From positions 116,779-180,778 of the forward strand of contig NZ_NCSM01000014.1 in NCBI RefSeq assembly GCF_002224125.1: a stretch of 64,000 nt of DNA, written 5' to 3'. A program made the translations under genes and the position numbers. Position 1 is the stretch's first letter. Each line of letters opens with the position of its first letter. Shown here in pieces: positions 1-64,000 of this stretch. The notes beneath the pieces are model-generated. The model saw only the letters and a program-made list of their open reading frames with translations, was not told the origin of the DNA and searched no databases. This DNA is from Streptomyces sp. NBS 14/10 (GTDB lineage: Bacteria > Actinomycetota > Actinomycetes > Streptomycetales > Streptomycetaceae).

Positions 1-301
1 GCGCGCTCAGCAGCAGCCCGGCGACGGCGGTGAGCGCGACGAGGCTGGCCGGGCGCAGCACCCGCCGCTGGCCGTGCCGGTCCACCAGCCGGGAGATCTG
101 AGGGCCCAGCGCCGCCGAAGAGATCGAGAGCGCGGCCGACACCGCGCCCGCCAGTCCGTACCGGCCGGTGAGCTCGGAGATCATCGTGACCACGCCGATG
201 GCGGTCATCGACATCGTCAGCCGGCCGGGGAACCCCGCGGCGGCGAAGCCTTTGGTGCCGGGGGCGGCGAATATCGCGCGATAGGGGCCGGGGCTGGACA
301 A
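1..301 (-). CDS. MFS transporter, N-terminal part (runs off the window)
   Basis: The first 100 residues of a major facilitator superfamily permease are visible; the rest lies beyond position 1. I place the start at a TTG codon (299-301), because a GGAG Shine-Dalgarno lies 8 bases before it and no ATG fits. The visible part has a first hydrophobic helix, a second stretch (LAGAVSAALSISSAALG) and the motif PQISRLVDRHGQRRVLRPAS, which matches the charged cytoplasmic loop between helices 2 and 3 typical of MFS carriers. The substrate cannot be told from this part. It is transcribed divergently from the ferrochelatase gene. Confidence 0.75.
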   Translation of the reverse strand, partial: MSSPGPYRAIFAAPGTKGFAAAGFPGRLTMSMTAIGVVTMISELTGRYGLAGAVSAALSISSAALGPQISRLVDRHGQRRVLRPASLVALTAVAGLLLSA

Positions 302-330
302 GGGAGGGCTCCGCGGTGGGCAAGTTCTGG

Positions 331-357
331 CAGGGGTGCCAGGGGTGACAGGGGTGA
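331..357. repeat. Three tandem 9-bp repeats (CAGGGGTGM)
   Basis: Three head-to-tail copies of CAGGGGTGC/A lie in the divergent promoter region between the MFS transporter and the ferrochelatase gene. They could be a slippage array or part of a regulator site; nothing else supports a function. Confidence 0.6.
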
Positions 358-483
358 TGAGCAGGTGAGCGGTTAAGCGGTCAATCCGGTAAGGAACGTA
401 GGCGCCGAGACAGATTACGGCCATCCACAGGGCCGCGCAGGTCTATTTCCCGCCCGTCAGTGCCGGGTGGCAGGATCGGGGAC

Positions 484-1638
484 ATGCCGGAACAGCCAGC
501 CCAGCCATCCCCCGCTCGATCTTCCGCTCCGTACGACGCGCTGCTGCTGCTCTCCTTCGGCGGCCCGGAGGGCCCCGAGGACGTGGTGCCGTTCCTGGAG
601 AACGTGACGCGCGGCCGCGGCATCCCGCGGGAGCGGCTGAAGGAGGTGGGCCGGCATTACTTCCTCTTCGGCGGCGTCAGCCCGATCAACGAGCAGAACC
701 GCGAGCTGCTGCAGGCGCTGCGCAAGGACTTCGCCGAGCACGGCCTCGACCTGCCGGTCTACTGGGGCAACCGCAACTGGGCGCCCTATCTGACCGACAC
801 CCTGCGCGAGATGGCCGCCGACGGCCGCCGCCGCGTGCTGGTGCTGGCCACCAGCGCGTACGCCTCGTACTCCGGCTGCCGCCAGTACCGCGAGAACCTT
901 GCCGACGCGCTGGCCGCGCTCGAGGCGGAGGGCCTGGAGCCGCCGCGCGTCGACAAGCTGCGGCACTACTTCAACCACCCCGGCTTCGTCCGGCCCATGG
1001 TCGACGCGACGCTCGCCGCGCTGGCCGAGCTGCCCGAGGCCGTACGCGCCGGGGCGCACCTCGCCTTCACCACGCACTCCATCCCGACCGCCTCCGCCGA
1101 CACCTCCGGCCCGCCCCAGGGCCATGGGGACGGCGGCGCGTATGTCGCCCAGCACCTGGACGTGGCCCGGCTGATCGCCGACGCGGTGCGCGAGGAGACC
1201 GGCGTGGAGCACCCCTGGCGCCTCGTCTACCAGTCGCGCAGCGGCGCCCCGCACATCCCGTGGCTGGAGCCGGACATCTGCGACCACCTGGAGGAGCTGC
1301 ACGGCGCGGGCGCTCCCGCCGCCGTGATGGTCCCGATCGGCTTCGTCTCGGACCACATGGAGGTCAAGTACGACCTCGACACGGAGGCGGCGGCCAAGGC
1401 CGAGGAGCTGGGGCTGCCGGTCGCGCGCGCCTCGACGGTGGGCGCGGACCCGCGCTTCGCGGCCGCGGTGCGCGATCTGGTCCTGGAGCGCGCGGCCGCC
1501 GAGCGCTTCGCCGCCGGCCAGGAGGCGGCCGCGCCGACGCGCTGCGCGCTGGGCGCGCTCGGCCCGAGCCACGACCTCTGCCCGGCGGGCTGCTGCCCGG
1601 CCCGGGCGCCGCGGCCCGCCGCCGCGGGCGAGGACTGA
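484..1638 (+). CDS. hemH: Ferrochelatase (coproporphyrin ferrochelatase type)
   Basis: 384 aa. It inserts Fe2+ into a porphyrin; in actinobacteria the substrate is coproporphyrin III (family knowledge; the enzyme is also named CpfC). Visible motifs are the N-terminal [20 protein letters not shown], the metal-site His in [10 protein letters not shown] and the catalytic Glu in [16 protein letters not shown]. One mid-protein Cys (SGCRQY) and a C-terminal Cys cluster ([19 protein letters not shown]) fit the [2Fe-2S] ligands of actinobacterial ferrochelatases. An in-frame GTG lies 24 bases upstream, but ATG 484 follows a purine-rich GGATCGGGG and gives the usual N-terminus. The enzyme is cytoplasmic. 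The next gene is 217 bp downstream, so it is probably monocistronic. Confidence 0.95.
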
Positions 1639-1715
1639 GCGCACGACCGCACCGCCGCACCGCCCGGGAGCCGAGCCTCGACCACCGGCCCGTCAACGTC
1701 GTGGCGAGCGTGTCC

Positions 1716-1803
1716 TGGCGCGCTGTGCGGGCTGGACTGAGGAGCCGCGCAGCGACGAAGGAGCGAGCAGAGACGAGGGAAGCCCGCACATTGAAGCGCG
1801 CCA
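1716..1803. repeat. Long interrupted inverted repeat upstream of the IMPase gene
   Basis: Two arms pair in order: 1716-1723 with 1796-1803 (8 bp, TGGCGCGC) and 1725-1733 with 1781-1789 (9 bp, GTGCGGGCT). They enclose a 47-nt purine-rich apical region with repeated GAGC/GACGA motifs. In RNA this would be a long stem with one asymmetric bulge, ending 42 bases before the ribosome binding site of the next gene. It could be a terminator for hemH, a structured leader or a dispersed repeat; there is no T tract. Confidence 0.5.
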
Positions 1804-1855
1804 AGATTGAGCGGGGGACACAGTGCCGTCCGTCCGCATGCCTTTAAGGAGCACG

Positions 1856-2674
1856 ATGACCGACCCGCTCACGACCGAACTCCTCGACGTCGCCCTGGAG
1901 GCCGCCCGCCGGGCGGGAAACCTGCTCCGTGACGGCCGCCCGGCCGACCTCGGCGTGGCCGCCACCAAGACCAGCCCCATCGACGTGGTCACCGAGATGG
2001 ACCTGGCCGCCGAGAAGCTGATCACGGACTTCCTCTCCGACCGCCGCCCCGCCGACGGCGTGCTGGGGGAGGAGGGCGCGAGCACCGAGGGCAGCAGCGG
2101 GGTGCGCTGGGTGATCGACCCGCTCGACGGCACGGTCAACTACCTCTACGGCCTGCCGGCCTGGGCGGTGAGCATCGCCGCCGAGCGGGACGGCGAGGCG
2201 GTCGTGGGCGTGGTGACGGCCCCGATGCGCCGCGAGACGTACCACGCGGTGCTCGGCGGCGGTGCGTACCTCGTAGCCGAGGGGCAGGAGCGGGGGGAGC
2301 GGATGCGCTGCCGTCCCGCGCCCGTGCTGGATCAGGCGCTCGTGGGCACCGGCTTCGGCTACCGCACCGAGCGGCGCGTCGGCCAGGCCGAGGTGGTCCG
2401 CTCCCTGGTGCCCAAGGTGCGCGACATCCGGCGGGGCGGATCGGCGGCCATCGATCTGTGCGATGTGGCGTGCGGCCGGCTCAACGGCTACTACGAGCGC
2501 GGGCTGAACCCGTGGGACTACGCGGCCGGTGCGCTGATAGCCCGCGAGGCGGGCGCGCTGACCGGTGGGCGGCCGGGGATCGCGGCCTCGGGCGAGCTCA
2601 TCATCGCCGCGCCCCCGGGCCTCTTCGAGCCGCTGCAGGGGCTCCTGGAGGACCTGGGCGCCTGGCACGACTGA
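1856..2674 (+). CDS. Inositol monophosphatase family protein (SuhB-like)
   Basis: 272 aa, a Mg2+-dependent, Li+-sensitive-fold phosphatase. It has GEEG (residues 71-74), the metal-binding motif WVIDPLDGTVNYLYG (DPLDGT at 88-93) and the C-terminal NPWDYAAGALIAREAG, which together define the family. The likely substrate is inositol-1-phosphate or a related sugar phosphate; the family also includes fructose-1,6-bisphosphatase and PAP phosphatase, so specificity is open. A GTG start at 1823 is in frame, but ATG 1856 follows AAGGAG at ideal spacing. Its neighbours match those of mycobacterial suhB (Rv2701c), from memory. Confidence 0.9.
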   Translation: MTDPLTTELLDVALEAARRAGNLLRDGRPADLGVAATKTSPIDVVTEMDLAAEKLITDFLSDRRPADGVLGEEGASTEGSSGVRWVIDPLDGTVNYLYGLPAWAVSIAAERDGEAVVGVVTAPMRRETYHAVLGGGAYLVAEGQERGERMRCRPAPVLDQALVGTGFGYRTERRVGQAEVVRSLVPKVRDIRRGGSAAIDLCDVACGRLNGYYERGLNPWDYAAGALIAREAGALTGGRPGIAASGELIIAAPPGLFEPLQGLLEDLGAWHD

Positions 2675-2750
2675 CCCTGTGACCACCCGTACGCCCGTAC
2701 GCCCTGCCGTACGGGCGGCAGCCCCGTTGAACGCGGTCTGAACGCAGCAC

Positions 2751-2784
2751 GACGCCCCGGTGCCGCAAGGGCAGCCGGGGCGTC
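2751..2784. terminator. Hairpin terminator between convergent genes
   Basis: GACGCCCCGG (2751-2760) pairs perfectly with CCGGGGCGTC (2775-2784) across a 14-nt loop. It lies between the convergent IMPase gene and the small gene at 2821-2991 and could serve both. No T tract is present, which is common for Streptomyces terminators. Confidence 0.65.
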
Positions 2785-2820
2785 ACGGAGTTGCTGAGCG
2801 CGGGTGCCGGGGGATCGCCG

Positions 2821-2991
2821 TCAGGCGATCGCGCCGACCTCCACGCCGTGCTCGGCGGCAAGCCGACGCAGGTCTTCGAGCTCCGACAGCTCGACATCGG
2901 CAAGGTAGTCGTCGCCCGTCTCACGGGCGCGAGTGAGATCGGACTGGGTGGTCTCTATACGCTGCAGAATGCCTGCGGTGAACGCGTCCAT
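2821..2991 (-). CDS. Small hypothetical protein (56 aa)
   Basis: Starts MDAFTAGILQ and is acidic and probably all-helical, with heptad-like spacing (IETTQSDLTRARETGDDYLADVELSELEDLRRLAAEHGVEV). ATG 2991 follows GAGGGGG with good spacing, which supports a true gene inside a longer open frame. No domain was recognised. Conserved small ORFs of this type occur between the IMPase gene and cutRS in Streptomyces (from memory). It is divergent from cutR, so the two may share a control region. Confidence 0.7.
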   Translation of the reverse strand: MDAFTAGILQRIETTQSDLTRARETGDDYLADVELSELEDLRRLAAEHGVEVGAIA

Positions 2992-3317
2992 GTGCGCCCC
3001 CTCATCGTGGGTCGGTGGCACGGGGGTGTGCCGGGGCGGGACGATCACGTGCGTGGTCCCTGCTGGTGACAGAGATGCTTGTGGGATGCCACATACAGGG
3101 CGTGATCGGGGTGTGCAGTCGTCCTCCCCATCGCTCTGTGAGGGGAAACCTCCGCACAAAAAGAATCTTGAGCAGACCCTTCCGGATCCCCCTTACCGCC
3201 GGTTTATGAGCCTTCGAGGCAGGATGGAGGCGCCGGGCGCCGATCGAGTCCGGCCGGATCGAGCCCGCCGGGCACTCCATGACGCCCGTAAGGCACCCAA
3301 GGGAAGGACCCACGAAC
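2992..3317. other. Intergenic control region between the 56-aa gene and cutR
   Basis: 326 bp without a supported gene. It should hold the divergent promoters of the small gene and cutR. One imperfect palindrome is seen at 3137-3158 (TGTG, GAGG/CCTC, CACA), followed by an A/T-rich stretch. Open frames crossing it have no ribosome binding site and no recognisable product. Confidence 0.5.
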
Positions 3318-3971
3318 GTGCGTGTACTCGTCGTCGAGGACGAGCAGCTGCTCGCCGATGCGGTGGCCACCGGACTGCGCCGGGAGGCCATGGCCGTCGA
3401 CGTCGTGTACGACGGGGCCGCCGCCTTGGAGCGCATCGCGGTCAACGACTACGACGTGGTCGTCCTCGACCGGGACCTTCCGCTGGTCCACGGCGACGAT
3501 GTGTGCCGCAAGCTCGTCGAGCTCGGCATGCCCACCCGGGTGCTGATGCTGACCGCCTCCGGCGACGTCAGCGACCGCGTCGAGGGGCTGGAGATCGGCG
3601 CGGACGACTATCTGCCCAAGCCCTTCGCCTTCAGCGAGCTGATCGCCCGCGTACGGGCGCTCGGCCGCCGCACCACGGTCGCCCTGCCGCCGGTGCTGGA
3701 GCGCTCCGGGATCAAGCTGGACCCCAACCGCCGTGAGGTCTTCCGGGACGGCCGGGAGGTCCAGCTGGCGCCCAAGGAGTTCGCGGTGCTCGAGGTGCTG
3801 ATGCGCAGCGAGGGCGCCGTCGTCTCCGCCGAGCAGCTGCTGGAGAAGGCGTGGGACGAGAACACCGACCCGTTCACCAACGTGGTCCGGGTCACCGTCA
3901 TGACGCTGCGCCGCAAGCTCGGCGAACCCGCGGTGATCGTCACGGTGCCCGGCTCCGGCTACCGGATCTGA
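3318..3971 (+). CDS. cutR: Two-component response regulator CutR
   Basis: 217 aa, OmpR/PhoB class. The receiver domain has the acidic pair E7/D8, phospho-acceptor Asp51 (VVVLDRDLP) and conserved Lys101 (DDYLPKPF). The C-terminal winged helix spans about 125-217 and ends ...LRRKLGEPAVIVTVPGSGYRI. GTG 3318 is the start: AAGGA lies 9 bases before it and the protein then begins exactly at the receiver fold. The kinase CutS follows after 6 bp, so they form an operon. CutRS was named from Streptomyces lividans copper-resistance and antibiotic-repression work; later work links it to secretion/disulfide stress (recalled, not derived here). Confidence 0.9.
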   Translation: MRVLVVEDEQLLADAVATGLRREAMAVDVVYDGAAALERIAVNDYDVVVLDRDLPLVHGDDVCRKLVELGMPTRVLMLTASGDVSDRVEGLEIGADDYLPKPFAFSELIARVRALGRRTTVALPPVLERSGIKLDPNRREVFRDGREVQLAPKEFAVLEVLMRSEGAVVSAEQLLEKAWDENTDPFTNVVRVTVMTLRRKLGEPAVIVTVPGSGYRI

Positions 3972-3977
3972 TCGGGC

Positions 3978-5222
3978 ATGGCCACGACCCCGATTCCGCC
4001 CACCGCACCACCCAAGCCCAGCTGGGACCCGCGGCCGGCGGCGAGCCCGCGTCCCTGGCTGCGGCCCACGATCCGGATACGGCTGACCCTGCTGTACGGC
4101 GGGATGTTCCTGATCGCCGGCGTGGTGCTGCTGACGATCATCTACCTGCTGGCGGCGGACGTCCTGCAGGGGAGCAGCAAGCTCCCGTTCCAGATCGTCA
4201 AGATGGACTACAGCCTCACCGACCCCACCTGTGAGCTGCCCAGCCAGTCCAGCACCACGCTGTTCAACCAGGCGGTGGCGAATTGCATGAACCACCAGCG
4301 CGCCCTCGCCCTCGACGCCCTGCTGCGCCGGTCGCTGCTGGCGCTGCTTGGCCTGGCCGTGGTGGCCTTCGCGTTCGGCTACGCCATGGCCGGGCGGGTG
4401 CTCTCGCCGCTCGGCCGGATCACCCGCACCGCGCGCCAGGTGGCGGGTTCGGACCTGTCCCGGCGGATCAAGCTGGACGGCCCGGACGACGAGCTGAAGG
4501 AGCTGGCCGACACCTTCGACGAGATGCTGGAGCGCCTGGACCGCGCGTTCACCGCCCAGCAGCGGTTCGTGGCCAACGCCTCGCATGAGCTGCGCACCCC
4601 GCTGGCGATCAACCGGACCCTGCTGGAGGTGCAGCTCTCCGATCCGCAGGCGTCCCCTGACCTGGCCCAGCTCGGCAAGACGCTGCTGGCCACCAACGAG
4701 CGCAGCGAGCAGCTGGTGGAGGGTCTTTTGCTGCTCGCCCGCAGCGACAACGAGATCGTCGACCGCAAGCCCGTGGACCTCGCCGAGGTCGCCTCCCAGG
4801 CGCTGGAGCAGGTCCGTACGGAGGCGCAGGACAAGGGCGTGGCGGTGCGCGGGGTGCGGCAGTCCGCGGTGGTCCAGGGCAATGGCGTGCTGCTGGAGCG
4901 GATCGCGCTGAACCTCATCCAGAACGCGGTGCGGTACAACATTCCTCAGGGCGGTTGGGTCGAGGTGACCACGGAGGTGCAGGAGGGGGCGGGACAGGCG
5001 GTGCTGGTGGTGGCGAATACCGGGCCGGTGGTCCCCGCGTATGAGCTGGACAACATCTTCGAGCCCTTCCGCAGGCTGCGCACCGAGCGCACGGGCAGCG
5101 ACAAGGGCGTCGGGCTCGGCCTGTCGATCGCCCGCTCCGTGGCCCGCGCGCACGGCGGTCGGATCACCGCCGAGCCGAGGGACGGCGGCGGCCTGGTGAT
5201 GCGGGTCGTGCTCCCGGTCTGA
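3978..5222 (+). CDS. cutS: Two-component sensor histidine kinase CutS
   Basis: 414 aa membrane kinase. It has a proline-rich N-terminus, TM1 at about 37-59, a short extracellular sensor (about 60-115), TM2 at about 118-138, a HAMP linker, HisKA with phospho-acceptor His203 (NASHELRTPLAINR), and an ATPase domain with N-box (ERIALNLIQNAVRYN), G1 (VVANTGPVV) and G2 (GVGLGLSIARSVARAHGG). The sensor region has just two cysteines, Cys85 and Cys103, which could form a disulfide and sense redox state. It starts 6 bp after cutR and is probably co-transcribed. Confidence 0.92.
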   Translation: MATTPIPPTAPPKPSWDPRPAASPRPWLRPTIRIRLTLLYGGMFLIAGVVLLTIIYLLAADVLQGSSKLPFQIVKMDYSLTDPTCELPSQSSTTLFNQAVANCMNHQRALALDALLRRSLLALLGLAVVAFAFGYAMAGRVLSPLGRITRTARQVAGSDLSRRIKLDGPDDELKELADTFDEMLERLDRAFTAQQRFVANASHELRTPLAINRTLLEVQLSDPQASPDLAQLGKTLLATNERSEQLVEGLLLLARSDNEIVDRKPVDLAEVASQALEQVRTEAQDKGVAVRGVRQSAVVQGNGVLLERIALNLIQNAVRYNIPQGGWVEVTTEVQEGAGQAVLVVANTGPVVPAYELDNIFEPFRRLRTERTGSDKGVGLGLSIARSVARAHGGRITAEPRDGGGLVMRVVLPV

Positions 5223-5688
5223 TATTGGCTGGGGCGCCGGGTTGAAGGCACCCCTGGTTGAAGACCGGCTGAGAGCCGGCTGAGGCCGAGGAGAAGTTCC
5301 GGGACGCAGACGTTGCGTTGTTCGCTTTGGGAGGAATTTTGGCGATCCGACCCCCGCCTGTATCCTGTGTGATCGATCACATGGGCGAATTTCAAGCCAT
5401 ATACTCTGTGTGATCGTCACGACTGGTGGAAAGCCGGGAAAGTCCGGGTTTCCGGAGGCCGTGATCACGGGAAGTACACGTGAGGGCGCATGTGAGTGCG
5501 ACATTCGGACCGTGTACGGTCCCGATCGCCATCCAAGCCGATCACCTCTTCAGGGGTGCGGTTGGGTGTCGATTGAGTAACAGACCTTGATGTGAGGCAA
5601 AATCTCCGCCTCGGGTCGGGCACAAGTCCGGCCTCTCACGCGTTACGTGCGCTGGAGACACCGCAGACACCCAGAGGGGGAGAGCGAC
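5223..5688. other. Intergenic region downstream of cutS
   Basis: 466 bp with no supported gene; base composition is clearly lower in GC than the flanking genes between about 5300 and 5440. It holds the palindrome pair listed separately and a further GTGATCAC at about 5461, so it is most likely an extended promoter region for the DUF4193 gene. Confidence 0.5.
5361..5420 (+). promoter_or_regulatory. Palindrome pair with -10-like elements upstream of DUF4193
   Basis: TGTGATCGATCACA at 5368-5381 is a perfect 14-bp palindrome. A near copy, TGTGATCGTCAC, lies at 5409-5420, 41 bp further on (about four helical turns). Each is directly preceded by a -10-like hexamer (TATCCT 5361-5366, TATACT 5400-5405). 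The first contains GTG-N6-CAC, which resembles Crp-type half-site spacing, but the match is not exact enough to name the regulator. Confidence 0.45.
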
Positions 5689-5991
5689 ATGGCAACGGAT
5701 TACGACACCCCACGCAAGACCGACGACGATGTCAACGAGGACAGCATTGAGGAGCTGAAGGCCCGGCGGAACGACAAGTCCGCATCGACGGTCGACGTGG
5801 ATGAGTTCGAACAGGCTGAGGGCTTGGAGCTGCCCGGCGCGGACCTCTCCAACGAGGAGCTGTCCGTTCGGGTCCTGCCCCGCCAGGCCGACGAGTTCAC
5901 CTGCATGAGCTGCTTCCTTGTGCACCACCGCAGCCAGCTGGCCAACGAGACCAAGAACGGCCAGCCGATCTGCCGCGACTGCGCGGCGTAA
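5689..5991 (+). CDS. DUF4193 zinc-ribbon-like protein
   Basis: 100 aa. The N-terminal two thirds is acidic and the C-terminus has two CxxC pairs (Cys72/Cys75 in TCMSCF, Cys95/Cys98 in ICRDC), which look like a four-Cys zinc site. This matches the actinobacteria-specific DUF4193 family (mycobacterial homologue Rv2699c, from memory). Function is unknown; the fold and the acidic tail suggest a small adaptor that could contact RNA polymerase or nucleic acid, which is inference. ATG 5689 follows GAGGGGGAGAG. Confidence 0.85.
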   Translation: MATDYDTPRKTDDDVNEDSIEELKARRNDKSASTVDVDEFEQAEGLELPGADLSNEELSVRVLPRQADEFTCMSCFLVHHRSQLANETKNGQPICRDCAA

Positions 5992-6005
5992 GCCGCGGGT
6001 CCGGC

Positions 6006-6716
6006 GTGGATGCGGAGCACGGCGACGTGACCGAGGCGCACGTCGAGCGAGGCCGGCTGGCCTCGCTCGCGGCCGCTGTCGGCCGAGGTGCCCGTAAGGG
6101 AGGCGAGCGCGCTAGATCGGGGGTCTACGCGGTCGCCGATCGGATCGTCGCGAACGCTCCGCGGATTCCGGTCCGCGACCTCGCCGCGCTGCGCAAGCAG
6201 TTCCCCGGGCTCGGCCCGGAAGAGATCGCGGACAAACTGGTGGCCGGTGCCGCAAACGGCACCTCCACCGTGGGCGCGGGCGTCGGCGCCGCGGCGATGC
6301 TGCCGGCCCCGCCCGCCATGCCCACCGAGCTGGCCGCCGAGATCATCGGCGTCGCCTCGATAGAGATCAAGCTCATCGCCGAGCTCCATGAGGTCTACGG
6401 GGTGCGCGCGCCCGGCACCGGCCGGCAGCGCGCCATCGCCTATCTCGAGTCATGGGCCGAGGAGCGCGGTATCGACGCCGCCGCCGTCCCGGCGAGTGTG
6501 AACGCCGCGCTCGGCGTTCACGCGAAGCGTGAGCTGCGCCAGCAGGTCCTCAAGCGCAGCTTCCGCAATCTGCCGAACCTCGCGCCCTTCATGATCGGCG
6601 CCACCGTGGGCGCCGCGATGAACCGGCGCGACACCAAGAAGCTCGCCCGGAAGATCCGCAAGGATCTGCGCGCCCGGCAGGTGCCCTGGGGCGCGCTGCC
6701 ACCGCTGGAGGCCTGA
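6006..6716 (+). CDS. Hypothetical protein, EcsC-like features
   Basis: 236 aa. A GTG start 14 bp after the DUF4193 stop suggests one operon. The central part (GAANGTSTVGAGVGAAAMLPAPPAMPTELAAEIIGVASIEIKLIAELHEVYG) has Gly/Ala-rich hydrophobic segments followed by an amphipathic helix, loosely like EcsC-family proteins. A second Gly-rich hydrophobic stretch (FMIGATVGAAMNRRD) lies near residue 200, followed by a Lys/Arg-rich tail. This suggests membrane association. The function is not known and the EcsC resemblance is weak. Confidence 0.7.
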   Translation: MDAEHGDVTEAHVERGRLASLAAAVGRGARKGGERARSGVYAVADRIVANAPRIPVRDLAALRKQFPGLGPEEIADKLVAGAANGTSTVGAGVGAAAMLPAPPAMPTELAAEIIGVASIEIKLIAELHEVYGVRAPGTGRQRAIAYLESWAEERGIDAAAVPASVNAALGVHAKRELRQQVLKRSFRNLPNLAPFMIGATVGAAMNRRDTKKLARKIRKDLRARQVPWGALPPLEA

Positions 6717-6742
6717 CCCGCCGAGCGGGTAGGGCCGGGCGG

Positions 6743-7189
6743 CTACTGGGCCCGTACGGCCGAGAGAGCGGCGGACAGGGCCTCGGGGTCGCGGGTCGAG
6801 ACGTAGACGTACGGCGTCGAGTCCTGCGGATCGGTGACCTCCACCCGCAGGGCGGTCGGGATGTAGCTGCGCAGCAGCATGAACGCCCGCGGATCGGCCT
6901 TGTAGGTGCGCCAGGCGGCCGCCTCGTCGCGGTCCAGCACCTCGGCCGTCCCCAGCGCCGACACCGGGATCTTCGCCTCACCGGCGACCAGCGAGCCCGC
7001 CACCACCCGGACCCGCACCGAACCGTAGGCGCTCACCACGACCGCGGCGGCCGCCGCCCCGCCGATCAGCCCGCCGAGCATCGGCAGCGTCCCGAACGGC
7101 AGCAGGATCAGCGCCCCCGCGACCCCGACCAGAAATGCGATGAACCACCATGAACGGGGTGCGGTCAGGCGTTCTTCGTAAGGCTGCAT
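6743..7189 (-). CDS. DUF3093 membrane protein
   Basis: 148 aa. It begins MQPYEERLTAPRSWW, has two closely spaced TM helices at about 15-32 and 35-55, then a soluble beta-rich domain (VRVRVVAGSLVAGEAKIPVSALG ... ADPRAFMLLRSYIPTALRVEV) ending in SxxDPEALSAAL. The pattern is that of actinobacterial DUF3093 (Rv2698-like, from memory), of unknown function. I chose ATG 7189 over an upstream frame because the DUF3093 signature starts there. It is divergent from the thioesterase gene with a 59-bp gap. Confidence 0.85.
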   Translation of the reverse strand: MQPYEERLTAPRSWWFIAFLVGVAGALILLPFGTLPMLGGLIGGAAAAAVVVSAYGSVRVRVVAGSLVAGEAKIPVSALGTAEVLDRDEAAAWRTYKADPRAFMLLRSYIPTALRVEVTDPQDSTPYVYVSTRDPEALSAALSAVRAQ

Positions 7190-7248
7190 GGTCCCAAGCT
7201 TGGCATGGCCGCCGACCGGCGCTTCCCGCGCGGGTAAGGTCAGCCGAT

Positions 7249-7827
7249 GTGAGTGGAGTACAGACCGCGTTGAAGCCGCCGGACGGCGCCAGGGCACCCG
7301 TACGGCACCCCGACGCGCCCGCGCCCGGGGGCGTCCTCGGGGCGCACTACGAGGCGTGCTTCGGCTGCGGCCAGGAGCACGGTCTCGGCCTCGAGACCCG
7401 GGCGGGCGACGGCGTGAGCGTCACGGCCGAGTTCACCGTGCGCACCGGCCACCAGGGCGCGCCGGGCCTGGCCCACGGCGGGGTGCTGACCGCGGCGCTG
7501 GACGAGGCGCTGGGGGCGCTCAACTGGCTCCAGCGGGTCATCGCGGTGACCGGACGGCTGGAGACGGACTTCCTCCGGCCCGTGCCCGTGGGCACCGTGC
7601 TGCACCTGGACGCGCGGGTGACGGCGGTGTACGGGCGCAAGATCTACTGCACGGCCACCGGCCGGATGGGCGGCCCGGACGGCCCGGTCGCGGTGCGGGC
7701 CGACGCGCTCTTCATAGAGGTCAAGGTCGACCACTTCATCAAGAACGGCCGCGCGGAGGAGATCGACGCGGCGCTCGCCGATCCGGACCAGGTCAAGGTC
7801 GCTCGCGCGTTCGAGGTGAACCCGTGA
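7249..7827 (+). CDS. PaaI-family hotdog-fold thioesterase
   Basis: 192 aa. It has CFGCGQEHGLGLE (residues 37-49) and the hotdog helix HGGVLTAALDEALG (76-89), characteristic of PaaI/YbgC-like acyl-CoA thioesterases; the acyl substrate is unknown. GTG 7249 with AAGGT upstream places the start inside the short divergent gap with DUF3093; the longer frame would overlap that gene's start. It lies upstream of dut in the same direction, separated by a 190-bp repeat-containing spacer. Confidence 0.85.
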   Translation: MSGVQTALKPPDGARAPVRHPDAPAPGGVLGAHYEACFGCGQEHGLGLETRAGDGVSVTAEFTVRTGHQGAPGLAHGGVLTAALDEALGALNWLQRVIAVTGRLETDFLRPVPVGTVLHLDARVTAVYGRKIYCTATGRMGGPDGPVAVRADALFIEVKVDHFIKNGRAEEIDAALADPDQVKVARAFEVNP

Positions 7828-7979
7828 GCGACGCATGGCCGACGAAGCGAACAAAAGCACAGGCGAAGGGGAAGGCGTGAGCGACGCACGCGAGGCCGCC
7901 GGGCCGCAGGGGGCTACGAAAGCAGCACTTTGCGCCTCGCGGGCGACAGTGCCCGCGGCGGAGCCGCTGATGTCACGAG

Positions 7980-8006
7980 CAGCCGCTGGCGCGGCGGGGC
8001 GAACGA
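7980..8006 (+). repeat. 27-nt repeat copy directly upstream of dut
   Basis: The 27 nt from 7980 to 8006 (starting CAGCCGCTGGCG, ending GGCGAACGA) recur exactly, in opposite orientation, at 16238-16264. In both places the copy ends a few bases before a GA-rich Shine-Dalgarno and a GTG start. Just upstream, at about 7972, an inverted version of part of the motif (GCCGCTGATGTCAC) also occurs. Confidence 0.7.
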
Positions 8007-8016
8007 AGGGGATGCA

Positions 8017-8544
8017 GTGACTGTGACGCCCGTAGATGTGTTGATCCGCCGGGTGCACCCCGAGGTGCCGATCCCGGCGTACGCCCATCCCGGCGACGCC
8101 GGCGCCGACCTCGTCACCACCGAGGCGGCCGAGCTCGCCCCCGGTGAGCGCGCGGTACTGCCGACCGGAGTGTCTATCGCGCTCCCGGACGGGTATGCCG
8201 CCTTCGTGCATCCGAGGTCCGGACTCGCCGCCCGCTGTGGGGTCGCCATGGTGAATGCGCCCGGGACCATCGATGCCGGGTACCGTGGAGAAATCAAGGT
8301 GATCGTGGTCAACCTGGATCCACGCGAGAGTGTGCGGTTCGAGCGCTACGACCGGGTCGCCCAACTGATCGTCCAGCAGGTCGAGAAGGTGCGCTTCCAC
8401 GAGGTGGCGGAGCTTCCCGGTTCGGCGCGGGCCGACGGGGGCTTCGGGTCCACCGGCGGTCATGCCGCAGTGGACGGTTCAACGGGCAGGGCAACGGGTG
8501 GGAATAGGTACGCTTCGGTCGGTTCCGACCGGGAAGGACGATGA
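8017..8544 (+). CDS. dut: Deoxyuridine 5'-triphosphate nucleotidohydrolase (dUTPase)
   Basis: 175 aa. It hydrolyses dUTP to dUMP and PPi, preventing uracil in DNA and feeding dTMP synthesis; the family is a cytoplasmic homotrimer. Visible motifs: 1 (HPGDAGADL), 2 (HPRSGLAAR), 3 (NAPGTIDAGYRGEIKV, with the catalytic Asp and Tyr), 4 (RVAQLIVQQVEKV) and 5 (ADGGFGSTGG, the P-loop-like flexible C-terminus). The tail beyond motif 5 is about 20 residues longer than usual. GTG 8017 has GAAGGGGA at good spacing. The next gene starts 1 bp after the stop. Confidence 0.95.
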   Translation: MTVTPVDVLIRRVHPEVPIPAYAHPGDAGADLVTTEAAELAPGERAVLPTGVSIALPDGYAAFVHPRSGLAARCGVAMVNAPGTIDAGYRGEIKVIVVNLDPRESVRFERYDRVAQLIVQQVEKVRFHEVAELPGSARADGGFGSTGGHAAVDGSTGRATGGNRYASVGSDREGR

Positions 8545-8545
8545 C

Positions 8546-9340
8546 GTGTTCGGACGTCGCCGCAAGCGCAGCAAGGAGGACGTCGAGCCGCTCGACGTGG
8601 CCTCCGAGGAGTTGGCCGAGAACGGCGAAGACGCCGAGGACGCGGGTGCTGCCGCGGACCCCGAGGAGGACGCTGCCGCCGAGCGGGTGAGCCTGCCCCC
8701 GGCGCCGCGCCCCGAAGGGCCGTGGGACGTGTCCGAGGTGCGTCAGCCCGGCGAGGGCCGAGTGGACCTGGGCGGCCTGTTCGTGCCCGGTGTCGAGGGC
8801 ATGGAGCTGCGGGTGGAGGTCGCGGGTGACGCGATCGTCGCCGCGACCGTGGTGCTGCGGGACAGCGCCGTCCAGCTCCAGGGGTTCGCCGCGCCCAAGA
8901 AGGAAGGCATCTGGGGCGAGGTGCGCGACGAGATCGCCACCGGCATCACTCAGCAGGGCGGGGTCGTCGACGAGGTCGAGGGCCCGCTCGGCTGGGAGCT
9001 GCGCGCCCAGGTGCCGGTGCAGCTGCCGGACGGCAAGAACGGCGTGCAGGTGGTCCGCTTCGTCGGTGTGGACGGGCCGCGCTGGTTCCTGCGCGGGGTG
9101 ATCTCCGGGCAGGGCGCGGTGCAGCCCGAGACCGGCAGCCTGCTGGAAGCGATCTTCCGGGACACGGTCGTGGTGCGCGGCGAGGGCCCGATGGCCCCGC
9201 GCGACCCGATCGTCCTCAAGCTGCCGGACGATGCGCAGATGGTGCCCGACGGGGTGCAGCAGGAGGAGGCGCAGGGCTCGCGGTTCGCGGGCGGCGCCGA
9301 TCGGCTGCAGCGCGGGCCGGAGATCAGCGAGGTGCGCTGA
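8546..9340 (+). CDS. DUF3710 domain protein
   Basis: 264 aa. After MFGRRRKRSKED comes a strongly acidic low-complexity stretch (about 10-45), then a beta-rich DUF3710 domain (GRVDLGGLFVPGVEGMELRVEV ... GWELRAQVPVQLPDGKNGVQVVRFVGVDGPRWFLRGVISGQGA). Its function is unknown; the mycobacterial homologue (Rv2696c, from memory) also lies next to dut. The GTG start is 1 bp after the dut stop and its GGAAGG site is inside dut, so the two are translationally linked. A strong hairpin follows. Confidence 0.88.
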   Translation: MFGRRRKRSKEDVEPLDVASEELAENGEDAEDAGAAADPEEDAAAERVSLPPAPRPEGPWDVSEVRQPGEGRVDLGGLFVPGVEGMELRVEVAGDAIVAATVVLRDSAVQLQGFAAPKKEGIWGEVRDEIATGITQQGGVVDEVEGPLGWELRAQVPVQLPDGKNGVQVVRFVGVDGPRWFLRGVISGQGAVQPETGSLLEAIFRDTVVVRGEGPMAPRDPIVLKLPDDAQMVPDGVQQEEAQGSRFAGGADRLQRGPEISEVR

Positions 9341-9381
9341 GCGCACGCGCTCTGCGCGCCGGCGCTGTCGCCGGCCGAGTC

Positions 9382-9416
9382 CGAGGGGCCCGGGAGCCAG
9401 TCTCCCGGGCCCCTCG
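9382..9416 (+). terminator. Strong hairpin terminator after dut-DUF3710
   Basis: A perfect 15-bp stem (9382-9396 with 9402-9416, core GGGGCCCGGGAG) with a 5-nt loop starts 41 bp after the DUF3710 stop. There is no T tract, but the stem is almost entirely G/C. Confidence 0.8.
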
Positions 9417-9657
9417 GGCTTTCCGGACGCCGCTCCTGGCGGCCGCTCTTTCCGCTCTTTCGGTAGCTCTTTCCGCTTTTTCCGGGGCTGCTTTGCGGGG
9501 GCGGCTTTGCCGGGGCGGATTTTTTCTTGAGGCACATTGAACACAGCTGTCACCCGGCCCGTACTGATGGGCGCGAGACCTTGCGCGACCCGGAGCAGGG
9601 GCAGGACGGGGCGCCACCAGTAGACCGTTGCTGTTTGTGACCTCACGAGGTGATCAG

Positions 9658-10557
9658 ATGTCCCGTGGCCTTCCGTTACTGCACCGTCGGCGCGTCCTGG
9701 TTTTCGGTGCCATCGGCGGTGTTACCTGCGCGGCTGTCGCGGTGGGAGCCGCCATGGCCGGGCAGGACGGCTCGGGATCGAGCAGCGATGCGAGCACCAA
9801 AGCGGCGTCCACCATCAGCTGCCCCGATGTGACGGGCTCCCTGCCCGAGATCCCCGCCAAGGCCAAGGCGGAGGTGGACCGCAACCTGGCACTGCTCCAG
9901 ACGCAGATCGACGAGGCCAACAAGCGACTGGTCTCGTCCGCGGGCGAGGGTGGCCCGAACTTCGTCCAGAACGCGATCCTCGGCCCGCTGGCGGACAAGC
10001 GGAAGTCCACCCTGGACCGGATCGCGATCTCCATCGGCCGCCAGGCCGAGAAGCCACAGGGCCTCGACGCGCTCGCCGAGTGCTCCCTGGGCGGTGACGC
10101 GGGCGCCGGCCAGGGCGGCGCCGGACAGGGCTCCGACGCGGGCTCAGGCGGCGCGGCGGAGCCCCCCGCGACTGCTCCGGGCACGGCCGAGCCCACGGAT
10201 CCGGGCTCCGGGGCGGAGGACGGCGCGGGCTCGGACGCCGGGGCCGACACCGGCACCGGGCAGTCGATCAGCTGCCCGGACGTCGCTTCCAAGGTCGGCG
10301 CGGTGCCGGCCGCCGCCCAGGCGGAGGTGGACCGCAACATCACGCTGCTGCAGACGCAGATCGACGAGGCCAACAAGCGGCTGGCCTCGTCCGTGGGCCA
10401 GGGTGGCCCGAACTTCGTCCAGAACGCGATCCTCGGCCCGCTGAAGGACAAGCGCACCTCCACCATCGACCGCATCCGCATCTCGATCTCCCGCCAGGGC
10501 GCGACCGCCCCCTCTGGTCTTGACGCCCTGGCGGGCTGCTCGCTGGCATCCGGCTGA
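9658..10557 (+). CDS. Secreted protein with two near-identical tandem domains
   Basis: 299 aa. It has a Tat/Sec-like signal with LHRRRVLVFGAIGGVTCAAVAVGAAMAG (about 8-35), then a domain of about 93 aa (ISCPDVTGSLPEIPAKAKAEVDRN ... LDALAECSL), a Gly/Ala/Ser/Pro/Asp-rich linker of about 58 aa, and a second copy of the domain (ISCPDVASKVGAVPAAAQAEVDRN ... LDALAGCSL). Each copy has one Cys near each end and a shared core TQIDEANKRL ... GGPNFVQNAILGPL. The core is also almost identical at DNA level. No known domain was recognised. Start ATG 9658 follows GAGGTGATCAG. A strong terminator isolates it from kdpD. Confidence 0.85.
   Translation: MSRGLPLLHRRRVLVFGAIGGVTCAAVAVGAAMAGQDGSGSSSDASTKAASTISCPDVTGSLPEIPAKAKAEVDRNLALLQTQIDEANKRLVSSAGEGGPNFVQNAILGPLADKRKSTLDRIAISIGRQAEKPQGLDALAECSLGGDAGAGQGGAGQGSDAGSGGAAEPPATAPGTAEPTDPGSGAEDGAGSDAGADTGTGQSISCPDVASKVGAVPAAAQAEVDRNITLLQTQIDEANKRLASSVGQGGPNFVQNAILGPLKDKRTSTIDRIRISISRQGATAPSGLDALAGCSLASG
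9814..10548 (+). repeat. Intragenic direct duplication (about 280 bp, two copies)
   Basis: Copy 1 runs from about 9814 to 10092 and copy 2 from about 10267 to 10548, inside the secreted protein gene. Long blocks are the same in both, including the stretch coding TQIDEANKR and the one coding GGPNFVQNAILGPL. This points to a recent duplication or ongoing gene conversion. Confidence 0.8.
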
Positions 10558-10593
10558 TCCAGGTCGTCGGCAAGGCCTGACGCCAGCGGCGTC

Positions 10594-10637
10594 GGTGGGC
10601 CGCACTCCTTCCCTCGGAGTGCGGCCCACCGGCTTTT
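10594..10637 (+). terminator. Intrinsic terminator with T tract
   Basis: A perfect 15-bp stem (10594-10608 with 10616-10630, GGTGGGCCGCACTCC) with a 7-nt loop is followed by GGCTTTTT. This is the clearest rho-independent terminator in the window and separates the secreted protein gene from kdpD. Confidence 0.9.
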
Positions 10638-10771
10638 TGCTGCGCGGGCCAGGGGGGCGTAAAAGAAGCGTCAAGAGCGTGGTCACAGCCGTCAGAGAGC
10701 CGTCAACGGCGATCGCAAGCGGCCGGACGGCAGGTTTCCTCAAGAAAACGCCCAACGGGGAAAATGAGACC

Positions 10772-13345
10772 ATGGGACGCGGGAAACTTCGTATCTACCT
10801 CGGCGCGGCGCCGGGCGTCGGCAAGACGTACGCCATGCTGTCCGAGGGACACCGGCGGGTCGAGCGGGGCACCGACCTCGTCGTCGGATTCGTCGAGCAC
10901 CACGGCAGGCCGCGCACCCAGGTGATGCTTCGCGGCCTCGAGGAGGTGCCCCGCCGGGAGATGGAGTACCGCGGGGCCCGGTTCACGGAGATGGACGTGG
11001 ACGCGGTCCTGGCCCGCCGCCCCGCCGTCGTCCTTGTCGACGAGCTCGCCCACACCAACGTCCCCGGCTGCCGGAACGCCAAGCGCTGGCAGGACGTCGA
11101 GGAGCTGCTGCGGGCGGGTATCGATGTCGTTTCCAACCTCAACATCCAGCACCTGGAGTCGCTGGGCGACGTGGTGGAGTCGATAACCGGGGTACGGCAG
11201 CGGGAGACCGTGCCCGACGAGGTCGTCCGCCGCGCCGACCAGATCGAGCTGGTCGACATGTCGCCCCAGGCGCTGCGCCGCCGGATGGCGCACGGCAACA
11301 TCTACAAACCGGACAAGGTCGACGCCGCGCTCTCGAACTACTTCCGGCCCGGCAACCTCACCGCGCTGCGCGAGCTGGCCCTGCTGTGGACGGCGGACCG
11401 GGTCGACGAATACCTCCAGCAGTACCGCTCCGAGCACAGCATCCGCTCCACCTGGCAGGCCCGCGAGCGCATCGTCGTCGGCATCACCGGCGGCCCCGAG
11501 GGGCGCACCCTGATCCGCCGCGCCGCCCGGATGGCGGCCAAGGGCTCAGGCAGCGAGGTCCTGGCCGTCTACGTCGCCCGCAGCGACGGCCTGACCTCGG
11601 CATCGCCCAAGGAGCTAGCTCTCCAGCGCACCCTCGTCGAGGACCTGGGCGGCACCTTCCACCACGTCATCGGGGAGGACATCCCCCGCGCCCTGCTGGA
11701 CTTCGCGCGCGGGGTCAACGCCACCCAGATCGTGCTCGGCTCCAGCCGCCGCAAGACCTGGCAGTACATCTTCGGGCCCGGTGTGGGCGCCACGGTCGCC
11801 CGCGACTCCGGGCCCGACCTCGACGTCCACATCGTCACCCACGACGAGGTCGCCAGGGGCCGCGGTCTGCCGGTCGCGCGCGGTGCCCGGCTCGGCCGCA
11901 CCCGGCTGATCGCGGGCTGGCTGACCGGGGTCGCCGGACCGGTGCTGCTCACCCTGCTGCTGACCCACTCGGGCGGCGCGCTGGCCACCGACGGCGGACC
12001 GGGCTTCGCCAACGAGGTGCTGCTGTTCCTGTTCCTCACCGTGGTCGCGGCGCTGCTCGGCGGGCTGCTGCCGGCCCTCGCCTCGGCGGCCGTCGGCTCG
12101 CTGCTGCTGAACTACTACTTCACCCCGCCCACCCACACCCTCACCATCGCCGACCCCCAGAACATCCTCGCCATCGCGGTCTTCGTGGCCGTGGCCGTCT
12201 GTGTGGCCTCCGTCGTGGACCTCGCCGCGCGCCGCACCCACCAGGCCGCCCGGCTGCGCGCCGAATCCGAGGTGCTGTCCTTCCTCGCCGGCAGCGTGCT
12301 GCGCGGCGAGACCAGCCTGGAGGCGCTTTTGGAGCGGGTCCGCGAGACCTTCGGCATGGACTCGGTGGCGCTGCTGGAGCGGGAGAGCGACGTCGCCCCC
12401 TGGACCTGCGCGGGCAGCGTCGGCGGCAACGGGGGAGCGCCGCTGCCCGAGCGGCCCGAGGACGCGGACGTCGACATGCCGGTCGGCGACCACATGGCGC
12501 TCGCGCTCTCCGGCCGGGTGCTGCCCGCCGAGGACCGCCGGGTGCTCGCCGCCTTCGCCGCCCAGGCCGCCGTGGTCCTGGACCGGCAGCGGCTGGCCCT
12601 GGAGGCCGAGCGGGCCCGGGACCTGGCCGAGGGCAACCGCACCCGCACCGCGCTGCTGGCCGCCGTCAGCCACGATCTGCGCACCCCTCTCGCGGCCATC
12701 AAGGCGGCCGTGTCCTCGCTGCGCTCCGACGACGTCGCCTGGTCGCCCGAGGACGAGGCCGAGCTCCTGGAGGGCATCGAGAACGGCGCCGACCGCCTCG
12801 ACCACCTGGTCGGCAACCTCCTCGACATGTCCCGGCTGCAGACCGGCACCGTCACGCCGCTGATCCGCGAGATCGACCTCGACGAGGTGGTCCCGATGGC
12901 CCTGGTCGGCGTCCCGGAGACCTGCGTCAGCCTCGAGATCCCCGAGGAGCTTCCGATGGTCGCGGTCGACCCCGGCCTGCTGGAGCGCAGCGTCGCCAAC
13001 ATCGTGGAGAACGCCGTGAAGTACAGCCCGGACGGCCTGCCCGTCCTGGTGTCCGCCAGCGCCCTGGGCGACCGCGTCGAGCTGCGGGTCGCCGACGGCG
13101 GCCCTGGCGTCCCCGACAGCGCCAAGGACCGCATCTTCGAGCCGTTCCAGCGGTACGGAGACGCCCCGCGCGGCGCGGGGGTCGGCCTCGGGCTCGCGGT
13201 CGCCCGCGGCTTCGTGGAGGCGATGGGCGGCCGGCTGGCCGCCGAGGACACGCCCGGCGGCGGGATGACCATGGTGCTCACCCTGCGGGCCGCCGCCGGC
13301 CGTGAGCCGGTCAGCTCCCCGCTGCCCGCCCAGGTCACCTCGTGA
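10772..13345 (+). CDS. kdpD: Sensor histidine kinase KdpD
   Basis: 857 aa. The order is an N-terminal KdpD domain with Walker A (GAAPGVGKT, residues 11-19) and VDELAHTNVPG, a Usp-like domain (about 235-365), four TM helices of the DUF4118 type (about 395-510), a GAF-like region, HisKA with His634 (AAVSHDLRTPLAAIK) and an ATPase domain (NIVENAVKYSPDG, GVGLGLAVARGFVEAMGG). In the family, KdpD responds to low K+ or osmotic stress and phosphorylates KdpE. ATG 10772 is where the KdpD fold begins; an in-frame extension to 10520 has no family support. No kdpFABC genes are in this window. Confidence 0.95.
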   Translation: MGRGKLRIYLGAAPGVGKTYAMLSEGHRRVERGTDLVVGFVEHHGRPRTQVMLRGLEEVPRREMEYRGARFTEMDVDAVLARRPAVVLVDELAHTNVPGCRNAKRWQDVEELLRAGIDVVSNLNIQHLESLGDVVESITGVRQRETVPDEVVRRADQIELVDMSPQALRRRMAHGNIYKPDKVDAALSNYFRPGNLTALRELALLWTADRVDEYLQQYRSEHSIRSTWQARERIVVGITGGPEGRTLIRRAARMAAKGSGSEVLAVYVARSDGLTSASPKELALQRTLVEDLGGTFHHVIGEDIPRALLDFARGVNATQIVLGSSRRKTWQYIFGPGVGATVARDSGPDLDVHIVTHDEVARGRGLPVARGARLGRTRLIAGWLTGVAGPVLLTLLLTHSGGALATDGGPGFANEVLLFLFLTVVAALLGGLLPALASAAVGSLLLNYYFTPPTHTLTIADPQNILAIAVFVAVAVCVASVVDLAARRTHQAARLRAESEVLSFLAGSVLRGETSLEALLERVRETFGMDSVALLERESDVAPWTCAGSVGGNGGAPLPERPEDADVDMPVGDHMALALSGRVLPAEDRRVLAAFAAQAAVVLDRQRLALEAERARDLAEGNRTRTALLAAVSHDLRTPLAAIKAAVSSLRSDDVAWSPEDEAELLEGIENGADRLDHLVGNLLDMSRLQTGTVTPLIREIDLDEVVPMALVGVPETCVSLEIPEELPMVAVDPGLLERSVANIVENAVKYSPDGLPVLVSASALGDRVELRVADGGPGVPDSAKDRIFEPFQRYGDAPRGAGVGLGLAVARGFVEAMGGRLAAEDTPGGGMTMVLTLRAAAGREPVSSPLPAQVTS

Positions 13346-13389
13346 TCAGCGACCATGGACCAGACACAAGCGAAAGGGCAGGCCGTCAG

Positions 13390-14073
13390 ATGAACCGGGT
13401 GCTCGTGGTGGACGACGAGCCGCAGATCGTGCGCGCGCTCGTGATCAACCTGAAGGCGCGCAAATACGAGGTCGACGCCGCCTCCGACGGCGCCACCGCC
13501 CTGCGGCTCGCCGCCACCCGCCACCCCGATGTGGTCGTACTCGACCTGGGCCTGCCCGATATGGACGGCGTCGAGGTGATCAAGGGGCTGCGCGGCTGGA
13601 CCCGGGTCCCGATCCTCGTCCTCTCGGCCCGCCAGACCTCGGACGAGAAGGTCGAGGCTCTCGACGCCGGGGCCGACGACTACGTCACCAAGCCCTTCGG
13701 CATGGACGAGCTGCTGGCCCGGCTGCGCGCCGCCGTCCGCCGCGCCGAGCCCGTCGGGGCGGCCGACGGCGGCGCGGTCGTGGAGACCGAGGGGTTTACG
13801 GTCGACCTGGCCGCCAAGAAGGTCAACCGCGGCGGCGTGGACGTCCGGTTGACGCCCACCGAATGGCATCTGCTGGAGGTCCTGGTCCGCAACACGGGCC
13901 GGCTGGTCAGCCAGAAGCAGCTGCTGCAGGAGGTCTGGGGGCCCTCGTACGGCACCGAGACCAACTATCTGCGGGTCTACATGGCCCAGCTGCGCCGCAA
14001 GCTGGAGGCCGACCCCTCGCATCCGCGCCACTTCGTCACCGAGCCGGGCATGGGCTACCGCTTCGAGCGCTGA
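13390..14073 (+). CDS. kdpE: Response regulator KdpE
   Basis: 227 aa, OmpR class. The receiver has D8/D9, phospho-acceptor Asp52 (VVVLDLGLPDMDG) and DDYVTKPFG; the winged helix (about 130-227) ends LRRKLEADPSHPRHFVTEPGMGYRFER. A GTG at 13342 would overlap the kdpD stop by 4 bp, but ATG 13390 gives the canonical N-terminus. It is the cognate regulator of KdpD by position. Its classic target, kdpFABC, is not adjacent, so it acts on a distant operon or on local K+ genes. Confidence 0.93.
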   Translation: MNRVLVVDDEPQIVRALVINLKARKYEVDAASDGATALRLAATRHPDVVVLDLGLPDMDGVEVIKGLRGWTRVPILVLSARQTSDEKVEALDAGADDYVTKPFGMDELLARLRAAVRRAEPVGAADGGAVVETEGFTVDLAAKKVNRGGVDVRLTPTEWHLLEVLVRNTGRLVSQKQLLQEVWGPSYGTETNYLRVYMAQLRRKLEADPSHPRHFVTEPGMGYRFER

Positions 14074-14161
14074 GCGCCGCTTGGAGCGCTGAGCGCCGGT
14101 TCGGGCGCTGGGCGCCGGTTCGGGCGGCGACCCCGTGAGGGCTCCCCGGTACGCTGGCCGT

Positions 14162-14572
14162 ATGAGTGCCGTAGACGAGCCCCCTGGCAAATCCGATAAG
14201 CCGGCCGGCCGATTCCGGAGGATGCTGGACCGGCTGTCGAGCTCCCAGGAGGAGCTTCACTCCGCGGAACTGCAGCAGGACGCCGAGGCCGCCGGCTGCA
14301 CCAAGATCGGCGATTGCGGCGACCGGCAGATAGTCAAGGTGACCGGTACACTGCGCACCGTCACGCTGCGGCCGCGGGCCGGGGTGCCGGCCCTGGAGGC
14401 GGAGCTCTTCGACGGCACCGCCGCTCTGGACGTGGTGTGGCTTGGCCGGCGCTCCATCCTCGGGATCGAGCCGGGCCGCAAGCTGATCGCCACCGGCCGG
14501 ATCTCCATGAGCCACGGACGCCGGGTGCTGTTCAACCCCAAGTACGAACTCCGACCGCTCGGACAGGAATAG
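14162..14572 (+). CDS. OB-fold nucleic-acid-binding protein
   Basis: 136 aa. After a polar N-terminus (about 1-40) comes an OB-fold-like beta region (VKVTGTLRTVTLRPRAGVPALEAELFDGTAALDVVWLGRRSILGIEPGRKLIATGRISMSHGRRVLFNPKYEL), similar to RecG/AspRS-type anticodon-binding folds. The mycobacterial counterpart is Rv2694c (from memory), also next to a DUF3159 gene. The cellular role is unknown. The next gene starts 3 bp after its stop, so they form an operon. Confidence 0.85.
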   Translation: MSAVDEPPGKSDKPAGRFRRMLDRLSSSQEELHSAELQQDAEAAGCTKIGDCGDRQIVKVTGTLRTVTLRPRAGVPALEAELFDGTAALDVVWLGRRSILGIEPGRKLIATGRISMSHGRRVLFNPKYELRPLGQE

Positions 14573-14575
14573 CCG

Positions 14576-15424
14576 GTGACGAGAGACGACGAGCCGACGG
14601 CGACCGAAGAGGATTCCGCGGCCGCCGCGCGGAGCAGAGCGGCGGCGGACACCGCGCTCCTGGAGGCGTTTGGCGGGGTACGGGGCATGGTGGACACCAC
14701 CGTTCCCGGGCTGGTCTTCGTCCTGTTCTACACGATCAAGCGCGATATCCACCTCGCGGCCCTGGCGTCGCTGGGGCTCACGGTGCTCCTCGCGCTGGCC
14801 CGGCTGATCCGCAAGGAGACCCTGAAGCACGCCTTCAGCGGGGTCTTCGGGGTCGCCTTCGGCGCGATCTTCGCGATGATGTCCGGCGACGCGAAGAACT
14901 TCTATCTGCCGGGCATGCTCTACACCCTGGGCCTGGCCGTCGCCTACGTGCTCTCGGCGATCTTCCGCTATCCGCTGATCGGCGTGCTGCTCGGGCCGAT
15001 GCTCAAGGAGAACCTCTCCTGGCGCACCCGCAACCCCGGCCGGTTCCGCGCGTACACCAAGTCCACCTGGGCCTGGGGGCTGATCCTGCTCGCCAAGTCG
15101 GCGATCCTCTTCCCGCTGTACTGGTGGGGCGACGCCACCCAGCTCGGCTGGGTCAAGGTCGCGCTCGGCATTCCGCCGTTCCTGCTGGCCGTCTATCTGA
15201 CGTGGATATTCCTGGCCAAGGCGCCGCCGCCGATCGACGTCATCGCGGAGATGGAGGCGGAGGAGAAGGCGGAGCAGGAGCGGGAGCGGGCGAAGGCCGC
15301 CGAGGCCGAGGCGCAGGCCCAGGCCCAGAAGATCGGCGATCCGCTGCTGGCGGAGTGGACCGACCAGATCGTCAGCGAGGCCCAGCAGGAGTCCGCGGAC
15401 CGGCGCTATCCGCCGCGCCCCTGA
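14576..15424 (+). CDS. DUF3159 membrane protein
   Basis: 282 aa. The Ala-rich N-terminus is followed by about six TM helices between residues 40 and 220 (TTVPGLVFVLFYTIKRDIHLAALASLGLTVLLALARLIRK ... YLTWIFLAKAPPP) and a charged, coiled-coil-prone C-terminal tail (EAEEKAEQERERAKAAEAEAQAQAQK). It matches DUF3159 (Rv2693c-like, from memory). Its steady position beside TrkA-type genes and a KimA-like importer suggests a link to ion homeostasis, which is inference. GTG start 3 bp after the OB-fold gene. Confidence 0.88.
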   Translation: MTRDDEPTATEEDSAAAARSRAAADTALLEAFGGVRGMVDTTVPGLVFVLFYTIKRDIHLAALASLGLTVLLALARLIRKETLKHAFSGVFGVAFGAIFAMMSGDAKNFYLPGMLYTLGLAVAYVLSAIFRYPLIGVLLGPMLKENLSWRTRNPGRFRAYTKSTWAWGLILLAKSAILFPLYWWGDATQLGWVKVALGIPPFLLAVYLTWIFLAKAPPPIDVIAEMEAEEKAEQERERAKAAEAEAQAQAQKIGDPLLAEWTDQIVSEAQQESADRRYPPRP

Positions 15425-15465
15425 GAGAACCCTCAGAGGCCTCTGCGAGACCTCTGAGAGACCGA

Positions 15466-15506
15466 AAAGCGCCGGGCGGGCCGGATGGTGGCCCGCCCGG
15501 CGCTTT
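15466..15506. terminator. Bidirectional terminator
   Basis: A perfect 17-bp stem (15466-15482 with 15490-15506, beginning AAAGCGCCGGG and ending CGGCGCTTT) with a 7-nt loop lies between the convergent DUF3159 and TrkA genes. The A/T ends give each strand a short T run. Confidence 0.85.
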
Positions 15507-15553
15507 GTGTCGCGTACGGGCGTCAGGAGGGTCGTACGGGCGCCAGGAGAGCG

Positions 15554-16228
15554 CTAGGGGGCGTCCGCGCGCTGGACGGACAGCAGTTCCTCCAGCTGCT
15601 CCTCGCGGGCCTGGGCCGCGACGAACAGCAGCTCGTCGCCCGCCTCCAGGACGTCGTCCTTGCTCGGCGTCAGGACGCGGGTGCCGCGGATGATGGTGAC
15701 CAGCGAGGTGTCCTCCGGCCACTCCACGTCCCCGACCCGGGTGCCGGCCAGCGCCGCCTCCGGCGGCAGCGTCAGCTCCACCAGGTTGGCATCGCCGTGG
15801 CTGAAGCGCAGCAGCCGCACCAGGTCGCCGACGCTCACCGCCTCCTCGACCAGCGCCGACATCAGCCGTGGCGTGGAGACCGCGACATCGACGCCCCACG
15901 CCTCGTTGAACAGCCATTCATTCTTGGGGTTGTTGACCCGGGCGACCACCCTCGGCACCCCGTACTCGGTCTTCGCGAGCAGCGAGACAACCAGGTTGAC
16001 CTTGTCGTCACCGGTCGCCGCGATCGCCACGTTGCAGCGCTGCAGCGCGGCCTCGTCCAGCGAGGTGATCTCGCAGGCGTCGGCGAGCAGCCACTCGGCC
16101 TGCGGCACCCGCTCCACGGAGATGGCCGTCGGCGCCTTGTCGATGAGCAGCACTTCGTGCCCGTTCTCCAGCAGCTCGCTCGCGATGGAACGCCCCACGG
16201 CGCCCGCTCCAGCGATGGCAACCCTCAC
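15554..16228 (-). CDS. TrkA-family K+ regulatory protein (RCK; CeoC-like)
   Basis: 224 aa. The N-terminal Rossmann fold, MRVAIAGAGAVGRSIASELLENGHEVLLID, has the GxGxxG nucleotide motif; a TrkA-C domain follows from about residue 140 (VELTLPPEAALAGTRVGDVEWPEDTSLVTIIRG). Such RCK proteins bind NAD(H)/ATP and gate K+ channels or transporters from the cytoplasm. GTG start with GAGGAGG; it lies downstream of a second RCK gene on the same strand. The pair corresponds to mycobacterial CeoC/CeoB. No TrkH/TrkG membrane subunit is present in the window. Confidence 0.9.
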   Translation of the reverse strand: MRVAIAGAGAVGRSIASELLENGHEVLLIDKAPTAISVERVPQAEWLLADACEITSLDEAALQRCNVAIAATGDDKVNLVVSLLAKTEYGVPRVVARVNNPKNEWLFNEAWGVDVAVSTPRLMSALVEEAVSVGDLVRLLRFSHGDANLVELTLPPEAALAGTRVGDVEWPEDTSLVTIIRGTRVLTPSKDDVLEAGDELLFVAAQAREEQLEELLSVQRADAP

Positions 16229-16237
16229 AGCGCCTCC

Positions 16238-16264
16238 TCGTTCGCCCCGCCGCGCCAGCGGCTG
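16238..16264 (-). repeat. 27-nt repeat copy directly upstream of the TrkA (CeoC-like) gene
   Basis: Exact inverted copy of 7980-8006. On the minus strand it ends one base before the Shine-Dalgarno GAGG of this gene, the same position relative to the start as in dut. Confidence 0.7.
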
Positions 16265-16370
16265 ATGTCACTGTCGCACGCACGGCGCAGAGGTGCGGCT
16301 TTCGCTTTCGGCTGCGGCCCAGCTGCCGTGCACCGTGCTCCCCCAGCTACCGCTGGGAGGTGCCCCCTGC

Positions 16371-17039
16371 TCACCGTCCGGCCTCCTCGGGTCCCTCATC
16401 GAAAGCCGCCTCGACCTTCTCCACCTCGTCGGTGCGCATCATCACGTGCACCAGGTCGCCCTCCTGCAGCACCGTCTGCGAGGTCGGCAGCATCGCCTCG
16501 CCGAGCCGGGTGAGGAACGCGACGCGCACGCCGGTCTCCTCCTGCAGCTTGCTGACCTTGTGGCCCACCCAGGCGGGGGAGGTGTGCACCTCGGCGAGCT
16601 GCACCCCGCCGCTGGGGTCGCGCCACAGCGGCTCCGCGCCGGACGGCAGCAGCCGCCGCAGCATCTGGTCCGCGGTCCAGCGCACGGTGGCCACGGTGGG
16701 GATGCCGAGCCGCTGGTAGACCTCGGCGCGGCGGGGGTCGTAGATACGGGCCGCGACGTTCTCGATGCCGAACATCTCGCGCGCCACCCGGGCCGCGATG
16801 ATGTTGGAGTTGTCGCCGCTGCTGACCGCGGCGAAGGCGCCGGCCTCCTCGATGCCCGCCTCGCGCAGGGTGTCCTGGTCGAAGCCGACGCCGGTCACCC
16901 GGCGTCCGCCGAAGCCGGCGCCGAGGCGGCGGAAGGCGGTCGGGTCCTGGTCGACGACGGCGACGGTATGTCCCTGTCGCTCCAGGGTCTGGGCGAGTGC
17001 CGCACCCACCCGGCCGCAGCCCATGATCACGATATGCAT
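16371..17039 (-). CDS. TrkA-family K+ regulatory protein (RCK; CeoB-like)
   Basis: 222 aa. MHIVIMGCGRVGAALAQTLERQGHTVAVVDQD is a typical RCK Rossmann start; SSGDNSNIIAARVAREMFG and ARIYDPRRAEVYQRLGI follow, then a TrkA-C domain from about 145 (VQLAEVHTSPAWVGHKVSKLQEETGVRVAFLTRLGEA). It likely pairs with the downstream RCK protein to form a hetero-octameric gating ring, based on the family. I chose ATG 17039 over GTG 17054, which sits too close to AGGAG. The gap to the next RCK gene is 142 bp. Confidence 0.9.
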   Translation of the reverse strand: MHIVIMGCGRVGAALAQTLERQGHTVAVVDQDPTAFRRLGAGFGGRRVTGVGFDQDTLREAGIEEAGAFAAVSSGDNSNIIAARVAREMFGIENVAARIYDPRRAEVYQRLGIPTVATVRWTADQMLRRLLPSGAEPLWRDPSGGVQLAEVHTSPAWVGHKVSKLQEETGVRVAFLTRLGEAMLPTSQTVLQEGDLVHVMMRTDEVEKVEAAFDEGPEEAGR

Positions 17040-17648
17040 GCGACTACCCCGCACTCCTCATTACCGTGCTGAACCGCACAAACACCCTGCTCACATCTTC
17101 CTTCCAGGCCTACGGGGCGACAGCGGGGGTAGAGACCCCGTTGTCGAGGCCGCGGGGCAGCGGAAGGCTGTCCGCCACGGCGTCTGTCACCACCGTATCC
17201 GCACTTGTGTGACGGGCCCGAGTCCCCTGCTCAGGTACGGGTGGAGAGCCGGCGCCGTACGGCGTACAGGGGGGCGACGGCGCCCCGGAACGGCGAACGC
17301 CGCTTGCGAACGTTCCGGTGGTGCGGAGGCGGTCCCGGTGCGTTTCGGCCGCTCTTCCCGTCGGCGTGTCGCCGGTCGCCGGAGCGCGCGGCGGGGCCTC
17401 ATCGCGGCAAGATGGCGGCGTGGTCGTTTTTGCCCCGGGCTGAGGGGACGCCATCTCCCCGCGGCCTTCCCGATCTTCATGGGATCTTCACCGGAATTGG
17501 CAATGGTGCCCTGACAGTTCGAATGTTGTTACGGGCATCGGGCGCCAAGACACCGGCGTGGCTAAGATGATCGCCGTATTCCGTTTCCGGACGGGACATC
17601 AGGGCACTGAATCGTCCGCGCCCGCGTTCTCCTGGCACGAGGTTTCTG
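17040..17648. other. Intergenic region between TrkA and the conservon
   Basis: About 609 bp with no gene I can support. It must contain the promoter of the TrkA pair (minus strand) and of the conservon (plus strand). Open frames of 60-250 codons cross it but have atypical Arg-rich composition and no ribosome binding site. It marks one edge of the conservon insertion. Confidence 0.45.
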
Positions 17649-19154
17649 ATGACAGATCACATATGGGAGGCGGTGAGCTGGTGCCTGGGTGTTGTCCTGC
17701 TCATCGTCTTCGTCCTGCTGATGCGCCAGCGAACGATCGCCGCCGGCGTGCGCAGGCGTAACGCCACGCTTGAGGAAAGCCTGAAGTCGCGCGACGAAGA
17801 GCTCCAACACCTCGTCGAGATGCGCCTTCCGGTCATCGCGGACGCCCTCAACCAGCCCTCGCAACTGCCCGGGCTGAGGGACGAGAGGCTGGCCGGCACC
17901 ACCTTCGCGCAGAGTCTTCACGGAGTCGTGGAACTGTTCACCCGCGCGGTGGACAAGGCGCAGGCGAGGGCCGACGCCTCGGCGAAGGCGGCGCTCAAGG
18001 CGTCGATGCGCGCCATCCAGGGTCTGGCCAACGAGCAGCAGCTGTCGATCTCCCAGATGCAGGACCGGCACGACAACCCCGACGTGCTCCGGGACCTCTT
18101 GGAGATCGACCACGCCAACTCCCAGTTCGGCCGCCGCGCCCAGGCCATCGCCGTGCTCTGCGGCTCCTGGCCCGGCCGCCAGCGGGTCTCCTCCCCGCTG
18201 ACCGACGTGGTACGGGGCGCCAAGTCCCGGATCCGTGACTACCGCCGGGTCCAGGTGCACGCCCTGGTCGACGTCGCCGTGATGAGCCGCGCGGTGGAGC
18301 CGGTCGTGCTCGCCGTCGCGGAGCTGCTGGACAACGCCGCGCGCCACTCGCAGCCCAACACCAACGTCGAGGTCAGCCTGCAGCCGGTGCACAACGGCGC
18401 GGTCATCGTGATCGACGACGCCGGCGTCGGCATGGACGGCATGGAGGTGCAGCGCGCCGCCACGCTGCTGTCCGGAGAGCGCGCCGTGGACGTCGCCCGG
18501 CTCGGCGACCCGCCGCAGTTCGGCTTCGCCGTCATCGGCCTGCTCGCCGCCCGGTACGGCTTCAGCGTCTCCGTGGACACCAGGTCCCCGTACGGCGGTG
18601 TGCGCGCCGTGCTCTTCCTGCCCACCGCGCTGCTCACCCACGTCGACGCCGACGAGCCGGGCAACCGGCAGGCCGTACCGCAGGAGCCCCAGCAGTCGGG
18701 CCTGGATTCGGGTCTGCACACCATCCCCTCCCTCCCGACCCGCAAGACCCGCTCCGCCCGCCGGACCGAGCCCGCCATGGGGCAGATCCCCCATCAGCAG
18801 GCCGCGCCCCAGCAGGGCGTGCCCCAGCAGCCCGCTCCCCAGCAGGCCGCGCCCGCCCCGGCGGACCAGGCGCCCTCCGCGCCGACCCACCCGTCGGCGA
18901 TCGATGAAGCGTCACGTACGTATGGCTCGACGGCCGGCGGACTGCCCAAGCGCCGTCGGCGGCAGCCCACCGTTCAGCAGTCGGCGGACGACTGGCCCAC
19001 GGCCGCCCCGGAGCCCGACACCGGCTCGCACCGCGTCCGTTCGGCCGAGGAGACGGCCCAGCGCATGGGGGCCTTCGCACGCGGCACCCGCTCGGGCCGT
19101 TCCGGTTACCAGGACGCCGCCCCCCAAACCGAAGAAGGGAATCGCCAGGCATGA
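17649..19154 (+). CDS. cvnA: Conservon sensor-like ATPase CvnA
   Basis: 501 aa. One TM helix near the N-terminus (about 9-27, CLGVVLLIVFVLLM) is followed by a helical region, a histidine-kinase-type ATPase domain (N-box ELLDNAARHSQPN, VIDDAGVGMDG, GFAVIGLLAARYGFSV) and a long disordered tail rich in Gln/Ala/Pro (QQAAPQQGVPQQPAPQQ) ending in Arg/Ser-rich sequence. It lacks a clear HisKA phospho-acceptor motif, as usual for CvnA. In the family, CvnA docks CvnB, CvnC and the GTPase CvnD at the membrane in a way compared to G-protein-coupled signalling. The stop overlaps cvnB by 4 bp. Confidence 0.92.
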   Translation: MTDHIWEAVSWCLGVVLLIVFVLLMRQRTIAAGVRRRNATLEESLKSRDEELQHLVEMRLPVIADALNQPSQLPGLRDERLAGTTFAQSLHGVVELFTRAVDKAQARADASAKAALKASMRAIQGLANEQQLSISQMQDRHDNPDVLRDLLEIDHANSQFGRRAQAIAVLCGSWPGRQRVSSPLTDVVRGAKSRIRDYRRVQVHALVDVAVMSRAVEPVVLAVAELLDNAARHSQPNTNVEVSLQPVHNGAVIVIDDAGVGMDGMEVQRAATLLSGERAVDVARLGDPPQFGFAVIGLLAARYGFSVSVDTRSPYGGVRAVLFLPTALLTHVDADEPGNRQAVPQEPQQSGLDSGLHTIPSLPTRKTRSARRTEPAMGQIPHQQAAPQQGVPQQPAPQQAAPAPADQAPSAPTHPSAIDEASRTYGSTAGGLPKRRRRQPTVQQSADDWPTAAPEPDTGSHRVRSAEETAQRMGAFARGTRSGRSGYQDAAPQTEEGNRQA

Positions 19155-19582
19155 ACGACCACATAAACAACGAGCTGGGCTGGATGCTCGACGAGGTCGT
19201 GAAGATGCCGGAGGCGCGCCACGCGATCCTGCTCTCGGCGGACGGGATGCTGCGGGCGCACTCCGAGGGCATCGCGCGGGACGAGGCGGAGCGCCAGGCC
19301 GCGGCGCTCTCCGGTCTTCAGTCGATCAGCCGCTCCACCGCCGAGTTCTGCGACCCGGACGACGAGACCCCGTGGCAGCAGACGCTCATCGAGTTCGTCG
19401 GCGGCTATGTCTTCCTGATCGCCGCCGGCCCCGGCGCCTATCTCGCGGTCTCCGCCACCGAGAACGTGGACATGGAGGCGGTCAGCTACCGGATGCAGAA
19501 GCTGGTCGACCGGCTCGGCAAGGAGCTGACCAGCCCGCCCCGTCAGGGCACCACCCGACAGGGCATCGGCAGCCCGGCATGA
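19151..19582 (+). CDS. cvnB: Conservon roadblock/LC7 protein CvnB
   Basis: 143 aa. A roadblock/LC7 domain (LGWMLDEVVKMPEARHAILLSADGMLRAHSEGIARDEAERQAAALSGLQSISRSTAEF) spans nearly the whole protein. Roadblock proteins regulate small GTPases, such as MglB acting on MglA; here the partner is CvnD. It overlaps cvnA (ATGA at 19151) and cvnC (ATGA at 19579), so translation is coupled. Confidence 0.93.
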   Translation: MNDHINNELGWMLDEVVKMPEARHAILLSADGMLRAHSEGIARDEAERQAAALSGLQSISRSTAEFCDPDDETPWQQTLIEFVGGYVFLIAAGPGAYLAVSATENVDMEAVSYRMQKLVDRLGKELTSPPRQGTTRQGIGSPA

Positions 19583-19935
19583 CCCCGGCCAGGCGCGAAC
19601 GAGGACTGGTACGGCCGTATGTCGTGACCGACGGCCGTGCCTATCCGACCCGCAACACCTTCGACCTGGTGACGCTGGTCATGGCGCATCCGGACCGGCC
19701 GCTCGCCGGCCTCAGCCCCGAGAAGCGCCGGCTGATGGAGCTGTGCCTCGGCGGCGCCCTCTCGGTCGCCGAGGTCGCCGGGTATCTCCAGCTGCCGGTC
19801 AGCGTCACCAAGGTTCTGCTCGGCGACCTCGTGGACAGCGGCCACATCACCACGCGGTCGCCCATTCCCACGGCCGAGCTGCCCGACATCCAGCTTCTGC
19901 AGGAGGTGCTCGATGGACTCCGCGCTCGCCTCTGA
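19579..19935 (+). CDS. cvnC: Conservon DUF742 protein CvnC
   Basis: 118 aa. It has the DUF742 signature RGLVRPYVVTDGRAYPTRNTFDLVTLV, then a winged-helix-like region (LSVAEVAGYLQLPVSVTKVLLGDLVDSGHITTRSP) with the look of a multidrug-regulator helix-turn-helix. This is the standard third gene of a conservon. Its end overlaps cvnD by 23 bp, the longest overlap in the operon. Confidence 0.93.
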   Translation: MTPARRERGLVRPYVVTDGRAYPTRNTFDLVTLVMAHPDRPLAGLSPEKRRLMELCLGGALSVAEVAGYLQLPVSVTKVLLGDLVDSGHITTRSPIPTAELPDIQLLQEVLDGLRARL

Positions 19936-20524
19936 GGGAGCGGTCTATCTGCCGCAGACCGTCAGAACAGCGGTGAAACTGCTGGTCGTCGGGCACTTCG
20001 CGGTCGGCAAGACCACCTATGTCGGCTCGCTGTCGGAGATCAAGCCGCTGCGCACCGAGGAGACGATGACCCAGGCCGGTGCGCTCGTCGACGACCTCGA
20101 GGGGATCGAGGACAAGACGACCACCACCGTGGCCATGGACTTCGGCCGCCTCACCCTGAGCGACACGCTGGTCCTGTATCTGTTCGGCGCCCCCGGACAG
20201 CGGCGTTTCACCCGGCTGTGGCAGGACATGACGCGCGGGGCGCTGGGCGCCCTGGTCCTCGCCGACACCCGGCGGCTCGACCAGTCCTTCCCGGTGATGG
20301 CCATCCTGGAGGAGCACGGCCTGCCGTACGCGGTCGCCGTCAACCACTTCGAGGGAGCGCCGCGGTTCGCCGAGGCGGAGGTCAGGGAAGCGCTCGACCT
20401 GCTGCCGGAGACCCCGCTGGTCACCTGCGACGCCCGGGACCGGATCTCCTCGACCCACGCCCTGATCGCCCTCGTGCAGTATCTGCAGAACCGCCAGGCC
20501 CCACCCTCCCAGGAGCACGCGTGA
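19913..20524 (+). CDS. cvnD: Conservon small GTPase CvnD
   Basis: 203 aa. G-protein motifs: P-loop GHFAVGKTT (residues 27-35), switch II-like FGAPGQRRF (91-99), which resembles the Arf/MglA DxxGQ region with Asp replaced by Ala, and NHFEG (144-148) in place of NKxD. This is the normal pattern for CvnD. It is probably the switch of the complex, cycling between GDP and GTP. ATG 19913 lies inside cvnC. Confidence 0.93.
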   Translation: MDSALASEGAVYLPQTVRTAVKLLVVGHFAVGKTTYVGSLSEIKPLRTEETMTQAGALVDDLEGIEDKTTTTVAMDFGRLTLSDTLVLYLFGAPGQRRFTRLWQDMTRGALGALVLADTRRLDQSFPVMAILEEHGLPYAVAVNHFEGAPRFAEAEVREALDLLPETPLVTCDARDRISSTHALIALVQYLQNRQAPPSQEHA

Positions 20525-22032
20525 CCTACCGCCCCGACACCACGGCCGCAGTCGGGTACCGCCCCGACACCGAGGCCGGAGTCGGGGTCGTACCGCCGCC
20601 GGGCTGCCCCGCGCATGCGGGCCAAGCCCGCTTCGGGGGACCCGCCCGCCCTGCCGCCCAGAGCCTGCCCCTGTACGGACCCGAGTTCGCCGCCGATCCG
20701 CACCTCTTCTACGAGCGGCTGCGGCAGTACGGGCCCATCGCCCCGGTCGAGCTGTCCCCCGGCGTCGAGGCGTACCTGATCACCAGCTACTCCCTCGCGC
20801 TTGAGGTGCTGCGCGACACCGAGCGGTTCGCCAAGGACCCCCGCGGCTGGCGCGCGCTGAACGAGGGACGGATCCCGCCGGACTGCCCGGTGGGCCCGAT
20901 GATGATGTACCGGCCCAACGCGCTGTTCAACGACGGCGAGGCGCATGCCCGGCTGCGCGGGGCCATCACGGACAGCCTCACCCGGCTGGACCCGTACGCG
21001 CTGAGCGAATACGTCGAGCGCAGCGCCGACACGCTGATCAACGCGTTCGCCGACCGGGGTGAGGCGGACCTGCTCGCCGACTACGCGGCGGCCATCCCGC
21101 TGCTCGTCTTCAACGAGCTCTTCGGCTACCCCGCCGAACACGGGCTGCGCCTCGTCGGCACCATGGCGAGGCTCTTCGACAGCGGCGAGGACGCGGCCGA
21201 GGCCAACCAGGAGCTGCTGGACTACATGGCGGGCCTGATCGCCGCCAAGCGCCGGCGGCCCGCGGCCGACATCACCTCCTGGATGCTCGTCCACCCCTCC
21301 CAGCTGGCGGACGACGAGCTGCTGCAGCAGCTCATGCTGATCCTGGCCGCCGGAACCGAGCCCCAGCTGAACCTGATCGCCAACGCGCTGCGGCTGCTGC
21401 TCTCCGACGACCGGTTCGCCGGTGAGCTCTCCGGGGGCAGCCTGCCCGTCCAGGACGCCATCGACGAGGTCCTGTGGACCGACCCCCCGCTGGCCAACTT
21501 CGGGACCCGGTTCGCCCGCCAGGACCTGGACCTCGCGGGCGTGCGGATCCGCCAGGGCGAGCCGATCCTCACCAGCTACGCCGCCGCCAACAACGACCCC
21601 GAGCTGACCTCAGGCGGCCGACTCGGCAACCGCGCCCACCTCGCCTGGAGCATCGGCGCCCACCGCTGCCCGGCCGAGAGCCCGGCGCGGGTGATCGCCT
21701 CGGTGGCCATCGAGAAGCTTCTCGACCGGCTCCCGGACATCGAACTGGCCGTTCCGGTCGACCAGCTGGCCTGGCGCACCGGCCCCTTCCACCGCGCGCT
21801 CGTGGCGCTGCCCGTCCGCTTCCCCGTCACGGCCCGGCCCACGGCCGCAGCCGTCCCCGCGGCCGTTTCCGCGCCCTCGGCCGGCTCCGCGCCCGCCCCG
21901 GCGGCGGCCCCGGCGGAGCCCCATGGGTCACCGCGGACCGCACCGGCCGAGTCCGACCCGCCCGGCCAGTCCGCGCGGGCGGCCCAGCGGCGCCGGTGGG
22001 GTTCGCTCGCGGCGTGGTGGCGCGGGCAGTAG
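20521..22032 (+). CDS. Conservon-associated cytochrome P450, CYP157-like (no EXXR)
   Basis: 503 aa. GTG 20521 overlaps the cvnD stop by 4 bp. The heme ligand is Cys383 in WSIGAHRCPAESPAR. The K-helix EXXR motif, nearly universal in P450s, is replaced by EVLW (316-319), and the I-helix reads LAAGTEPQ with Pro281 where a Thr is usual. This fits the CYP157 family, described as lacking EXXR and tied to conservons. The first 50 residues hold two YRPDT repeats, and the C-terminus carries a roughly 90-aa Ala/Pro-rich extension. Substrate unknown; it may act as a heme sensor rather than an oxygenase. Confidence 0.9.
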   Translation: MTYRPDTTAAVGYRPDTEAGVGVVPPPGCPAHAGQARFGGPARPAAQSLPLYGPEFAADPHLFYERLRQYGPIAPVELSPGVEAYLITSYSLALEVLRDTERFAKDPRGWRALNEGRIPPDCPVGPMMMYRPNALFNDGEAHARLRGAITDSLTRLDPYALSEYVERSADTLINAFADRGEADLLADYAAAIPLLVFNELFGYPAEHGLRLVGTMARLFDSGEDAAEANQELLDYMAGLIAAKRRRPAADITSWMLVHPSQLADDELLQQLMLILAAGTEPQLNLIANALRLLLSDDRFAGELSGGSLPVQDAIDEVLWTDPPLANFGTRFARQDLDLAGVRIRQGEPILTSYAAANNDPELTSGGRLGNRAHLAWSIGAHRCPAESPARVIASVAIEKLLDRLPDIELAVPVDQLAWRTGPFHRALVALPVRFPVTARPTAAAVPAAVSAPSAGSAPAPAAAPAEPHGSPRTAPAESDPPGQSARAAQRRRWGSLAAWWRGQ

Positions 22033-22108
22033 ACGGGTTCACCGGGTCCCGCCGTCATGCCTCGGGCGGGGTGGGCGGCGGCCCGGGCTACCGCTTACGA
22101 TCCTCTCC

Positions 22109-24217
22109 GTGTCCAAACTGACCGACGTTCCTAAACGGATCCTCATCGGGCGGGCGCTGCGCAGCGACAAGCTGGGAGAAACGCTCCTCCCCAAGCGCAT
22201 CGCGCTCCCCGTCTTCGCCTCCGACCCGCTGTCCTCCGTCGCGTACGCGCCAGGGCAGGTGATGATCGTTCTGTCGGTGGCGGGTGCGTCGGGCTATCAC
22301 TACAGCCCCTGGATCACGGTCGCGATCATCGTGCTGATGTTCACGGTGGTCGCCTCGTACCGCCAGAACGTGCACGCCTATCCCAGCGGCGGCGGCGACT
22401 ATGAGGTCGCCAACACGAACCTGGGCCCCCGGGCGGGGCTGACCGTCGCCAGTGCCCTGCTCGTGGACTACATCCTGACCGTGGCGGTGTCGATCTCCTC
22501 GGGCGTGGAGAACCTGGGCTCCGCGGTCCCCTTCGTCGTCGAGCACAAGACCCTGTGCGCGATCGGCATCATCCTGCTGCTGACCCTGATGAACCTGCGC
22601 GGCGTGCGCGAGTCCGGCAAGCTGTTCGCGATCCCCACCTATGTGTTCGTCGCCGGCGTCTTCATCATGATCGCCTGGGGCGCCTACCGCGGGCTGGTCC
22701 TCGGCGATGCCATGAAGGCGCCCACCGCCGGCTACGAGATCAAGGCCGAGCACACCGGGCTCGCCGGGTTCGCGCTGGTCTTCCTGCTGCTCCGGGCCTT
22801 CTCCGACGGCTGTGCCGCGCTCACCGGCGTCGAGGCGATCAGCAACGGCGTGCCCGCCTTCCGCAAGCCCAAGAGCCGGAACGCCGCCACCACGCTGGCG
22901 CTGATGGGCGGCCTCGCCGTCACCATGTTCTGCGGGATCATCGCCCTCGCGATGGCCACCGATGTGAAGATGGCCGAGGACCCGGCCAGGGACCTGCTGG
23001 ACAAGGGTGTGGCGCTCGGCGAGCACTACACCCAGGACCCGGTGATCACCCAGGTCGCGGCGGCCGTCTTCGGCGACGGCTCGCTGCTGTTCGTGGTGCT
23101 GGCCGCGGCCACCGCGCTGGTGCTGTTCCTGGCCGCCAACACCGCGTACAACGGCTTCCCGCTGCTCGGCTCGATCCTCGCCCAGGACCGCTACCTCCCG
23201 CGCCAGCTGCACACCCGCGGCGACCGGCTCGCCTTCTCCAACGGCATCGTGCTGCTCGCCGGCGCCGCCGCCATCCTGGTCTACATCTACGGCGCGGACT
23301 CGACCCGGCTGATCCAGCTCTACATCGTCGGCGTCTTCGTCTCCTTCACGCTCAGCCAGACCGGCATGGTGCGGCACTGGAACCGCCATCTGCGGACCGA
23401 GCAGGACCCGGCGGTGCGCCGCCGGATGCTCCGCTCGCGCGCGATCAACACCTTCGGCGCCTTCTTCACCGGCCTGGTGCTGGCCGTGGTGCTGCTGACC
23501 AAGTTCACCCACGGCGCCTGGGTCGCCCTGCTGGGCATGGTCTTCTTCTACATCCTGATGACCGCGATCCGCCGCCACTACGACAGCGTCTCCGGCGAGC
23601 TGTCGGCGTACGAGGAAGACGAGTCCGAGACCGTACGCCCCTCCCGGGTGCACTCCATCGTCCTCGTCTCCAAGATCCACAAGCCGACGCTGCGCGCCCT
23701 GGCCTACGCCAAGCTGATGCGCTCCCACAAGCTGGAGGCGCTGAGCATCAGCGTGGACCCGGCCGAGACCAAGGCGCTGCAGGAGGAGTGGACCGAGCGC
23801 GGCATAGACGTCCCCCTCAAGATCCTCGACTCGCCCTACCGCGAGATCACCCGGCCGGCCATCGAATACGTCAAGAGCCTGCGCCGGGAGAGCCCCCGCG
23901 ACGTGATCTCCATCTATATCCCGGAGTACGTGGTCGGCCGCTGGTACGAGCATCTGCTGCACAACCAGAGCGCGCTGCGGCTCAAGGGCCGGCTGCTGTT
24001 CACCCCGGGCGTCATGGTGACCTCGGTGCCCTGGCAGCTGGACTCCTCGGAGCTGGCCCGTAAGCGCGCCCGCAAGCGGGCCGAGTGGCATGCGCCGGGC
24101 GCGGTGCGGCGTGGCCCGGTGGGGCCGCCCAAGGGCGACAAGGCAAAGGCTGACAAAACCACAGGTGAGGGGGCAGCCGCGCCGCAGCCGGTCGGTGAGC
24201 GGCAGCCGAGGGCCTAG
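22109..24217 (+). CDS. KimA/YdaO-like K+ importer (APC superfamily)
   Basis: 702 aa. About 12 TM helices are followed by a roughly 200-aa cytoplasmic domain and a basic tail. Motifs recall Bacillus subtilis KimA: ILIGRALRSDKLGE, FASDPLSSVAYAP, SYRQNVHAYPSGGGDY, LVDYILTVAVSIS, LRAFSDGCAALTGVEAISNGVPAF and RGDRLAFSNGI. KimA is a high-affinity proton-coupled K+ importer inhibited by c-di-AMP; annotation pipelines call this protein an amino-acid permease. I favour K+ because of this resemblance and the nearby TrkA pair. GTG 22109 starts exactly at SKLTDVPKRIL. It is about 90 residues longer than KimA. Confidence 0.85.
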   Translation: MSKLTDVPKRILIGRALRSDKLGETLLPKRIALPVFASDPLSSVAYAPGQVMIVLSVAGASGYHYSPWITVAIIVLMFTVVASYRQNVHAYPSGGGDYEVANTNLGPRAGLTVASALLVDYILTVAVSISSGVENLGSAVPFVVEHKTLCAIGIILLLTLMNLRGVRESGKLFAIPTYVFVAGVFIMIAWGAYRGLVLGDAMKAPTAGYEIKAEHTGLAGFALVFLLLRAFSDGCAALTGVEAISNGVPAFRKPKSRNAATTLALMGGLAVTMFCGIIALAMATDVKMAEDPARDLLDKGVALGEHYTQDPVITQVAAAVFGDGSLLFVVLAAATALVLFLAANTAYNGFPLLGSILAQDRYLPRQLHTRGDRLAFSNGIVLLAGAAAILVYIYGADSTRLIQLYIVGVFVSFTLSQTGMVRHWNRHLRTEQDPAVRRRMLRSRAINTFGAFFTGLVLAVVLLTKFTHGAWVALLGMVFFYILMTAIRRHYDSVSGELSAYEEDESETVRPSRVHSIVLVSKIHKPTLRALAYAKLMRSHKLEALSISVDPAETKALQEEWTERGIDVPLKILDSPYREITRPAIEYVKSLRRESPRDVISIYIPEYVVGRWYEHLLHNQSALRLKGRLLFTPGVMVTSVPWQLDSSELARKRARKRAEWHAPGAVRRGPVGPPKGDKAKADKTTGEGAAAPQPVGERQPRA

Positions 24218-24296
24218 ACTGGTGGGCTGACCGGTGGGCGCTCTCGTCCACCGCAGCCCCACCACCCCCACCCGCACCCTCTGGAGCCGAGCCGCA

Positions 24297-25640
24297 ATGC
24301 ACAGTGACCCCAAAGCATCGCTGGTCGGCGAGGAGTACGAGGTCGAGGTCGGGCCGGTCGCACACGGCGGCCACTGCGTCGCCCGCACCGCCGAGGGCCG
24401 GGTGCTGTTCGTCCGGCACGCGCTGCCCGGCGAGCGCGTGGTGGCCCGGGTGACCGAGGGCGAGACGGACTCGCGCCTCCTGCGCGCCGACGCCGTACGG
24501 GTGCTGGAGGCGTCCAAGGACCGGGTCGAGGCCCCCTGCCCGTTCTCCGGCCCCGGCCGGTGCGGCGGCTGCGACTGGCAGCACGCGGCCCCGGGCGCCC
24601 AGCGCCGGCTGAAGGCGGACGTCATCACCGAGCAGCTGAGCCGGCTCGCCGGGCTGACCCCCGAGGAGGCCCGCTGGGACGGCACCGTCGAGCCCGCCCC
24701 CGGCGACAAGGTCGCCCGGGGCGAGGTCCCGGCCTGGCGCACCCGCGTGCAGTACGCGGTGGACGAGCAGGGGCGGCCGGGCCTGCGCCGCCACCGCTCG
24801 CACGAGGTCGAGCCCATCGACCACTGCCTGATCGCCGCCCCCGGCGTCACCGAGCTCGGCGTCGAGAAGCGCGAATGGCCGCAGATCGCGACCGTGGAGG
24901 CGATCGCCGCCACGGGCTCCTCCGACCGCCAGGTCGTCCTCACCCCGCGCCCTGGCGGCCGGCTCCCGCTGGTGGAGCTGGACCGGCCGGTCTCCGTGCT
25001 CCGCCTGGGCGAGCCCCAGAGCCGTGAGGGCACCCGCGCGGTGCACCGGGTCCACGGCCGCCCGTTCGTACGCGAGCGCGCCGCGGGCCGCACCTGGCGC
25101 GTCGGCGAGGGCGGCTTCTGGCAGGTCCATCCCAAGGCCGCCGATCTGCTCGTCGAGGCCGTCATGCAGGGCCTGATGCCCCGTAAGGGCGAGATGGCCC
25201 TCGACCTGTACTGCGGCGTCGGCCTCTTCGCGGGCGCGCTCGGCGAGCGGGTCGGCGAGCGCGGCGCGGTGCTGGGCATCGAGTCCGGCAAGCGCGCGGT
25301 GGAGGACGCCCGCCACAACCTCCAGGACCTGGACCGGGTACGGATCGAGCACGGCAAGGTCGAGCAGGTCCTGCCCCGCACCGGCATCACCGAGGCCGAC
25401 CTGATCGTCCTGGACCCGCCCCGCGCCGGCGCGGGCAAGGAGACCGTCGCCCGCCTGGCCTCCCTCGGCCCGCGCCGCATCGCCTACGTCGCCTGCGACC
25501 CGGCGGCCCTGGCCCGCGACCTCGCCTACTTCCGCGAGGCGGGCTATGTGCCGCGGCGGCTGCGCGCGTTCGACCTGTTTCCGGTGACGCACCACGTGGA
25601 GTGCGTGGCGATCCTTGAACCGGCCGCGAAGAGCCGCTGA
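24297..25640 (+). CDS. TRAM-domain RNA (uracil-5-)-methyltransferase
   Basis: 447 aa. The N-terminal TRAM domain (about 8-65) is followed by candidate [4Fe-4S] ligands Cys81, Cys89, Cys92 (CPFSGPGRCGGC) and Cys177 (IDHCLI), then the SAM-binding fold (DLYCGVGLFAGALGE), LDPPRAG and the nucleophile in YVACDPAALARD. This is the TrmA/RlmD class that makes 5-methyluridine in rRNA or tRNA; which RNA is not certain. ATG 24297 has GGAG 10 bases upstream. The gap to the KimA-like gene is 79 bp, as in the mycobacterial pair Rv2690c/Rv2689c (from memory). Confidence 0.92.
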   Translation: MHSDPKASLVGEEYEVEVGPVAHGGHCVARTAEGRVLFVRHALPGERVVARVTEGETDSRLLRADAVRVLEASKDRVEAPCPFSGPGRCGGCDWQHAAPGAQRRLKADVITEQLSRLAGLTPEEARWDGTVEPAPGDKVARGEVPAWRTRVQYAVDEQGRPGLRRHRSHEVEPIDHCLIAAPGVTELGVEKREWPQIATVEAIAATGSSDRQVVLTPRPGGRLPLVELDRPVSVLRLGEPQSREGTRAVHRVHGRPFVRERAAGRTWRVGEGGFWQVHPKAADLLVEAVMQGLMPRKGEMALDLYCGVGLFAGALGERVGERGAVLGIESGKRAVEDARHNLQDLDRVRIEHGKVEQVLPRTGITEADLIVLDPPRAGAGKETVARLASLGPRRIAYVACDPAALARDLAYFREAGYVPRRLRAFDLFPVTHHVECVAILEPAAKSR

Positions 25641-25768
25641 CCTGCTATTTCTTCTGAACTGGCCAGGACGGTCGGGCGTCCGCCCCGCGGCGTCGAGCCG
25701 TGGCCACGGCCGACAGCAGCCACGACTCCGTCGCCTGGCCGGCCTCCGCATCCAACGGCAGATGCGGT

Positions 25769-25821
25769 TTGACCGGAGGCTAACTCCGTTTATGCTCGAC
25801 TCAGTGCGGAGGCATCCTCCG
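25769..25821 (+). promoter_or_regulatory. TetR gene promoter with two CGGAG-N5-CTCCG operators
   Basis: A promoter with -35 TTGACC (25769-25774), a 16-bp spacer and -10 TATGCT (25791-25796) carries two copies of CGGAG-N5-CTCCG, at 25774-25788 (inside the spacer) and 25807-25821 (around the start of transcription). Their centres are 33 bp apart, about three helical turns, so two repressor dimers would bind the same DNA face. Autorepression by the TetR protein at 25860 is the simple reading. Confidence 0.75.
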
Positions 25822-25859
25822 TTTTGCTGGTCGCAGGGTCGTACGAGTCAGGAGGACGC

Positions 25860-26456
25860 ATGGGCGCCAAGGAGCAGCAGGGGCGTCGGCCGCGTGCGGA
25901 CGTCCAGCGCAACCGTGCGGCTCTCCTGGACGCGGCCCAGCGTCACTTCCTGCGTTATGGCGTCGGCACGTCGCTGGAGGCGGTGGCCAAGGAGGCGGGC
26001 GTCGGACCCGGCACGTTGTACCGGCACTTTCCCACCCGGGAGGCGCTGCTGGCGAGCGTGCTGCAGACACGCTCCGAGGAACTGGTGGCCCGCCAGGCGG
26101 AGATCGCCCGGCTCGGCGACGCCGCCGAGGCGCTGGTGCAGTGGTTGCGGGCGATGGAGGAGTACTTCAGCTCCTTCAGCGGGCTGCCGGAACCGCTCAT
26201 GGCCGCGGCCAGGGCGGAGGAGCCGGGTAACCCGCTCACGGTTCCCTGTGACACCCTCATCGCCACCACCGACGAGTACGTGCGGGCCGCTCAGCTCGCG
26301 GGACACGTACGCCCGGGGGTGAAGGGGTACGACCTGTTCCTCGCGGCCTGTTCCGTTGCCTGGATCAAGGGCACCGGCGCCACAGGCGAGGAGTCGCTGG
26401 ACCGTCTCCGTGCGCTCATCGAAATCGGATACCGCGAGCGGGACGACGAGGCGTAG
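25860..26456 (+). CDS. TetR-family transcriptional regulator
   Basis: 198 aa. The N-terminal helix-turn-helix (RAALLDAAQRHFLRYGVGTSLEAVAKEAGVGPGTLYRHFPTREALLASVL, about 17-66) is classic TetR. The C-terminal ligand domain (about 70-198) resembles the actinobacterial regulators commonly found beside coenzyme-binding oxidoreductases. ATG 25860 follows AGGAGGACGC. The paired operators upstream suggest autorepression, and the oxidoreductase gene 168 bp downstream is the likely target. Confidence 0.92.
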   Translation: MGAKEQQGRRPRADVQRNRAALLDAAQRHFLRYGVGTSLEAVAKEAGVGPGTLYRHFPTREALLASVLQTRSEELVARQAEIARLGDAAEALVQWLRAMEEYFSSFSGLPEPLMAAARAEEPGNPLTVPCDTLIATTDEYVRAAQLAGHVRPGVKGYDLFLAACSVAWIKGTGATGEESLDRLRALIEIGYRERDDEA

Positions 26457-26583
26457 TCCATCGGGGCGCCCCCCTCATGGCCTGTCGTCGGGGCAGCAGG
26501 GGACCCGGCGGAGTTCCGGTTCCGAGGTTCAGTTCCCGGCGACGACCAGTGGCCTGCGATACCACCTGCATATTCATCACCTT

Positions 26584-26606
26584 TTGCGCCCTCAAGGGTG
26601 GCGCAA
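26584..26606 (+). promoter_or_regulatory. Inverted repeat TTGCGCC-N9-GGCGCAA before the oxidoreductase gene
   Basis: A perfect 7+7 bp inverted repeat ends 18 bp before ATG 26625. It could be an operator or an mRNA hairpin next to the ribosome binding site (GGAAGGA). It differs from the operators of the adjacent TetR gene. Confidence 0.45.
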
Positions 26607-26624
26607 CCTTTGGAAGGACAAATC

Positions 26625-27359
26625 ATGAGAATTGCTGTTATTGGCGCAGGGGCGATCGGGGGGAATCTGGCCCGTAGGCTCAGCGCGGCCGGTCACGACG
26701 TCCAAGTGGCAGGCGCCAGGGGGCCCGAGGCCGTCCCGGACAACGTGCTGGAGTTCGGAGCCCGCGCGGCGGCTCTTGAGGCCGCTGTTCAGGACAAGGA
26801 GGTGGTCATCCTGTCCATCCCGTTCGATCGGGTCCCGGAACTGGCCGGCCTGTTTGCCTCCGTGCCCGCCGAGACGGTGGTCATCGACACCTCCAACTAC
26901 TACCCGCACCTCAACGGCCGCATCGAGGCGGTGGACAAGGGTCAGGTGGAAAGCCTGTGGGTGACCGAGCAGTTGGGGCGGCCTGTGGGCAAGGCATGGA
27001 ACGCTGCCCTGGCCGAGACCCAGCGGACCAAGGGCGTTCCGGCAGGCACCCCGGGCCGCATCGCCATCCCGGTCGCCGCCGACTCGGATGAGGCACGGCG
27101 TGTGGCCATGCGCCTCGTGGACGACACCGGCTTCGACCCCTACGACGCGGGCGTGCTGGCCGACTCCTGGCGTCAGCAGCCGATGGGCCCCGCCTACTGC
27201 ACCGAACTGACCCTCGACGAGCTGCCGGCGGCCCTGGCTGCGGCCGATCGTGTCAAGGACACGCACGTCCGCGACAGCATGCCGGAGCGTTTTGCCGCCC
27301 TCCCGGCCAACCCCACGCTGGAGGATGTCGTCGAGATGAACCGCGCCGCCCACCGCTGA
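26625..27359 (+). CDS. NADPH-dependent F420 reductase-like oxidoreductase
   Basis: 244 aa. The start MRIAVIGAGAIGGNLARRLSAAGHDVQVAGARG is a GxGxxG Rossmann fold of the F420-dependent NADP reductase/6-phosphogluconate dehydrogenase-like family. VILSIPFDRVPEL and VVIDTSNYYPHLNGRI fit that family, as does the C-terminal RQQPMGPAYCTELTLDELPAAL. It would move hydride between NADP(H) and F420 or act on a small hydroxy-acid; the choice cannot be made from sequence. ATG 26625 follows GGAAGGACAAATC. It lies downstream of the TetR gene, its probable regulator. Confidence 0.85.
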   Translation: MRIAVIGAGAIGGNLARRLSAAGHDVQVAGARGPEAVPDNVLEFGARAAALEAAVQDKEVVILSIPFDRVPELAGLFASVPAETVVIDTSNYYPHLNGRIEAVDKGQVESLWVTEQLGRPVGKAWNAALAETQRTKGVPAGTPGRIAIPVAADSDEARRVAMRLVDDTGFDPYDAGVLADSWRQQPMGPAYCTELTLDELPAALAAADRVKDTHVRDSMPERFAALPANPTLEDVVEMNRAAHR

Positions 27360-27524
27360 CATCGTGCTGGTGGAGGGGTGGCGGTGCGCGGGGTCGCGGT
27401 CGCGACGTGGCGCGAACGTGAAGAGCCATCACATTCCCCTGCCGATAATCCAGAGGCTGCCTCCGGATCATCCGGGGGGTGGATGCGTTCACCGATTCAT
27501 CTTGCCTCGTTCGAAGGAGCGACC

Positions 27525-27827
27525 ATGACAAGCCGACAGATGCTCCTGTGCATGCAGTTCACCAGCGGCTACGGAGCCGCACCCGGAGCATGGCGCCTGC
27601 CCGGGGTGAAACTGTCCAGCTACACGGACATGGACCAGTTCGTGCGGTGCGCGCAGGCGGCCGAGCGCGGCAAGATCCAGATGCTGTTCTTCGCGGACAC
27701 CCCGGTCCTGGACGTGGACCTCGAACACCAGGCTCCGCGCCCACCCGATCGACCCACTGCCGGTCATCTTTCTGCGAACACGGAACGTGAAGCCGTCCTC
27801 GGCGCCGAGGGCATCACTGCCCAGTGA
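27525..27827 (+). pseudogene. Truncated NtaA/SnaA-type FMN monooxygenase
   Basis: ATG 27525 has a good site (GAAGGAG). The first 70 or so residues (MTSRQMLLCMQF ... FVRCAQAAERGKIQMLFFADTPVLDVDLEHQAPRPP) are the N-terminus of an LLM-class monooxygenase of about 440 aa. After RPP the frame shifts (another frame continues IDPL, as the family expects) and the rest of the enzyme is missing. What follows to about 27873 matches nothing I recognise. A deletion with a frameshift is likely; no function is expected. Confidence 0.75.
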
Positions 27828-27873
27828 GGCGAGTGAGGATCTGGACGGCGGATTCTTCTCGGGCGTCGGCGGG

Positions 27874-29178
27874 TCAGTCGCGTTGTCTGCGAGCGCGCAG
27901 GGCGGCCCAGTGGCGTAGGCGTTCGGTGATCTGGGCTTCGTAACCATTTTGGGTGGGCTGGTAGTACGTCTCGCGGTCCATGTCGTCGGGGAAGTAGTCG
28001 GCGCCGGAGAAACCGTCGGTGGTGTCGGGGTCGTACTGATAGTCCTTGCCGTAGCCGAGGCCCTTCATCAGCCGGGTCGGGGCGTTGAGGATGTGGGCGG
28101 GTGGCATGAGCGAGCCGGTGCGGCGGGCGGCGCGGTGTGAGGCGTTGAAGCCGCGGTAGACGGCGATGGACTTGGGGGCGGTGGCGAGGTAGACGACTGC
28201 CTGGGCGATCGCCAGCTCACCCTCGGGGGAGCCGAGTCGCTCGTACACGTCCCAGGCGGCGAGGGCCTGGTGGACGGCGTGCGGGTCGGCGATGCCGATG
28301 TCCTCGTTCGCGAAGCGGACCAGGCGGCGGGCTACGAACAGGGGGTCCTCGCCGCCGTCGAGCATACGGGCGAGCCAGTACAGGGCCGCGTCCGGGTCGG
28401 AGCCGCGCATCGACTTGTGCAGCGCGGAGATCAGGTTGTAGTGACCCTCCTGCGCCTTGTCGTACAGCGGGGCGCGCTGCTGGATGTGGTGGGCGAGCGC
28501 GGTGGTGTCCAGGGGCATCTCGGCGTTCGGGAGGGTCTGGAGCTGTTCGGCCATGTTGAGGAGGTAGCGGCCGTCGCCGTCGGCCATAGCGATCAGGGCG
28601 CGGCGGGCGTCGTCGTCCAAGGGCAGCCGGTGGCCGGTGAGCTGCTCGGCTCGGTCGAGCAGTGTGGACAGGGCGGCTTCGTCGAGGCGTTTGAGGACGA
28701 GGACCTGGGTGCGGGACAGGAGGGCGCCGTTGAGTTCGAAGCTAGGGTTCTCCGTGGTGGCGCCGATCAGGGCGATCGTGCCGTCCTCGACGTAGGGCAG
28801 GAAGCTGTCCTGCTGGGCGCGGTTGAAGCGGTGGATCTCGTCGACGAACAGCAGGGTGCCCTGGCCGATGCTGCGCCGGCTTCGTGCAGCGGCGAAGACC
28901 TTCCGCAGGTCCGCCACGCCGGAGAAGGTGGCCGACACCGGTTCGAAGGCCAGGTTGCTGCCGTCCGCGAGGAGCCGGGCGATGGTCGTCTTGCCGACGC
29001 CGGGCGGGCCCCACAGGATGGCGGAGCTCAGGCGCTGCTGGGCGACCATGCGGCCCAGCGGGGCGTCCGGGGCCAGGAGGTGCTCCTGCCCGACGACGTC
29101 TTCCAGTTGTGTGGGGCGAAGGCGGTCGGCGAGTGGCCGGGCGGGCTCGTCGTCGAAGAACGGCAGGGTCGGTTCCAT
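27874..29178 (-). CDS. rarA: RarA/MgsA-type AAA+ ATPase, proteobacterial type
   Basis: 434 aa. Walker A GPPGVGKTT (57-65), LLFVDEIHRFNRAQQDSFLPYVEDGTIALIGATTENPSFELN with Walker B and sensor 1, and HYNLISALHKSMRGSDPDAALYWLARM define RarA (WRNIP1 family), which acts at stalled replication forks. It starts MEPTLPFFDDEPARPLADRLRP and keeps DGTIALIGATTENPSFELN and APTRLMKGLGYGKDYQY, which match E. coli RarA better than the usual Streptomyces form (recalled as beginning MEPDLFTAAAE). It is probably a horizontally acquired extra copy. It follows the monooxygenase stub, convergently. Confidence 0.9.
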   Translation of the reverse strand: MEPTLPFFDDEPARPLADRLRPTQLEDVVGQEHLLAPDAPLGRMVAQQRLSSAILWGPPGVGKTTIARLLADGSNLAFEPVSATFSGVADLRKVFAAARSRRSIGQGTLLFVDEIHRFNRAQQDSFLPYVEDGTIALIGATTENPSFELNGALLSRTQVLVLKRLDEAALSTLLDRAEQLTGHRLPLDDDARRALIAMADGDGRYLLNMAEQLQTLPNAEMPLDTTALAHHIQQRAPLYDKAQEGHYNLISALHKSMRGSDPDAALYWLARMLDGGEDPLFVARRLVRFANEDIGIADPHAVHQALAAWDVYERLGSPEGELAIAQAVVYLATAPKSIAVYRGFNASHRAARRTGSLMPPAHILNAPTRLMKGLGYGKDYQYDPDTTDGFSGADYFPDDMDRETYYQPTQNGYEAQITERLRHWAALRARRQRD

Positions 29179-29265
29179 CGGTCTCTCGGGGCGGAGGCGT
29201 AGGTGTGAGGATGCGGCGGGCGTTGCACGGCCGCTGGTGAGTGTGGGCTCAGGTGCTCGCGGCGC

Positions 29266-29634
29266 TCACCGAGCACCAGGGCGGTCGCGCTCCGGCAGCC
29301 GCTCGACGACCAGGTCGTAGGAGTCCTCGACCGCGTCGGTGACCAGCCGCTTGGTGATGCCGGGTCCCGGTCCCAGTGAGATCCAGTGCCGTTTGTCGAG
29401 ATAGCGGCCCGGCGTGATCGAGGCGTAGCGGCGAACTTGCGCGCGGGCGTGTTCAGGTTCGCACTTGACCGTGATGATCTGCTCGTCCGGGTCGTCGGTG
29501 ACGATCAGGAACACCTTGCCGGCGACCTTGTAGACGTCCAGGTGCTCCGTGAACGGGTAACCATGGTCCGTTCCCGGCAGCGCGAGGGCCGTCTGGCGGG
29601 CGGTGTCCTGGAGCCGGTCGCCGGCCGTGCTCAC
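29266..29634 (-). CDS. MmcQ/YjbR family DNA-binding-like protein (copy 2)
   Basis: 122 aa. ALPGTDHGYPFTEHLDVYKVAGKVFLIV, EQIITVKCEPEHARAQVRRYASITPGRYLDKRHWISL and LVTDAVEDSYDLVVERLPERDRP are the MmcQ/YjbR (CyaY-like fold) signature. Biochemical function is unknown. GTG 29634 overlaps the stop of the upstream paralogue by 4 bp, so the two are translated together. The two copies are clearly diverged, so the duplication is old. Confidence 0.85.
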   Translation of the reverse strand: MSTAGDRLQDTARQTALALPGTDHGYPFTEHLDVYKVAGKVFLIVTDDPDEQIITVKCEPEHARAQVRRYASITPGRYLDKRHWISLGPGPGITKRLVTDAVEDSYDLVVERLPERDRPGAR

Positions 29635-30026
29635 CGGGCTGCCCGAGTTGTGCTGCCGTAGGTGTGCGGGTCGACGGGCCGGTCGGCCTTGGGCAGGCGG
29701 GCGACGACGAGCCGGTAGGACTCGGTGACGAGCTCCCTGACGAGCGAGTCGTCCACGCCGTCCCCGCCCTCCAGCGTGATCCAGTGCTTCTTGTTCATGT
29801 GATAGCCGGGGGTGATGTGGCTGTTGTGTTCCCGCAGAGCGAGGGCCTCGCCGGGATCCGCCTTGAGGATCACGACGGGACGCCCGGGGACCTCGGTCAT
29901 CAGCATGAACACCTTGCCGCGCACCTTGAAGACCTCCCAGTCGTCGCCGAAAGGGTGCTCCAACTGGGCTCCGGGAAGTTCCTCCGCGCAATCGGCGGCG
30001 GTCTTGTGCAGGGTCGATCCGTTCAT
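29631..30026 (-). CDS. MmcQ/YjbR family DNA-binding-like protein (copy 1)
   Basis: 131 aa. ELPGAQLEHPFGDDWEVFKVRGKVFMLMTEVPGRPVVILKADPGEALALREHNSHITPGYHMNKKHWITLEG and LVTESYRLVVARLPKADRP give the MmcQ/YjbR fold. ATG 30026 is chosen because the family alignment starts there and GGAAG lies upstream. It is divergent from an AraC regulator with a 136-bp shared control region, so that regulator may control this pair. Confidence 0.85.
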   Translation of the reverse strand: MNGSTLHKTAADCAEELPGAQLEHPFGDDWEVFKVRGKVFMLMTEVPGRPVVILKADPGEALALREHNSHITPGYHMNKKHWITLEGGDGVDDSLVRELVTESYRLVVARLPKADRPVDPHTYGSTTRAAR

Positions 30027-30162
30027 GGGGACGTCGTCTTCCGTGAGGTGGTGACAGGCTGCGGCATCAAAGGACGCGGGGGCACGCCGCGCGGTCGCGG
30101 CGGCGGCACGTCCCATCCTTCCCCCGAAGCCGACAAAAAGGGCGGTAGGCTGCGGACACGTG

Positions 30163-31095
30163 ATGGTCGACAAGCGACACCCCAGATCAAGCGGCCAGGC
30201 CGGACCGGCCGCGGTTCCGCTGTACGGTTTCCAGCCCCCGGTCGGCACTCCGTACGGCCTTGAGGTGAGTACCGTCGAGGACTTCTTCGCCCAGCACGAC
30301 GACTGGCCGTGGAATCCGCCCCGGCCGGGCCGCGCCACCTTCCACTACCTGATCCTGGTCACCGCGGGCGAGTTGCGGCACGACGTCGACCACGTCACGC
30401 GGACCATCGCCCCCGGCCAATGGCTGTGGGTGCGCCCCGGACACGTGCAGTGCTGGCATCCACCAGGCGCCGCCCGCGGCCCGTTCATCCTGTTCGAGCC
30501 GGACGTGCTGAGGCCCGACACCGCCCGACTCCTGGCCCCGCTCACCGCGCACGATGCTCCTGCGGTGCTGAGCCCGCACCCCGACGACGCCGCCTGGCTC
30601 CAGCAGACGGCCCTCCAACTCCTTGACGAACACCGAGCTCTCGGGCGCCGCCCCCTCGACGTCCACCACGCCCTGCGCCGCAGCCTGCTCGAATCGCTGC
30701 TGCTGCGCCTCGCCAACGCCCCCGGCATCACCCCCACCGGCGCGGCGACGTGCGGCACGGGTCGTGGTGACACGTACAGGCGGTTCGTGGACGCCCTGGA
30801 GCTGCACTTCCGCGAACTGCACCAGGCCGCGGACTACGCCGAGCTGCTCGGCTGCTCGGTCCGCACCCTCAGCCGCGCCGCCCGGGACGCCACCGGCAAG
30901 GGGGTGCGTGAGCTCGTCGACGAGCGGCGGCTGCTCGAAGCCCGGCGCCTGCTGGGAAATGCGCAGTGGGAGGCCCGGACTGTGGCCGCTCACCTCGGCT
31001 TCACCGATCCCGCGAACTTCGGCCGCTTCTTCCGCGATCGCACCGGTCTCACGCCGGCCGCGTTCGCGGCCCGCGAAGCCACAACCGGTCCGTGA
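30163..31095 (+). CDS. AraC-family transcriptional regulator
   Basis: 310 aa. The N-terminal cupin-like effector domain (about 20-140, with TFHYLILVTAGELRHDVDHVTRTIAPGQWLWVRPGHVQCWHPP) is followed by two helix-turn-helix motifs at about 215-305 (YAELLGCSVRTLSRAARDATGKGVRELVDERRLLEARRLLGNAQWEARTVAAHLGFTDPANFGRFFRDRTGLTPAAF). A GTG 3 bases upstream is also possible. It converges with the quinone oxidoreductase gene and diverges from the MmcQ pair. Its target may be the esterase/oxidoreductase genes or the MmcQ pair. Confidence 0.9.
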   Translation: MVDKRHPRSSGQAGPAAVPLYGFQPPVGTPYGLEVSTVEDFFAQHDDWPWNPPRPGRATFHYLILVTAGELRHDVDHVTRTIAPGQWLWVRPGHVQCWHPPGAARGPFILFEPDVLRPDTARLLAPLTAHDAPAVLSPHPDDAAWLQQTALQLLDEHRALGRRPLDVHHALRRSLLESLLLRLANAPGITPTGAATCGTGRGDTYRRFVDALELHFRELHQAADYAELLGCSVRTLSRAARDATGKGVRELVDERRLLEARRLLGNAQWEARTVAAHLGFTDPANFGRFFRDRTGLTPAAFAAREATTGP

Positions 31096-31124
31096 GCGGA
31101 GTGCGGCCCCCGGGTACTCGCTTC

Positions 31125-32150
31125 TCAGTCCTCCAGGACGACGACGTGCTTGCCCGGGGTGGTGCCGGACTCGACGTCGGCCTGGGCGTCACGGACCTGT
31201 TCCAGGCCGCAGTAGACCTTGGCGACCGGGACCTTGAGGCGCCCTTCGGCGATGGCCTGGAGCTGGCGGGCGAAGACGTCGGCCGGCAGGTCGGCTGCCT
31301 CGCCCGCGTAGCTGGTCAGCCGCACCCCGCTGGGGATCATGAACGGGGTGAAGTCGGGAACGGACCAGCCGCCCGCCAGGGCGCCGGTGAAGCAGACGGC
31401 GCCGTGCACCCGCACGCACCCGAAGGTGTCGGGCAGGACGGTGCAGCCGACCAGTTCCAGCGCCGCGTCCACGCCCTCCGGTGCGAGGTCCCGGACCTTC
31501 GTGGCGATCTGTCCGTCGTCCACGACCGGGTGGTCGACGCCTATCGCCCGCAGTTCGTCGGACCGGTCGGCGTTGCGAGTGGTGGCGATGACGGTGGCGC
31601 CGATCTCCTTGGCCATCGTCGCCGCACTCAGGCCCACCGTGGAGGTGCCGCCGCGGATCAGCAGCGTCTGCCCGGACTTCAGGTCCAGGCCGCGGGTCAG
31701 TGAGCCGTACGCGGTCTGGAACATCTCCGGCAGGGCGCCGACCACGTCCCACGGCAGGCTGGTGTCGAACGGGATGACCTGTCCGGCGGGGACGGTCACG
31801 TACTGGGCGTAGGCGCCATCGTAGGAGCGGCCCATGCTGCCCATCATGGTCGAGACCTGCTGTCCTGGCCGCAGCCCGCTGTCCTCGTCGACATCGTCGA
31901 TGACGCCGACGCCTTCGATGCCGGGGATGCGCGGGTAGGTGACCTCGGCGTCCGACTCTCCCTTGCGGGTGGTGACCTCGGACTCGTTGACGCCGAACGC
32001 CTTCACCTTGATCCGCACCCAGCCGGGCTTGCGTGCGGGCACCGGCACATCCTTGATCTCCAGGGCGTCCAGGCCGCCCGGGCGGGTGACGACCACGGCC
32101 CGCATCGTCGCGGGTGCGGCGGCGGTGTCGACTGCTGTGGGGTGGCTCAT
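31125..32150 (-). CDS. MDR-family NADP-dependent oxidoreductase (quinone oxidoreductase-like)
   Basis: 341 aa. GroES-like N-terminal domain (about 17-135; VPARKPGWVRIKVKAFGVNESEVTTRKG) and a Rossmann domain with LLIRGGTSTVGLSAATMAKEIGATVIATTRN. The structural and catalytic zinc ligands of classical alcohol dehydrogenases are absent, which fits the zinc-free quinone oxidoreductase/enoyl reductase branch. Substrate unknown. It follows the esterase gene by 113 bp on the same strand, so a two-gene operon is likely. Confidence 0.88.
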   Translation of the reverse strand: MSHPTAVDTAAAPATMRAVVVTRPGGLDALEIKDVPVPARKPGWVRIKVKAFGVNESEVTTRKGESDAEVTYPRIPGIEGVGVIDDVDEDSGLRPGQQVSTMMGSMGRSYDGAYAQYVTVPAGQVIPFDTSLPWDVVGALPEMFQTAYGSLTRGLDLKSGQTLLIRGGTSTVGLSAATMAKEIGATVIATTRNADRSDELRAIGVDHPVVDDGQIATKVRDLAPEGVDAALELVGCTVLPDTFGCVRVHGAVCFTGALAGGWSVPDFTPFMIPSGVRLTSYAGEAADLPADVFARQLQAIAEGRLKVPVAKVYCGLEQVRDAQADVESGTTPGKHVVVLED

Positions 32151-32263
32151 GCCAAGCTCCTTGTCGTGTTCGCATGCCCCCGGGTGTGAAGGTGGAGCCG
32201 GGTGGGGCTCCTGGCGCAGGCACCCGGCTGATCACGTCGGTCCTGTCCGTCGACCGCTGGCCG

Positions 32264-33700
32264 TCAGGGGCGGTCGATGCCCTCGTACCGGTCGAGGACG
32301 GACTGGTAGTGCTCGCCGGCCTCGACGGGAAGGTTGCCGACGCCTTCTGCGCTGGGGCGGTCGATGACGGCGGGCCACAGCCGGGTCCGCTGGCCGGCGG
32401 CGAAGTCGAGGACGATGTCGCGGATACGGGTGTCACGCTCGGCCTGCTCGGCGCTGCGGCCCGGCTGCTCCTGGCCGACCAGGGCGTACATCTCGGTGCC
32501 GTGCACGGCGGGCGCGCCCTCGGAGGGTCCGATCAGGAGGAGATGGGCGTTTCCGCCCGCGGCGGCGTGGGCCAGGGCGCCGCGGGCCGCGGACACGGCG
32601 AAGGCGTAGTCCGTCAGGTACGCGGCGCGGACCTCGGCCGGGGTGCGGCCGCCCTTGTTGTAGGCGTCGACGATCTTCTGGGCGCGGGAGCGGGGAATCC
32701 GCCACGCCGCGATTTCGTCGGTGATGGCCTCGCTGGTGTGCGGGTCGAACCGGTCGAGGTCGTTCGCCACCCACCAGCCCATCTCGTCACTGCCAGCGCT
32801 CAGCAGGATGTCGACGTCCCGGTGTGTGCCGGAGGCCAGGACGTCCATGGGGTGGGCGCGCAGCACCGCTCCGGGCTGTCCGGCGTCCAGGACGACGCCC
32901 ATGCTCGTGCCCAGCATCCCGCCGCGGATGCCGATGTCGGTCGGGGTGACCTTGTGTACGGCGGCCTCCAGCGTGGCCGTGTCGAGGTCGAGGAGCTTGT
33001 CCGGGTTGTCCGCGACACCGAGTTCGGTGACGAACCGGTGCGCGTGCTCCTCGGCCCACCAAGCCGGCTGGATACGCGAGGGGCCTCCGGAAAATCCGGC
33101 CACGCGCCGGTACAGGCCGTTGGCGGCCGGGGCCCCGAGCAGCCCGAAGGTGGAAAAGGCGCCAGCACTGTGACCGTAGACCGTGACGTTGCCGGGGTCG
33201 CCGCCGAAGTAGGCGATGTTCTGCTTGATCCAGCTCAGCGCGGCGATGACGTCCTGCAGACAGAGGTTGCTGGCCTCGGCGAGCGCGCCGCCGTACTGCG
33301 ACAGCGACAGCGCGCCCAGGGCGCCGAGCCGGTAGTTGATCGACACGCCCACGACGCGTCCCGTCGCGGCGAGGCCGGCGGCGTTCGAGGTGATCTGTGT
33401 GTTCGCGCCGTACTCGAATCCTCCGCCGTGGATGTACACGGTCACCGGCAGCGCCTCCCCGGCCGGCTGCTCGGGGGCCCACACGTTCAGGTTCAGGCAG
33501 TCCTCGCCCATCCCGCTGTCCGCTTCGAGCCAATCGCCGCTGTCGGGCTGGACGGAGACGACGCCCTTGCGGTCATAGGGGAGGTCCGGATCGAAGTCTG
33601 CGACCACGGGGCGGCGGTACCGCTCGGCGGTGGCGTACGGGATTCCCCACCAGGACCGCACCCCTGGTGCAGCCGGGGCCTTGGGGGCGGTGGCGGTCAT
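32264..33700 (-). CDS. Type-B carboxylesterase
   Basis: 478 aa. It has the oxyanion-hole motif HGGGFEYGA (91-99), the carboxylesterase-B signature EDCLNLNVWAP (66-76) and nucleophile Ser178 in VYGHSAGAFSTFG. There is no signal peptide, so it is probably cytoplasmic. It hydrolyses a carboxylic ester; the natural substrate is not evident. ATG 33700 follows GGAAGGACATGTC, and an upstream in-frame extension to 33910 has no family support. It is the first gene of a probable operon with the oxidoreductase. Confidence 0.9.
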   Translation of the reverse strand: MTATAPKAPAAPGVRSWWGIPYATAERYRRPVVADFDPDLPYDRKGVVSVQPDSGDWLEADSGMGEDCLNLNVWAPEQPAGEALPVTVYIHGGGFEYGANTQITSNAAGLAATGRVVGVSINYRLGALGALSLSQYGGALAEASNLCLQDVIAALSWIKQNIAYFGGDPGNVTVYGHSAGAFSTFGLLGAPAANGLYRRVAGFSGGPSRIQPAWWAEEHAHRFVTELGVADNPDKLLDLDTATLEAAVHKVTPTDIGIRGGMLGTSMGVVLDAGQPGAVLRAHPMDVLASGTHRDVDILLSAGSDEMGWWVANDLDRFDPHTSEAITDEIAAWRIPRSRAQKIVDAYNKGGRTPAEVRAAYLTDYAFAVSAARGALAHAAAGGNAHLLLIGPSEGAPAVHGTEMYALVGQEQPGRSAEQAERDTRIRDIVLDFAAGQRTRLWPAVIDRPSAEGVGNLPVEAGEHYQSVLDRYEGIDRP

Positions 33701-33772
33701 GACATGTCCTTCCGGCGCGGTTCGGTGTTCTCCATCGTTTCCTGGGATCCGACAGATCGCCCGGCGGCCAGC

Positions 33773-33797
33773 GGTCACCCGGTGGTCACCAGGTGAC
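33773..33797 (-). promoter_or_regulatory. GTCACC repeat/palindrome upstream of the esterase
   Basis: GTCACCAGGTGAC (33785-33797) is a perfect 13-bp palindrome. A GGTCACC half-site recurs 11 bp to its left (33773-33779 and 33784-33790). It lies 85-97 bp upstream of the esterase start, a reasonable place for an activator or repressor site such as that of the nearby AraC protein. No gene is seen between 33701 and 33986. Confidence 0.4.
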
Positions 33798-33986
33798 ACT
33801 TCTCTTCCCTTGCTCTTCTCGTAGCTCAGGCCGCCGCCGGCAGGCTGAGGTCCTGCCGTCAGCGGACCCTGAGGAGGAAAGCCCTCCGAGCGGGCACAGC
33901 ACGGTGCCACTGGTGAAGGGGTCGTGCAGCTGTTGCCGCTGCCGAGGTTGATCAGCAGCGGAGCGGCGAGCGGTATGGAGGCCGGC

Positions 33987-34173
33987 TCAGGCGGCTTGAC
34001 CGAGGTCGGCGGCAGTCGGGGCCTGCTCGCGGAGCTGGGTGAAGTCGACGTTCAGCTTCGGGTCGTACGCCTTGGGCTGGATGCCGAGCTCGTGCGTGGA
34101 ATACTCGCCGAACCGGTTGATGTGCTCGGTCAGGTACGGCGAGATGCGGGCCAGCTCCTCCGGGCCCTGACCT
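33987..34173 (-). pseudogene. Tn3-family transposase, C-terminal remnant
   Basis: The minus strand encodes ELARISPYLTEHINRFGEYSTHELGIQPKAYDPKLNVDFTQLREQ and a stop at 33987. This looks like the extreme C-terminus of an actinobacterial Tn3-family TnpA (recalled pattern: SPYLTEHIxRFGxYxTHELGI). Nothing upstream on the same strand continues the protein, and terminal inverted repeats were not found. It is a scar of a transposon at the edge of the TetR cassette. Confidence 0.65.
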
Positions 34174-34187
34174 CCTCCTCCGGGCGC

Positions 34188-34234
34188 TTGCCGTTGAAAA
34201 CCGATCGGTGTACGTTTGGGAAACCGAACGGTTT
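34188..34234 (+). promoter_or_regulatory. Promoter with two AAACCGATCGGTTT-type operators (NmrA-like gene)
   Basis: -35 TTGCCG (34188-34193), a 17-bp spacer and -10 TACGTT (34211-34216). Operator 1, AAACCGATCGGTGT (34198-34211), fills the spacer and its last T is the first base of the -10. Operator 2, AAACCGAACGGTTT (34221-34234), covers the likely start of transcription. Start-to-start spacing is 23 bp. Confidence 0.8.
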
Positions 34235-34295
34235 TCCCGGGAGTTTCGCATACTGCTACTGATGGCTGCGTGCTCAACCTCTGGAGTCGAAAGCC

Positions 34296-35390
34296 ATGTC
34301 TTCTCACGCCACCTCCACTATCTTTGTCATCGGCGGCACAGGGGCTCAAGGGATGCGCATCGTCCGCGCTCTTGTCGCCGACAAGAAGTACTCTGTCCGA
34401 GTCCTCACCCGCGATTCCGCCTCCCCTCGAGCCCAGGCCCTCCTCGCGCTCGGCAATGTCTCCATCCTCGAAGGGTCATTCGCCGACGAAGACGTGCCCC
34501 GGGAGGGATTTAGCAGCTGTGACGGGGCATTCATCAACATCGACGGGTTCAACACCGGCGAGAAGGCCGAGACCTACTGGGCCATACGCAGTTACGAGAT
34601 AGCGATTGAATAAGGAATCAAGTTCTTCGTCTACGGGAATCTGGACTACGTCCTCAAGAAGTCCGGCTACGACTCCAGGTTCCGCACCGGCCACTATGAC
34701 GGCAAAGGCCGCATGGCTGAATGGGTACTGTTCCAAAACGAAAAGAACAGGGACAGGATGGGAGCGGCGGTCTTCACTTCAGGTCCCTACATGGACATGG
34801 TGATCTCACCGCTCACGCCCATGACACCCTCCGTCGAGGACGGTGTCGTCACGTGGCGAGTCCCACTCGGTAAGGGAGCCGTTCCCCACGTGGATCTCGA
34901 AGATTGCGGATTCTACGTTCGCTGGCTCTTCGACCATCCAGAGCGGGCGAGTGGCATGGACCTCGAAGTCGCTATCGAGCACGTGGCCTATGCCGATATG
35001 GCTGCGGCATTCGAGAAGGTCACCGGGCATCGGGCACAGTACATCGACACTGATCTGAACACATATTGGAGCGGTCCGCTGAAGGAGGTTGCCGATCTCC
35101 CTGCCGGATATAACGCCGATCCCAACGACAAGGCCACCATGAGCTTCAGGGACAATTTCACGGGATTCTGGAATGTGTGGAAGCATGGAATCGTCACCAG
35201 GGATTACGCTCTGCTCGACGAAATTCACCCCAACAGGATCCGAAGTGCTGAGGAGTGGTTCCGCCGAGAAGGCCAGGCGGGACGAGACCTCGGTAAGGGA
35301 AGTCTCTGGGAGAGGGTACAGCCGGAGAACTGGAGCATCGACTCTGCGGTGCTCAAGAGCAGTGCGGATATGAGGAAGGGCAAGTTGTAA
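34296..35390 (+). pseudogene. NmrA-like NAD(P)-binding protein with an in-frame stop
   Basis: One open frame of 364 codons is broken only by TAA at 34611-34613 (after ...SYEIAIE, before GIKFFVYGNLDYV). The N-terminal part has the nucleotide-binding motif IFVIGGTGAQGMRIVRALV; the C-terminal part (DLEVAIEHVAYADMAAAFEKVTGH, GFWNVWKHG, RDYALLDEIHPNRIRSAEEWFRRE) looks like fungal NmrA-like proteins. GC content is clearly lower than in neighbouring genes. Both parts could still be made as fragments (an ATG exists at 34713), but loss of function is likelier, or a base-call error. The promoter carries two operators of the local TetR regulon. Confidence 0.8.
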
Positions 35391-35902
35391 ACGGGTGAGC
35401 GGCAATACGGCCGTGCGTGCTGTCGGAGTGGGCCGTCGGCGGGGTGACCGAGACGCGACAGGGCGGCGTCGGTGCCCCGGTTCGCCGTATCCCCGCGCCC
35501 CGCGGCAGCGCGGCCGGGGCCTTCGAATGACTACCGCTCGCGGCGTCGAGGTGCAGTCGGCGGATGACCGGCGGCTGGCAGCCCCCGGCGAAGTGCTCCG
35601 TAGCCTCCTGGTCCGGCGGCGACAGGGCTGACGGCGGGCGGGCCTGCTCGCTGGGGTGCGAGTCGGCGTCTTGGATTTGAACGTGGAAACCGATCGGTTT
35701 ACGATGAGATTGAAACCGACCGGTTTTCCGTGTTGACGGTGGTCTGAGCGTGATCTGGGAGCCGTCGCCGACGGCGGACGGTCAGGAGTGCATTGTCCTC
35801 AGGCGACCGTGTGCGCCGGGGGTTTCTGAGGGTCGCCGGCCTGCAATGGCGCTGTCCGGTCTCCTCCTGATGCGGCTGTGCTGTCGAGACCGGAGTCAAG
35901 TC
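35391..35902. other. Intergenic region before the DUF3533 gene
   Basis: 512 bp. The first 280 bp are GC-rich and have open frames but no recognisable product or ribosome binding site. The rest is the control region and a roughly 190-nt 5' leader of the DUF3533 gene, including the promoter listed separately. Confidence 0.5.
35677..35726 (+). promoter_or_regulatory. Promoter with two AAACCGATCGGTTT-type operators (DUF3533 gene)
   Basis: -35 TTGAAC (35677-35682), 17-bp spacer, -10 TACGAT (35700-35705). Operator 1, AAACCGATCGGTTT (35687-35700), ends on the first base of the -10. Operator 2, AAACCGACCGGTTT (35713-35726), lies over the start of transcription, 26 bp on. Both are perfect 14-bp palindromes. 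Confidence 0.85.
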
Positions 35903-37195
35903 ATGACTGGGATTCACCCCTTCCGTGTATTGCGCGCCAAACCCCTGTGGATCGCCAATGGCGTCATCACGGGCGTTCTCGCCCTGCTGTTCACCGTGTT
36001 CTACGTCGGTGCCAACATCGATCCGGTCGATCACCTGAAGAACCTGCCCGTCGGCCTGGTCAACACCGACAAGGGGGCCGCCGTGGGCGGCAAGAAGGTC
36101 AACCTGGGGGCGCAGATCACCGAGTCGATCAAGAAGTCCGCTGCGAGCGGGGGCAAGATCGACTGGAAGACGATGGACGAGAAGAAGGTGAAGGAGGAGC
36201 TGGGCGAGGGCAAGCTGTACGGCGCGCTCGTCGTCCCCGCCGACTTCACGGCCTCCGCCACCACGCTGACCGGCACCGCGACCACCGGGACCCCGGCTCG
36301 CCCGACCCTGACGGTGCTGACCAACCAGTCCGCCGGCAGCCTGGGCTCCAGCCTGGCCCGGTCGGCGACGACGCAGGCGGCCGAGAGCGCCTCGCTCCAG
36401 GTGGGCAAGGAACTGACCGCACGGGCCGGGCAGGCGAAGCTGCCCGCCGCGGCGCGCGTCATGCTGGCCGATCCGGCCGCCGTCACGGTCAAGGACGGCC
36501 ATCCTCTCGCCTCGCACAGCGGCCTGGGGCTGACGGCGTTCTACTACGCGCTCGTCCTGGTGGTCTGCGGCATGCTCTCCGCCAACGTCATCAGTGGGCA
36601 GGTGGACCACGCTCTCGGCTACACCCACAACGACATGGGCCCGCTGCGCCGACACCGCCCGCTGATCTGGGCGACCCGGGTGCAGACGCTCGCCGTCGGC
36701 AGCACCCTCATGGTCGGCCTGTCCCTGCTGATGGGCACCCTGGTCACCGTGGGTGCGGTCGGCATCATGGGCATGGCTGCCTCCCACCTGCCGCTGCTGT
36801 GGCTGTACTCGGTGTGTGTCATCGCGGTCTCCGGGATTGGTGCGCTCACTCTCCTGGCCGTCTTCGGCACGCCCGGCATGCTGGTGGTCACGCTGGTCTT
36901 CATCGGTATGGCGGTGCCGACGGCCGGCGCCACCACGCCCATCGAGGCGCTGCCCGGCTTCTACCGCTTCCTGGCGGAGTTCGAGCCGCTGCGGCAGATC
37001 ACCGGCGGCGTCCGCTCGATCCTCTACTACGACGCCCAGGCCGACGCCGGTCTGACCCGGGGCTGGGTGATGATGGCCGCCGGCCTCATGGCGGCCGCGC
37101 TGTTCGGCTTCGGCGTGACGGGCTGGTACGACCGCAGGGGGCTGCACCGTATCCCCGCCCAGGCGAACCCCGAGAAGACCGCCGCCCTGGCGTAG
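35903..37195 (+). CDS. YhgE/Pip-like DUF3533 (ABC-2-type) membrane protein
   Basis: 430 aa. TM1 (about 17-39), then a roughly 170-aa extracytoplasmic domain (NIDPVDHLKNLPVGLVNTDKGAAVGGKKVNLG ... LYGALVVPADFTASATTLTG), then about five TM helices between 210 and 410 (GLTAFYYALVLVVCGMLSANVI ...). This is the layout of YhgE/Pip and SNG1-like proteins, linked to phage infection, type VII secretion or export of toxic compounds; I cannot choose between these. Start ATG 35903 with CGGAG upstream matches the family N-terminus; a longer frame from 35750 is less likely. It is under the local TetR operator pair. Confidence 0.85.
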   Translation: MTGIHPFRVLRAKPLWIANGVITGVLALLFTVFYVGANIDPVDHLKNLPVGLVNTDKGAAVGGKKVNLGAQITESIKKSAASGGKIDWKTMDEKKVKEELGEGKLYGALVVPADFTASATTLTGTATTGTPARPTLTVLTNQSAGSLGSSLARSATTQAAESASLQVGKELTARAGQAKLPAAARVMLADPAAVTVKDGHPLASHSGLGLTAFYYALVLVVCGMLSANVISGQVDHALGYTHNDMGPLRRHRPLIWATRVQTLAVGSTLMVGLSLLMGTLVTVGAVGIMGMAASHLPLLWLYSVCVIAVSGIGALTLLAVFGTPGMLVVTLVFIGMAVPTAGATTPIEALPGFYRFLAEFEPLRQITGGVRSILYYDAQADAGLTRGWVMMAAGLMAAALFGFGVTGWYDRRGLHRIPAQANPEKTAALA

Positions 37196-37246
37196 CGGAT
37201 CCGCGCCGTCGCGCTGGCAGCACCGCTGTCCCGGCCGACCGGCCGG

Positions 37247-37265
37247 AAACCGATCGGTTTATATT
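37247..37265 (+). promoter_or_regulatory. TetR autoregulatory promoter with one AAACCGATCGGTTT
   Basis: The perfect palindrome at 37247-37260 ends on the first T of a -10 element TATATT (37260-37265), the same geometry as in the other three promoters. The -35 region is poor. No clear second operator is present; CCCGAATCGGG at 37269-37279 may be a degenerate one. Confidence 0.75.
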
Positions 37266-37292
37266 TTTCCCGAATCGGGTTAACCTCGCAGT

Positions 37293-37862
37293 ATGAGCAC
37301 CGAAGTGAAGGCAAGTCCCCGAGAGCGGCTTCTTACGGCGGCGGCCACGCTCACCTACCGAGACGGCGTCGGCATCGGCATCGAGGCGCTGTGCAAGGCG
37401 GCGGGGGTGTCGAAGCGCTCCATGTACCAGCTGTTCGAGAGCAAGGATGAACTGCTGGCGGCAAGCCTGGAGCAACGCGCTTCCACCTTCGTGACGACAC
37501 TCCTGCCCGCAGCGGACGATGGCCGTACACCCCGCGAGCGGATCCTGTATGTCTTCGAGCAGGTGGAATCGCAGGCTGGTGCGCCCGAGTTCCGGGGCTG
37601 TCGGTATCTGGCTGTCCAGATCGAGCTCAAGGATCAGAGTCACCCCGCGAGCCAGGTGGCCCACCGGATCAAGGGAAACCTGACGGCCTTCTTCCGGGCC
37701 GAGGCCGAACAGGGCGGTGCGAGCGATCCCGACCTGCTGGCCCGACAGCTCAGCCTGGTCTTCGACGGCGCCAGCGCCCGCGCGGGGATCGGGGCCGACA
37801 ACCTCACCGGGCTCATCGCCCCCACGGTGGCCACCCTGCTCGATGCGGCAGGGGTGCGCTGA
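37293..37862 (+). CDS. TetR-family regulator of the local operator regulon
   Basis: 189 aa. The helix-turn-helix is RERLLTAAATLTYRDGVGIGIEALCKAAGVSKRSMYQLFESKDELLAASLE (about 10-60); the C-terminal half includes APEFRGCRYLAVQIELKDQSHPASQVA, typical of AcrR-type regulators beside SDR or NmrA genes. Its own promoter and four neighbouring genes carry the palindrome AAACCGATCGGTTT or a close variant, so it is the obvious candidate to bind it as a repressor. The inducer is unknown; the Cys in the ligand domain and the redox enzymes around it would fit a reactive electrophile or quinone. Confidence 0.92.
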   Translation: MSTEVKASPRERLLTAAATLTYRDGVGIGIEALCKAAGVSKRSMYQLFESKDELLAASLEQRASTFVTTLLPAADDGRTPRERILYVFEQVESQAGAPEFRGCRYLAVQIELKDQSHPASQVAHRIKGNLTAFFRAEAEQGGASDPDLLARQLSLVFDGASARAGIGADNLTGLIAPTVATLLDAAGVR

Positions 37863-38037
37863 CGCATCACCTTTTCGAGCGGGCTCGGCGACCGATGCGC
37901 TCTCGGGGCTGACGCCCGCCTCCGGCGGCCGGAGCTGCCTGCATCTGCGTCAGCCGCGCGGATGGCACTCTCGCGTCTCTCCTGCGCGCCGATCGGGGCC
38001 ATGCTGCCCGCTTCCGGTCGGACGGCGCTCCCTGCAC

Positions 38038-38086
38038 TTGCACCTAGAAACCGATCGGTTTACCGTTGTTGGAAACCGATCGGTTT
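38038..38086 (+). promoter_or_regulatory. Promoter with two AAACCGATCGGTTT operators (SDR gene)
   Basis: -35 TTGCAC (38038-38043), 17-bp spacer, -10 TACCGT (38061-38066). Operator 1 (38048-38061) and operator 2 (38073-38086) are both perfect AAACCGATCGGTTT, 25 bp apart. Operator 1 again ends on the first base of the -10. Confidence 0.88.
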
Positions 38087-38110
38087 CTCAGTGAGGCTCA
38101 GGAGTCCATG

Positions 38111-38926
38111 ATGAGTACGCATCGGCCGGTGGCACTCGTGACGGGTGCGTCATCCGGCATCGGGAAGGCAGCCGCGTTCGCGCTGGTCGAAGCGGGGTTC
38201 GACGTGGTTGGCACAAGCCGCGACACCTCCCGCGTCACCCCGCCCCGCGGCGTGACCTTCCTCGACCTCGACGTGGCCGGTGACGCGTCTGCCACCGCCG
38301 TGGTCCAGCAGGTGATCGACCGCTTCGGGCGGATCGATGTCCTGGTCAACAACGCCGGCGTGGGCTTGATGGGTGCGGCCGAGGAGAACTCGGTCGCGCA
38401 GGCCCAGGCCGTCTTCAACGTCAACGTCTTCGGCGTGATGCGCATGGTGCAGGCGGTCCTGCCGCACATGCGCGCCCGTGGACGCGGACGCATCATCAAC
38501 CTCTCCTCCGTGGTCGGATTCCTCCCGTCGCCGTACATGGCCGTCTACGCCGCGTCCAAGCATGCGATCGAGGGGTACTCCCAGTCCCTGGACCATGAGA
38601 TCCGCGATTTCGGCGTCCGGGCGCTTCTCGTCGAACCCGCTTACACCAGTACCGGTTTCGAGGCCAACAGTCCGCGGCCCGACATGCCCCTGCAGGTCTA
38701 CGCCGCCCAGCGGCGCGCCTTCGACCGCATGATGGAAACAGCGATCAAGGACGGCGACGACCCCGCCGTCGTCGCCAAGGTGATCGTCACGGCGGCGACC
38801 GCCCCGAAGCCGAAGCTGCGCTACACCGCCGGTCCCCTGGCCGGACGCGCGAGCGCACTGCGCCGCCTCGCTCCTGCCGGGGTCTTCGACAAGCGGATCC
38901 GCAAGCTCAACCGGCTGGCCGGCTGA
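38111..38926 (+). CDS. Short-chain dehydrogenase/reductase
   Basis: 271 aa, classical SDR. TGASSGIG (11-18) binds the cofactor, NNAG lies at 80-83, and the catalytic residues are Ser132 or Ser133, Tyr146 and Lys150 (YAASK). The basic residues after the second strand (GTSRDTSR) suggest NADP(H). The substrate is unknown. ATG 38111 fits the GGAG spacing better than the ATG 3 bases upstream. Its promoter has the best operator pair of the local TetR regulon. Confidence 0.92.
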   Translation: MSTHRPVALVTGASSGIGKAAAFALVEAGFDVVGTSRDTSRVTPPRGVTFLDLDVAGDASATAVVQQVIDRFGRIDVLVNNAGVGLMGAAEENSVAQAQAVFNVNVFGVMRMVQAVLPHMRARGRGRIINLSSVVGFLPSPYMAVYAASKHAIEGYSQSLDHEIRDFGVRALLVEPAYTSTGFEANSPRPDMPLQVYAAQRRAFDRMMETAIKDGDDPAVVAKVIVTAATAPKPKLRYTAGPLAGRASALRRLAPAGVFDKRIRKLNRLAG

Positions 38927-38975
38927 CGCCTGCGGCCGGCTGCCGTAGGGCAAGCACACGCCCGTGATGGCCATG

Positions 38976-38989
38976 AAACTGATCGGTTT
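38976..38989 (+). promoter_or_regulatory. Single operator-like site AAACTGATCGGTTT
   Basis: One mismatch from the regulon palindrome, 19 bp before the start of the second SDR gene. No -10 element lines up with it, so the gene may be read through from the first SDR and the site may act as a roadblock or be a relic. Confidence 0.6.
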
Positions 38990-39008
38990 CCCGCTCTTGG
39001 GGGTAGTC

Positions 39009-39524
39009 GTGACAGCAATCGAAGGTGCCACCGTCCTCGTCACCGGAGGCGGCCGGGGTATCGGCAAGATGCTGGTCGAGGAGCTCTACGGGCGCGGCGC
39101 CGGCAAGGTCTACGCCACGGCCCGCGACCCGCGCACGGTGACGCACCCCGACGCCGTTCCGCTGGCTCTTGAGGTCACCGACCCCGCGTCCGTGACGGCC
39201 GCCGCCGAGCAGGCCCAGGACGTCACCATCCTGATCAACAGCGCCGGCGCCTCCAAGGCCGCCCTGTGGTCGCAGACCAACTCTCTGCGGCTGGAGCTGC
39301 GGCCGCGCGGCATCGCGGTGACCGGGCTCCACGTGGCCTACGTGGACACCGACATGACGTCGGGCCTCGACGCACCCAAGGCCGATCCCCGCGATGTCGC
39401 CGTGGCCGCCCTCGACGGCATCCAGGCGGGGGCCCACGAGGTGCTGGCCGACGACACCACCCGCTGGGTCAAGTCGCAGCTGTCCGCCGATCTGGAAGCC
39501 CTCTACCCGCGGCTGAACAACTAG
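39009..39524 (+). pseudogene. SDR with an internal in-frame deletion
   Basis: 171 codons from GTG 39009 (GGGGG upstream). The cofactor motif TGGGRGIGK (12-20) and the C-terminal half (NSLRLELRPRGIAVTGLHVAYVDTDM) are intact, but ILINSAGAS at about 80 is joined directly to SKAALWSQTNS. About 60 residues are missing, including the catalytic Ser and the Tyr of YxxxK. The join lies at the similar sequences AGAS and (YAA)SK, so a short-homology deletion is likely. The protein could still bind a cofactor but should not be an active reductase. Confidence 0.8.
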
Positions 39525-39554
39525 GACGCACTCACCGATTTCAAGGAAATTCTC

Positions 39555-40589
39555 GTGGAAAGTTCGCTCACCCACCGCTTCGTCGAAGTGAACGGAGTCA
39601 GACTGCACATCGCCGAGCAGGGGCAGGGGCCGCTGGTCCTGCTGCTGCACGGCTGGCCGGAGAGCTGGTACTCCTGGCGTCACCAGTTCGGGGCGCTGGC
39701 AGCGGCCGGGTACCGGGTCGTCGCCCCGGACCAGCGCGGCTACGCCCGCAGCGAGCAGCCGCCGGACGTCACCTCGTACACCCTGCTCCACCTCGTCGGC
39801 GACGTGATCGCCCTGATCGAGGAACTCGGCGAGGAGCAGGCGATCGTCGTGGGCCACGACTGGGGCGCACCCGTCGCCTGGACCGCGGCGATGCTGCGCC
39901 CCGACAAGGTCCGCGCGGTGGCCGGGCTCAGCATTCCGCCGATCCTGCCCGGCGGGATGGTCCCGCCCTCGATCACCCGCACCCAGTACGGCGATGGCTT
40001 CTATCAGGTCTACTTCCAGCAGCCGGGAGTAGCCGACGCCGAATTCGCCAAGGACATCCCGGAATCCTTCCGCCGCCTCCTGGTCGGTGCCTCGGGCGAC
40101 AACCCGCTCGGCAGGGAGCCCCGCCCGTTGGTCGTACCTGAGGGTCTGGGCTTCCTGGACACCATGCCGGAGTCGCCCGACCTCCCGGCCTGGCTGACGG
40201 AGGACGACATCCAGGCGTATGCCGAGGACTTCGCCCTCCACGGCGAGCGGGCCTTCACCGGAGCGTTCAACTGGTACCGGAACATCGAGCGGAACAACGA
40301 ACTGCTCGCCGTATTCCAGGGGCGCGGGATCGACGTCCCTGCGCTGTATGTGGTGGGAGACCGCGACATGGTCACCTCGTTGCGCAGCCCGGACGGGGGC
40401 AGCTCGCTGAGCGAATTGCTCCGGGGTGAGGGCGGGTCGGGCAACCCGCTGAGCGCTGTCGCGCCTCAACTGCACGACGTGGTGGTGCTTCCGGGCTGCG
40501 GGCATTGGACGCAGCAGGAGCGCCCCGCGGAGACCAACGCCGCGCTCCTGGACTTCCTCGCCCACATCGACGGCGCTTCGCCCCGATGA
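39555..40589 (+). CDS. Alpha/beta-hydrolase, epoxide hydrolase type
   Basis: 344 aa. HGWPESWYSWRHQ (32-44) is the HGXP oxyanion motif; Asp102 in VVGHDWGAPVAW is the nucleophile, which marks epoxide hydrolases and dehalogenases rather than esterases (Ser). The catalytic His is in PGCGHWTQQERP near the C-terminus. It probably opens epoxides to diols. GTG 39555 follows AAGGAAA, 30 bp after the SDR remnant, so it may be the last gene of that transcript. It also neighbours an NmrA-type NAD(P) protein. Confidence 0.88.
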   Translation: MESSLTHRFVEVNGVRLHIAEQGQGPLVLLLHGWPESWYSWRHQFGALAAAGYRVVAPDQRGYARSEQPPDVTSYTLLHLVGDVIALIEELGEEQAIVVGHDWGAPVAWTAAMLRPDKVRAVAGLSIPPILPGGMVPPSITRTQYGDGFYQVYFQQPGVADAEFAKDIPESFRRLLVGASGDNPLGREPRPLVVPEGLGFLDTMPESPDLPAWLTEDDIQAYAEDFALHGERAFTGAFNWYRNIERNNELLAVFQGRGIDVPALYVVGDRDMVTSLRSPDGGSSLSELLRGEGGSGNPLSAVAPQLHDVVVLPGCGHWTQQERPAETNAALLDFLAHIDGASPR

Positions 40590-40695
40590 CGCGGGCGTAG
40601 ACGCCCCAGGCGACCGAAGCGGCCCAAGGCGATCGCAGGTCACATCCCGTGGCTTCCCTACGGCTGACCCACCCAACCAGACAGAGGAATGATCG

Positions 40696-41670
40696 ATGTC
40701 AGAGCGCAATCCCATCCTGATCACCGGAGCCGCCGGCCATATCGGTGGTGTGAGCCGAACGATCGTCGACATGCTGCTTGAACAAGGCCACCCGGTACGC
40801 GCGTTCGTGCGGCAGGACGACGAACGCGCGCAGGCGCTCCGCCAGGCCGGGGCCGAGGTCTTCGTCGGAGACCTGCTCACCATCGCTGATGTGACAGCCG
40901 CGCTGAAGGGCGTCCGGCGCGTCTACTTCAGCATGAGCCTGTCGCCGTACTACACCGACGCCGTCAGCCTGATGGCCGCGGCGGCGCGGGCACAGGGTGA
41001 CATCGAGGTCTTCGTCAACATGTCCGAATTCGAGCAGTCGTTCATGACGTTCGAGAAGATGACCGCGCCGGACGGAGAACGGCGTTCATGGCTCGGCGGA
41101 CTCGTCGCGGACTGGTCGCCGCAGCAGCGCGCCCACTGGGTCGCCGAGCGGCTGCTGGAGTGGTCCGGCCTCCCGACCGTCAACATCCGGGCGGCCATGT
41201 TCGTGGAGAACCCCCTGATGACCTGGCTGGCGCTGGGCCCGCTGAGCAACGGTGAGCTGCGCCTGCCCTTCGGCCACCACCGGCTCGCGCCCATCGCGGG
41301 TTACGACGTGGCGGAGGCGTGCGCGAAGATCCTGGCCGATCCGGCGCCGCACATCTCGAAGTCCTACGAACTCAACGGCCCTGAACTGAAGGACATGCAC
41401 GGCTTCGCGGAGGACTTCGCGGCCGTGCTGGGACGCCAGGTCACCTACGTTCCCGAAGAGGTCGAAACCTGGAACGAGACCTACGTGGACCCTGCCCTGG
41501 CCGAGTTTCCGCACACCGCGGAGCACATGAAGACCCTGACCCGGCTGATCGGCGGCGGCGGGTACCGCGGTGTCACCGACCAGCTCGAAACCCTCCTCGG
41601 GCGTGCGCCGAAGACCGTGCGGTGGGCGCTCGAGAACCATCCGCGCATCCAGAAGCTGGCAGCTGCCTGA
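40696..41670 (+). CDS. NmrA/HSCARG-family NAD(P)-binding protein
   Basis: 324 aa. PILITGAAGHIGGVSRTIVDMLLEQGHPVRAFVRQDDERAQAL is an atypical-SDR Rossmann start with the Arg that favours NADP(H). Later parts (FVNMSEFEQSFMTFEK, PTVNIRAAMFVENPLMTWL, HRLAPIAGYDVAEACAKIL) match NmrA-like quinone-reductase or redox-sensor proteins such as QorB. It lacks the SDR YxxxK pair. ATG 40696 follows AGAGGAATG. No operator of the TetR regulon precedes it. A hairpin terminator follows the gene. Confidence 0.88.
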   Translation: MSERNPILITGAAGHIGGVSRTIVDMLLEQGHPVRAFVRQDDERAQALRQAGAEVFVGDLLTIADVTAALKGVRRVYFSMSLSPYYTDAVSLMAAAARAQGDIEVFVNMSEFEQSFMTFEKMTAPDGERRSWLGGLVADWSPQQRAHWVAERLLEWSGLPTVNIRAAMFVENPLMTWLALGPLSNGELRLPFGHHRLAPIAGYDVAEACAKILADPAPHISKSYELNGPELKDMHGFAEDFAAVLGRQVTYVPEEVETWNETYVDPALAEFPHTAEHMKTLTRLIGGGGYRGVTDQLETLLGRAPKTVRWALENHPRIQKLAAA

Positions 41671-41703
41671 GCCGCCGAGCTGGACCCGGCGCCGCCTACG
41701 CGA

Positions 41704-41737
41704 GAGCCCTGCCGTCCGAAAGGGACCGGCAGGGCTC
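41704..41737. terminator. Bidirectional hairpin terminator
   Basis: GAGCCCTGCCG (41704-41714) pairs with CGGCAGGGCTC (41727-41737) across a 12-nt loop, between the convergent NmrA and DUF397 genes. Confidence 0.75.
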
Positions 41738-41754
41738 GCGTGATCGTACGAGCG

Positions 41755-41970
41755 TCAGAGACCCCGCTCCGACGAGGCGAACCCGACGAAGCCCGCCCAC
41801 GCCTCGCGCGACACCGTGAGGACGGGCCCGGCGGTGGCCTTGGAGTCCCGGACGTGCACAACTGCCATGTCGGCGGCGACCTCTACACACTGACCACCCT
41901 CGGCTCCGCTGTAGCTGCTCTTGAACCAGACGAGGCCAGAGGCGACGGTCGAGGACTCAGTGTTGTTCAT
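41755..41970 (-). CDS. DUF397 protein
   Basis: 71 aa. It has the DUF397 signature LVWFKSSYSGAEGGQCVEVA ... VHVRDSKATAGPVLTVSREAWAGFVGF. In Streptomyces such proteins are partners of DUF5753 helix-turn-helix regulators, an arrangement compared to toxin-antitoxin pairs. ATG 41970 overlaps the upstream regulator's stop by 4 bp. It is intact although its partner is frameshifted. Confidence 0.92.
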   Translation of the reverse strand: MNNTESSTVASGLVWFKSSYSGAEGGQCVEVAADMAVVHVRDSKATAGPVLTVSREAWAGFVGFASSERGL

Positions 41971-42889
41971 AGCTCTCCCAGCAACCCTTCGATGAACTCC
42001 AGTGACTCTCTTGAGGTGAGAGCCTGTGACCGGATAATCCCATAGCGCGCGGCGGCGAGAGTCGTTTGTTCCGGGTCGGTCTGAAGAGCGCTGGTTCCCT
42101 GCGCCTCGGCGTACACGAACTTCCTGCCGTCCTTGCGTGTGACGACCGTGAACGGCCCGTCCACGCCAGCACTCTCCTCACAGTCGAGCCGCATGACCTG
42201 GATCTCGACGTTCCGTTTCTGGCCGATGAGGTGGAGGTGCTCCAGCTGTCCCCGCAGCACGTCCTTTCCGCCGTACCAACGTCGCAACACCGACTCGTCC
42301 ATCACGAAGCTCAGCAGCGGCGCGGGCCAGCGCTCGAAGATGTCCTGTCGCGCCAATCGTGCGGCCACGCGCTGCTCAATGGTCTCCTGGTCCAGGACCG
42401 GACGTCGCATCGCCAGCAGCGCCCTCATGTACTCCTCGGTCTGGAGCAGGCCCTTGACCACGAGGGTGTCGTACGAGAGAAGTTCAATGGCTTCCTTCTC
42501 CAGCGTCGCCATCCCCTGGAAGAACACCGGATACTGAGCCCGCTCCACCTCTTCCTTCCACAGGCACAGCAACCCGTCCGCCTCCAGCACCTCGTCCGCC
42601 CGGTCGATGGTCCGGGGCGACAGAATCCTCCGCCCCTGCTCGAACGCCGCGATGTGGAGGCCGAGTACCCGAGCTGTTTGCCGAACTCCTCGCGCTCCAT
42701 CGCCTTCCGCACGCGCAGCATCTTCATGGTCTGCCCGAACGCCGTGATGACGCCCCGCCCCGCCTTGTCCTCCGGTCGCCGCCCGGCCCCGTCGTCACCC
42801 TCCCAGCCATCCGCAAGGTTGACGACCGCTCCGCCGCCACCGCGCGGAACCGCCCCGGCCTCCGCCGCAGCACCTGTACGCTCCGTCAT
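41967..42889 (-). pseudogene. XRE/DUF5753 (Scr1-type) regulator, single-base frameshift
   Basis: Two frames together make one regulator. The first (from 42889) gives GVITAFGQTMKMLRVRKAMEREEFGKQLGYSAST, the helix-turn-helix. At about 42653 the coding switches to a frame reading IAAFEQGRRILSPRTIDRADEVLEADGLL and on to the DUF5753 domain (ATLEKEAIELLSYDTLVVKGLLQTEEYMRALL ...), ending at 41967. One missing base explains it. Either the gene is dead or the base is a sequencing error; the intact DUF397 partner makes an error worth considering. Confidence 0.8.
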
Positions 42890-43037
42890 CGATCACCGCC
42901 TCCCCGGCCCAACGCCCCCGGCAGGGACGCCGTCACGCCGCGCGCCTCGTACCCGTACACACACCGCGCGCACAACCGGTCCGCGTCGGTGCGTCACCAC
43001 TGGTTAACGCTACGCGACCAGCGGGACCGTGGTCGGC

Positions 43038-43582
43038 ATGACGAGCAATCCCGACAGCCCCGCCCGTACCACCCAACTCACCGCCCCCACCGGACGCTTG
43101 ACCACCACCCCCGCCCCCGCTGACCTCACCTTCGAGATGTGCTTCACCTCCACACCCCGAGGTGTCCGTCTCGCCCGGCTGGCAGCCATCCGGCTGGACG
43201 CATGGGGAATCCCGTACGGCACCGAGCCCCACGACGAGATCGACTTGATCGTCGCCGAGCTGACTTCGAATGCCGTGCGGCACGGTCGCGTCCCCGGCCG
43301 TGACTTCCACCTCCGCCTGCGCGTGACGGCGGCGCACGCGCGCCCGGCCGCCGCCCGGATCGAGGTCACCGACGCCCGCGCCGGGGGTGTGCCGCGACGC
43401 CCTGCCGTCCCGCCTGCTTCGGATGGCCCGGCGCCGAGGAGACCGGCCGCGGCCTGCTCCTCGTATCGCGCCTGGCCACCCGCTGGGACTGGCGCCTACG
43501 GCCCGACGGCTCGGGCAAGACGGTCTGGGCGGACTACGTTCTCCCTGGTTCGCCCATCCCTGGCCCGCCGGGTTTGCGGTGA
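43038..43582 (+). pseudogene. Anti-sigma-type ATP-binding protein, single-base frameshift
   Basis: The start frame (from ATG 43038) gives CFTSTPRGVRLARLAAIRLDAWGI and DEIDLIVAELTSNAVRHGRVPGRDFHLRLRV, the N-box of the SpoIIAB/RsbW-like ATPase fold common in Streptomyces. At about 43430 the frame must shift by one base to read EETGRGLLLVSRLATRWDWRLRPDGSGKTVWADYVLPG and stop at 43582. Uncorrected, the frame runs on into unrelated Arg-rich sequence. These proteins often sit near DUF397/DUF5753 genes. Confidence 0.8.
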
Positions 43583-43639
43583 GTATCGGACAGCGACACG
43601 CCGACGCCATGGCGTGTCGCTGTCCGATACTCACCGCAA
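43574..43639. repeat. Perfect 29-bp inverted repeat with 8-nt loop
   Basis: Arms 43574-43602 and 43611-43639 are exact reverse complements; the loop is GACGCCAT. The left arm contains the true stop of the ATPase pseudogene, and the right arm ends one base before the stop of the opposing pseudogene. It is the longest perfect hairpin in the window and could be a bidirectional terminator or a cruciform site. Confidence 0.8.
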
Positions 43640-43640
43640 C

Positions 43641-43827
43641 TCACTCGGCCAGGGCGTGAGCGGCCATCTCCTCGGCCGGCAGGACGCCGCGTACGTATGC
43701 GTCGGCGTCCTGGTCGGAGGCGGGGTCGGCCGGAGGGGGAGCCCGTGAGGGATTCGGCTGCCTTCCTGCGGGCGACGAGGCGCCTCAGTCTCTCGGGGGC
43801 GCCAGGTGAGATGTGCATCTGACACAT
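43641..43827 (-). pseudogene. Small gene remnant with a frameshift
   Basis: The minus strand reads MCQMHISPGAPERLRRLVARRKAAESLTGSP and, after a one-base shift in a C-rich run, PADPASDQDADAYVRGVLPAEEMAAHALAE and a stop at 43641. The pieces join into a plausible 61-aa protein of unknown function, divergent from an antitoxin-like gene 7 bp away. Alternatively the stretch is not a gene at all. Confidence 0.45.
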
Positions 43828-43834
43828 TTATGGC

Positions 43835-44089
43835 ATGAGTGATCCCGCCGTCGAATCCATGGCCGAGGTCCGCAGTCACCTCGCCGACGTCATTGACAGT
43901 GCCCGGCGCGAGGAGAACCGACGTTCATCACCCGTCGACATCCCTGAGTACCAGCGCCTCCGCCGGATCGCCAAAGACGGCGAAGATGCATGGCTCAGCC
44001 GGCTGGCCGACGAAGCCGAGTCCGAAGGCACGGAAGGGTCTGTCTCGCTCGAAGAGATGGCCGCCCTGTTCCACGCCGATCAGGCCTGA
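43835..44089 (+). pseudogene. Degenerate Phd/YefM-type antitoxin
   Basis: The frame is open for 84 codons, and MAEVRSHLADVIDSARREE and PEYQRLRRIAKDG match Phd/YefM antitoxins. The expected middle (PTxITRRGxPVAAxVPI) is not there: a shifted frame still reads PTFITRR, and about 10 codons after it are deleted, which restores the original frame. So the DNA-binding beta core is broken. No toxin gene follows; 44090-44364 holds nothing recognisable. Confidence 0.6.
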
Positions 44090-44364
44090 CGCCTCCTGTT
44101 CCGCCTCACTGAACTGCGGAAGGCGACGGACTCGGGCGACAGGCAATCGCCGCGATATCTACCGCCAGGTTCCCCTGAGACCCGCCTGACCGCGCGGTCC
44201 ACGCTGCGAAGGGTCGCTCACATCGCCCCGCAGGATTGTGTGCGGTGGGTGTTACCCCAGAAGATCCGCCGCGGCGACGCCCGCGTAATGAGTCGTTTGT
44301 ACGATCACGGACGTACGGCGGTCACAAAGGGCCGAACCAGGTCGAACAGGAGAGAGAGGCGCCC

Positions 44365-47300
44365 GTGGTCGCACCGGACTCGTGGGCCGACGGCACGACG
44401 AAGGTGCGGACGGTCTGCTCGTACTGCGGGGTGGGTTGCGGCATGGTCCTCGATGTCGGCAGGGGGCCGGACGGGCGGCGTACGGTGCTGAAGGCGGCCG
44501 GGGACAAGGAGCATCCGGCGAACTTCGGCCGGCTTTGCACCAAGGGCGCCACCACCGCGGACATGCTGGCGGCCCCGGGGCGGCTGACCACCGCCCTCGT
44601 CCGGCCGGACCGGGGCGAGGAGCCGCGGTCCGCGCCCGTGGCGGACGCCATCGCGGAGACCGCCGAGCGGCTGCGGGCGATCGTCGACGAGCACGGGCAG
44701 GACGCGGTCGCCCTCTATGTCTCCGGGCAGATGGGCCTGGAGGCGCAGTACTTGGCGAACAAGCTGGCCAAGGGGTTCCTCCGGACCAACCAGATCGAGT
44801 CGAACTCCCGGCTGTGCATGGCCAGCGCCGGCACCGGCTACAAGCTGTCGCTGGGCGCGGACGGGCCGCCTGGCTCGTATCAGGACTTCGACAAGGCGGA
44901 TGTCTTCTTCGTCATCGGTGCCAACATGGCCGACTGCCATCCGATCCTCTTCCTGCGCATGATGGATCGGGTGAAAGCGGGGGCCAAGCTGATCGTCGTC
45001 GATCCGCGGCGCACCGCCACCGCGGCCAAGGCCGATCTGTTTCTGCAGATCAAGCCGGGTACGGATCTGGCGCTGCTCAATGGGCTGTTGCATCTGCTGC
45101 ATGCGAACGGCCACACCGACCCCGGGTTCATCGCCGCGCACACCGAGGGCTGGGAGGCGATGCCCGGCTTCCTCGCCGACTATCCGCCCGCCGCCGTCGC
45201 GGAGATCACCGGCATTCCGGAGGACGACATCCGCGAGGCCGCCCGGCTGATCGGCGAGGCGGGGGAGTGGATGAGCTGCTGGACGATGGGGCTGAACCAG
45301 TCCACGCACGGCACCTGGAACACCAACGCGCTGGTCAACCTGCATCTCGCCACGGGCGCGATCTGCCGCCCCGGCAGCGGGCCCTTCTCCCTCACCGGGC
45401 AGCCCAACGCCATGGGCGGCCGGGAGATGGGCTACATGGGCCCGGGGCTCCCCGGCCAGCGGTCCGTACTCGCCGACGCCGACCGTGACTTCGTCGAGGG
45501 GCTGTGGGAGCTGGAGCCGGGCGCGCTGCGCGCCGACGGCGTCGGCAAGGGCACGGTCGAGATGTTCCAGAAGATGGCCGAGGGGGACATCAAGGCGTGC
45601 TGGATCATCTGCACCAACCCGGTCGCCTCCGTCGCCAACCGCAAGACGGTCATCGAGGGCCTGGAGGCCGCCGAGTTCGTCGTCACCCAGGACGTGTTCG
45701 CCGAGACGGAGACGAACGCGTACGCCGATGTTGTCCTGCCCGGCGCGCTGTGGACCGAGGCGGAGGGCGTCCTGGTCAACAGTGAGCGCAACCTCACCCT
45801 CGCCCGCCCGGCCGCCGATCCGCCCGGTGAGGCGATGGCGGACTGGCGGATCATCGCCGCCGTGGCCCGCGCGATGGGCTACGAGAAGGGCTTCGCGTAC
45901 GACAGCGCCGAGGAGGTCTTCGAGGAGATCAAGCGCGCCTGGAACCCGGCGACCGGCTGGGATCTGCGCGGGGTGAGCTACGAGCGGCTGCGCACCACCC
46001 CGGTGCAGTGGCCGGCGGCGACCGCGGACGGGCCCGACCGCAACCCGATCCGGTACGTCGGCGAGGACGGCTCGCTCACCTTCCCCACGGCGAGCGGGCG
46101 CGCCGTATTCCACGCCCGTCCGCACATCCCGACCGCCGAGATGCCCGACGACGACTACCCGTACGTGCTCAACACCGGCCGCCTCCAGCACCAGTGGCAC
46201 ACCCTCACCAAGACGGCCAGGGTGCCCAAGCTGAACAAGCTCAACCCCGGCCCCTTCGTGGAGGTGCATCCGCGGGACGCGGCCCGGCTGGGCATCGCCG
46301 AGGGGGATTCGGTGGAGGTCGCCTCGCGGCGCGGGCGGGCCGTGCTGCCCGCGGTCGTCACCGACCGGGTGCGGCCGGGCTGCTGTTTCGCACCGTTCCA
46401 CTGGAACGACCTGTTCGGGGAGTACCTGAGCGTCAACGCGGTGACCAGCGACGCCGTCGATCCACTGTCGTTCCAGCCCGAGCTCAAGGTGTGCGCGGTG
46501 TCGCTGGCCAAGGTGGCCGCCCCGGTGACGGTGCGGGCCCCGGTCTCGGCTGCGGCGGGTGTTCCGGTCTCGGCTACGGCGTCCATTCCCGGCCCGTTCG
46601 GCCTTGAGCCCGCGCCGCCGCCGGTCCTGGCCGAACACGAACGCCGCTATCTGACCGGCTTCCTGACCGGTATCCCGTCCGGCGCCCCGGGCGTACCGGT
46701 GCTGCCGCCGGACGCCCCGTTCAGCCCGGAGCACGTCCTGTGGGTGAACGGTGTGCTGGCCGGGATGTACTCCAGGACCCAGGCGACGCCTTCCACCGCG
46801 TACGGCCCCGGCGGCTCCGCGCGGCTCTCTCGCCGCCAGGTCGTGATCCTCTGGGCGTCGCAGACCGGGAACGCCGAGGAGTTCGCGAACGCCGCGGCGC
46901 AGCGGCTCACCGCGGACGGCCACCTCGCCTCCCTCCTGCCCATGGAGCAGGCCGACCCCGCCGCGCTGCCGCACGACACCGACCTGCTGCTGATCACGAG
47001 TACCTTCGGCGACGGCGACGCCCCGGACAACGGCGCCGGGTTCTGGGACGCCCTCGCCTCGCCGGACGCCCCTCGCCTGAGGGGTCGGCGGTACGCCGTT
47101 CTGGCCTTCGGTGACTCCTCGTACGACGACTTCTGCGGCCACGGCCGCCGCCTCGACCAGCGGCTGGCGGAGCTGGAGGCGATACGGCTGGCCCCGCGCG
47201 CCGACTGCGAACCGGACTACGAGAACGAGGCCAAGTCCTGGCTCGACCAGGTGATCATCGCGCTGCGGAGCACCGAGCCGCCGGCCCCCGCCCAGGCCCC

Positions 47301-48483
47301 CGACCTGGCCCCCGACCTGGCCCCCGCCGCCACGGTCCCGGCCGCCGCTCCCTGGTCGGGCCGAGCCGCCCCCGTCACCGCGCGCCTGACCGGCAACCGC
47401 CTGCTGAGCCTGCCCGGTGCGGGCAAGGAGGTGCGGCGCTTCACCTTCGACACCCGCGACAGCGACACCCCGCTGCGCTACGAGGCCGGGGACGCCCTGG
47501 CCGTGCACCCGGTCAACTGGCCGGAGCTGGTGGCGGAGTGGCTGGCCGTCACCGGTCTGGACGCGAACGCGACCGTGTCGGTCACCGGCGTCGGAGACCT
47601 GCCCTTCGCCGACGCCCTGCTGCGCCACCTGGACATCACCCGGATCACCCCCGATCTGCTGCGCTTCGCCGCCGACCGCGCCCGCGACCCGCGCGAGCTG
47701 CGGAAGCTGCTGCGCCCGGACAACAAGGGCGGGCTGGCGCAGTGGTCCTGGGGGCGCCAGGCCGTCGACGTGGCCGCCGAATTTCCGCTACGCGCCGGGG
47801 CGCAGGAGTGGGCCGAGGTGCTGGGGCGGCTGCAGCCACGCCTGTACTCCATATCCTCCAGCCCCCTCACCGACCCCCATCTGGTGTCGCTGACGGTCTC
47901 CGTCGTCCGCTACGAGAATCTGCGCGGCCGCCCCCGCCAGGGTGTGTGCTCACCCTTCCTCGCCGACGCCGAGCCCGGCGCCCCGGTGCCGGTCCGCGTC
48001 CAGCCGGCGCCGTACTTCCGCCCGCCCGCCGACCCCGCCACACCGGTGGTGATGGTGGGCCCCGGCACCGGCATAGCGCCCTTCATCGGCTTCCTGGAGG
48101 AGCGCCGGGCTCGCGGCCATCGCGCCCCGAACTGGCTGTTCTTCGGGGAACAGCACAGCGCGACCGACTTCTACTACGAGGAGGAGCTGGCCGCGTTCCT
48201 CGCCGGGGGCACGCTCACCCGCCTGGACACCGCCTTCTCCCGCGATCAGCGCGCCAAACTCTACGTACAGGACCGGATGCGCGAACACGGTCCGCAGCTG
48301 TGGTCCTGGCTGCTGGACGGCGCCCATCTCTATGTGTGCGGCGACGCCTCCCGCATGGCCAAGGACGTCGACCGGGCCCTGCGGGAGATCGCCACCGTCC
48401 ACGGTGGCCTGGACGAGGCCGAGGCGGAGGCGTACGTCAAACAGCTCGCCGCCGATAAGCGCTACGTACGTGATGTGTACTGA
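44365..48483 (+). CDS. Nitrate reductase-CysJ fusion (molybdopterin oxidoreductase + NADPH flavoprotein)
   Basis: 1372 aa. The N-terminal half is a Nas/Nap-type bis-MGD oxidoreductase: [4Fe-4S] ligands Cys18, Cys21, Cys25 (CSYCGVGC) and Cys58, and Cys151 in [18 protein letters not shown], the probable Mo ligand. A molybdopterin dinucleotide-binding domain (about 600-715) is followed by a flavodoxin domain (about 823-970, [19 protein letters not shown]), an FAD domain with RLYSISSSP (about 1159) and an NADPH domain with [12 protein letters not shown] (about 1231). It ends RYVRDVY, like CysJ. So NADPH electrons could pass via FAD, FMN and the cluster to Mo in one chain. Nitrate assimilation is the likely role. 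GTG 44365 has GGAGAGAGAGG. Confidence 0.9.
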
Positions 48484-48566
48484 CCTCAGGACCTCAGGAC
48501 CTTCACGACCTCAGGACCTTCACGACCTCAGGACCTTCACGACCTCAGGACCTTCAGGACCTCAGG
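48482..48566. repeat. 17-bp tandem repeats, four units plus partial ends
   Basis: GACCTCAGGACCTTCAC is repeated at 48490-48506, 48507-48523, 48524-48540 and 48541-48557 (last base changed), with partial copies on both sides. The array fills the whole gap between the nitrate reductase stop and the modC stop. Each unit contains two ACCT direct repeats, which suggests growth by slippage. Confidence 0.9.
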
Positions 48567-49656
48567 CGGGGTACGCGTGTGTCTGGGCCGCCTTGACCGT
48601 GGCCCACACCGTGGCCCCCGGGCGGAGGTCGAGCTCGGCGGCGGCGATCGTGGTCAGGTCGGCGGCCAGGGGCAGTTCGCCGGTGAGGGCGGCGCGGATC
48701 TGGTCGCCGTGGGTCTCCAGACCGGCGACCTCGCAGCGCCAGAGGTTGCGGGCGCTGGAGCCGGTGGGGCGGTCCCGGTGCAGGGTCACCGCGTTCGGCG
48801 GGAAGGCGACGAAGGCCGGGCCCGTCAGGTCCTCCGTGGTGGTGATCCCGGGGCCGCCGTCGACGCGGACCGTGTGCCCTTCGGCCCGGCCCTTGTAGAG
48901 GTTGAGGCCGACCAGATGGGCGATGTAGTCCGTACGGGGGCGGCGGGCGATGTCGGAGGGCGTGCCCTCCTGGACGACGCGGCCGTCCTCGACGACGACG
49001 AGGTGGTCGGCCAGCACCATGGCGTCCAGCGGATCATGCGTGACGAGTACGGCGACCGCCTCGAAGTCGGCCAGGTGACGGCGGAGCTGGGCCCGGACGT
49101 CGAGGCGGGTACGGGCGTCGAGGGCGGCGAGCGGTTCGTCGAGGAGCAGCATCCGCGGACGGGTGGCCAGGGCGCGGGCGAGGGCGACGCGCTGCGCCTG
49201 GCCGCCGGAGAGCCGGCGGGGCTTGGCCCCGGCGTGGGCGGCCAGGTCCATGCGGTCCAGCCATTCGGCGGCCTGCGCGCGGGCCTGCGCCTTGCTCGCG
49301 CCGTGGCAGCGGGGACCGAACGCCACGTTGTCGAGCGCCGAGAGATGAGGGAAGAGCAGATAGTCCTGGAAGACCACGCCGACCGGGCGGGACTCCGGCG
49401 GCGTACGGTCCAGTACGGCGCCGTCCAGCCGCAGATGGCCGTCCGTGAGCGGTACGAGGCCGGCCAGCGCGCGCAGGGCGGTGGTCTTGCCGGCGCCGTT
49501 GGGCCCCAGGAGCGCGACCACGTCACCGGGCGCGGCCGTCAGCGCCACATCGAGTCGGAAGGACCCGCGCTCGACCACGAGACGGGCATCAAGACCCTGG
49601 GCGGTCGGGGTGGTCGCCTTGTGTGTGGTCTGTGCGGTCTTGGCGGCGTCGGTCAT
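48562..49656 (-). CDS. modC: Molybdate ABC transporter ATP-binding protein
   Basis: 364 aa. Walker A GPNGAGKTT (51-59), Q-loop VVFQDYLLFPHLSALDNVAFG, signature LSGGQAQR and Walker B LLLDEPLAALD give a standard importer ATPase. The C-terminal 90 residues form a Mop/TOBE domain (ARNLWRCEVAGLETHGDQIRAALTGELPLAADLTTIAAAELDLRPGATVWATVKA) that binds molybdate, as in ModC. It starts inside modB (4-bp overlap). It is the last gene of the modABC operon and ends against a tandem-repeat array. Confidence 0.93.
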   Translation of the reverse strand: MTDAAKTAQTTHKATTPTAQGLDARLVVERGSFRLDVALTAAPGDVVALLGPNGAGKTTALRALAGLVPLTDGHLRLDGAVLDRTPPESRPVGVVFQDYLLFPHLSALDNVAFGPRCHGASKAQARAQAAEWLDRMDLAAHAGAKPRRLSGGQAQRVALARALATRPRMLLLDEPLAALDARTRLDVRAQLRRHLADFEAVAVLVTHDPLDAMVLADHLVVVEDGRVVQEGTPSDIARRPRTDYIAHLVGLNLYKGRAEGHTVRVDGGPGITTTEDLTGPAFVAFPPNAVTLHRDRPTGSSARNLWRCEVAGLETHGDQIRAALTGELPLAADLTTIAAAELDLRPGATVWATVKAAQTHAYPA

Positions 49657-50552
49657 GCGGGGGCCATCCAGCGGTCACGCAGCCCCGCCAGCACCGCGAT
49701 CGACACGGCCAGCAGCACCAGGCTCAGGGCGATGGCCGCCTCCGGGTCGTTCTGGAGGGCCAGGTAGACCGCGAGCGGCATCGTCTGCGTACGGCCCGGG
49801 AAGTTGCCCGCGAAGGTGATCGTCGCGCCGAACTCGCCGAGCGCCCGCGCCCAGGCGAGCACGGCTCCCGCCGCGATGCCCGGAGCGATCAGCGGCAGCG
49901 TGACCCGGCGGAAGGCGGTGAAGCGGGAGGCGCCGAGGGTGGTGGCGGCCTCCTCGTAGCGCGGGTCGGCGGCGCGCAGGGTGCCCTCGACGCTGATCAC
50001 CAGGAACGGCATCGCGACGAACGCCTCGGCCACGATGACGCCCGTGGTGGTGAACGGCAGCGTGATCCCGAACCAGGAGTCCAGCCAGCGCCCGACGACC
50101 CCGTTGCGGCCGAGCGCCATCAGCAGGGCCACACCGCCCACGACCGGCGGCAGGACGAGCGGCAGGGTCACCAGGGCGCGTACGAGGCCACGGCCGGGGA
50201 ACTCGACGCGGGCGAGCAGCCAGGCCAGCGGGACCCCGAGGACCAGGCTCACCGCGGTCGCGGCCGTGGCGCAGACCAGGGAGAGCTGGAGGGCCTGCCA
50301 GACCTCGGTGCTGGTCAGCAGGTCGGGGAGGCTGCTCCAGGGGGCCCGGATGAGCAGCGCGACGAGGGGGACCAGCAGGAAGGCCAGGCCGATCAGCGAG
50401 GGCAGCAGGAGGGGCAGCGGTACGCCCCCGCGGACGCGGCCCCCGCCCATGCGGCGGCCCCCGCGGACCAGCGGTACGCCCCGGCGGACGCGGCGGCGCC
50501 GCGGGCCCCTGGTGAGGGCGTCCGCGGCGCCGGTCTTGTCCTGTGGGGTCAC
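49653..50552 (-). CDS. modB: Molybdate ABC transporter permease
   Basis: 299 aa. An Arg-rich N-terminal extension (about 1-45) precedes five or six TM helices. The EAA loop (EEAATTLGASRFTAFRRVTLPLIAPGIAAGAVLAWARALGEFGATITFAG) is typical of ModB/CysT permeases, and GEFGATI is a strong ModB sign. It overlaps modA by 4 bp at its start and modC by 4 bp at its end. Confidence 0.94.
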   Translation of the reverse strand: MTPQDKTGAADALTRGPRRRRVRRGVPLVRGGRRMGGGRVRGGVPLPLLLPSLIGLAFLLVPLVALLIRAPWSSLPDLLTSTEVWQALQLSLVCATAATAVSLVLGVPLAWLLARVEFPGRGLVRALVTLPLVLPPVVGGVALLMALGRNGVVGRWLDSWFGITLPFTTTGVIVAEAFVAMPFLVISVEGTLRAADPRYEEAATTLGASRFTAFRRVTLPLIAPGIAAGAVLAWARALGEFGATITFAGNFPGRTQTMPLAVYLALQNDPEAAIALSLVLLAVSIAVLAGLRDRWMAPA

Positions 50553-51385
50553 GGCTTGAGGAACCCGGCCTCGGTGAGGACCTTCTGGCCCTCGGCGGAC
50601 CGCACAAGCTCGATGAACGCCTTGGCCGTCTTGGCGTTGGGGGCGTTCTTGAGCAGGGCGACCGGGTAGTCGTTGATGGCGTTGGCAGACTCGGGGAACT
50701 CCACGCCCTCCACCTTGTCACCCGCCGCCTTCACATCGGTCTTGTAGACGACCGCGGCATCGGCCTCCTTGAGCACGACCTTGTTCAGCGCGGACTTGAC
50801 GTCCTGCTCGTAGGAGACCGGGGTGAGCTTGAGCTTGCTCGCGTCCAGGGCCTTCTGCGCGGCGGCACCGCAGGGCACCGTCTTGTCGCACAGCACGACC
50901 TTCAGGCCCGATTTGGTGAGGTCCTTCAGGGAAGCGACCTTGTCCGGGTTGCCCGGCAGGGTGGCGATCTCCAGCTGGTTGCGCACGAAGGTGGCCGGGG
51001 TGCCGGCCGCGTCGCCCTTGTCCGTCACGATCTTCATCGTCTTGGGGCTGGCGGCGGCGAACACATCGGCCGGGGCGCCACCGGTGATACTGGCCGCGAG
51101 GCTGTCGCTGCCGCCGAAGCTGAAGGTGACCTTCGTCCCCGGGTGCTCCTTCTCGAACGTGTCGCCGAGAGTGCTGAAGCTCTCCTTCAGAGAGGCCGCG
51201 GCGAAGACCGTCACCTCGCCGGACAGCTTGTCCGAGCCGGAAGAGCCCTTTGTGGAGGAGTCCTTCTGCCCGGTCCCGGAGGAGTCCGAGTCGGACGAGG
51301 AGCAGGCGCTCAGGGTCAGCAGGGCGGCGGCACCTGCGCCGGCCACCTGAAGCATCCGGCGGGTCCGGCGCGCGGAACGGGTCAT
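50549..51385 (-). CDS. modA: Molybdate-binding lipoprotein
   Basis: 278 aa. A lipoprotein signal with lipobox LSAC (Cys28) is followed by a Ser/Asp/Gly-rich linker and the ModA fold: VTVFAAASLKESFSTLGDTFEKEHPGTKVTFSFGGSDSLAASITGGAPADVFAAAS. AAASLKE and FGGSDSLA carry the Ser residues that bind the oxyanion. First gene of modABC. An ATG at 51385 is preferred; the upstream in-frame extension is outside the signal peptide. Confidence 0.94.
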   Translation of the reverse strand: MTRSARRTRRMLQVAGAGAAALLTLSACSSSDSDSSGTGQKDSSTKGSSGSDKLSGEVTVFAAASLKESFSTLGDTFEKEHPGTKVTFSFGGSDSLAASITGGAPADVFAAASPKTMKIVTDKGDAAGTPATFVRNQLEIATLPGNPDKVASLKDLTKSGLKVVLCDKTVPCGAAAQKALDASKLKLTPVSYEQDVKSALNKVVLKEADAAVVYKTDVKAAGDKVEGVEFPESANAINDYPVALLKNAPNAKTAKAFIELVRSAEGQKVLTEAGFLKP

Positions 51386-51500
51386 CACGGGTCCACTCCC
51401 TCGGGTCCTGACTCTGGTCAGGCGTTGATGATACTTCCGCACTTGCGAGGGGAAACCCTCCTGCCACATTGCATGAGCTGGATCTTCCGTGCACTGGCAT

Positions 51501-51510
51501 CGCATATGCG
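51501..51510. promoter_or_regulatory. CGCATATGCG palindrome upstream of modA
   Basis: A perfect 10-bp palindrome lies in the gap between modA and the divergent molybdopterin-domain remnant, 116 bp from the modA start. It could be the site of the HTH/Mop regulator encoded at 51951-52364. The evidence is position and symmetry only. Confidence 0.35.
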
Positions 51511-51560
51511 TTTGTGCGGGATGGCTGTTCGGGTACGGGTCACCAGGGAGGTGGTACCTC

Positions 51561-51934
51561 GTGAGCCAGTCCCTCACAGCCGCCGGTACGGCCGCCGGTC
51601 CGGTGGCGGAACTCGTCCTCGCAGGCGATCTGGCCCGTCCGGCCCGCCTGACGGTGCCCGACCCGGTCCCGTCTTCGACGCGGCCCGCCGCAAGGACCGG
51701 CTGCGCTTCCTCATCGCCGTACACGGCACGGACGGCCACCGCGCGCTGCTGTCCTGGGCGGAGATCGACCCGGACTTCGGCCGCGCCCCCGTCCTGCTCG
51801 CGGTCACCCTCGACGACACCCCGCTCGACCGCGCGGGCCCCCAGCTGGTCCTGCCCCAGGACCGCTGCGGCGCCCGGTACATCAGCGGTATCGACACGAT
51901 CCGGGTGGACGGCGGATACACCGCGTGGAGCTGA
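51561..51934 (+). pseudogene. Molybdopterin-binding-domain protein, internally deleted
   Basis: GTG 51561 has a strong site (GGGAGGT). It begins MSQSLTAAGTAAGPVAELVLAGDLARPARLTVPD, then at about 51663 the frame changes to PVFDAARRKDRLRFLIAVHGTDGHRALLSWAEIDPDFGRAPVLLAVTLDDTPLDRAGPQLVLPQDRCGARYISGIDTIRV. The second part is the end of a sulfite-oxidase-like molybdopterin domain. The roughly 35-40 residues between are missing, so this looks like an out-of-frame deletion. It is divergent from modA. Confidence 0.65.
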
Positions 51935-51950
51935 GAGCCATGGGAGGGTG

Positions 51951-52364
51951 TCAGACGCGGTCGATATGCACGTTCGTCGACTTCACCCGGGCGGTGGCCT
52001 CCATGCCGACCTCCAGCCCCAGCTCCTCCACGGCCTCCCGGGTGAGCAGCGATACGAGCCGGTGCGGTCCGGCCTGGATCTCCACCTGTGCCGCCACATC
52101 ACCGAGCTTGATCGCGGTGACGATGCCGGGGAAGGCGTTGCGGACCGAGGTGTAGGACGCCTCCTCCTCCGTACTTCCGCCACTCCCGCCACTCCCGCCC
52201 TTGGCGAGCTCCACGGAGAACGCGGCCAGGTCCTTCCCGTCGATGAGCCGCTTCCCGCTCTCGTCGCGGTGGGTCGCCACCCGGCCCGCGTCCGCCCACC
52301 GCCGCGCGGTGTCCGGACTCACGCCGAGGAGCCGTGCCGCCTGGCCGATCGTGTATGACTGCAT
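51951..52364 (-). CDS. Helix-turn-helix/Mop-domain molybdate-responsive regulator
   Basis: 137 aa. MQSYTIGQAARLLGVSPDTARRWADAGRVATHRDESGKRLIDGKDLAAFSVELAK is a MerR/excisionase-type DNA-binding domain; after a Ser/Gly linker, SYTSVRNAFPGIVTAIKLGDVAAQVEIQAGPHRLVSLLTREAVEELGLEVGMEATARVKSTNVHI is one Mop (TOBE) molybdate-binding domain. It is smaller than ModE but combines the same functions, and probably controls modABC. It neighbours, but does not overlap, the MocR gene. Confidence 0.88.
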   Translation of the reverse strand: MQSYTIGQAARLLGVSPDTARRWADAGRVATHRDESGKRLIDGKDLAAFSVELAKGGSGGSGGSTEEEASYTSVRNAFPGIVTAIKLGDVAAQVEIQAGPHRLVSLLTREAVEELGLEVGMEATARVKSTNVHIDRV

Positions 52365-52474
52365 GCGCGCCAAGATAAGGCCACAGGGGCCCCTTTGACC
52401 TGCGCCTCCGCCGAGCCCCGGCCGCTGGAACCCAAGCGTCGGCCCGTGCTCGGCGCCGTGCCGCCGTACGGATT

Positions 52475-53866
52475 TCAGCGCAGGTGGTCCGCCGTGGCCG
52501 CTGCCGCCAGGGCGAGCAGGGCGGCCGTGTCGTCCAGGGTGGCCGGGTCTTCGGAGAGCCTGCTGGTGGCGACCCGTATGTGGGGCTGGGAGTAGGAGAC
52601 GCAGAAGCGGCCGCCCGGTGAGACGGTGACGCCCCGGGCGGCCAGGGTGACCAGTGCGGAGGTCTCGTCGGCCACGGGCACCCAGAGCATGAGGCCGTCC
52701 TGGTTGAGGGTGGGCACGCCGAGCCCGGCGAGCCGTTCGGCGAGCGCGCCGCGGCGCAGCCCGTACCGCTCGGCGGCCTCCTGGACCCGGCGGGTGGTGG
52801 CCGCGTCGGTGAGCAGGTGGGCGAGCGCGTCCTGGAGGATGCGGCTGGTCCAGCCGGAGCCGAAGGTCCGCAGGACGCGGGCGCGTTCGACCAGCTCCCC
52901 CGGGCCGCCGACCACGGCCAGGCGCAGATCGGGCCCGTACGCCTTGGAGTAGGAGCGGACCAGCGCGGTGCGCCCCGGGAGGTGCCCTCCGATGCTGGCG
53001 CCCGGGCGTGTGGCGAGCGGGCCGATGCCGTCGTCCTCGATGACGGTGACGTTCGGGGCGTCCTCCAGGACGGCGGCGAGGGCCGCGGCCCGTTGTTCGC
53101 TGAGCGTCCAGCCGCAGGGGGCCTGGGCCCGGGACTGGTGCAGGAACAGGGCGGGGCGTTGGTCGAGGGCGCGCGCCAGCGCGTCGGCGCGCGGCCCCTC
53201 GGCGTCGCAGGCGACCGGCACGACCTGGGCGTCGAGGGCTTCGAGGATGTCCAGCAGGCGGGCCGCCGTGGGGTCCTCCACCATGACCCGGTCGCCGGGG
53301 ACGATCAGCGCCTGGCACAGCAGTTGTACGCCCGCGTAGCCGCCGTCGACGGCCATCCATGCCTCGGGCGCGAACGGCCAGGTGTCGCGTACGGCGTCGA
53401 GGAGCCCGTCCGTGATGGCGGTGCGGGAGTAGTCGTTGAGCAGCGGGGTGCGTGCCCCGGCGAGCAGGGCGTCGGCCGGCGGGGGCAGCAGGGCGGGGTC
53501 CGGTGCGGCCACGGCGAGGTCGAGGGTGAGATGGGTGCCGAAGTCGCCGACGCGTTCGTAGCGCACCGGATGCGGGACCGACGGGGGGCCGCTGACCACG
53601 CTTCCGCGCCGGCCGAGCGTGGTGATCATCCGGTGCCGGCGCAGCACCGCCCACGCCTCGGCCACGGTGCTGGGGCTGACGGCCAGTTCACCGGCCAGGG
53701 CCCGCACGGTGGGCAGCGAGCTGCCGGGAGCCAGCTCCCCTGACCGGATCAGATCGGTCATGGCGACCGCGATACCGCGGGCGCTCGCGTCCTTGATGTG
53801 CCCCGCCAGCCTGCTGGTCGGCCATGTGCCGCCCGGTCCCTCGACCCTGCCGTTTCCGTCGCTCAC
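52475..53866 (-). CDS. MocR/GntR-type aminotransferase-fold regulator
   Basis: 463 aa. A GntR winged helix (about 15-90; IAVAMTDLIRSGELAPGSSLPTVRALAGELAVSPSTVAEAWAVLRRHRMITTLGRRGSVV) is fused to a class-I aminotransferase fold with the PLP-binding Lys in VRSYSKAYGPDLRLAVVGG and VIEDDGIGPLA. MocR proteins use PLP or a PLP adduct of an amine as effector and usually control a divergent operon; here that is the five-gene operon starting at 54082. GTG 53866 is preferred over an in-frame ATG at 53914 because of GGGGGGAACGAG upstream. Confidence 0.9.
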   Translation of the reverse strand: MSDGNGRVEGPGGTWPTSRLAGHIKDASARGIAVAMTDLIRSGELAPGSSLPTVRALAGELAVSPSTVAEAWAVLRRHRMITTLGRRGSVVSGPPSVPHPVRYERVGDFGTHLTLDLAVAAPDPALLPPPADALLAGARTPLLNDYSRTAITDGLLDAVRDTWPFAPEAWMAVDGGYAGVQLLCQALIVPGDRVMVEDPTAARLLDILEALDAQVVPVACDAEGPRADALARALDQRPALFLHQSRAQAPCGWTLSEQRAAALAAVLEDAPNVTVIEDDGIGPLATRPGASIGGHLPGRTALVRSYSKAYGPDLRLAVVGGPGELVERARVLRTFGSGWTSRILQDALAHLLTDAATTRRVQEAAERYGLRRGALAERLAGLGVPTLNQDGLMLWVPVADETSALVTLAARGVTVSPGGRFCVSYSQPHIRVATSRLSEDPATLDDTAALLALAAAATADHLR

Positions 53867-54081
53867 CAGCTCGTTCCCCCCACATCTGCGTTCCGTCGCC
53901 GCTTGTGTGCCCACAGGTTACGACACGGAAAAACTATGTTCAGTAACAAACTAGATCTTGTTTGGCCTCTGTTCTGAACAATAGCCTGCCGGTCATCGCA
54001 TGGATGAAAACAAGCCATGTGCGTCAAGTGCGTCATGAGCGAGCTTCGCGTGTCATGTACCAACCGCTAGGAGTGCGTGCT

Positions 54082-55056
54082 GTGTCATCGCCCACGATCC
54101 GTCTGGGACTCCGCGACTGGGACCACCTGGTGCCGCTGATGTCCGGGCGGGTGCAGGTGCCGGGCTTCCGGATCGAGATCGACGCGCGGGACGTCACCCC
54201 CGACGTGCTCGCCGAGCCCGGCCTCGACGGCGGGGAGACCTCCTTCAGCCGCTACGTACGGGCCCGCGCGGCGGGCGACGACCGGCTGGTCGGCCTGCCC
54301 GCGTTCGTGATGCGCGGCTTCCGGCACCGCTGCGTCCTGGTGCGCGCCGACAGCCCGCTGCGCTCGTTCGGCGAGCTCGCCGGTGCCCGGGTCGGCCTCA
54401 CCGGCTGGCCCGACTCCGGCAACACCTGGACCCGCGCGCTGATCCGGGCCGCGGGCGTGGACCTGTCCGGTATCGAGTGGCGGGTGGGGCCGCTGGCCGC
54501 CGGGGAGGTCGGCAAGGAGCGGCTGGGAGACCGTCCGCTGCCGCGAAACGTCTTGGCCATGGCCGAGGGCGAGTCGCTGGTCGGGGAGCTGGCCGCGGGG
54601 CGGCTGGACGCGATCCTCACCCCGTTCATGCCGCCGGAGTTCTTCACCCCGGACAGCCGCTTCCGGCATCTGCTCGACGATCACCCGGCCGCGGAGCGCG
54701 CCTACTGGGCGGCCACCGGGTTCGTGCCCGGGATCCACCTGGTGACGCTGAAGAAGGAGGTCGTCGAGGCCCACCCGGAGCTGCCCGCCGCCCTTCTCGC
54801 GGGCCTGGAGGCGTCCAAGCGCCACTGGCTGGAGCGGCGGCGGCTGCTCGCCGACACCACGCCCTGGCTGCTGCACTCCCTCACCGAGTCGGCCGAGGTC
54901 TTCGGCGCGGACTGGATGCCGTACGGCACCGAGAACAACGCCGCGATGACCCGGGCCTTCTGCGAGGAGCTGTACGCGCAGGGCATCGCGCCCGAGCCCA
55001 TCGACCCCGCCGTCGTCTTCCCGCTGCCGTCCCCTGCCGTCGCCCCCGCCGCGTGA
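54082..55056 (+). CDS. Binding-protein-fold enzyme, 4,5-dihydroxyphthalate decarboxylase-like
   Basis: 324 aa. TIRLGLRDWDHLVPLMSGRVQVPGFRIEIDARDVTPDVLAEPG, SFSRYVRARAAGDDRLVGLPAFVMRGFRHRCVLV and ARVGLTGWPDSGNTWTRALIRAAG match the group of periplasmic-binding-like proteins that includes 4,5-dihydroxyphthalate decarboxylase. There is no signal peptide or lipobox from any plausible start, so it is probably a cytoplasmic enzyme, not a transporter subunit. GTG 54082 has AGGAG at 8 bases. First gene of the operon divergent from MocR. Confidence 0.8.
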   Translation: MSSPTIRLGLRDWDHLVPLMSGRVQVPGFRIEIDARDVTPDVLAEPGLDGGETSFSRYVRARAAGDDRLVGLPAFVMRGFRHRCVLVRADSPLRSFGELAGARVGLTGWPDSGNTWTRALIRAAGVDLSGIEWRVGPLAAGEVGKERLGDRPLPRNVLAMAEGESLVGELAAGRLDAILTPFMPPEFFTPDSRFRHLLDDHPAAERAYWAATGFVPGIHLVTLKKEVVEAHPELPAALLAGLEASKRHWLERRRLLADTTPWLLHSLTESAEVFGADWMPYGTENNAAMTRAFCEELYAQGIAPEPIDPAVVFPLPSPAVAPAA

Positions 55057-55108
55057 CGCCACCGGCCCTGCCCACCTCACCGATCGACACCTCTTGGAGC
55101 ACCGCCGC

Positions 55109-55942
55109 ATGCGTATCGCCGTAGGACAGTTCGCCGCCAGCCCCGACTGGAAGGAGAACCTGGGCGCGTGCCTCGACCTCGCCGCCGAGGCGGACCGGGG
55201 CGGCGCGGACCTGCTCGTTCTCCCCGAGGGCGTGCTGGCCCGCTTCACCGAGGACCGCCACCGCATCCGCGAGGTCGCCCAGCCGCTGGACGGCCCGTTC
55301 GTCACCGAACTGGCCGCCGCCACCGCGCACGGCTCCACCACCATCGTGGTGGGCATCCACGAGCCCTCCGACGACGGCCGGGTCTTCAACACCCTGGTGG
55401 TGCTCCGCGCGGGCGAGCTGATCGCCCGCTACCGCAAGATCCACCTCTATGACGCCTTCGGCGACCAGGAGTCCGCCAACGTCCGCCCCGCCGACGAACC
55501 GCCCGTCGTCGTCGAGGTGGCCGACACCAAGGTGGGCCTGATGACCTGCTACGACGTCCGCTTCCCTGAGCTGGCCCGGCTGCTGACCGACGCGGGCGCC
55601 GAGGTGCTGGCGCTCCCGGCCGCCTGGGTGCGCGGCCCGGCCAAGGAACGCCACTGGGAGGTCATGATCGCCGCGCGGGCCCTGGAGAACACCTGCTGGG
55701 TCGCCGCCAGCGGCGAGTCCGGCCCGCGCAACATCGGCAACAGCCTGATCGTCGACCCGCTCGGCACCGTGCGCTCCCGGCTCGCCACCGGCCAGGGCCT
55801 GGCCTGGGCCGAAGCCGACCCGGGCGTCACCGCCGCCGCCCGCTCCACCCTCCCCGTCCTCGCCAACCGGCGGTTCGCCGTCGACCCGACCGTCCGTCCC
55901 CTGGGCACCCTTCCCCTCGGCACCCTTCCCCTCGGAGCCTGA
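55109..55942 (+). CDS. Nitrilase-superfamily amidohydrolase
   Basis: 277 aa. The catalytic triad is visible: Glu40 (LVLPEG), Lys110 (YRKIHLYD) and Cys147 (MTCYDVRFPE). The family cleaves C-N bonds of amides, carbamoyl compounds or nitriles; YRKIHLYDAFG and CYDVRFPE suggest the amidase/omega-amidase (Nit) branch rather than true nitrilases. The C-terminus ends in LGTLPLGTLPLGA, a short DNA repeat. The next gene starts 1 bp after the stop. In context it probably hydrolyses a substrate brought in by the adjacent ABC transporter. Confidence 0.88.
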   Translation: MRIAVGQFAASPDWKENLGACLDLAAEADRGGADLLVLPEGVLARFTEDRHRIREVAQPLDGPFVTELAAATAHGSTTIVVGIHEPSDDGRVFNTLVVLRAGELIARYRKIHLYDAFGDQESANVRPADEPPVVVEVADTKVGLMTCYDVRFPELARLLTDAGAEVLALPAAWVRGPAKERHWEVMIAARALENTCWVAASGESGPRNIGNSLIVDPLGTVRSRLATGQGLAWAEADPGVTAAARSTLPVLANRRFAVDPTVRPLGTLPLGTLPLGA

Positions 55943-55943
55943 T

Positions 55944-56879
55944 ATGTCCCCCAGACGACTCGCCCTCGCCGCCGGCGCCGCCCTGTCCTGTACCGCCCTG
56001 CTCGCCGCCTGCGGCGCCAACCCGCCCCAGGCCGACGGCGCGGTGAGCGAGAAGACGGCCGCCGCGGCGGGGTCCCAGCTCACCGAGGACAAGGAACTGC
56101 ACGGCCAACTGCCCGAGAAGGCGCGCAAGTCCGGAAAGCTGGTGTCGGTCAACAACGGCTCCTTCCCGCCGTACGAGATCGCCGGCTCCGACGGCCACAA
56201 CCTCAGCGGGGCCTCCGCGGACCTCTCGGCCGCGCTCGGGAAGGTGCTCGGCGTCACCATCGAGCATGTGACGGCGGACGGGCTGCCCAGCGAGCTGACG
56301 GGCATCAAGGCCGGCCGCTACGACTTCGCCATCGGCCCGATCGGCGACTTCAAGGAGCGGCAGGGCGCCAACGACTTCGTGGACTGGGTCCGGGAGTTCG
56401 TCGTCTTCGCCGTGCCCAAGGGCAACCCGAAGAAAATCACCTCCCTCGACACCGCCTGCGGCCGGAAGGTCGCGGTCATGGCCGGCGGCTCCGCCGAGGG
56501 CGTCATCAAGAAGCAGTCCGAGGCGTGCACGAAGAAGGGCAAGGCCGCCGTCCAGGTCCAGTCGTACAAGGACCAGCCGTCCTCCATCCTCGCCGTGAAG
56601 TCCGGCCGCGCCGACGCGTTCTTCTCCTCGCAGGCCCCGCTGACGTACTTCGTGCAGCAGTCCAAGGGAGAGCTGGAGCTGGCGGGCACCGGGCAGTCCA
56701 ACGGGTTCGACGACCTCTACCAGGGCGCCGTCGTCCCCAAGGACGGACCGCTGCGCGACGTCCTGCTCAAGGCCATCCAGAAGCTCATCGACAACGGCAG
56801 CTACGACCAGATCATGCGGAAGTGGGGGCTCAAGGACAACGAGCTCAAGCAGGCGGGCGTCAACCTCGCCAAATCCTGA
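55944..56879 (+). CDS. Polar amino-acid ABC transporter substrate-binding lipoprotein
   Basis: 311 aa. Lipobox LLAAC (Cys23), then the family-3 solute-binding fold: LVSVNNGSFPPYEIAGSDGHNLSGASADLSAALGKVLGVTIEHVTADGLPSELTGIKAGRYDFAIGPIGDFKERQ. FPPYE and the Asp-Phe-Ala motif are classic for amino acids and opines. It starts 1 bp after the amidohydrolase gene and has an AGGAGGTGA site for the following permease downstream of its stop. Confidence 0.92.
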   Translation: MSPRRLALAAGAALSCTALLAACGANPPQADGAVSEKTAAAAGSQLTEDKELHGQLPEKARKSGKLVSVNNGSFPPYEIAGSDGHNLSGASADLSAALGKVLGVTIEHVTADGLPSELTGIKAGRYDFAIGPIGDFKERQGANDFVDWVREFVVFAVPKGNPKKITSLDTACGRKVAVMAGGSAEGVIKKQSEACTKKGKAAVQVQSYKDQPSSILAVKSGRADAFFSSQAPLTYFVQQSKGELELAGTGQSNGFDDLYQGAVVPKDGPLRDVLLKAIQKLIDNGSYDQIMRKWGLKDNELKQAGVNLAKS

Positions 56880-56902
56880 CTCACGAAAGGAGGTGAGCCG
56901 CC

Positions 56903-57913
56903 ATGGCCACCGAATCCTCCCCGGATCACTCCCCGGCGGTCGTCGCCGTCAAGGAACGGACGGAGCACCCGCACGCCCCCGACCACCCCGTGGACGTGGC
57001 CCATGCCGTTCCCGTACGGCATCCGCTGCGCTGGCTTTCCGTGGTGGTCCTGGCCGTGCTCGCCGCCCAGCTCGGGCACTTCCTGATCACCAACCCCAAT
57101 TTCGAATGGGGCACGGTGGGCGCCTACTTCGGCGCACAGGTCTTCGGCCAGGGCATCGTCACCACCATCGAACTCACCGTGGTGGCCATGGCGATCGGCA
57201 CCGTCGGCGGCGTCTTCGTCGCGGTGGGCCGCATGTCGGAGAACCGGGTGCTCAGCACGGTCTGCGGCGCCTACGTCTGGTTCTTCCGTGGCATTCCGGT
57301 CCTGGTGCAGCTGATCTTCTGGTACAACCTCTCGGCGCTGCTGCCCCGGATCTCCTTCGGTATCCCGTTCGGCCCCGAGTTCATCAGCGCCGAGACCAAC
57401 ACCCTGATCAGCCCCTGGCTCGCCGCCATCCTCGGCCTCGGCCTCAACGAGGCCGCGTACATGGCCGAAATCGTGCGCGGCGGTCTGCTCGGCGTCGACC
57501 ACGGTCAGACCGAGGCCGCCTCCGCGCTCGGCATGGGCCGGGCCCGCATCCTGCGCCGGATCGTGCTGCCGCAGGCGATGCGCTTCATCGTGCCGCCCAC
57601 CGGCAGCCAGGTCATCAACATGCTCAAGGCGACCTCGCTGGTCAGCGTGATAGCCCTCGCCGACCTGCTGTACACGGCGCAGTCGATCTACAACCGCACC
57701 TTCGAAACCATCCCGCTGCTCGTCGTGGCCTGCCTGTGGTACCTGGTCATGACCTCCGTGCTCTACGTCGGGCAGTCGTTCATCGAGCGCTACTACGCCC
57801 GCGGCAGCAGCCGTAACTCCCCGCAGAGCTTCTGGGACTTCGCGCTCTTCCGCCGCCGTACGGCACGAGTACGCAAGGCAGGGACGGAACCCGTATCGGA
57901 GACCCCCTCATGA
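56903..57913 (+). CDS. Amino-acid ABC transporter permease (HisM/GlnP type)
   Basis: 336 aa. Long polar N-terminus (about 1-45), then five to six TM helices. [49 protein letters not shown] and the EAA loop [51 protein letters not shown] are diagnostic. AGGAGGTGAGCCGCC lies before ATG 56903. The stop overlaps the ATPase start by 4 bp. Confidence 0.94.
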
Positions 57914-58710
57914 CGACGATGACGACCAAGGCGACGGACCCGGCCACCGCCTGGCCGATGGTGCGGGCGCACCAGGTGCACAAGCGGTTCGGACATGTGG
58001 AGGTCCTCAAGGGCATCGACCTGGAGGTCCACTCGGGCGAGGTGGTGGTGCTGCTCGGCCCGTCCGGTTCGGGCAAGTCGACCTTCCTGCGCTGCGTCAA
58101 CAACCTGGAGCGGATCGACTCCGGCTCCGTCCACGTCGAGGGCGAGCTGATCGGGTTCCGCCGGACCGGCTCCCGCGTCCACCACCTGCGGCCCCGCGAG
58201 GCGACCCGGCAGCGGCGCGACATCGGCATGGTGTTCCAGCACTTCAACCTGTTCCCGCACCAGACGGTCCTCGGCAACGTCATGGAGGCCCCGGTGGGCG
58301 TCCTGGGCATGCCAAAGGCTGAGGCGCGGGAGACGGCGTTGCGGCTGCTGGAACAGGTCGGTCTCGCCGAGAAGGCGGACGCCTACCCGCGCCAGCTGTC
58401 CGGCGGCCAGCAGCAGCGGGTGGCCATCGCCCGCGCCCTGGCCATGCGGCCGAAGCTGATGCTCTTCGACGAGCCGACCAGCGCCCTCGACCCCGAACTG
58501 GTCGGCGAAGTCCTCGCCACCATGCGGGACCTGGCGCGCGGCGGCCTCACCATGCTGGTGGTCACCCACGAGATCGGCTTCGCCCGGGAGGTCGCCGACC
58601 GGGTGGTCTTCATGGACGGCGGCCGCATCGTGGAGAGCGGCACCCCCGAGGAGGTGCTCGACAACCCGGCCAACCCGCGCACCCGGGCGTTCCTCAGCCG
58701 CTTCCTGTGA
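57910..58710 (+). CDS. Amino-acid ABC transporter ATP-binding protein (GlnQ type)
   Basis: 266 aa. Walker [10 protein letters not shown] (50-58), [40 protein letters not shown] with the signature and Walker B, and [18 protein letters not shown] place it in the polar amino-acid uptake family. It completes the operon with the lipoprotein and permease. ATG 57910 overlaps the permease stop. Confidence 0.95.
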
Positions 58711-59061
58711 GCGGGTGCCCCCGCGGTCGCCTACGCGCCCGCCTCGCCCCGTGCCGGATTCCCGGCAGGGGGCGAAGGTGTGAACGCCATTCAGCCGAAA
58801 CGACGTTGGCGAAAGTCCGTCTACAGCATCGGGTAGGGTCTACTTCGCGCGCGTGAAGACCAAGCGCGCTCGACGCGCTGAGCGAGGACCAAGCCGGCGC
58901 AACCCAACGCATTCGGGCGACCAGGTGAATTATGTCCCGGTTGGTGTTGGGGAAGTAAGTTTTTTTCGGGTCGCTGACCTACGGGGGCTTCATGAGTCAG
59001 GAATCCCCTTGCTTCAGTTGACAATCCATCGCGATCATCTGGCGAATCAAGGAGACGAGAA
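58711..59061. other. Intergenic region before the SH3b gene
   Basis: 351 bp. A weak hairpin (TGCCGG-ATTC-CCGGCA, 58752-58767) may terminate the ABC operon. The second half (from about 58920) is low in GC, with a run of seven T at about 58961, and probably holds the SH3b gene promoter. No gene is supported. Confidence 0.45.
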
Positions 59062-59397
59062 GTGCGAATTGCCCGGCGAATAGGCGCGGCTGCCGCGTCC
59101 GCTGCCGTAATCCTCGGGGGCGCCGTGCTCACCGCCCCGACCGCCTCGGCGGCATCCCTGCCGAGGGCGTGCAACCTGATAGTTACGCAGACCAAGGAGG
59201 CTTCGGCGGCCGTGAACCTGCGCAGCGGCCCCGGAACGAATTACACCTCCCTTGGACTCCTGTCCAAGGGTACCGATTTCACCGAGTACTGCACCAAGGA
59301 TTACAAGTGGAGCTACGGCAAGGTCACCAGCGGGGCCAACAAGGGGAAGAAGGGCTGGGTCAAGTACTCCCTCCTCAACCCCGTCGAAAAGCGCTGA
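59062..59397 (+). CDS. Secreted SH3b-domain protein
   Basis: 111 aa. A signal peptide (RRIGAAAASAAVILGGAVLTAPTASA, cleavage near residue 30) is followed by one bacterial SH3 domain: NLRSGPGTNYTSLGLLSKGTDFTEYCTKDYKWSYGKVTSGANKGKKGWVKYSLL. Two cysteines (Cys37 and the one in EYCTKD) could form a disulfide. Such small proteins bind cell-wall peptides or act as modulators of other secreted proteins. GTG start with AAGGAGAC upstream. DNA is less GC-rich than its neighbours. Confidence 0.88.
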   Translation: MRIARRIGAAAASAAVILGGAVLTAPTASAASLPRACNLIVTQTKEASAAVNLRSGPGTNYTSLGLLSKGTDFTEYCTKDYKWSYGKVTSGANKGKKGWVKYSLLNPVEKR

Positions 59398-59572
59398 CCC
59401 GCGCCGTAATTCCTTCTCGCGCACAAAACACTTCCTGAAGCCATATTAGAGCCAGGTCAAAGCCCAACGTCGATTCCGTTGAGTGACCTTGTCGCTCGGG
59501 GCGGCCAGGTTCCGCTCGCTTGCGGCGAATGGACCCTGGCTGCCCCGCCTGCCCGCCTGCCCGCCGCGTCCG

Positions 59573-60142
59573 TCACTCCTCGCGCAGGGCGTCCCGCGCC
59601 GCGTCGACGAAGTCCGTGAGGGCGGCCCAGAACGGGCGGTAGGCGGCCTCGAAGCGGCGTACGGCATCGGGGTCGGCGGGGGCGTCGGAGCGCATGTCCC
59701 GCAGGGCCCGGTGGAAGGGGCCGGTCGCGTTCTGCAGGGCGTTCGCCGCCGTGGCCGCGGCGGGCGGTCCCTCCAGCTCGACGACGCGCACGCGCCGACG
59801 CAGCTTCCCGTACTGGTCGAGCTCCCGCTCGACCAGCTCTGCGAGGGCGGCGGCCCGGCGCTCGGCGTCGGCGGTGCGCTGGGCGGCGGACACCTCCCAG
59901 TACACCTCGACGTTCTGGTGGGCGTGTTCGATCAGATCGAGGTACGCGGTGCGCCTGCTCTCGCGCCGCCGCTCCGACTGCTGGGCCCGTGCCGCGGTGT
60001 CCGCCTGGATCCGGGCGGCCCGGGTGTTGCCCCGGCTGGTGACCCAGCTGGCCAGGACGGCGGTGCCGCCGGTGAGGGCGGCGATCCAGAACGTGCTGTC
60101 GGCCACGGTGCGAAGCTCCCCGTTCGTCATGTCATTCGTCAT
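59573..60142 (-). CDS. Hypothetical membrane-anchored protein
   Basis: 189 aa. One TM helix near the N-terminus (STFWIAALTGGTAVLASWVTSRG, about 16-38), then a long charged helical region with coiled-coil character (ARIQADTAARAQQSERRRESRRTAYLDLIEHAHQNVEVYWE ... AERRAAALAELVERELDQYGKLRRRVRVVEL). No known domain. Two start codons are possible (60142 or 60130). It diverges from the AAA ATPase gene with a 99-bp gap. Confidence 0.75.
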   Translation of the reverse strand: MTNDMTNGELRTVADSTFWIAALTGGTAVLASWVTSRGNTRAARIQADTAARAQQSERRRESRRTAYLDLIEHAHQNVEVYWEVSAAQRTADAERRAAALAELVERELDQYGKLRRRVRVVELEGPPAAATAANALQNATGPFHRALRDMRSDAPADPDAVRRFEAAYRPFWAALTDFVDAARDALREE

Positions 60143-60241
60143 GTCAGGCGGGCGGTCGCCATCGCCCGATCGTAGGAAGATTAGGAAGATACGTAAGACG
60201 GAACGGTTCGGCGGTGCGGCGCGGGAGATACGTTCCCGGGC

Positions 60242-61411
60242 ATGAGCGCATCCGGACTGCGGCCGGTCGTCACGGAGTTGAGGCTGTCGGCCTTCAAGAC
60301 GCACTGCCGCGCGGCCTTTCCCCTGGGGCCGCTGACCTTGTTCGCCGGGCCGAGCGGAAGCGGTAAGTCCGGTGTGTTGGAGGCGTACGCGGCGCTCGCG
60401 CGCCTGGCGGGTGGCCAGCGGCTGGAGGAGGTCTTCCGCGACCCCGCCGGGTACATCCCGCGGCGCGCCCGGCCGGACGGGCAGGGGCGGCGCGGCTTCC
60501 GGATCGGCTGCACGGTGGACGGCCCGGTCGGGCCGGTGCGGCTGGATGTGGCCGTGCAGGCGGAGCCCGAGCTGCGGATCGTGGGCGAGCGGATGACGGG
60601 CGCGGGGGAGACCCTGCTGGAGACGGCGCTGCGCGACCCGGGGCGGCGCCGGGTGCAGGCCGCCTGGCATACGGCGGGGGCGGTCGCGGTCACCCGCGCC
60701 CCGCTGCCCGACGACCGGCTGGCCACCGCGCTGCTGCCGCTGCGGGTGGCGGGCAAGACCGAGGGGCAGCGGCTCGCGCTGGCCGCCGCCGAGCAGGTCG
60801 TCGTCGCGCTGCGGTCCGTCTTCGTCTGCGATCCGCGTCCGGAGCGGATGCGGGCACCGGCGCCGCCGCGGGACGGGCGGCTGCGCGGCGGCTGCGAGAA
60901 CCTGGCGGCGGTGCTGCGGCGCACCAGCCGGGAGTGCGGCTCCCGGCATGCGGCGCTGGTCGCGGCGGTGCGGGCGGGGTGCACCGGGCCGGTGGAGGAC
61001 CTGGTCACGGAGGGGCCGGCGGGCGGGGTGGTGCGGGCCCTGCTGGCGCAGGGGGAGCTGGGGGCGATGCCCGTCGAACGGCTGGGAGACGGGGAGCTGC
61101 GCTATATCGCGCTCGCGCTGGTGCTGCTCACCGGGCCGGGGGTGCTGGAGATGGACCCGGCGGCGGATGTGCTCTCGGCGCGGCAGGTGCTGACAGTGCT
61201 GGCCGACGGGTTCGACCGGTGCCTGGACCGGCGGCAGGCGCGGGCGCTGCTGAGGGTCGCGGCGCGGATGTGCGCACGGGGGCACATCCGGCTGGTGGGG
61301 ACGGTGGCGGAGCCGCCGGTGGCGGATCTGCCGGGTGCGGAGGAGGCGGCTGGGGCGACAGTGGTACACCTGGGGTGTGAGCGAGGCACGAGAGTACCGA
61401 CAGCCCGGTGA
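60242..61411 (+). CDS. AAA/SMC-like ATPase
   Basis: 389 aa. [46 protein letters not shown] is an SMC/RecF-like ABC-ATPase head with Walker A at 36-43; LGDGELRYIALALVLLTGPGVLEMDPAADVLSARQ holds a signature-like motif and Walker B. The usual coiled-coil insertion is very short, so it resembles the OLD/RecF-like AAA group. Function unknown; DNA repair or defence are possible but not shown. Its end overlaps the next gene by 35 bp. Confidence 0.8.
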   Translation: MSASGLRPVVTELRLSAFKTHCRAAFPLGPLTLFAGPSGSGKSGVLEAYAALARLAGGQRLEEVFRDPAGYIPRRARPDGQGRRGFRIGCTVDGPVGPVRLDVAVQAEPELRIVGERMTGAGETLLETALRDPGRRRVQAAWHTAGAVAVTRAPLPDDRLATALLPLRVAGKTEGQRLALAAAEQVVVALRSVFVCDPRPERMRAPAPPRDGRLRGGCENLAAVLRRTSRECGSRHAALVAAVRAGCTGPVEDLVTEGPAGGVVRALLAQGELGAMPVERLGDGELRYIALALVLLTGPGVLEMDPAADVLSARQVLTVLADGFDRCLDRRQARALLRVAARMCARGHIRLVGTVAEPPVADLPGAEEAAGATVVHLGCERGTRVPTAR

Positions 61412-61853
61412 GTCACAGGCCGGGGAGTCGCAGGTCGAGGGGTCGCAGGTCGAGGGGGCACAGCCCGGTGAGTCGGCGGTCGGGGGGTCGCAGGCTGAGG
61501 GGTCGCAGACTGAGGGATCGCAGGCCGAGGGGCGGGATGTGCGGGCGCTGCAGGCTCGGCTGGCCGCGTTCGCGGCGGCGCGCGACTGGCAGCCGTACCA
61601 CACGCCCAAGAACCTGGCCACGGCGCTGAGCGTCGAGGCGTCGGAGCTGGTGGAGATCTTCCAGTGGCTGACGCCCGAGGAGTCGGCGCGGGTGATGGAG
61701 GAGTCGGGGAGCGCGGCGCGGGTCGAGGACGAGGTCGCCGACGTACTGGCGTATCTGCTCCAGTTCTGCGAGGTGTTGGGGATCGACGCGCTGGCGGCTC
61801 TCGCGGCCAAGATCGACCGCAATGAGGTCCGTTTTCCGGCCACCAGGCGTTAG
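61377..61853 (+). CDS. MazG-like nucleotide pyrophosphohydrolase with repeat N-terminus
   Basis: 158 aa. The C-terminal 100 residues are a MazG/RS21-C6-type domain: LAAFAAARDWQPYHTPKNLATALSVEASELVEIFQWLTPEE with ExxE and EDEVADVLAYLL with ExxD, the Mg2+ ligands for cleaving (d)NTPs such as dCTP. The first 50 residues are a run of GES/EGSQ repeats (GESQAGESQVEGSQVEG ... EGSQTEGSQAEG) not found in the family; a later start would skip them, but GTG 61377 is the only one with context. It overlaps the ATPase gene. Confidence 0.82.
   Translation: MSEAREYRQPGESQAGESQVEGSQVEGAQPGESAVGGSQAEGSQTEGSQAEGRDVRALQARLAAFAAARDWQPYHTPKNLATALSVEASELVEIFQWLTPEESARVMEESGSAARVEDEVADVLAYLLQFCEVLGIDALAALAAKIDRNEVRFPATRR
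61410..61532 (+). repeat. Short tandem repeats inside the MazG-like gene
   Basis: About eight loosely repeated 15-bp units of the form (G/C)(A/T)GAGGGGTCGCAGG encode the GESQ/EGSQ tract. The repeats are imperfect and in frame. Confidence 0.7.
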
Positions 61854-61888
61854 GGATCTTTGTTTCGTCACTCTCTGTAGTGAAAAAG

Positions 61889-61915
61889 TTATCCACAACG
61901 CAACTGTTGTCAACA
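61889..61915. promoter_or_regulatory. Two DnaA-box-like sites
   Basis: TTATCCACA (61889-61897) is a perfect E. coli-type DnaA box, and TTGTCAACA (61907-61915) is one base from the Streptomyces consensus TTGTCCACA. They lie 18 bp apart in a low-GC gap before the DUF6099 gene. The imperfect repeats TCACTCT(N2)GTAGTG at about 61869 and 61956 flank them. Confidence 0.5.
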
Positions 61916-62012
61916 GATTCCTGAATTCCCCTAGCTTTTCTGCCTGTTAGTCATCACTCTGGGTAGTGGAGGAGTGACGGGTGTGGGAAGTCCGTTGAGA
62001 GGGGATCGGGGC

Positions 62013-62486
62013 ATGGACGCGATGCGGCTGATCGGTGTCACGCGGCACGCTCTGGCGCAGGCCGGGACCGTGCATGACATCGTGGCCGAGGCTTGGCAGA
62101 TACAGGCCCTCGCGGAAGCGATCGGTGGCCACTTTGTCGTGAGCGGTCCGGCGGCCGCGCGCGCGGAGGCGCGCGGCCTGTGCGAGGCGGGAAGCAGGGC
62201 GCGCGGCGCCCTGTTCCACCCCGCGTTGCATCACCCCGCCTTGCACAGCGGGGGCTTACGGGCCGCCCAGCTGTCCGAGGTGAGGGATCCGAGGGAGGTG
62301 TTGCTGGCCCTCGGCGATCTGCTCGCGGAGGCGGGTTTCGCGCTGGTCGGCGTCGCCTCCAACACAGACGAGGAGGCACTGTACTGGCAGTGCGTCGAGG
62401 CGATCGACGCGGCGGACGAGGCGAGGGACCGGGTGCACGGGATGCTCAGGCACATGACGGTGCTGGAGTGGGGTGGCGCGGCATGA
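62013..62486 (+). CDS. DUF6099 family protein (probable)
   Basis: 157 aa, all helical: MRLIGVTRHALAQAGTVHDIVAEAWQIQALAEAIGGHFVVSGPAAARAEARGLCEAGSRARGALFHPALHHPALHSGG ... LALGDLLAEAGFALVGVASNTDEEALYWQCVEAIDAADEARDRV. It resembles a Streptomyces-specific family I recall as DUF6099; function unknown. ATG 62013 follows GAGAGGGGATCGGGG. The upstream gap carries two DnaA-box-like sites. Confidence 0.75.
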   Translation: MDAMRLIGVTRHALAQAGTVHDIVAEAWQIQALAEAIGGHFVVSGPAAARAEARGLCEAGSRARGALFHPALHHPALHSGGLRAAQLSEVRDPREVLLALGDLLAEAGFALVGVASNTDEEALYWQCVEAIDAADEARDRVHGMLRHMTVLEWGGAA

Positions 62487-62504
62487 CAGTGCAGGATGGG
62501 ATCC

Positions 62505-63428
62505 ATGGATCTGCGAATCTTCACCGAGCCCCAGCAGGGGGCGAGCTACGACACCCTGCTCTCCGTCGCCAAGGCCACCGAGGATCTTGGATTCGACGCG
62601 TTCTTCCGCTCCGACCATTACATGAAGATGGGAGACGTCGACGGGCTGCCCGGCCCCACCGACGCGTGGATCACCCTGGCCGGGATCGCCCGCGAGACCC
62701 GGCGGATCCGGCTCGGCACGCTGATGACGGCCGCGACCTTCCGGCTGCCGGGCGTGCTCGCGATCCAGGTCGCGCAGGTGGACCAGATGTCCGGTGGCCG
62801 TGTGGAGCTGGGCCTGGGCGCGGGCTGGTACGAGGAGGAGCACCGGGCGTACGGCATCCCCTTCCCGGCGGAGAAGTTCGCCAGGCTGGAGGAGCAGCTG
62901 GCCATCGTCACCGGTCTGTGGCGCACGCCGGTCGGCGAGACCTTCGGATACGAGGGGACGCACTACCAGCTCGCCGACTCGCCCGCGCTCCCCAAGCCCG
63001 CGCAGGACCGGGTGCCCGTGCTGATCGGCGGCCACGGCAAGACCCGCACCCCCCGTCTCGCGGCGCAGTACGCGGACGAGTTCAATATGCCGTTCGCGTC
63101 GGCCGAGGACAGTGAGCGGCAGTTCGGACGGGTCCGGGCGGCGGCCGAGGCCGCGGGCCGCAAGGGCGACGACCTGGTGTACTCCAACGCGCTGGTGGTC
63201 TGCGTGGGCAAGGACGACGCCGAGGTCGCCCGGCGGGCCGATGCCATCGGACGCAAGGTGGACGAGCTGAAGGAGAACGGTCTGGCGGGCTCGCCGGCCG
63301 AGGTTGTCGACAAGATCGGCAAGTATGCGCAGGCCGGCTCGTCGCGGATCTATCTCCAGATTCTGGACCTCGACGACCTCGATCACCTGGAGCTGATTTC
63401 CTCGCAGGTCCAGGCCCAGCTGGGCTGA
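62505..63428 (+). CDS. LLM-class F420-dependent oxidoreductase
   Basis: 307 aa. DLRIFTEPQQGASYDTLLSVAKATEDLGFDAFFRSDHYMKMGD, TRRIRLGTLMTAATFRLPGVLAIQVAQVDQMSGGRVELGLGAGWYEEEHRAYGIPFP and VPVLIGGHGKTRTPRLAAQYADEFN are the luciferase-like TIM barrel of the actinobacterial F420-dependent branch. It would use F420 to reduce or oxidise an unknown substrate. ATG 62505 with AGGATGGG upstream; 18 bp after the DUF6099 gene, so probably one operon. Confidence 0.9.
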   Translation: MDLRIFTEPQQGASYDTLLSVAKATEDLGFDAFFRSDHYMKMGDVDGLPGPTDAWITLAGIARETRRIRLGTLMTAATFRLPGVLAIQVAQVDQMSGGRVELGLGAGWYEEEHRAYGIPFPAEKFARLEEQLAIVTGLWRTPVGETFGYEGTHYQLADSPALPKPAQDRVPVLIGGHGKTRTPRLAAQYADEFNMPFASAEDSERQFGRVRAAAEAAGRKGDDLVYSNALVVCVGKDDAEVARRADAIGRKVDELKENGLAGSPAEVVDKIGKYAQAGSSRIYLQILDLDDLDHLELISSQVQAQLG

Positions 63429-63487
63429 ACCCCACGCACCACCGCATGACTGCACCACCGCACCACCCTGAGCAAGGAGCACCCGTG

Positions 63488-64000
63488 ATGTCTGCCCGCC
63501 GTACGCCACTGGCCGCCGCCCTGGAGCGCGGGCCGCTCGTCCTCGACGGCGGGCTGTCCAACCAGCTGGAGGCGCAGGGCTGCGATCTCTCCGATGAGCT
63601 GTGGTCGGCCCGGCTGCTGGCCGATGACCCGCGGCAGATCGAGGAGGCCCATGCGGCGTATGCGCGGGCGGGCGCACGGGTGCTGATCACCAGCAGCTAT
63701 CAGGCGACCTACGAGGGCTTCGCCCGTCGGGGCGTGCTGGAGAAGGAGGCCACGGCGCTGCTGGAGCGCAGCGTGGAGCTGGCGCGCCGGGCGGCCGAGG
63801 GCGCGGGCGGCACCGCCGACCGGCCGGTGTGGGTGGCCGCCTCCGTCGGTCCGTACGGGGCGATGCTGGCGGACGGCAGCGAGTACCGCGGGCGCTATGG
63901 GCTGAGCGTCGGCGAGTTGGAGCGGTTCCACCGGCCGCGGATCGAGGCACTGGCCGCGGCCGGACCCGATGTGCTCGCGCTGGAGACGGTGCCGGACGCC
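63488..64000 (+). CDS. mmuM: Homocysteine S-methyltransferase, N-terminal part (runs off the window)
   Basis: 171 residues visible. PLVLDGGLSNQLEAQGCDLSDELWSARLLADDPRQIEEAHAAYARAGARVLITSSYQATYEGFARRGV and VWVAASVGPYGAMLADGSEYRGRYG match the MmuM/YagD family, which methylates homocysteine with S-methylmethionine or SAM. The zinc-binding Cys residues lie in the C-terminal part beyond the window. ATG 63488 follows AAGGAGCACCC; a GTG 3 bases upstream is possible. Confidence 0.9.
   Translation, partial: MSARRTPLAAALERGPLVLDGGLSNQLEAQGCDLSDELWSARLLADDPRQIEEAHAAYARAGARVLITSSYQATYEGFARRGVLEKEATALLERSVELARRAAEGAGGTADRPVWVAASVGPYGAMLADGSEYRGRYGLSVGELERFHRPRIEALAAAGPDVLALETVPDA

Follow-up and report, generated by a model that had tools for sequence, protein, structure and literature searches.

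Does the TetR-family regulator encoded at 37293 control its neighbours through the palindrome that recurs around it, and what purpose would such a response have? The locus lies in a stretch of 64,000 nucleotides from Streptomyces sp. NBS 14/10 (hereafter the window), where a preliminary description had reported eight copies of AAACCGATCGGTTT or a close variant between 34198 and 38989. All eight were present at the positions claimed, with no or one mismatch (Table 1). The reading that we favour, with a probability of about 85% and on the basis of sequence comparisons, is that of a TetR autorepressor with paired-operator target promoters, which would be released by a ligand and would co-induce a detoxification set. 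A TetR dimer would bind AAACCGATCGGTTT; the one operator before tetR would provide autoregulation, and the paired operators of the target promoters, spaced by some two turns of the helix, would block RNA polymerase, with the upstream copy filling the -35/-10 spacer and sharing the first T of the -10 hexamer and the second copy covering the start region. Release of TetR by a small lipophilic or electrophilic compound would then lead to joint induction of SDR1, the DUF3533 gene, SDR2 together with the epoxide hydrolase and NmrA2, and the first NmrA gene. Comparative genomics shows the link between regulator, operator and targets; we infer repression rather than activation from the promoter geometry, and the enzyme families suggest the inducer class and the detoxification role.

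Table 1. Promoters, operators and genes of the locus, in window positions; mismatches are counted against AAACCGATCGGTTT.
Feature	Position	Strand	Details
NmrA promoter	34188..34216	+	TTGCCG (34188-34193), 17-bp spacer, TACGTT (34211-34216); direct reading
NmrA promoter operator, copy 1	34198..34211	+	AAACCGATCGGTGT, 1 mismatch; pattern match
NmrA promoter operator, copy 2	34221..34234	+	AAACCGAACGGTTT, 1 mismatch; pattern match
NmrA-like NAD(P)-binding gene	34296..35390	+	in-frame TAA at 34611; GC 58.1% vs window 70.6%
DUF3533 promoter	35677..35705	+	TTGAAC (35677), 17-bp spacer, TACGAT (35700-35705); direct reading
DUF3533 promoter operator, copy 1	35687..35700	+	perfect, 0 mismatches; pattern match
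DUF3533 promoter operator, copy 2	35713..35726	+	AAACCGACCGGTTT, 1 mismatch; pattern match
DUF3533 / YhgE-Pip family membrane protein, possible exporter component	35903..37195	+	Pfam DUF3533 E 7e-55
tetR promoter operator, single	37247..37260	+	perfect, 0 mismatches; begins 46 bp before ATG
TetR-family regulator, 189 aa	37293..37862	+	TetR_N E 3e-8
SDR1 promoter	38038..38066	+	TTGCAC (38038), 17-bp spacer, TACCGT (38061-38066); direct reading
SDR1 promoter operator, copy 1	38048..38061	+	perfect, 0 mismatches; pattern match
SDR1 promoter operator, copy 2	38073..38086	+	perfect, 0 mismatches; pattern match
SDR1, short-chain dehydrogenase, PRK06179 group	38108..38926	+	NCBIfam PRK06179 399 bits, cut-off 310
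SDR2 promoter, remaining operator	38976..38989	+	AAACTGATCGGTTT, 1 mismatch; aligns with downstream copy of the L046 and L088 pairs
SDR2, short-chain dehydrogenase nearest PRK08264 group	39009..39524	+	244 bits, cut-off 249
Epoxide hydrolase, EphA-like alpha/beta hydrolase, next after SDR2	39555..40589	+	5CW2 (EphA) E 5e-78
NmrA2, second NmrA-like NAD(P)-binding protein, probable operon member	40696..41670	+	follows SDR2 in several relatives

The regulator belongs to the TetR family by its PF00440 helix-turn-helix (TetR_N, 33.6 bits, cut-off 24), and, judged by sequence, it has the family trait of a palindromic operator at its own and neighbouring promoters. None of the 11 named NCBIfam TetR equivalogs listed (DicD, BetI, ScbR, MtrR, KstR and others) scored above its cut-off, DicD giving 37.1 bits (cut-off 240) and ScbR 23.4 bits (cut-off 150). 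We aligned 135 TetR proteins, having dropped 5 of 140 that were shorter than 170 aa. SKRS[M/L]Y, which we take to be the recognition-helix region, was invariant in all 135, and the part after the DNA-binding region was well conserved (mean 0.88). A structure prediction from the single sequence had a pLDDT of 50 and was set aside.

The best reading of the target set is a modular one, comprising two SDRs, an epoxide hydrolase, NmrA reductases and DUF3533 or MFS exporters, to which relatives add a QueG-like Fe-S protein; the make-up of this set points to a role in detoxifying an electrophilic or lipophilic compound. The epoxide hydrolase reaches no NCBIfam cut-off; its match to EphA spans residues 6-337, and regular expressions found HGWP, GHDWG and GCGH, presumably the HGxP, nucleophile and His motifs. 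The whole-length match to solved epoxide hydrolases and these motifs place it in the EphA type. The DUF3533 protein passes the cut-off of TIGR03061 (98.8 bits, cut-off 96.15) and scores only 32.6 bits with TIGR03062 (cut-off 102.2); its start codon is uncertain (35750, 35846, 35870 or 35903).

Two of the five targets named earlier are damaged in NBS 14/10. A stop codon in frame interrupts the first NmrA gene, whose best relative shows 94% identity over the C-terminal piece (364 aa). SDR2 has lost a middle stretch by an in-frame internal deletion, so that at 171 aa it falls short of the 233-aa median of the genes called in its group; the deletion removes the Tyr of what we take to be the YxxxK motif. 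With these two targets broken, the response should be only partly functional, and induction may bring this strain little benefit.

The QueG-like gene is found in relatives, Streptomyces himastatinicus (L113) among them, and not in the window. All 20 QueG-like proteins scanned match QueG and 8 of the 20 match RDH (E <= 1e-6); for the members shown, both scores lie below the cut-offs (QueG 50-58 bits, cut-off 200; RDH 30-43 bits, cut-off 160). On a possible fold in common, including a cobalamin-binding domain, Foldseek placed PceA first (E 1.6e-5) and QueG next, a hint from a model built on 20 aligned rows with a mean pLDDT of 50, a TM of ~0.30 and an rmsd of 11-14 Å. For aerobic actinomycetes, the family offers a lead on a group of QueG/reductive-dehalogenase-like proteins.

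The same circuit could also govern how an endogenous compound, such as a secondary metabolite or a lipid intermediate, is metabolised or used in signalling, and not defence against outside toxins; we consider this possible but unlikely. Among solved structures, SDR1 matches a putative dehydrogenase first and then 17-beta-hydroxysteroid dehydrogenases and ketoacyl reductases; for NmrA2 there is a weak match to SimC7, a polyketide ketoreductase (E 2.7e-6), one scanned QueG-like relative has an SCP2 lipid-binding domain, and the conserved portion of TetR beyond its DNA-binding region fits one fixed ligand. However, exporters, epoxide hydrolase and QueG-like protein recur among relatives in shifting combinations, and the spotty distribution (23/394 class genomes) suits an accessory defence trait. 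As the target families vary in this way, the detoxification reading does not pin down one metabolic purpose either.

Next, we considered how the operators sit in the promoters. In the window, the 17-bp spacing reported for the three best promoters was confirmed for NmrA, DUF3533 and SDR1, whose paired operators are 23, 26 and 25 bp apart, respectively, within the 23-26 bp described; tetR has one site. The single variant site assigned to the gene at 39009 was also found, and alignment to the pairs of L046 and L088 left no recognisable upstream copy at this SDR2 promoter. The NmrA gene of L104 has the same AAACCGATCGGTGT variant upstream, followed by a second copy 25 bp later. The proposed fusion of the upstream copy to the first T of the -10 hexamer holds for NmrA, DUF3533, SDR1 and most target groups in relatives, and fails as a general rule at tetR. 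There, a -10-like TATATT starts on the last T of the site (37260) with GACCGG at the -35 place, a geometry that is not conserved, as TAnnnT occurs at the site end in 6/116 tetR promoters.

These patterns were followed in 128 related loci (2.05 Mb), which contained 544 sites with <=1 mismatch. One search kept the best 80 of 182 relatives; 9 duplicate loci were dropped from one locus set and 3 from the 128-locus set. Operator clusters with no site of 0-1 mismatch were left out, and genes were called with a simple home-made caller, so that starts are uncertain. The tetR site lay 46 bp before the ATG in 116/128 loci. Target promoters mostly had paired sites, usually 24 bp apart, with the upstream site fused to the -10 hexamer. 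Single and double operators numbered 127 and 7 for tetR (134/140 called genes being operator-linked), 1 and 49 for SDR1 (50/62), 4 and 53 for SDR2 (57/61), 0 and 26 for the QueG-like gene (26/35), 1 and 19 for the hydrolase (20/49), 2 and 10 for DUF3533 (12/34) and 1 and 17 for MFS (18/21). No called gene lay within 300 bp of 14 of the 359 operator clusters, a count that includes the operator pair of the broken window NmrA gene, which the caller missed. NmrA2 was never the first gene behind a site (0/27) and the epoxide hydrolase was so once (1/14); therefore, their control rests on assumed operons.

TAnnnT started at the upstream site's final base in 49/49 SDR1, 53/58 SDR2, 26/27 QueG-like, 19/22 hydrolase and 10/10 DUF3533 promoters. 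Among all 221 paired promoters it was seen 159 times at the last base, 19 times at +5 and never at nine other offsets (-3 to +7). Activator proteins do exist in the TetR family, AtrA having raised a neighbour's promoter 4-fold according to the available part of PMC3511530, and no MFS promoter has the -10 overlap (0/21), which would suit a TetR that activates, or acts otherwise, at paired sites. Yet an upstream operator lying over the -10 hexamer in 159 of the 221 paired promoters should block the polymerase, and we regard activation as improbable.

The preliminary description had set beforehand that a lack of enrichment of the palindrome near orthologous tetR genes would refute it. The proposed scans of this genome and of other Streptomyces gave enrichment, by sequence, at orthologous tetR genes and their neighbours. 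The exact palindrome was present in 81/84 Streptomyces genomes having this TetR (E <= 1e-40) and in 8/211 lacking it; the Fisher p of 6e-59 treats related genomes as independent and, ignoring kinship, overstates the evidence. The three TetR genomes without the exact palindrome have a TetR with an internal stop, a partial one and one that is 73% identical, while the eight TetR-less genomes have one exact palindrome each. Several genomes encode at least two TetR paralogues. A second, smaller TetR (mean 161 aa; 33 genes, 26 operator-linked) adjoins sites in many relatives, and the palindromes might thus belong to another regulator and merely lie near this tetR. We judge this very improbable, since the palindrome tracks the main TetR over the 295 genomes and keeps a fixed place before its gene; moreover, the 20 kb of the window used for clustering yielded no call from the smaller group, yet has the sites. 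None of the 25 operator pairs beside the second TetR face it.

In the whole window, AAACCGATCGGTTT gave 11 matches at <=3 mismatches; 100 shuffles averaged 0.79 and never exceeded 3. The 12.1-Mb genome has nine places with 0-1 mismatch, of which 8 fall inside 4.8 kb of the locus, and ten more with 2 mismatches; at <=2 mismatches the reversed pattern matched once, against 19 matches for the true one. In the 128 loci the reversed sequence gave 0 sites; by a stricter count that required an exact central hexamer, the true pattern was found 409 times and each of five altered palindromes 0 times. That the repeats arose by chance or as a repeat-element artefact is hardly credible: palindromes rich in CG can come up repeatedly in genomes of high GC, and this genome has the ten two-mismatch places, but the promoter geometry was absent at all six of these that were inspected, and the shuffles, the altered-palindrome controls and the co-occurrence rule out chance and general CG-palindrome abundance.

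The regulon had been called self-contained. This is correct for the NBS 14/10 genome apart from the ninth site, a perfect copy outside the locus that adjoins a tetR remnant, and it does not extend to relatives, where sites also occur in fetched stretches of 5-8 kb in which no tetR was found; at 13 of 16 such places the genes that follow are of the same families. The operator seems to move between genera in company with its regulator, with a changing set of controlled genes. We tentatively propose, at somewhat less than even odds, a horizontally exchanged operator code in actinomycetes, in which one strongly conserved TetR and its 14-bp operator would act as plug-in control, and electrophile-handling genes would be recruited, also away from tetR, by gaining a fixed double-operator promoter while tetR stays single-site. 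The recruits would be SDRs, the epoxide hydrolase, the QueG/reductive-dehalogenase-like Fe-S enzyme, MFS/DUF3533 exporters and foreign NmrA genes. Some DNA similarity to 33900-41700 was seen in 341 plasmid records, none of which covered 80% of it, and the two plasmid regions retrieved carried no annotation. Plasmids as the vehicle find no support; one plasmid TetR relative (E <= 1e-40, 59.8% identity) lies on a 1.16-Mb Streptomyces chartreusis replicon.

We found no described system with this gene set and operator in the open-access literature, as the preliminary description had held; subscription papers fall mostly outside that search. In the available part of PMC5481743, the match is a primer. 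The nearest solved structure, PDB 3JSJ, is a close orthologue (residues 1-187 aligned, E 8.5e-99, 331 bits) titled only 'Putative TetR-family transcriptional regulator'; no operator or regulon was found for it, nor any paper naming it in the open-access search. This orphan regulator would thereby gain a precise predicted operator, a conserved promoter design and defined targets, so that a ligand screen and a biosensor become straightforward. Among described systems, as far as the accessible parts of the sources go, TTHB023 (PfmR) of Thermus thermophilus, another phylum, is a TetR-family protein that binds CTGACCGATCGGTCAG with a KD of about 2 nM and shares the ACCGATCGGT core of the window operator (PMC7022988); its outer operator bases differ, and its targets are fatty-acid biosynthesis genes, whereas those of the window belong to other families. 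SAV151 of Streptomyces avermitilis represses a neighbouring cluster with a dehydrogenase and a hydrolase, and the table of the review (PMC10933834) gives it TGACA/TGTCA half-sites, unlike AAACCGATCGGTTT. SAV576 (PMC3742746) and the divergent-gene regulators of Ahn et al. 2012 (PMC3511530) are Streptomyces TetRs whose palindromic operators lie in promoters of enzymes or exporters, but these operators are of the type CCRTACRVYGTATGS and TGGAACGNCGTTCCA and serve divergent neighbours, not a multi-promoter set. On operator sequence, as given in the portions of these sources at hand, identity with the SAV151, SAV576 or SCO7222 systems is ruled out. TetR/TetA of Tn10 likewise has two operators, a ligand-released repressor and an exporter target (PMC3511530, in part); there, 15-bp operators share one divergent intergenic region with a single exporter, whereas in the window the regulator has one site and each target two.

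Scanning the window with the palindrome AAACCGATCGGTTT at 0-1 mismatch, we recovered all eight copies claimed in the preliminary description, exactly where it had placed them. At up to three mismatches, 11 matches were present in the window (shuffled sequences: mean 0.79, maximum 3). The whole 12.1-Mb genome has nine places with at most one mismatch, eight of them in this region, and ten more with two mismatches. The ninth place, on contig 39 (L166:7688-7814), is a perfect operator reaching two bases into the end of an SDR gene (PF00106, E 6e-36). It adjoins a 28-residue match to the main TetR (68% identity), which looks like a decayed remnant of this protein.

Genes of the window, operators and promoter elements
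Feature	Gene or segment	Operators	-35	-10	Spacer (bp)	Operator spacing (bp)
First NmrA-like	34296-35390	34198, 34221	TTGnnn 34188	TAnnnT 34211	17	23
DUF3533/YhgE-Pip membrane protein	35903-37195 (start codon uncertain)	35687, 35713	TTGnnn 35677	TAnnnT 35700	17	26
Main tetR	37293-37862	37247 (one copy)	GACCGG	TATATT		
tetR leader	37271-37290					
SDR1 (PRK06179 group)	38108-38926	38048, 38073	TTGnnn 38038	TAnnnT 38061	17	25
SDR2 (nearest PRK08264)	39009-39524	38976				
Epoxide hydrolase	39555-40589					
Second NmrA-like (NmrA2)	40696-41670					

The main TetR (E <= 1e-40) is encoded in 84 of 295 Streptomyces genomes. The exact palindrome was present in 81 of these 84 versus 8 of the 211 others (Fisher p 6e-59, genomes counted as independent), so that the enrichment near orthologous tetR genes, which the preliminary description had proposed to look for, was observed. 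The eight TetR-less genomes have one copy each; the three TetR genomes lacking the palindrome encode a TetR with an internal stop, a partial TetR and a TetR of 73% identity. We compared 128 non-duplicate loci (2.05 Mb, window included) and found 544 sites at 0-1 mismatch; their reversed sequence gave 0 matches and five altered palindromes none. The operator starts 46 bp before tetR in 116 loci and 45, 47 or 53 bp before it in five, and seven have none at 40-56 bp. The segment SKRS[M/L]Y, presumably the DNA-reading (recognition-helix) region, is invariant across 135 TetRs. These comparisons show that regulator, operator and targets go together, with very strong support for a single unit of regulation.

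The preliminary description ascribed one geometry to four promoters. In the window this holds, the first T of the -10 being the last base of the upstream operator in the NmrA, DUF3533 and SDR1 promoters; TATATT occupies the equivalent position in the tetR promoter, where GACCGG stands in the -35 position. The last operator base is likewise the start of TAnnnT in 49/49 SDR1, 53/58 SDR2, 19/22 hydrolase, 26/27 QueG-like and 10/10 DUF3533 promoters, and in 0/21 MFS promoters and 0/25 facing the second TetR. For tetR itself, however, the geometry is not conserved, since 6/116 tetR promoters have TAnnnT there and 0/116 have TTG at 17 bp. With the upstream operator covering both the spacer and the -10, we infer that the main TetR would repress its targets; by the same geometry, tetR would be autoregulated through its one site. 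The enzyme families (epoxide hydrolase, SDRs, NmrA reductases, exporters) suggest that the products detoxify an electrophilic or lipophilic compound.

A rule absent from the preliminary description is that tetR carries a single canonical site and that two are usual at the targets. The 359 operator clusters in the 128 loci comprise 208 pairs and 151 single sites, with pair spacings of 22-26 bp in 198 (24 bp in 132) and 30-33 bp in 10.

Single and double operators by gene group
Group	Single/double	Operator-linked/all called
tetR	127/7	134/140
SDR1	1/49	50/62
SDR2	4/53	57/61
Alpha/beta hydrolase	1/19	20/49
QueG-like	0/26	26/35
DUF3533	2/10	12/34
MFS	1/17	18/21
Second TetR	1/25	26/33
Epoxide hydrolase	0/1	1/14
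NmrA2		0/27

The epoxide hydrolase and NmrA2 genes mostly lie downstream of other genes, and therefore would be controlled via an assumed operon. The second TetR, smaller than the main one, often has operator pairs in common with a divergent neighbour, for example SDR1; at L152:4343-4864 and loci like it, its gene and the main tetR are arranged tail to tail. A more distant TetR clade (L081, L082, L084, L085, L221-L223; ~64% identity in L081-L085) has the same operator, SDR2 and the wider spacing of 30-33 bp; in L080 the spacing is 24 bp, and L083 has no 0-1-mismatch site. A leader, TCG[A/G]GTTAACCTC, is strongly conserved 3' of the operator in 100 tetR promoters. In the window, where it has CCCGAATCGGG, it lies within CCCGAATCGGGTTAACCTC and may be a degenerate second operator.

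In relatives, operator-linked groups recur in varying order and combination, and further include an MFS exporter, the second TetR and a 4Fe-4S protein akin to QueG and, less closely, to reductive dehalogenases. The latter (L113:5413-6513 and 19 aligned relatives) often stands behind double operators. Its structure model is poor (pLDDT 50), with PceA and QueG as best PDB matches. The C-terminal end is longer in the forms of L087, L104, L121 and L149; of two proteins scanned with Pfam, one (L087) has an SCP2 domain, located in that end. We also analysed 20 further palindrome places, not a random draw, from the genomes with a match. Four (L214, L221-L223) have a TetR-group match, a fragment in L214, and SDR2 beside the sites. 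Thirteen of the other 16 precede the same gene families (in L209 the gene is a weak hydrolase match, with NmrA2 after it), the exceptions being L206, L212 and L219, which argues that the regulon can reach beyond the surroundings of tetR. Several genomes have two or more paralogous TetRs. The proposed self-contained regulon thus agrees with eight of nine genome sites lying here, but not with the outlying sites of relatives.

Strain NBS 14/10 itself has two decayed targets. The first NmrA-like gene has an in-frame TAA at 34611. Its GC content is 58.1% (window, 70.6%) and its C-terminal piece has named near relatives of 364-365 aa in Parafrankia (94%), Streptomyces (88%) and Pseudarthrobacter (84%); a GC this low, together with such near relatives in other organisms, suggests that the gene was acquired from outside. 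Streptomyces dysideae (L104) has a 90% identical homologue behind a double operator, the first copy of which likewise ends in GTGT. SDR2 has 171 aa (group median, 233 aa); aligned with six relatives, it lacks one middle stretch, in frame and between two GAS-coding places, including the Tyr of the SDR motif YxxxK. Its promoter retains one operator, which in alignment matches the downstream copy of the pairs in two related loci (L046, L088), the upstream copy being lost and no longer recognisable.

At E <= 1e-40 the TetR occurs in 23/394 class-level genomes (6/137 genera, own genome included) and 40/121 family-level genomes (6/17 genera). The best 80 of 182 relatives, all named and 84-95% identical, come from Streptomyces, Nonomuraea, Actinomadura, Saccharothrix, Streptacidiphilus and Arthrobacter, and include one whose record has the title Pseudonocardia eucalypti. 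A quick tree built from 88 tetR genes requires the Streptomyces label to change at least five times on branches with strong support (8 times over the whole tree), a pattern that fits exchange between genera. Plasmid carriage was unsupported, only 1 plasmid record having the TetR at that threshold.

The main TetR (189 aa) reached no cut-off of the NCBIfam TetR families, and its nearest solved structure, 3JSJ, is an entry without a functional name. SAV151, SAV576 and SCO7222 were rejected as its identity, their operators, in the available parts of the sources, being different. The preliminary description knew of no system with this gene set and operator, and we found none described in one open-access library. 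The nearest published operator found is CTGACCGATCGGTCAG, bound by TTHB023 (PfmR) of Thermus thermophilus (PMC7022988), whose targets, in the available part of that source, differ from those of the window. We conclude that the regulon is new but of a known kind.
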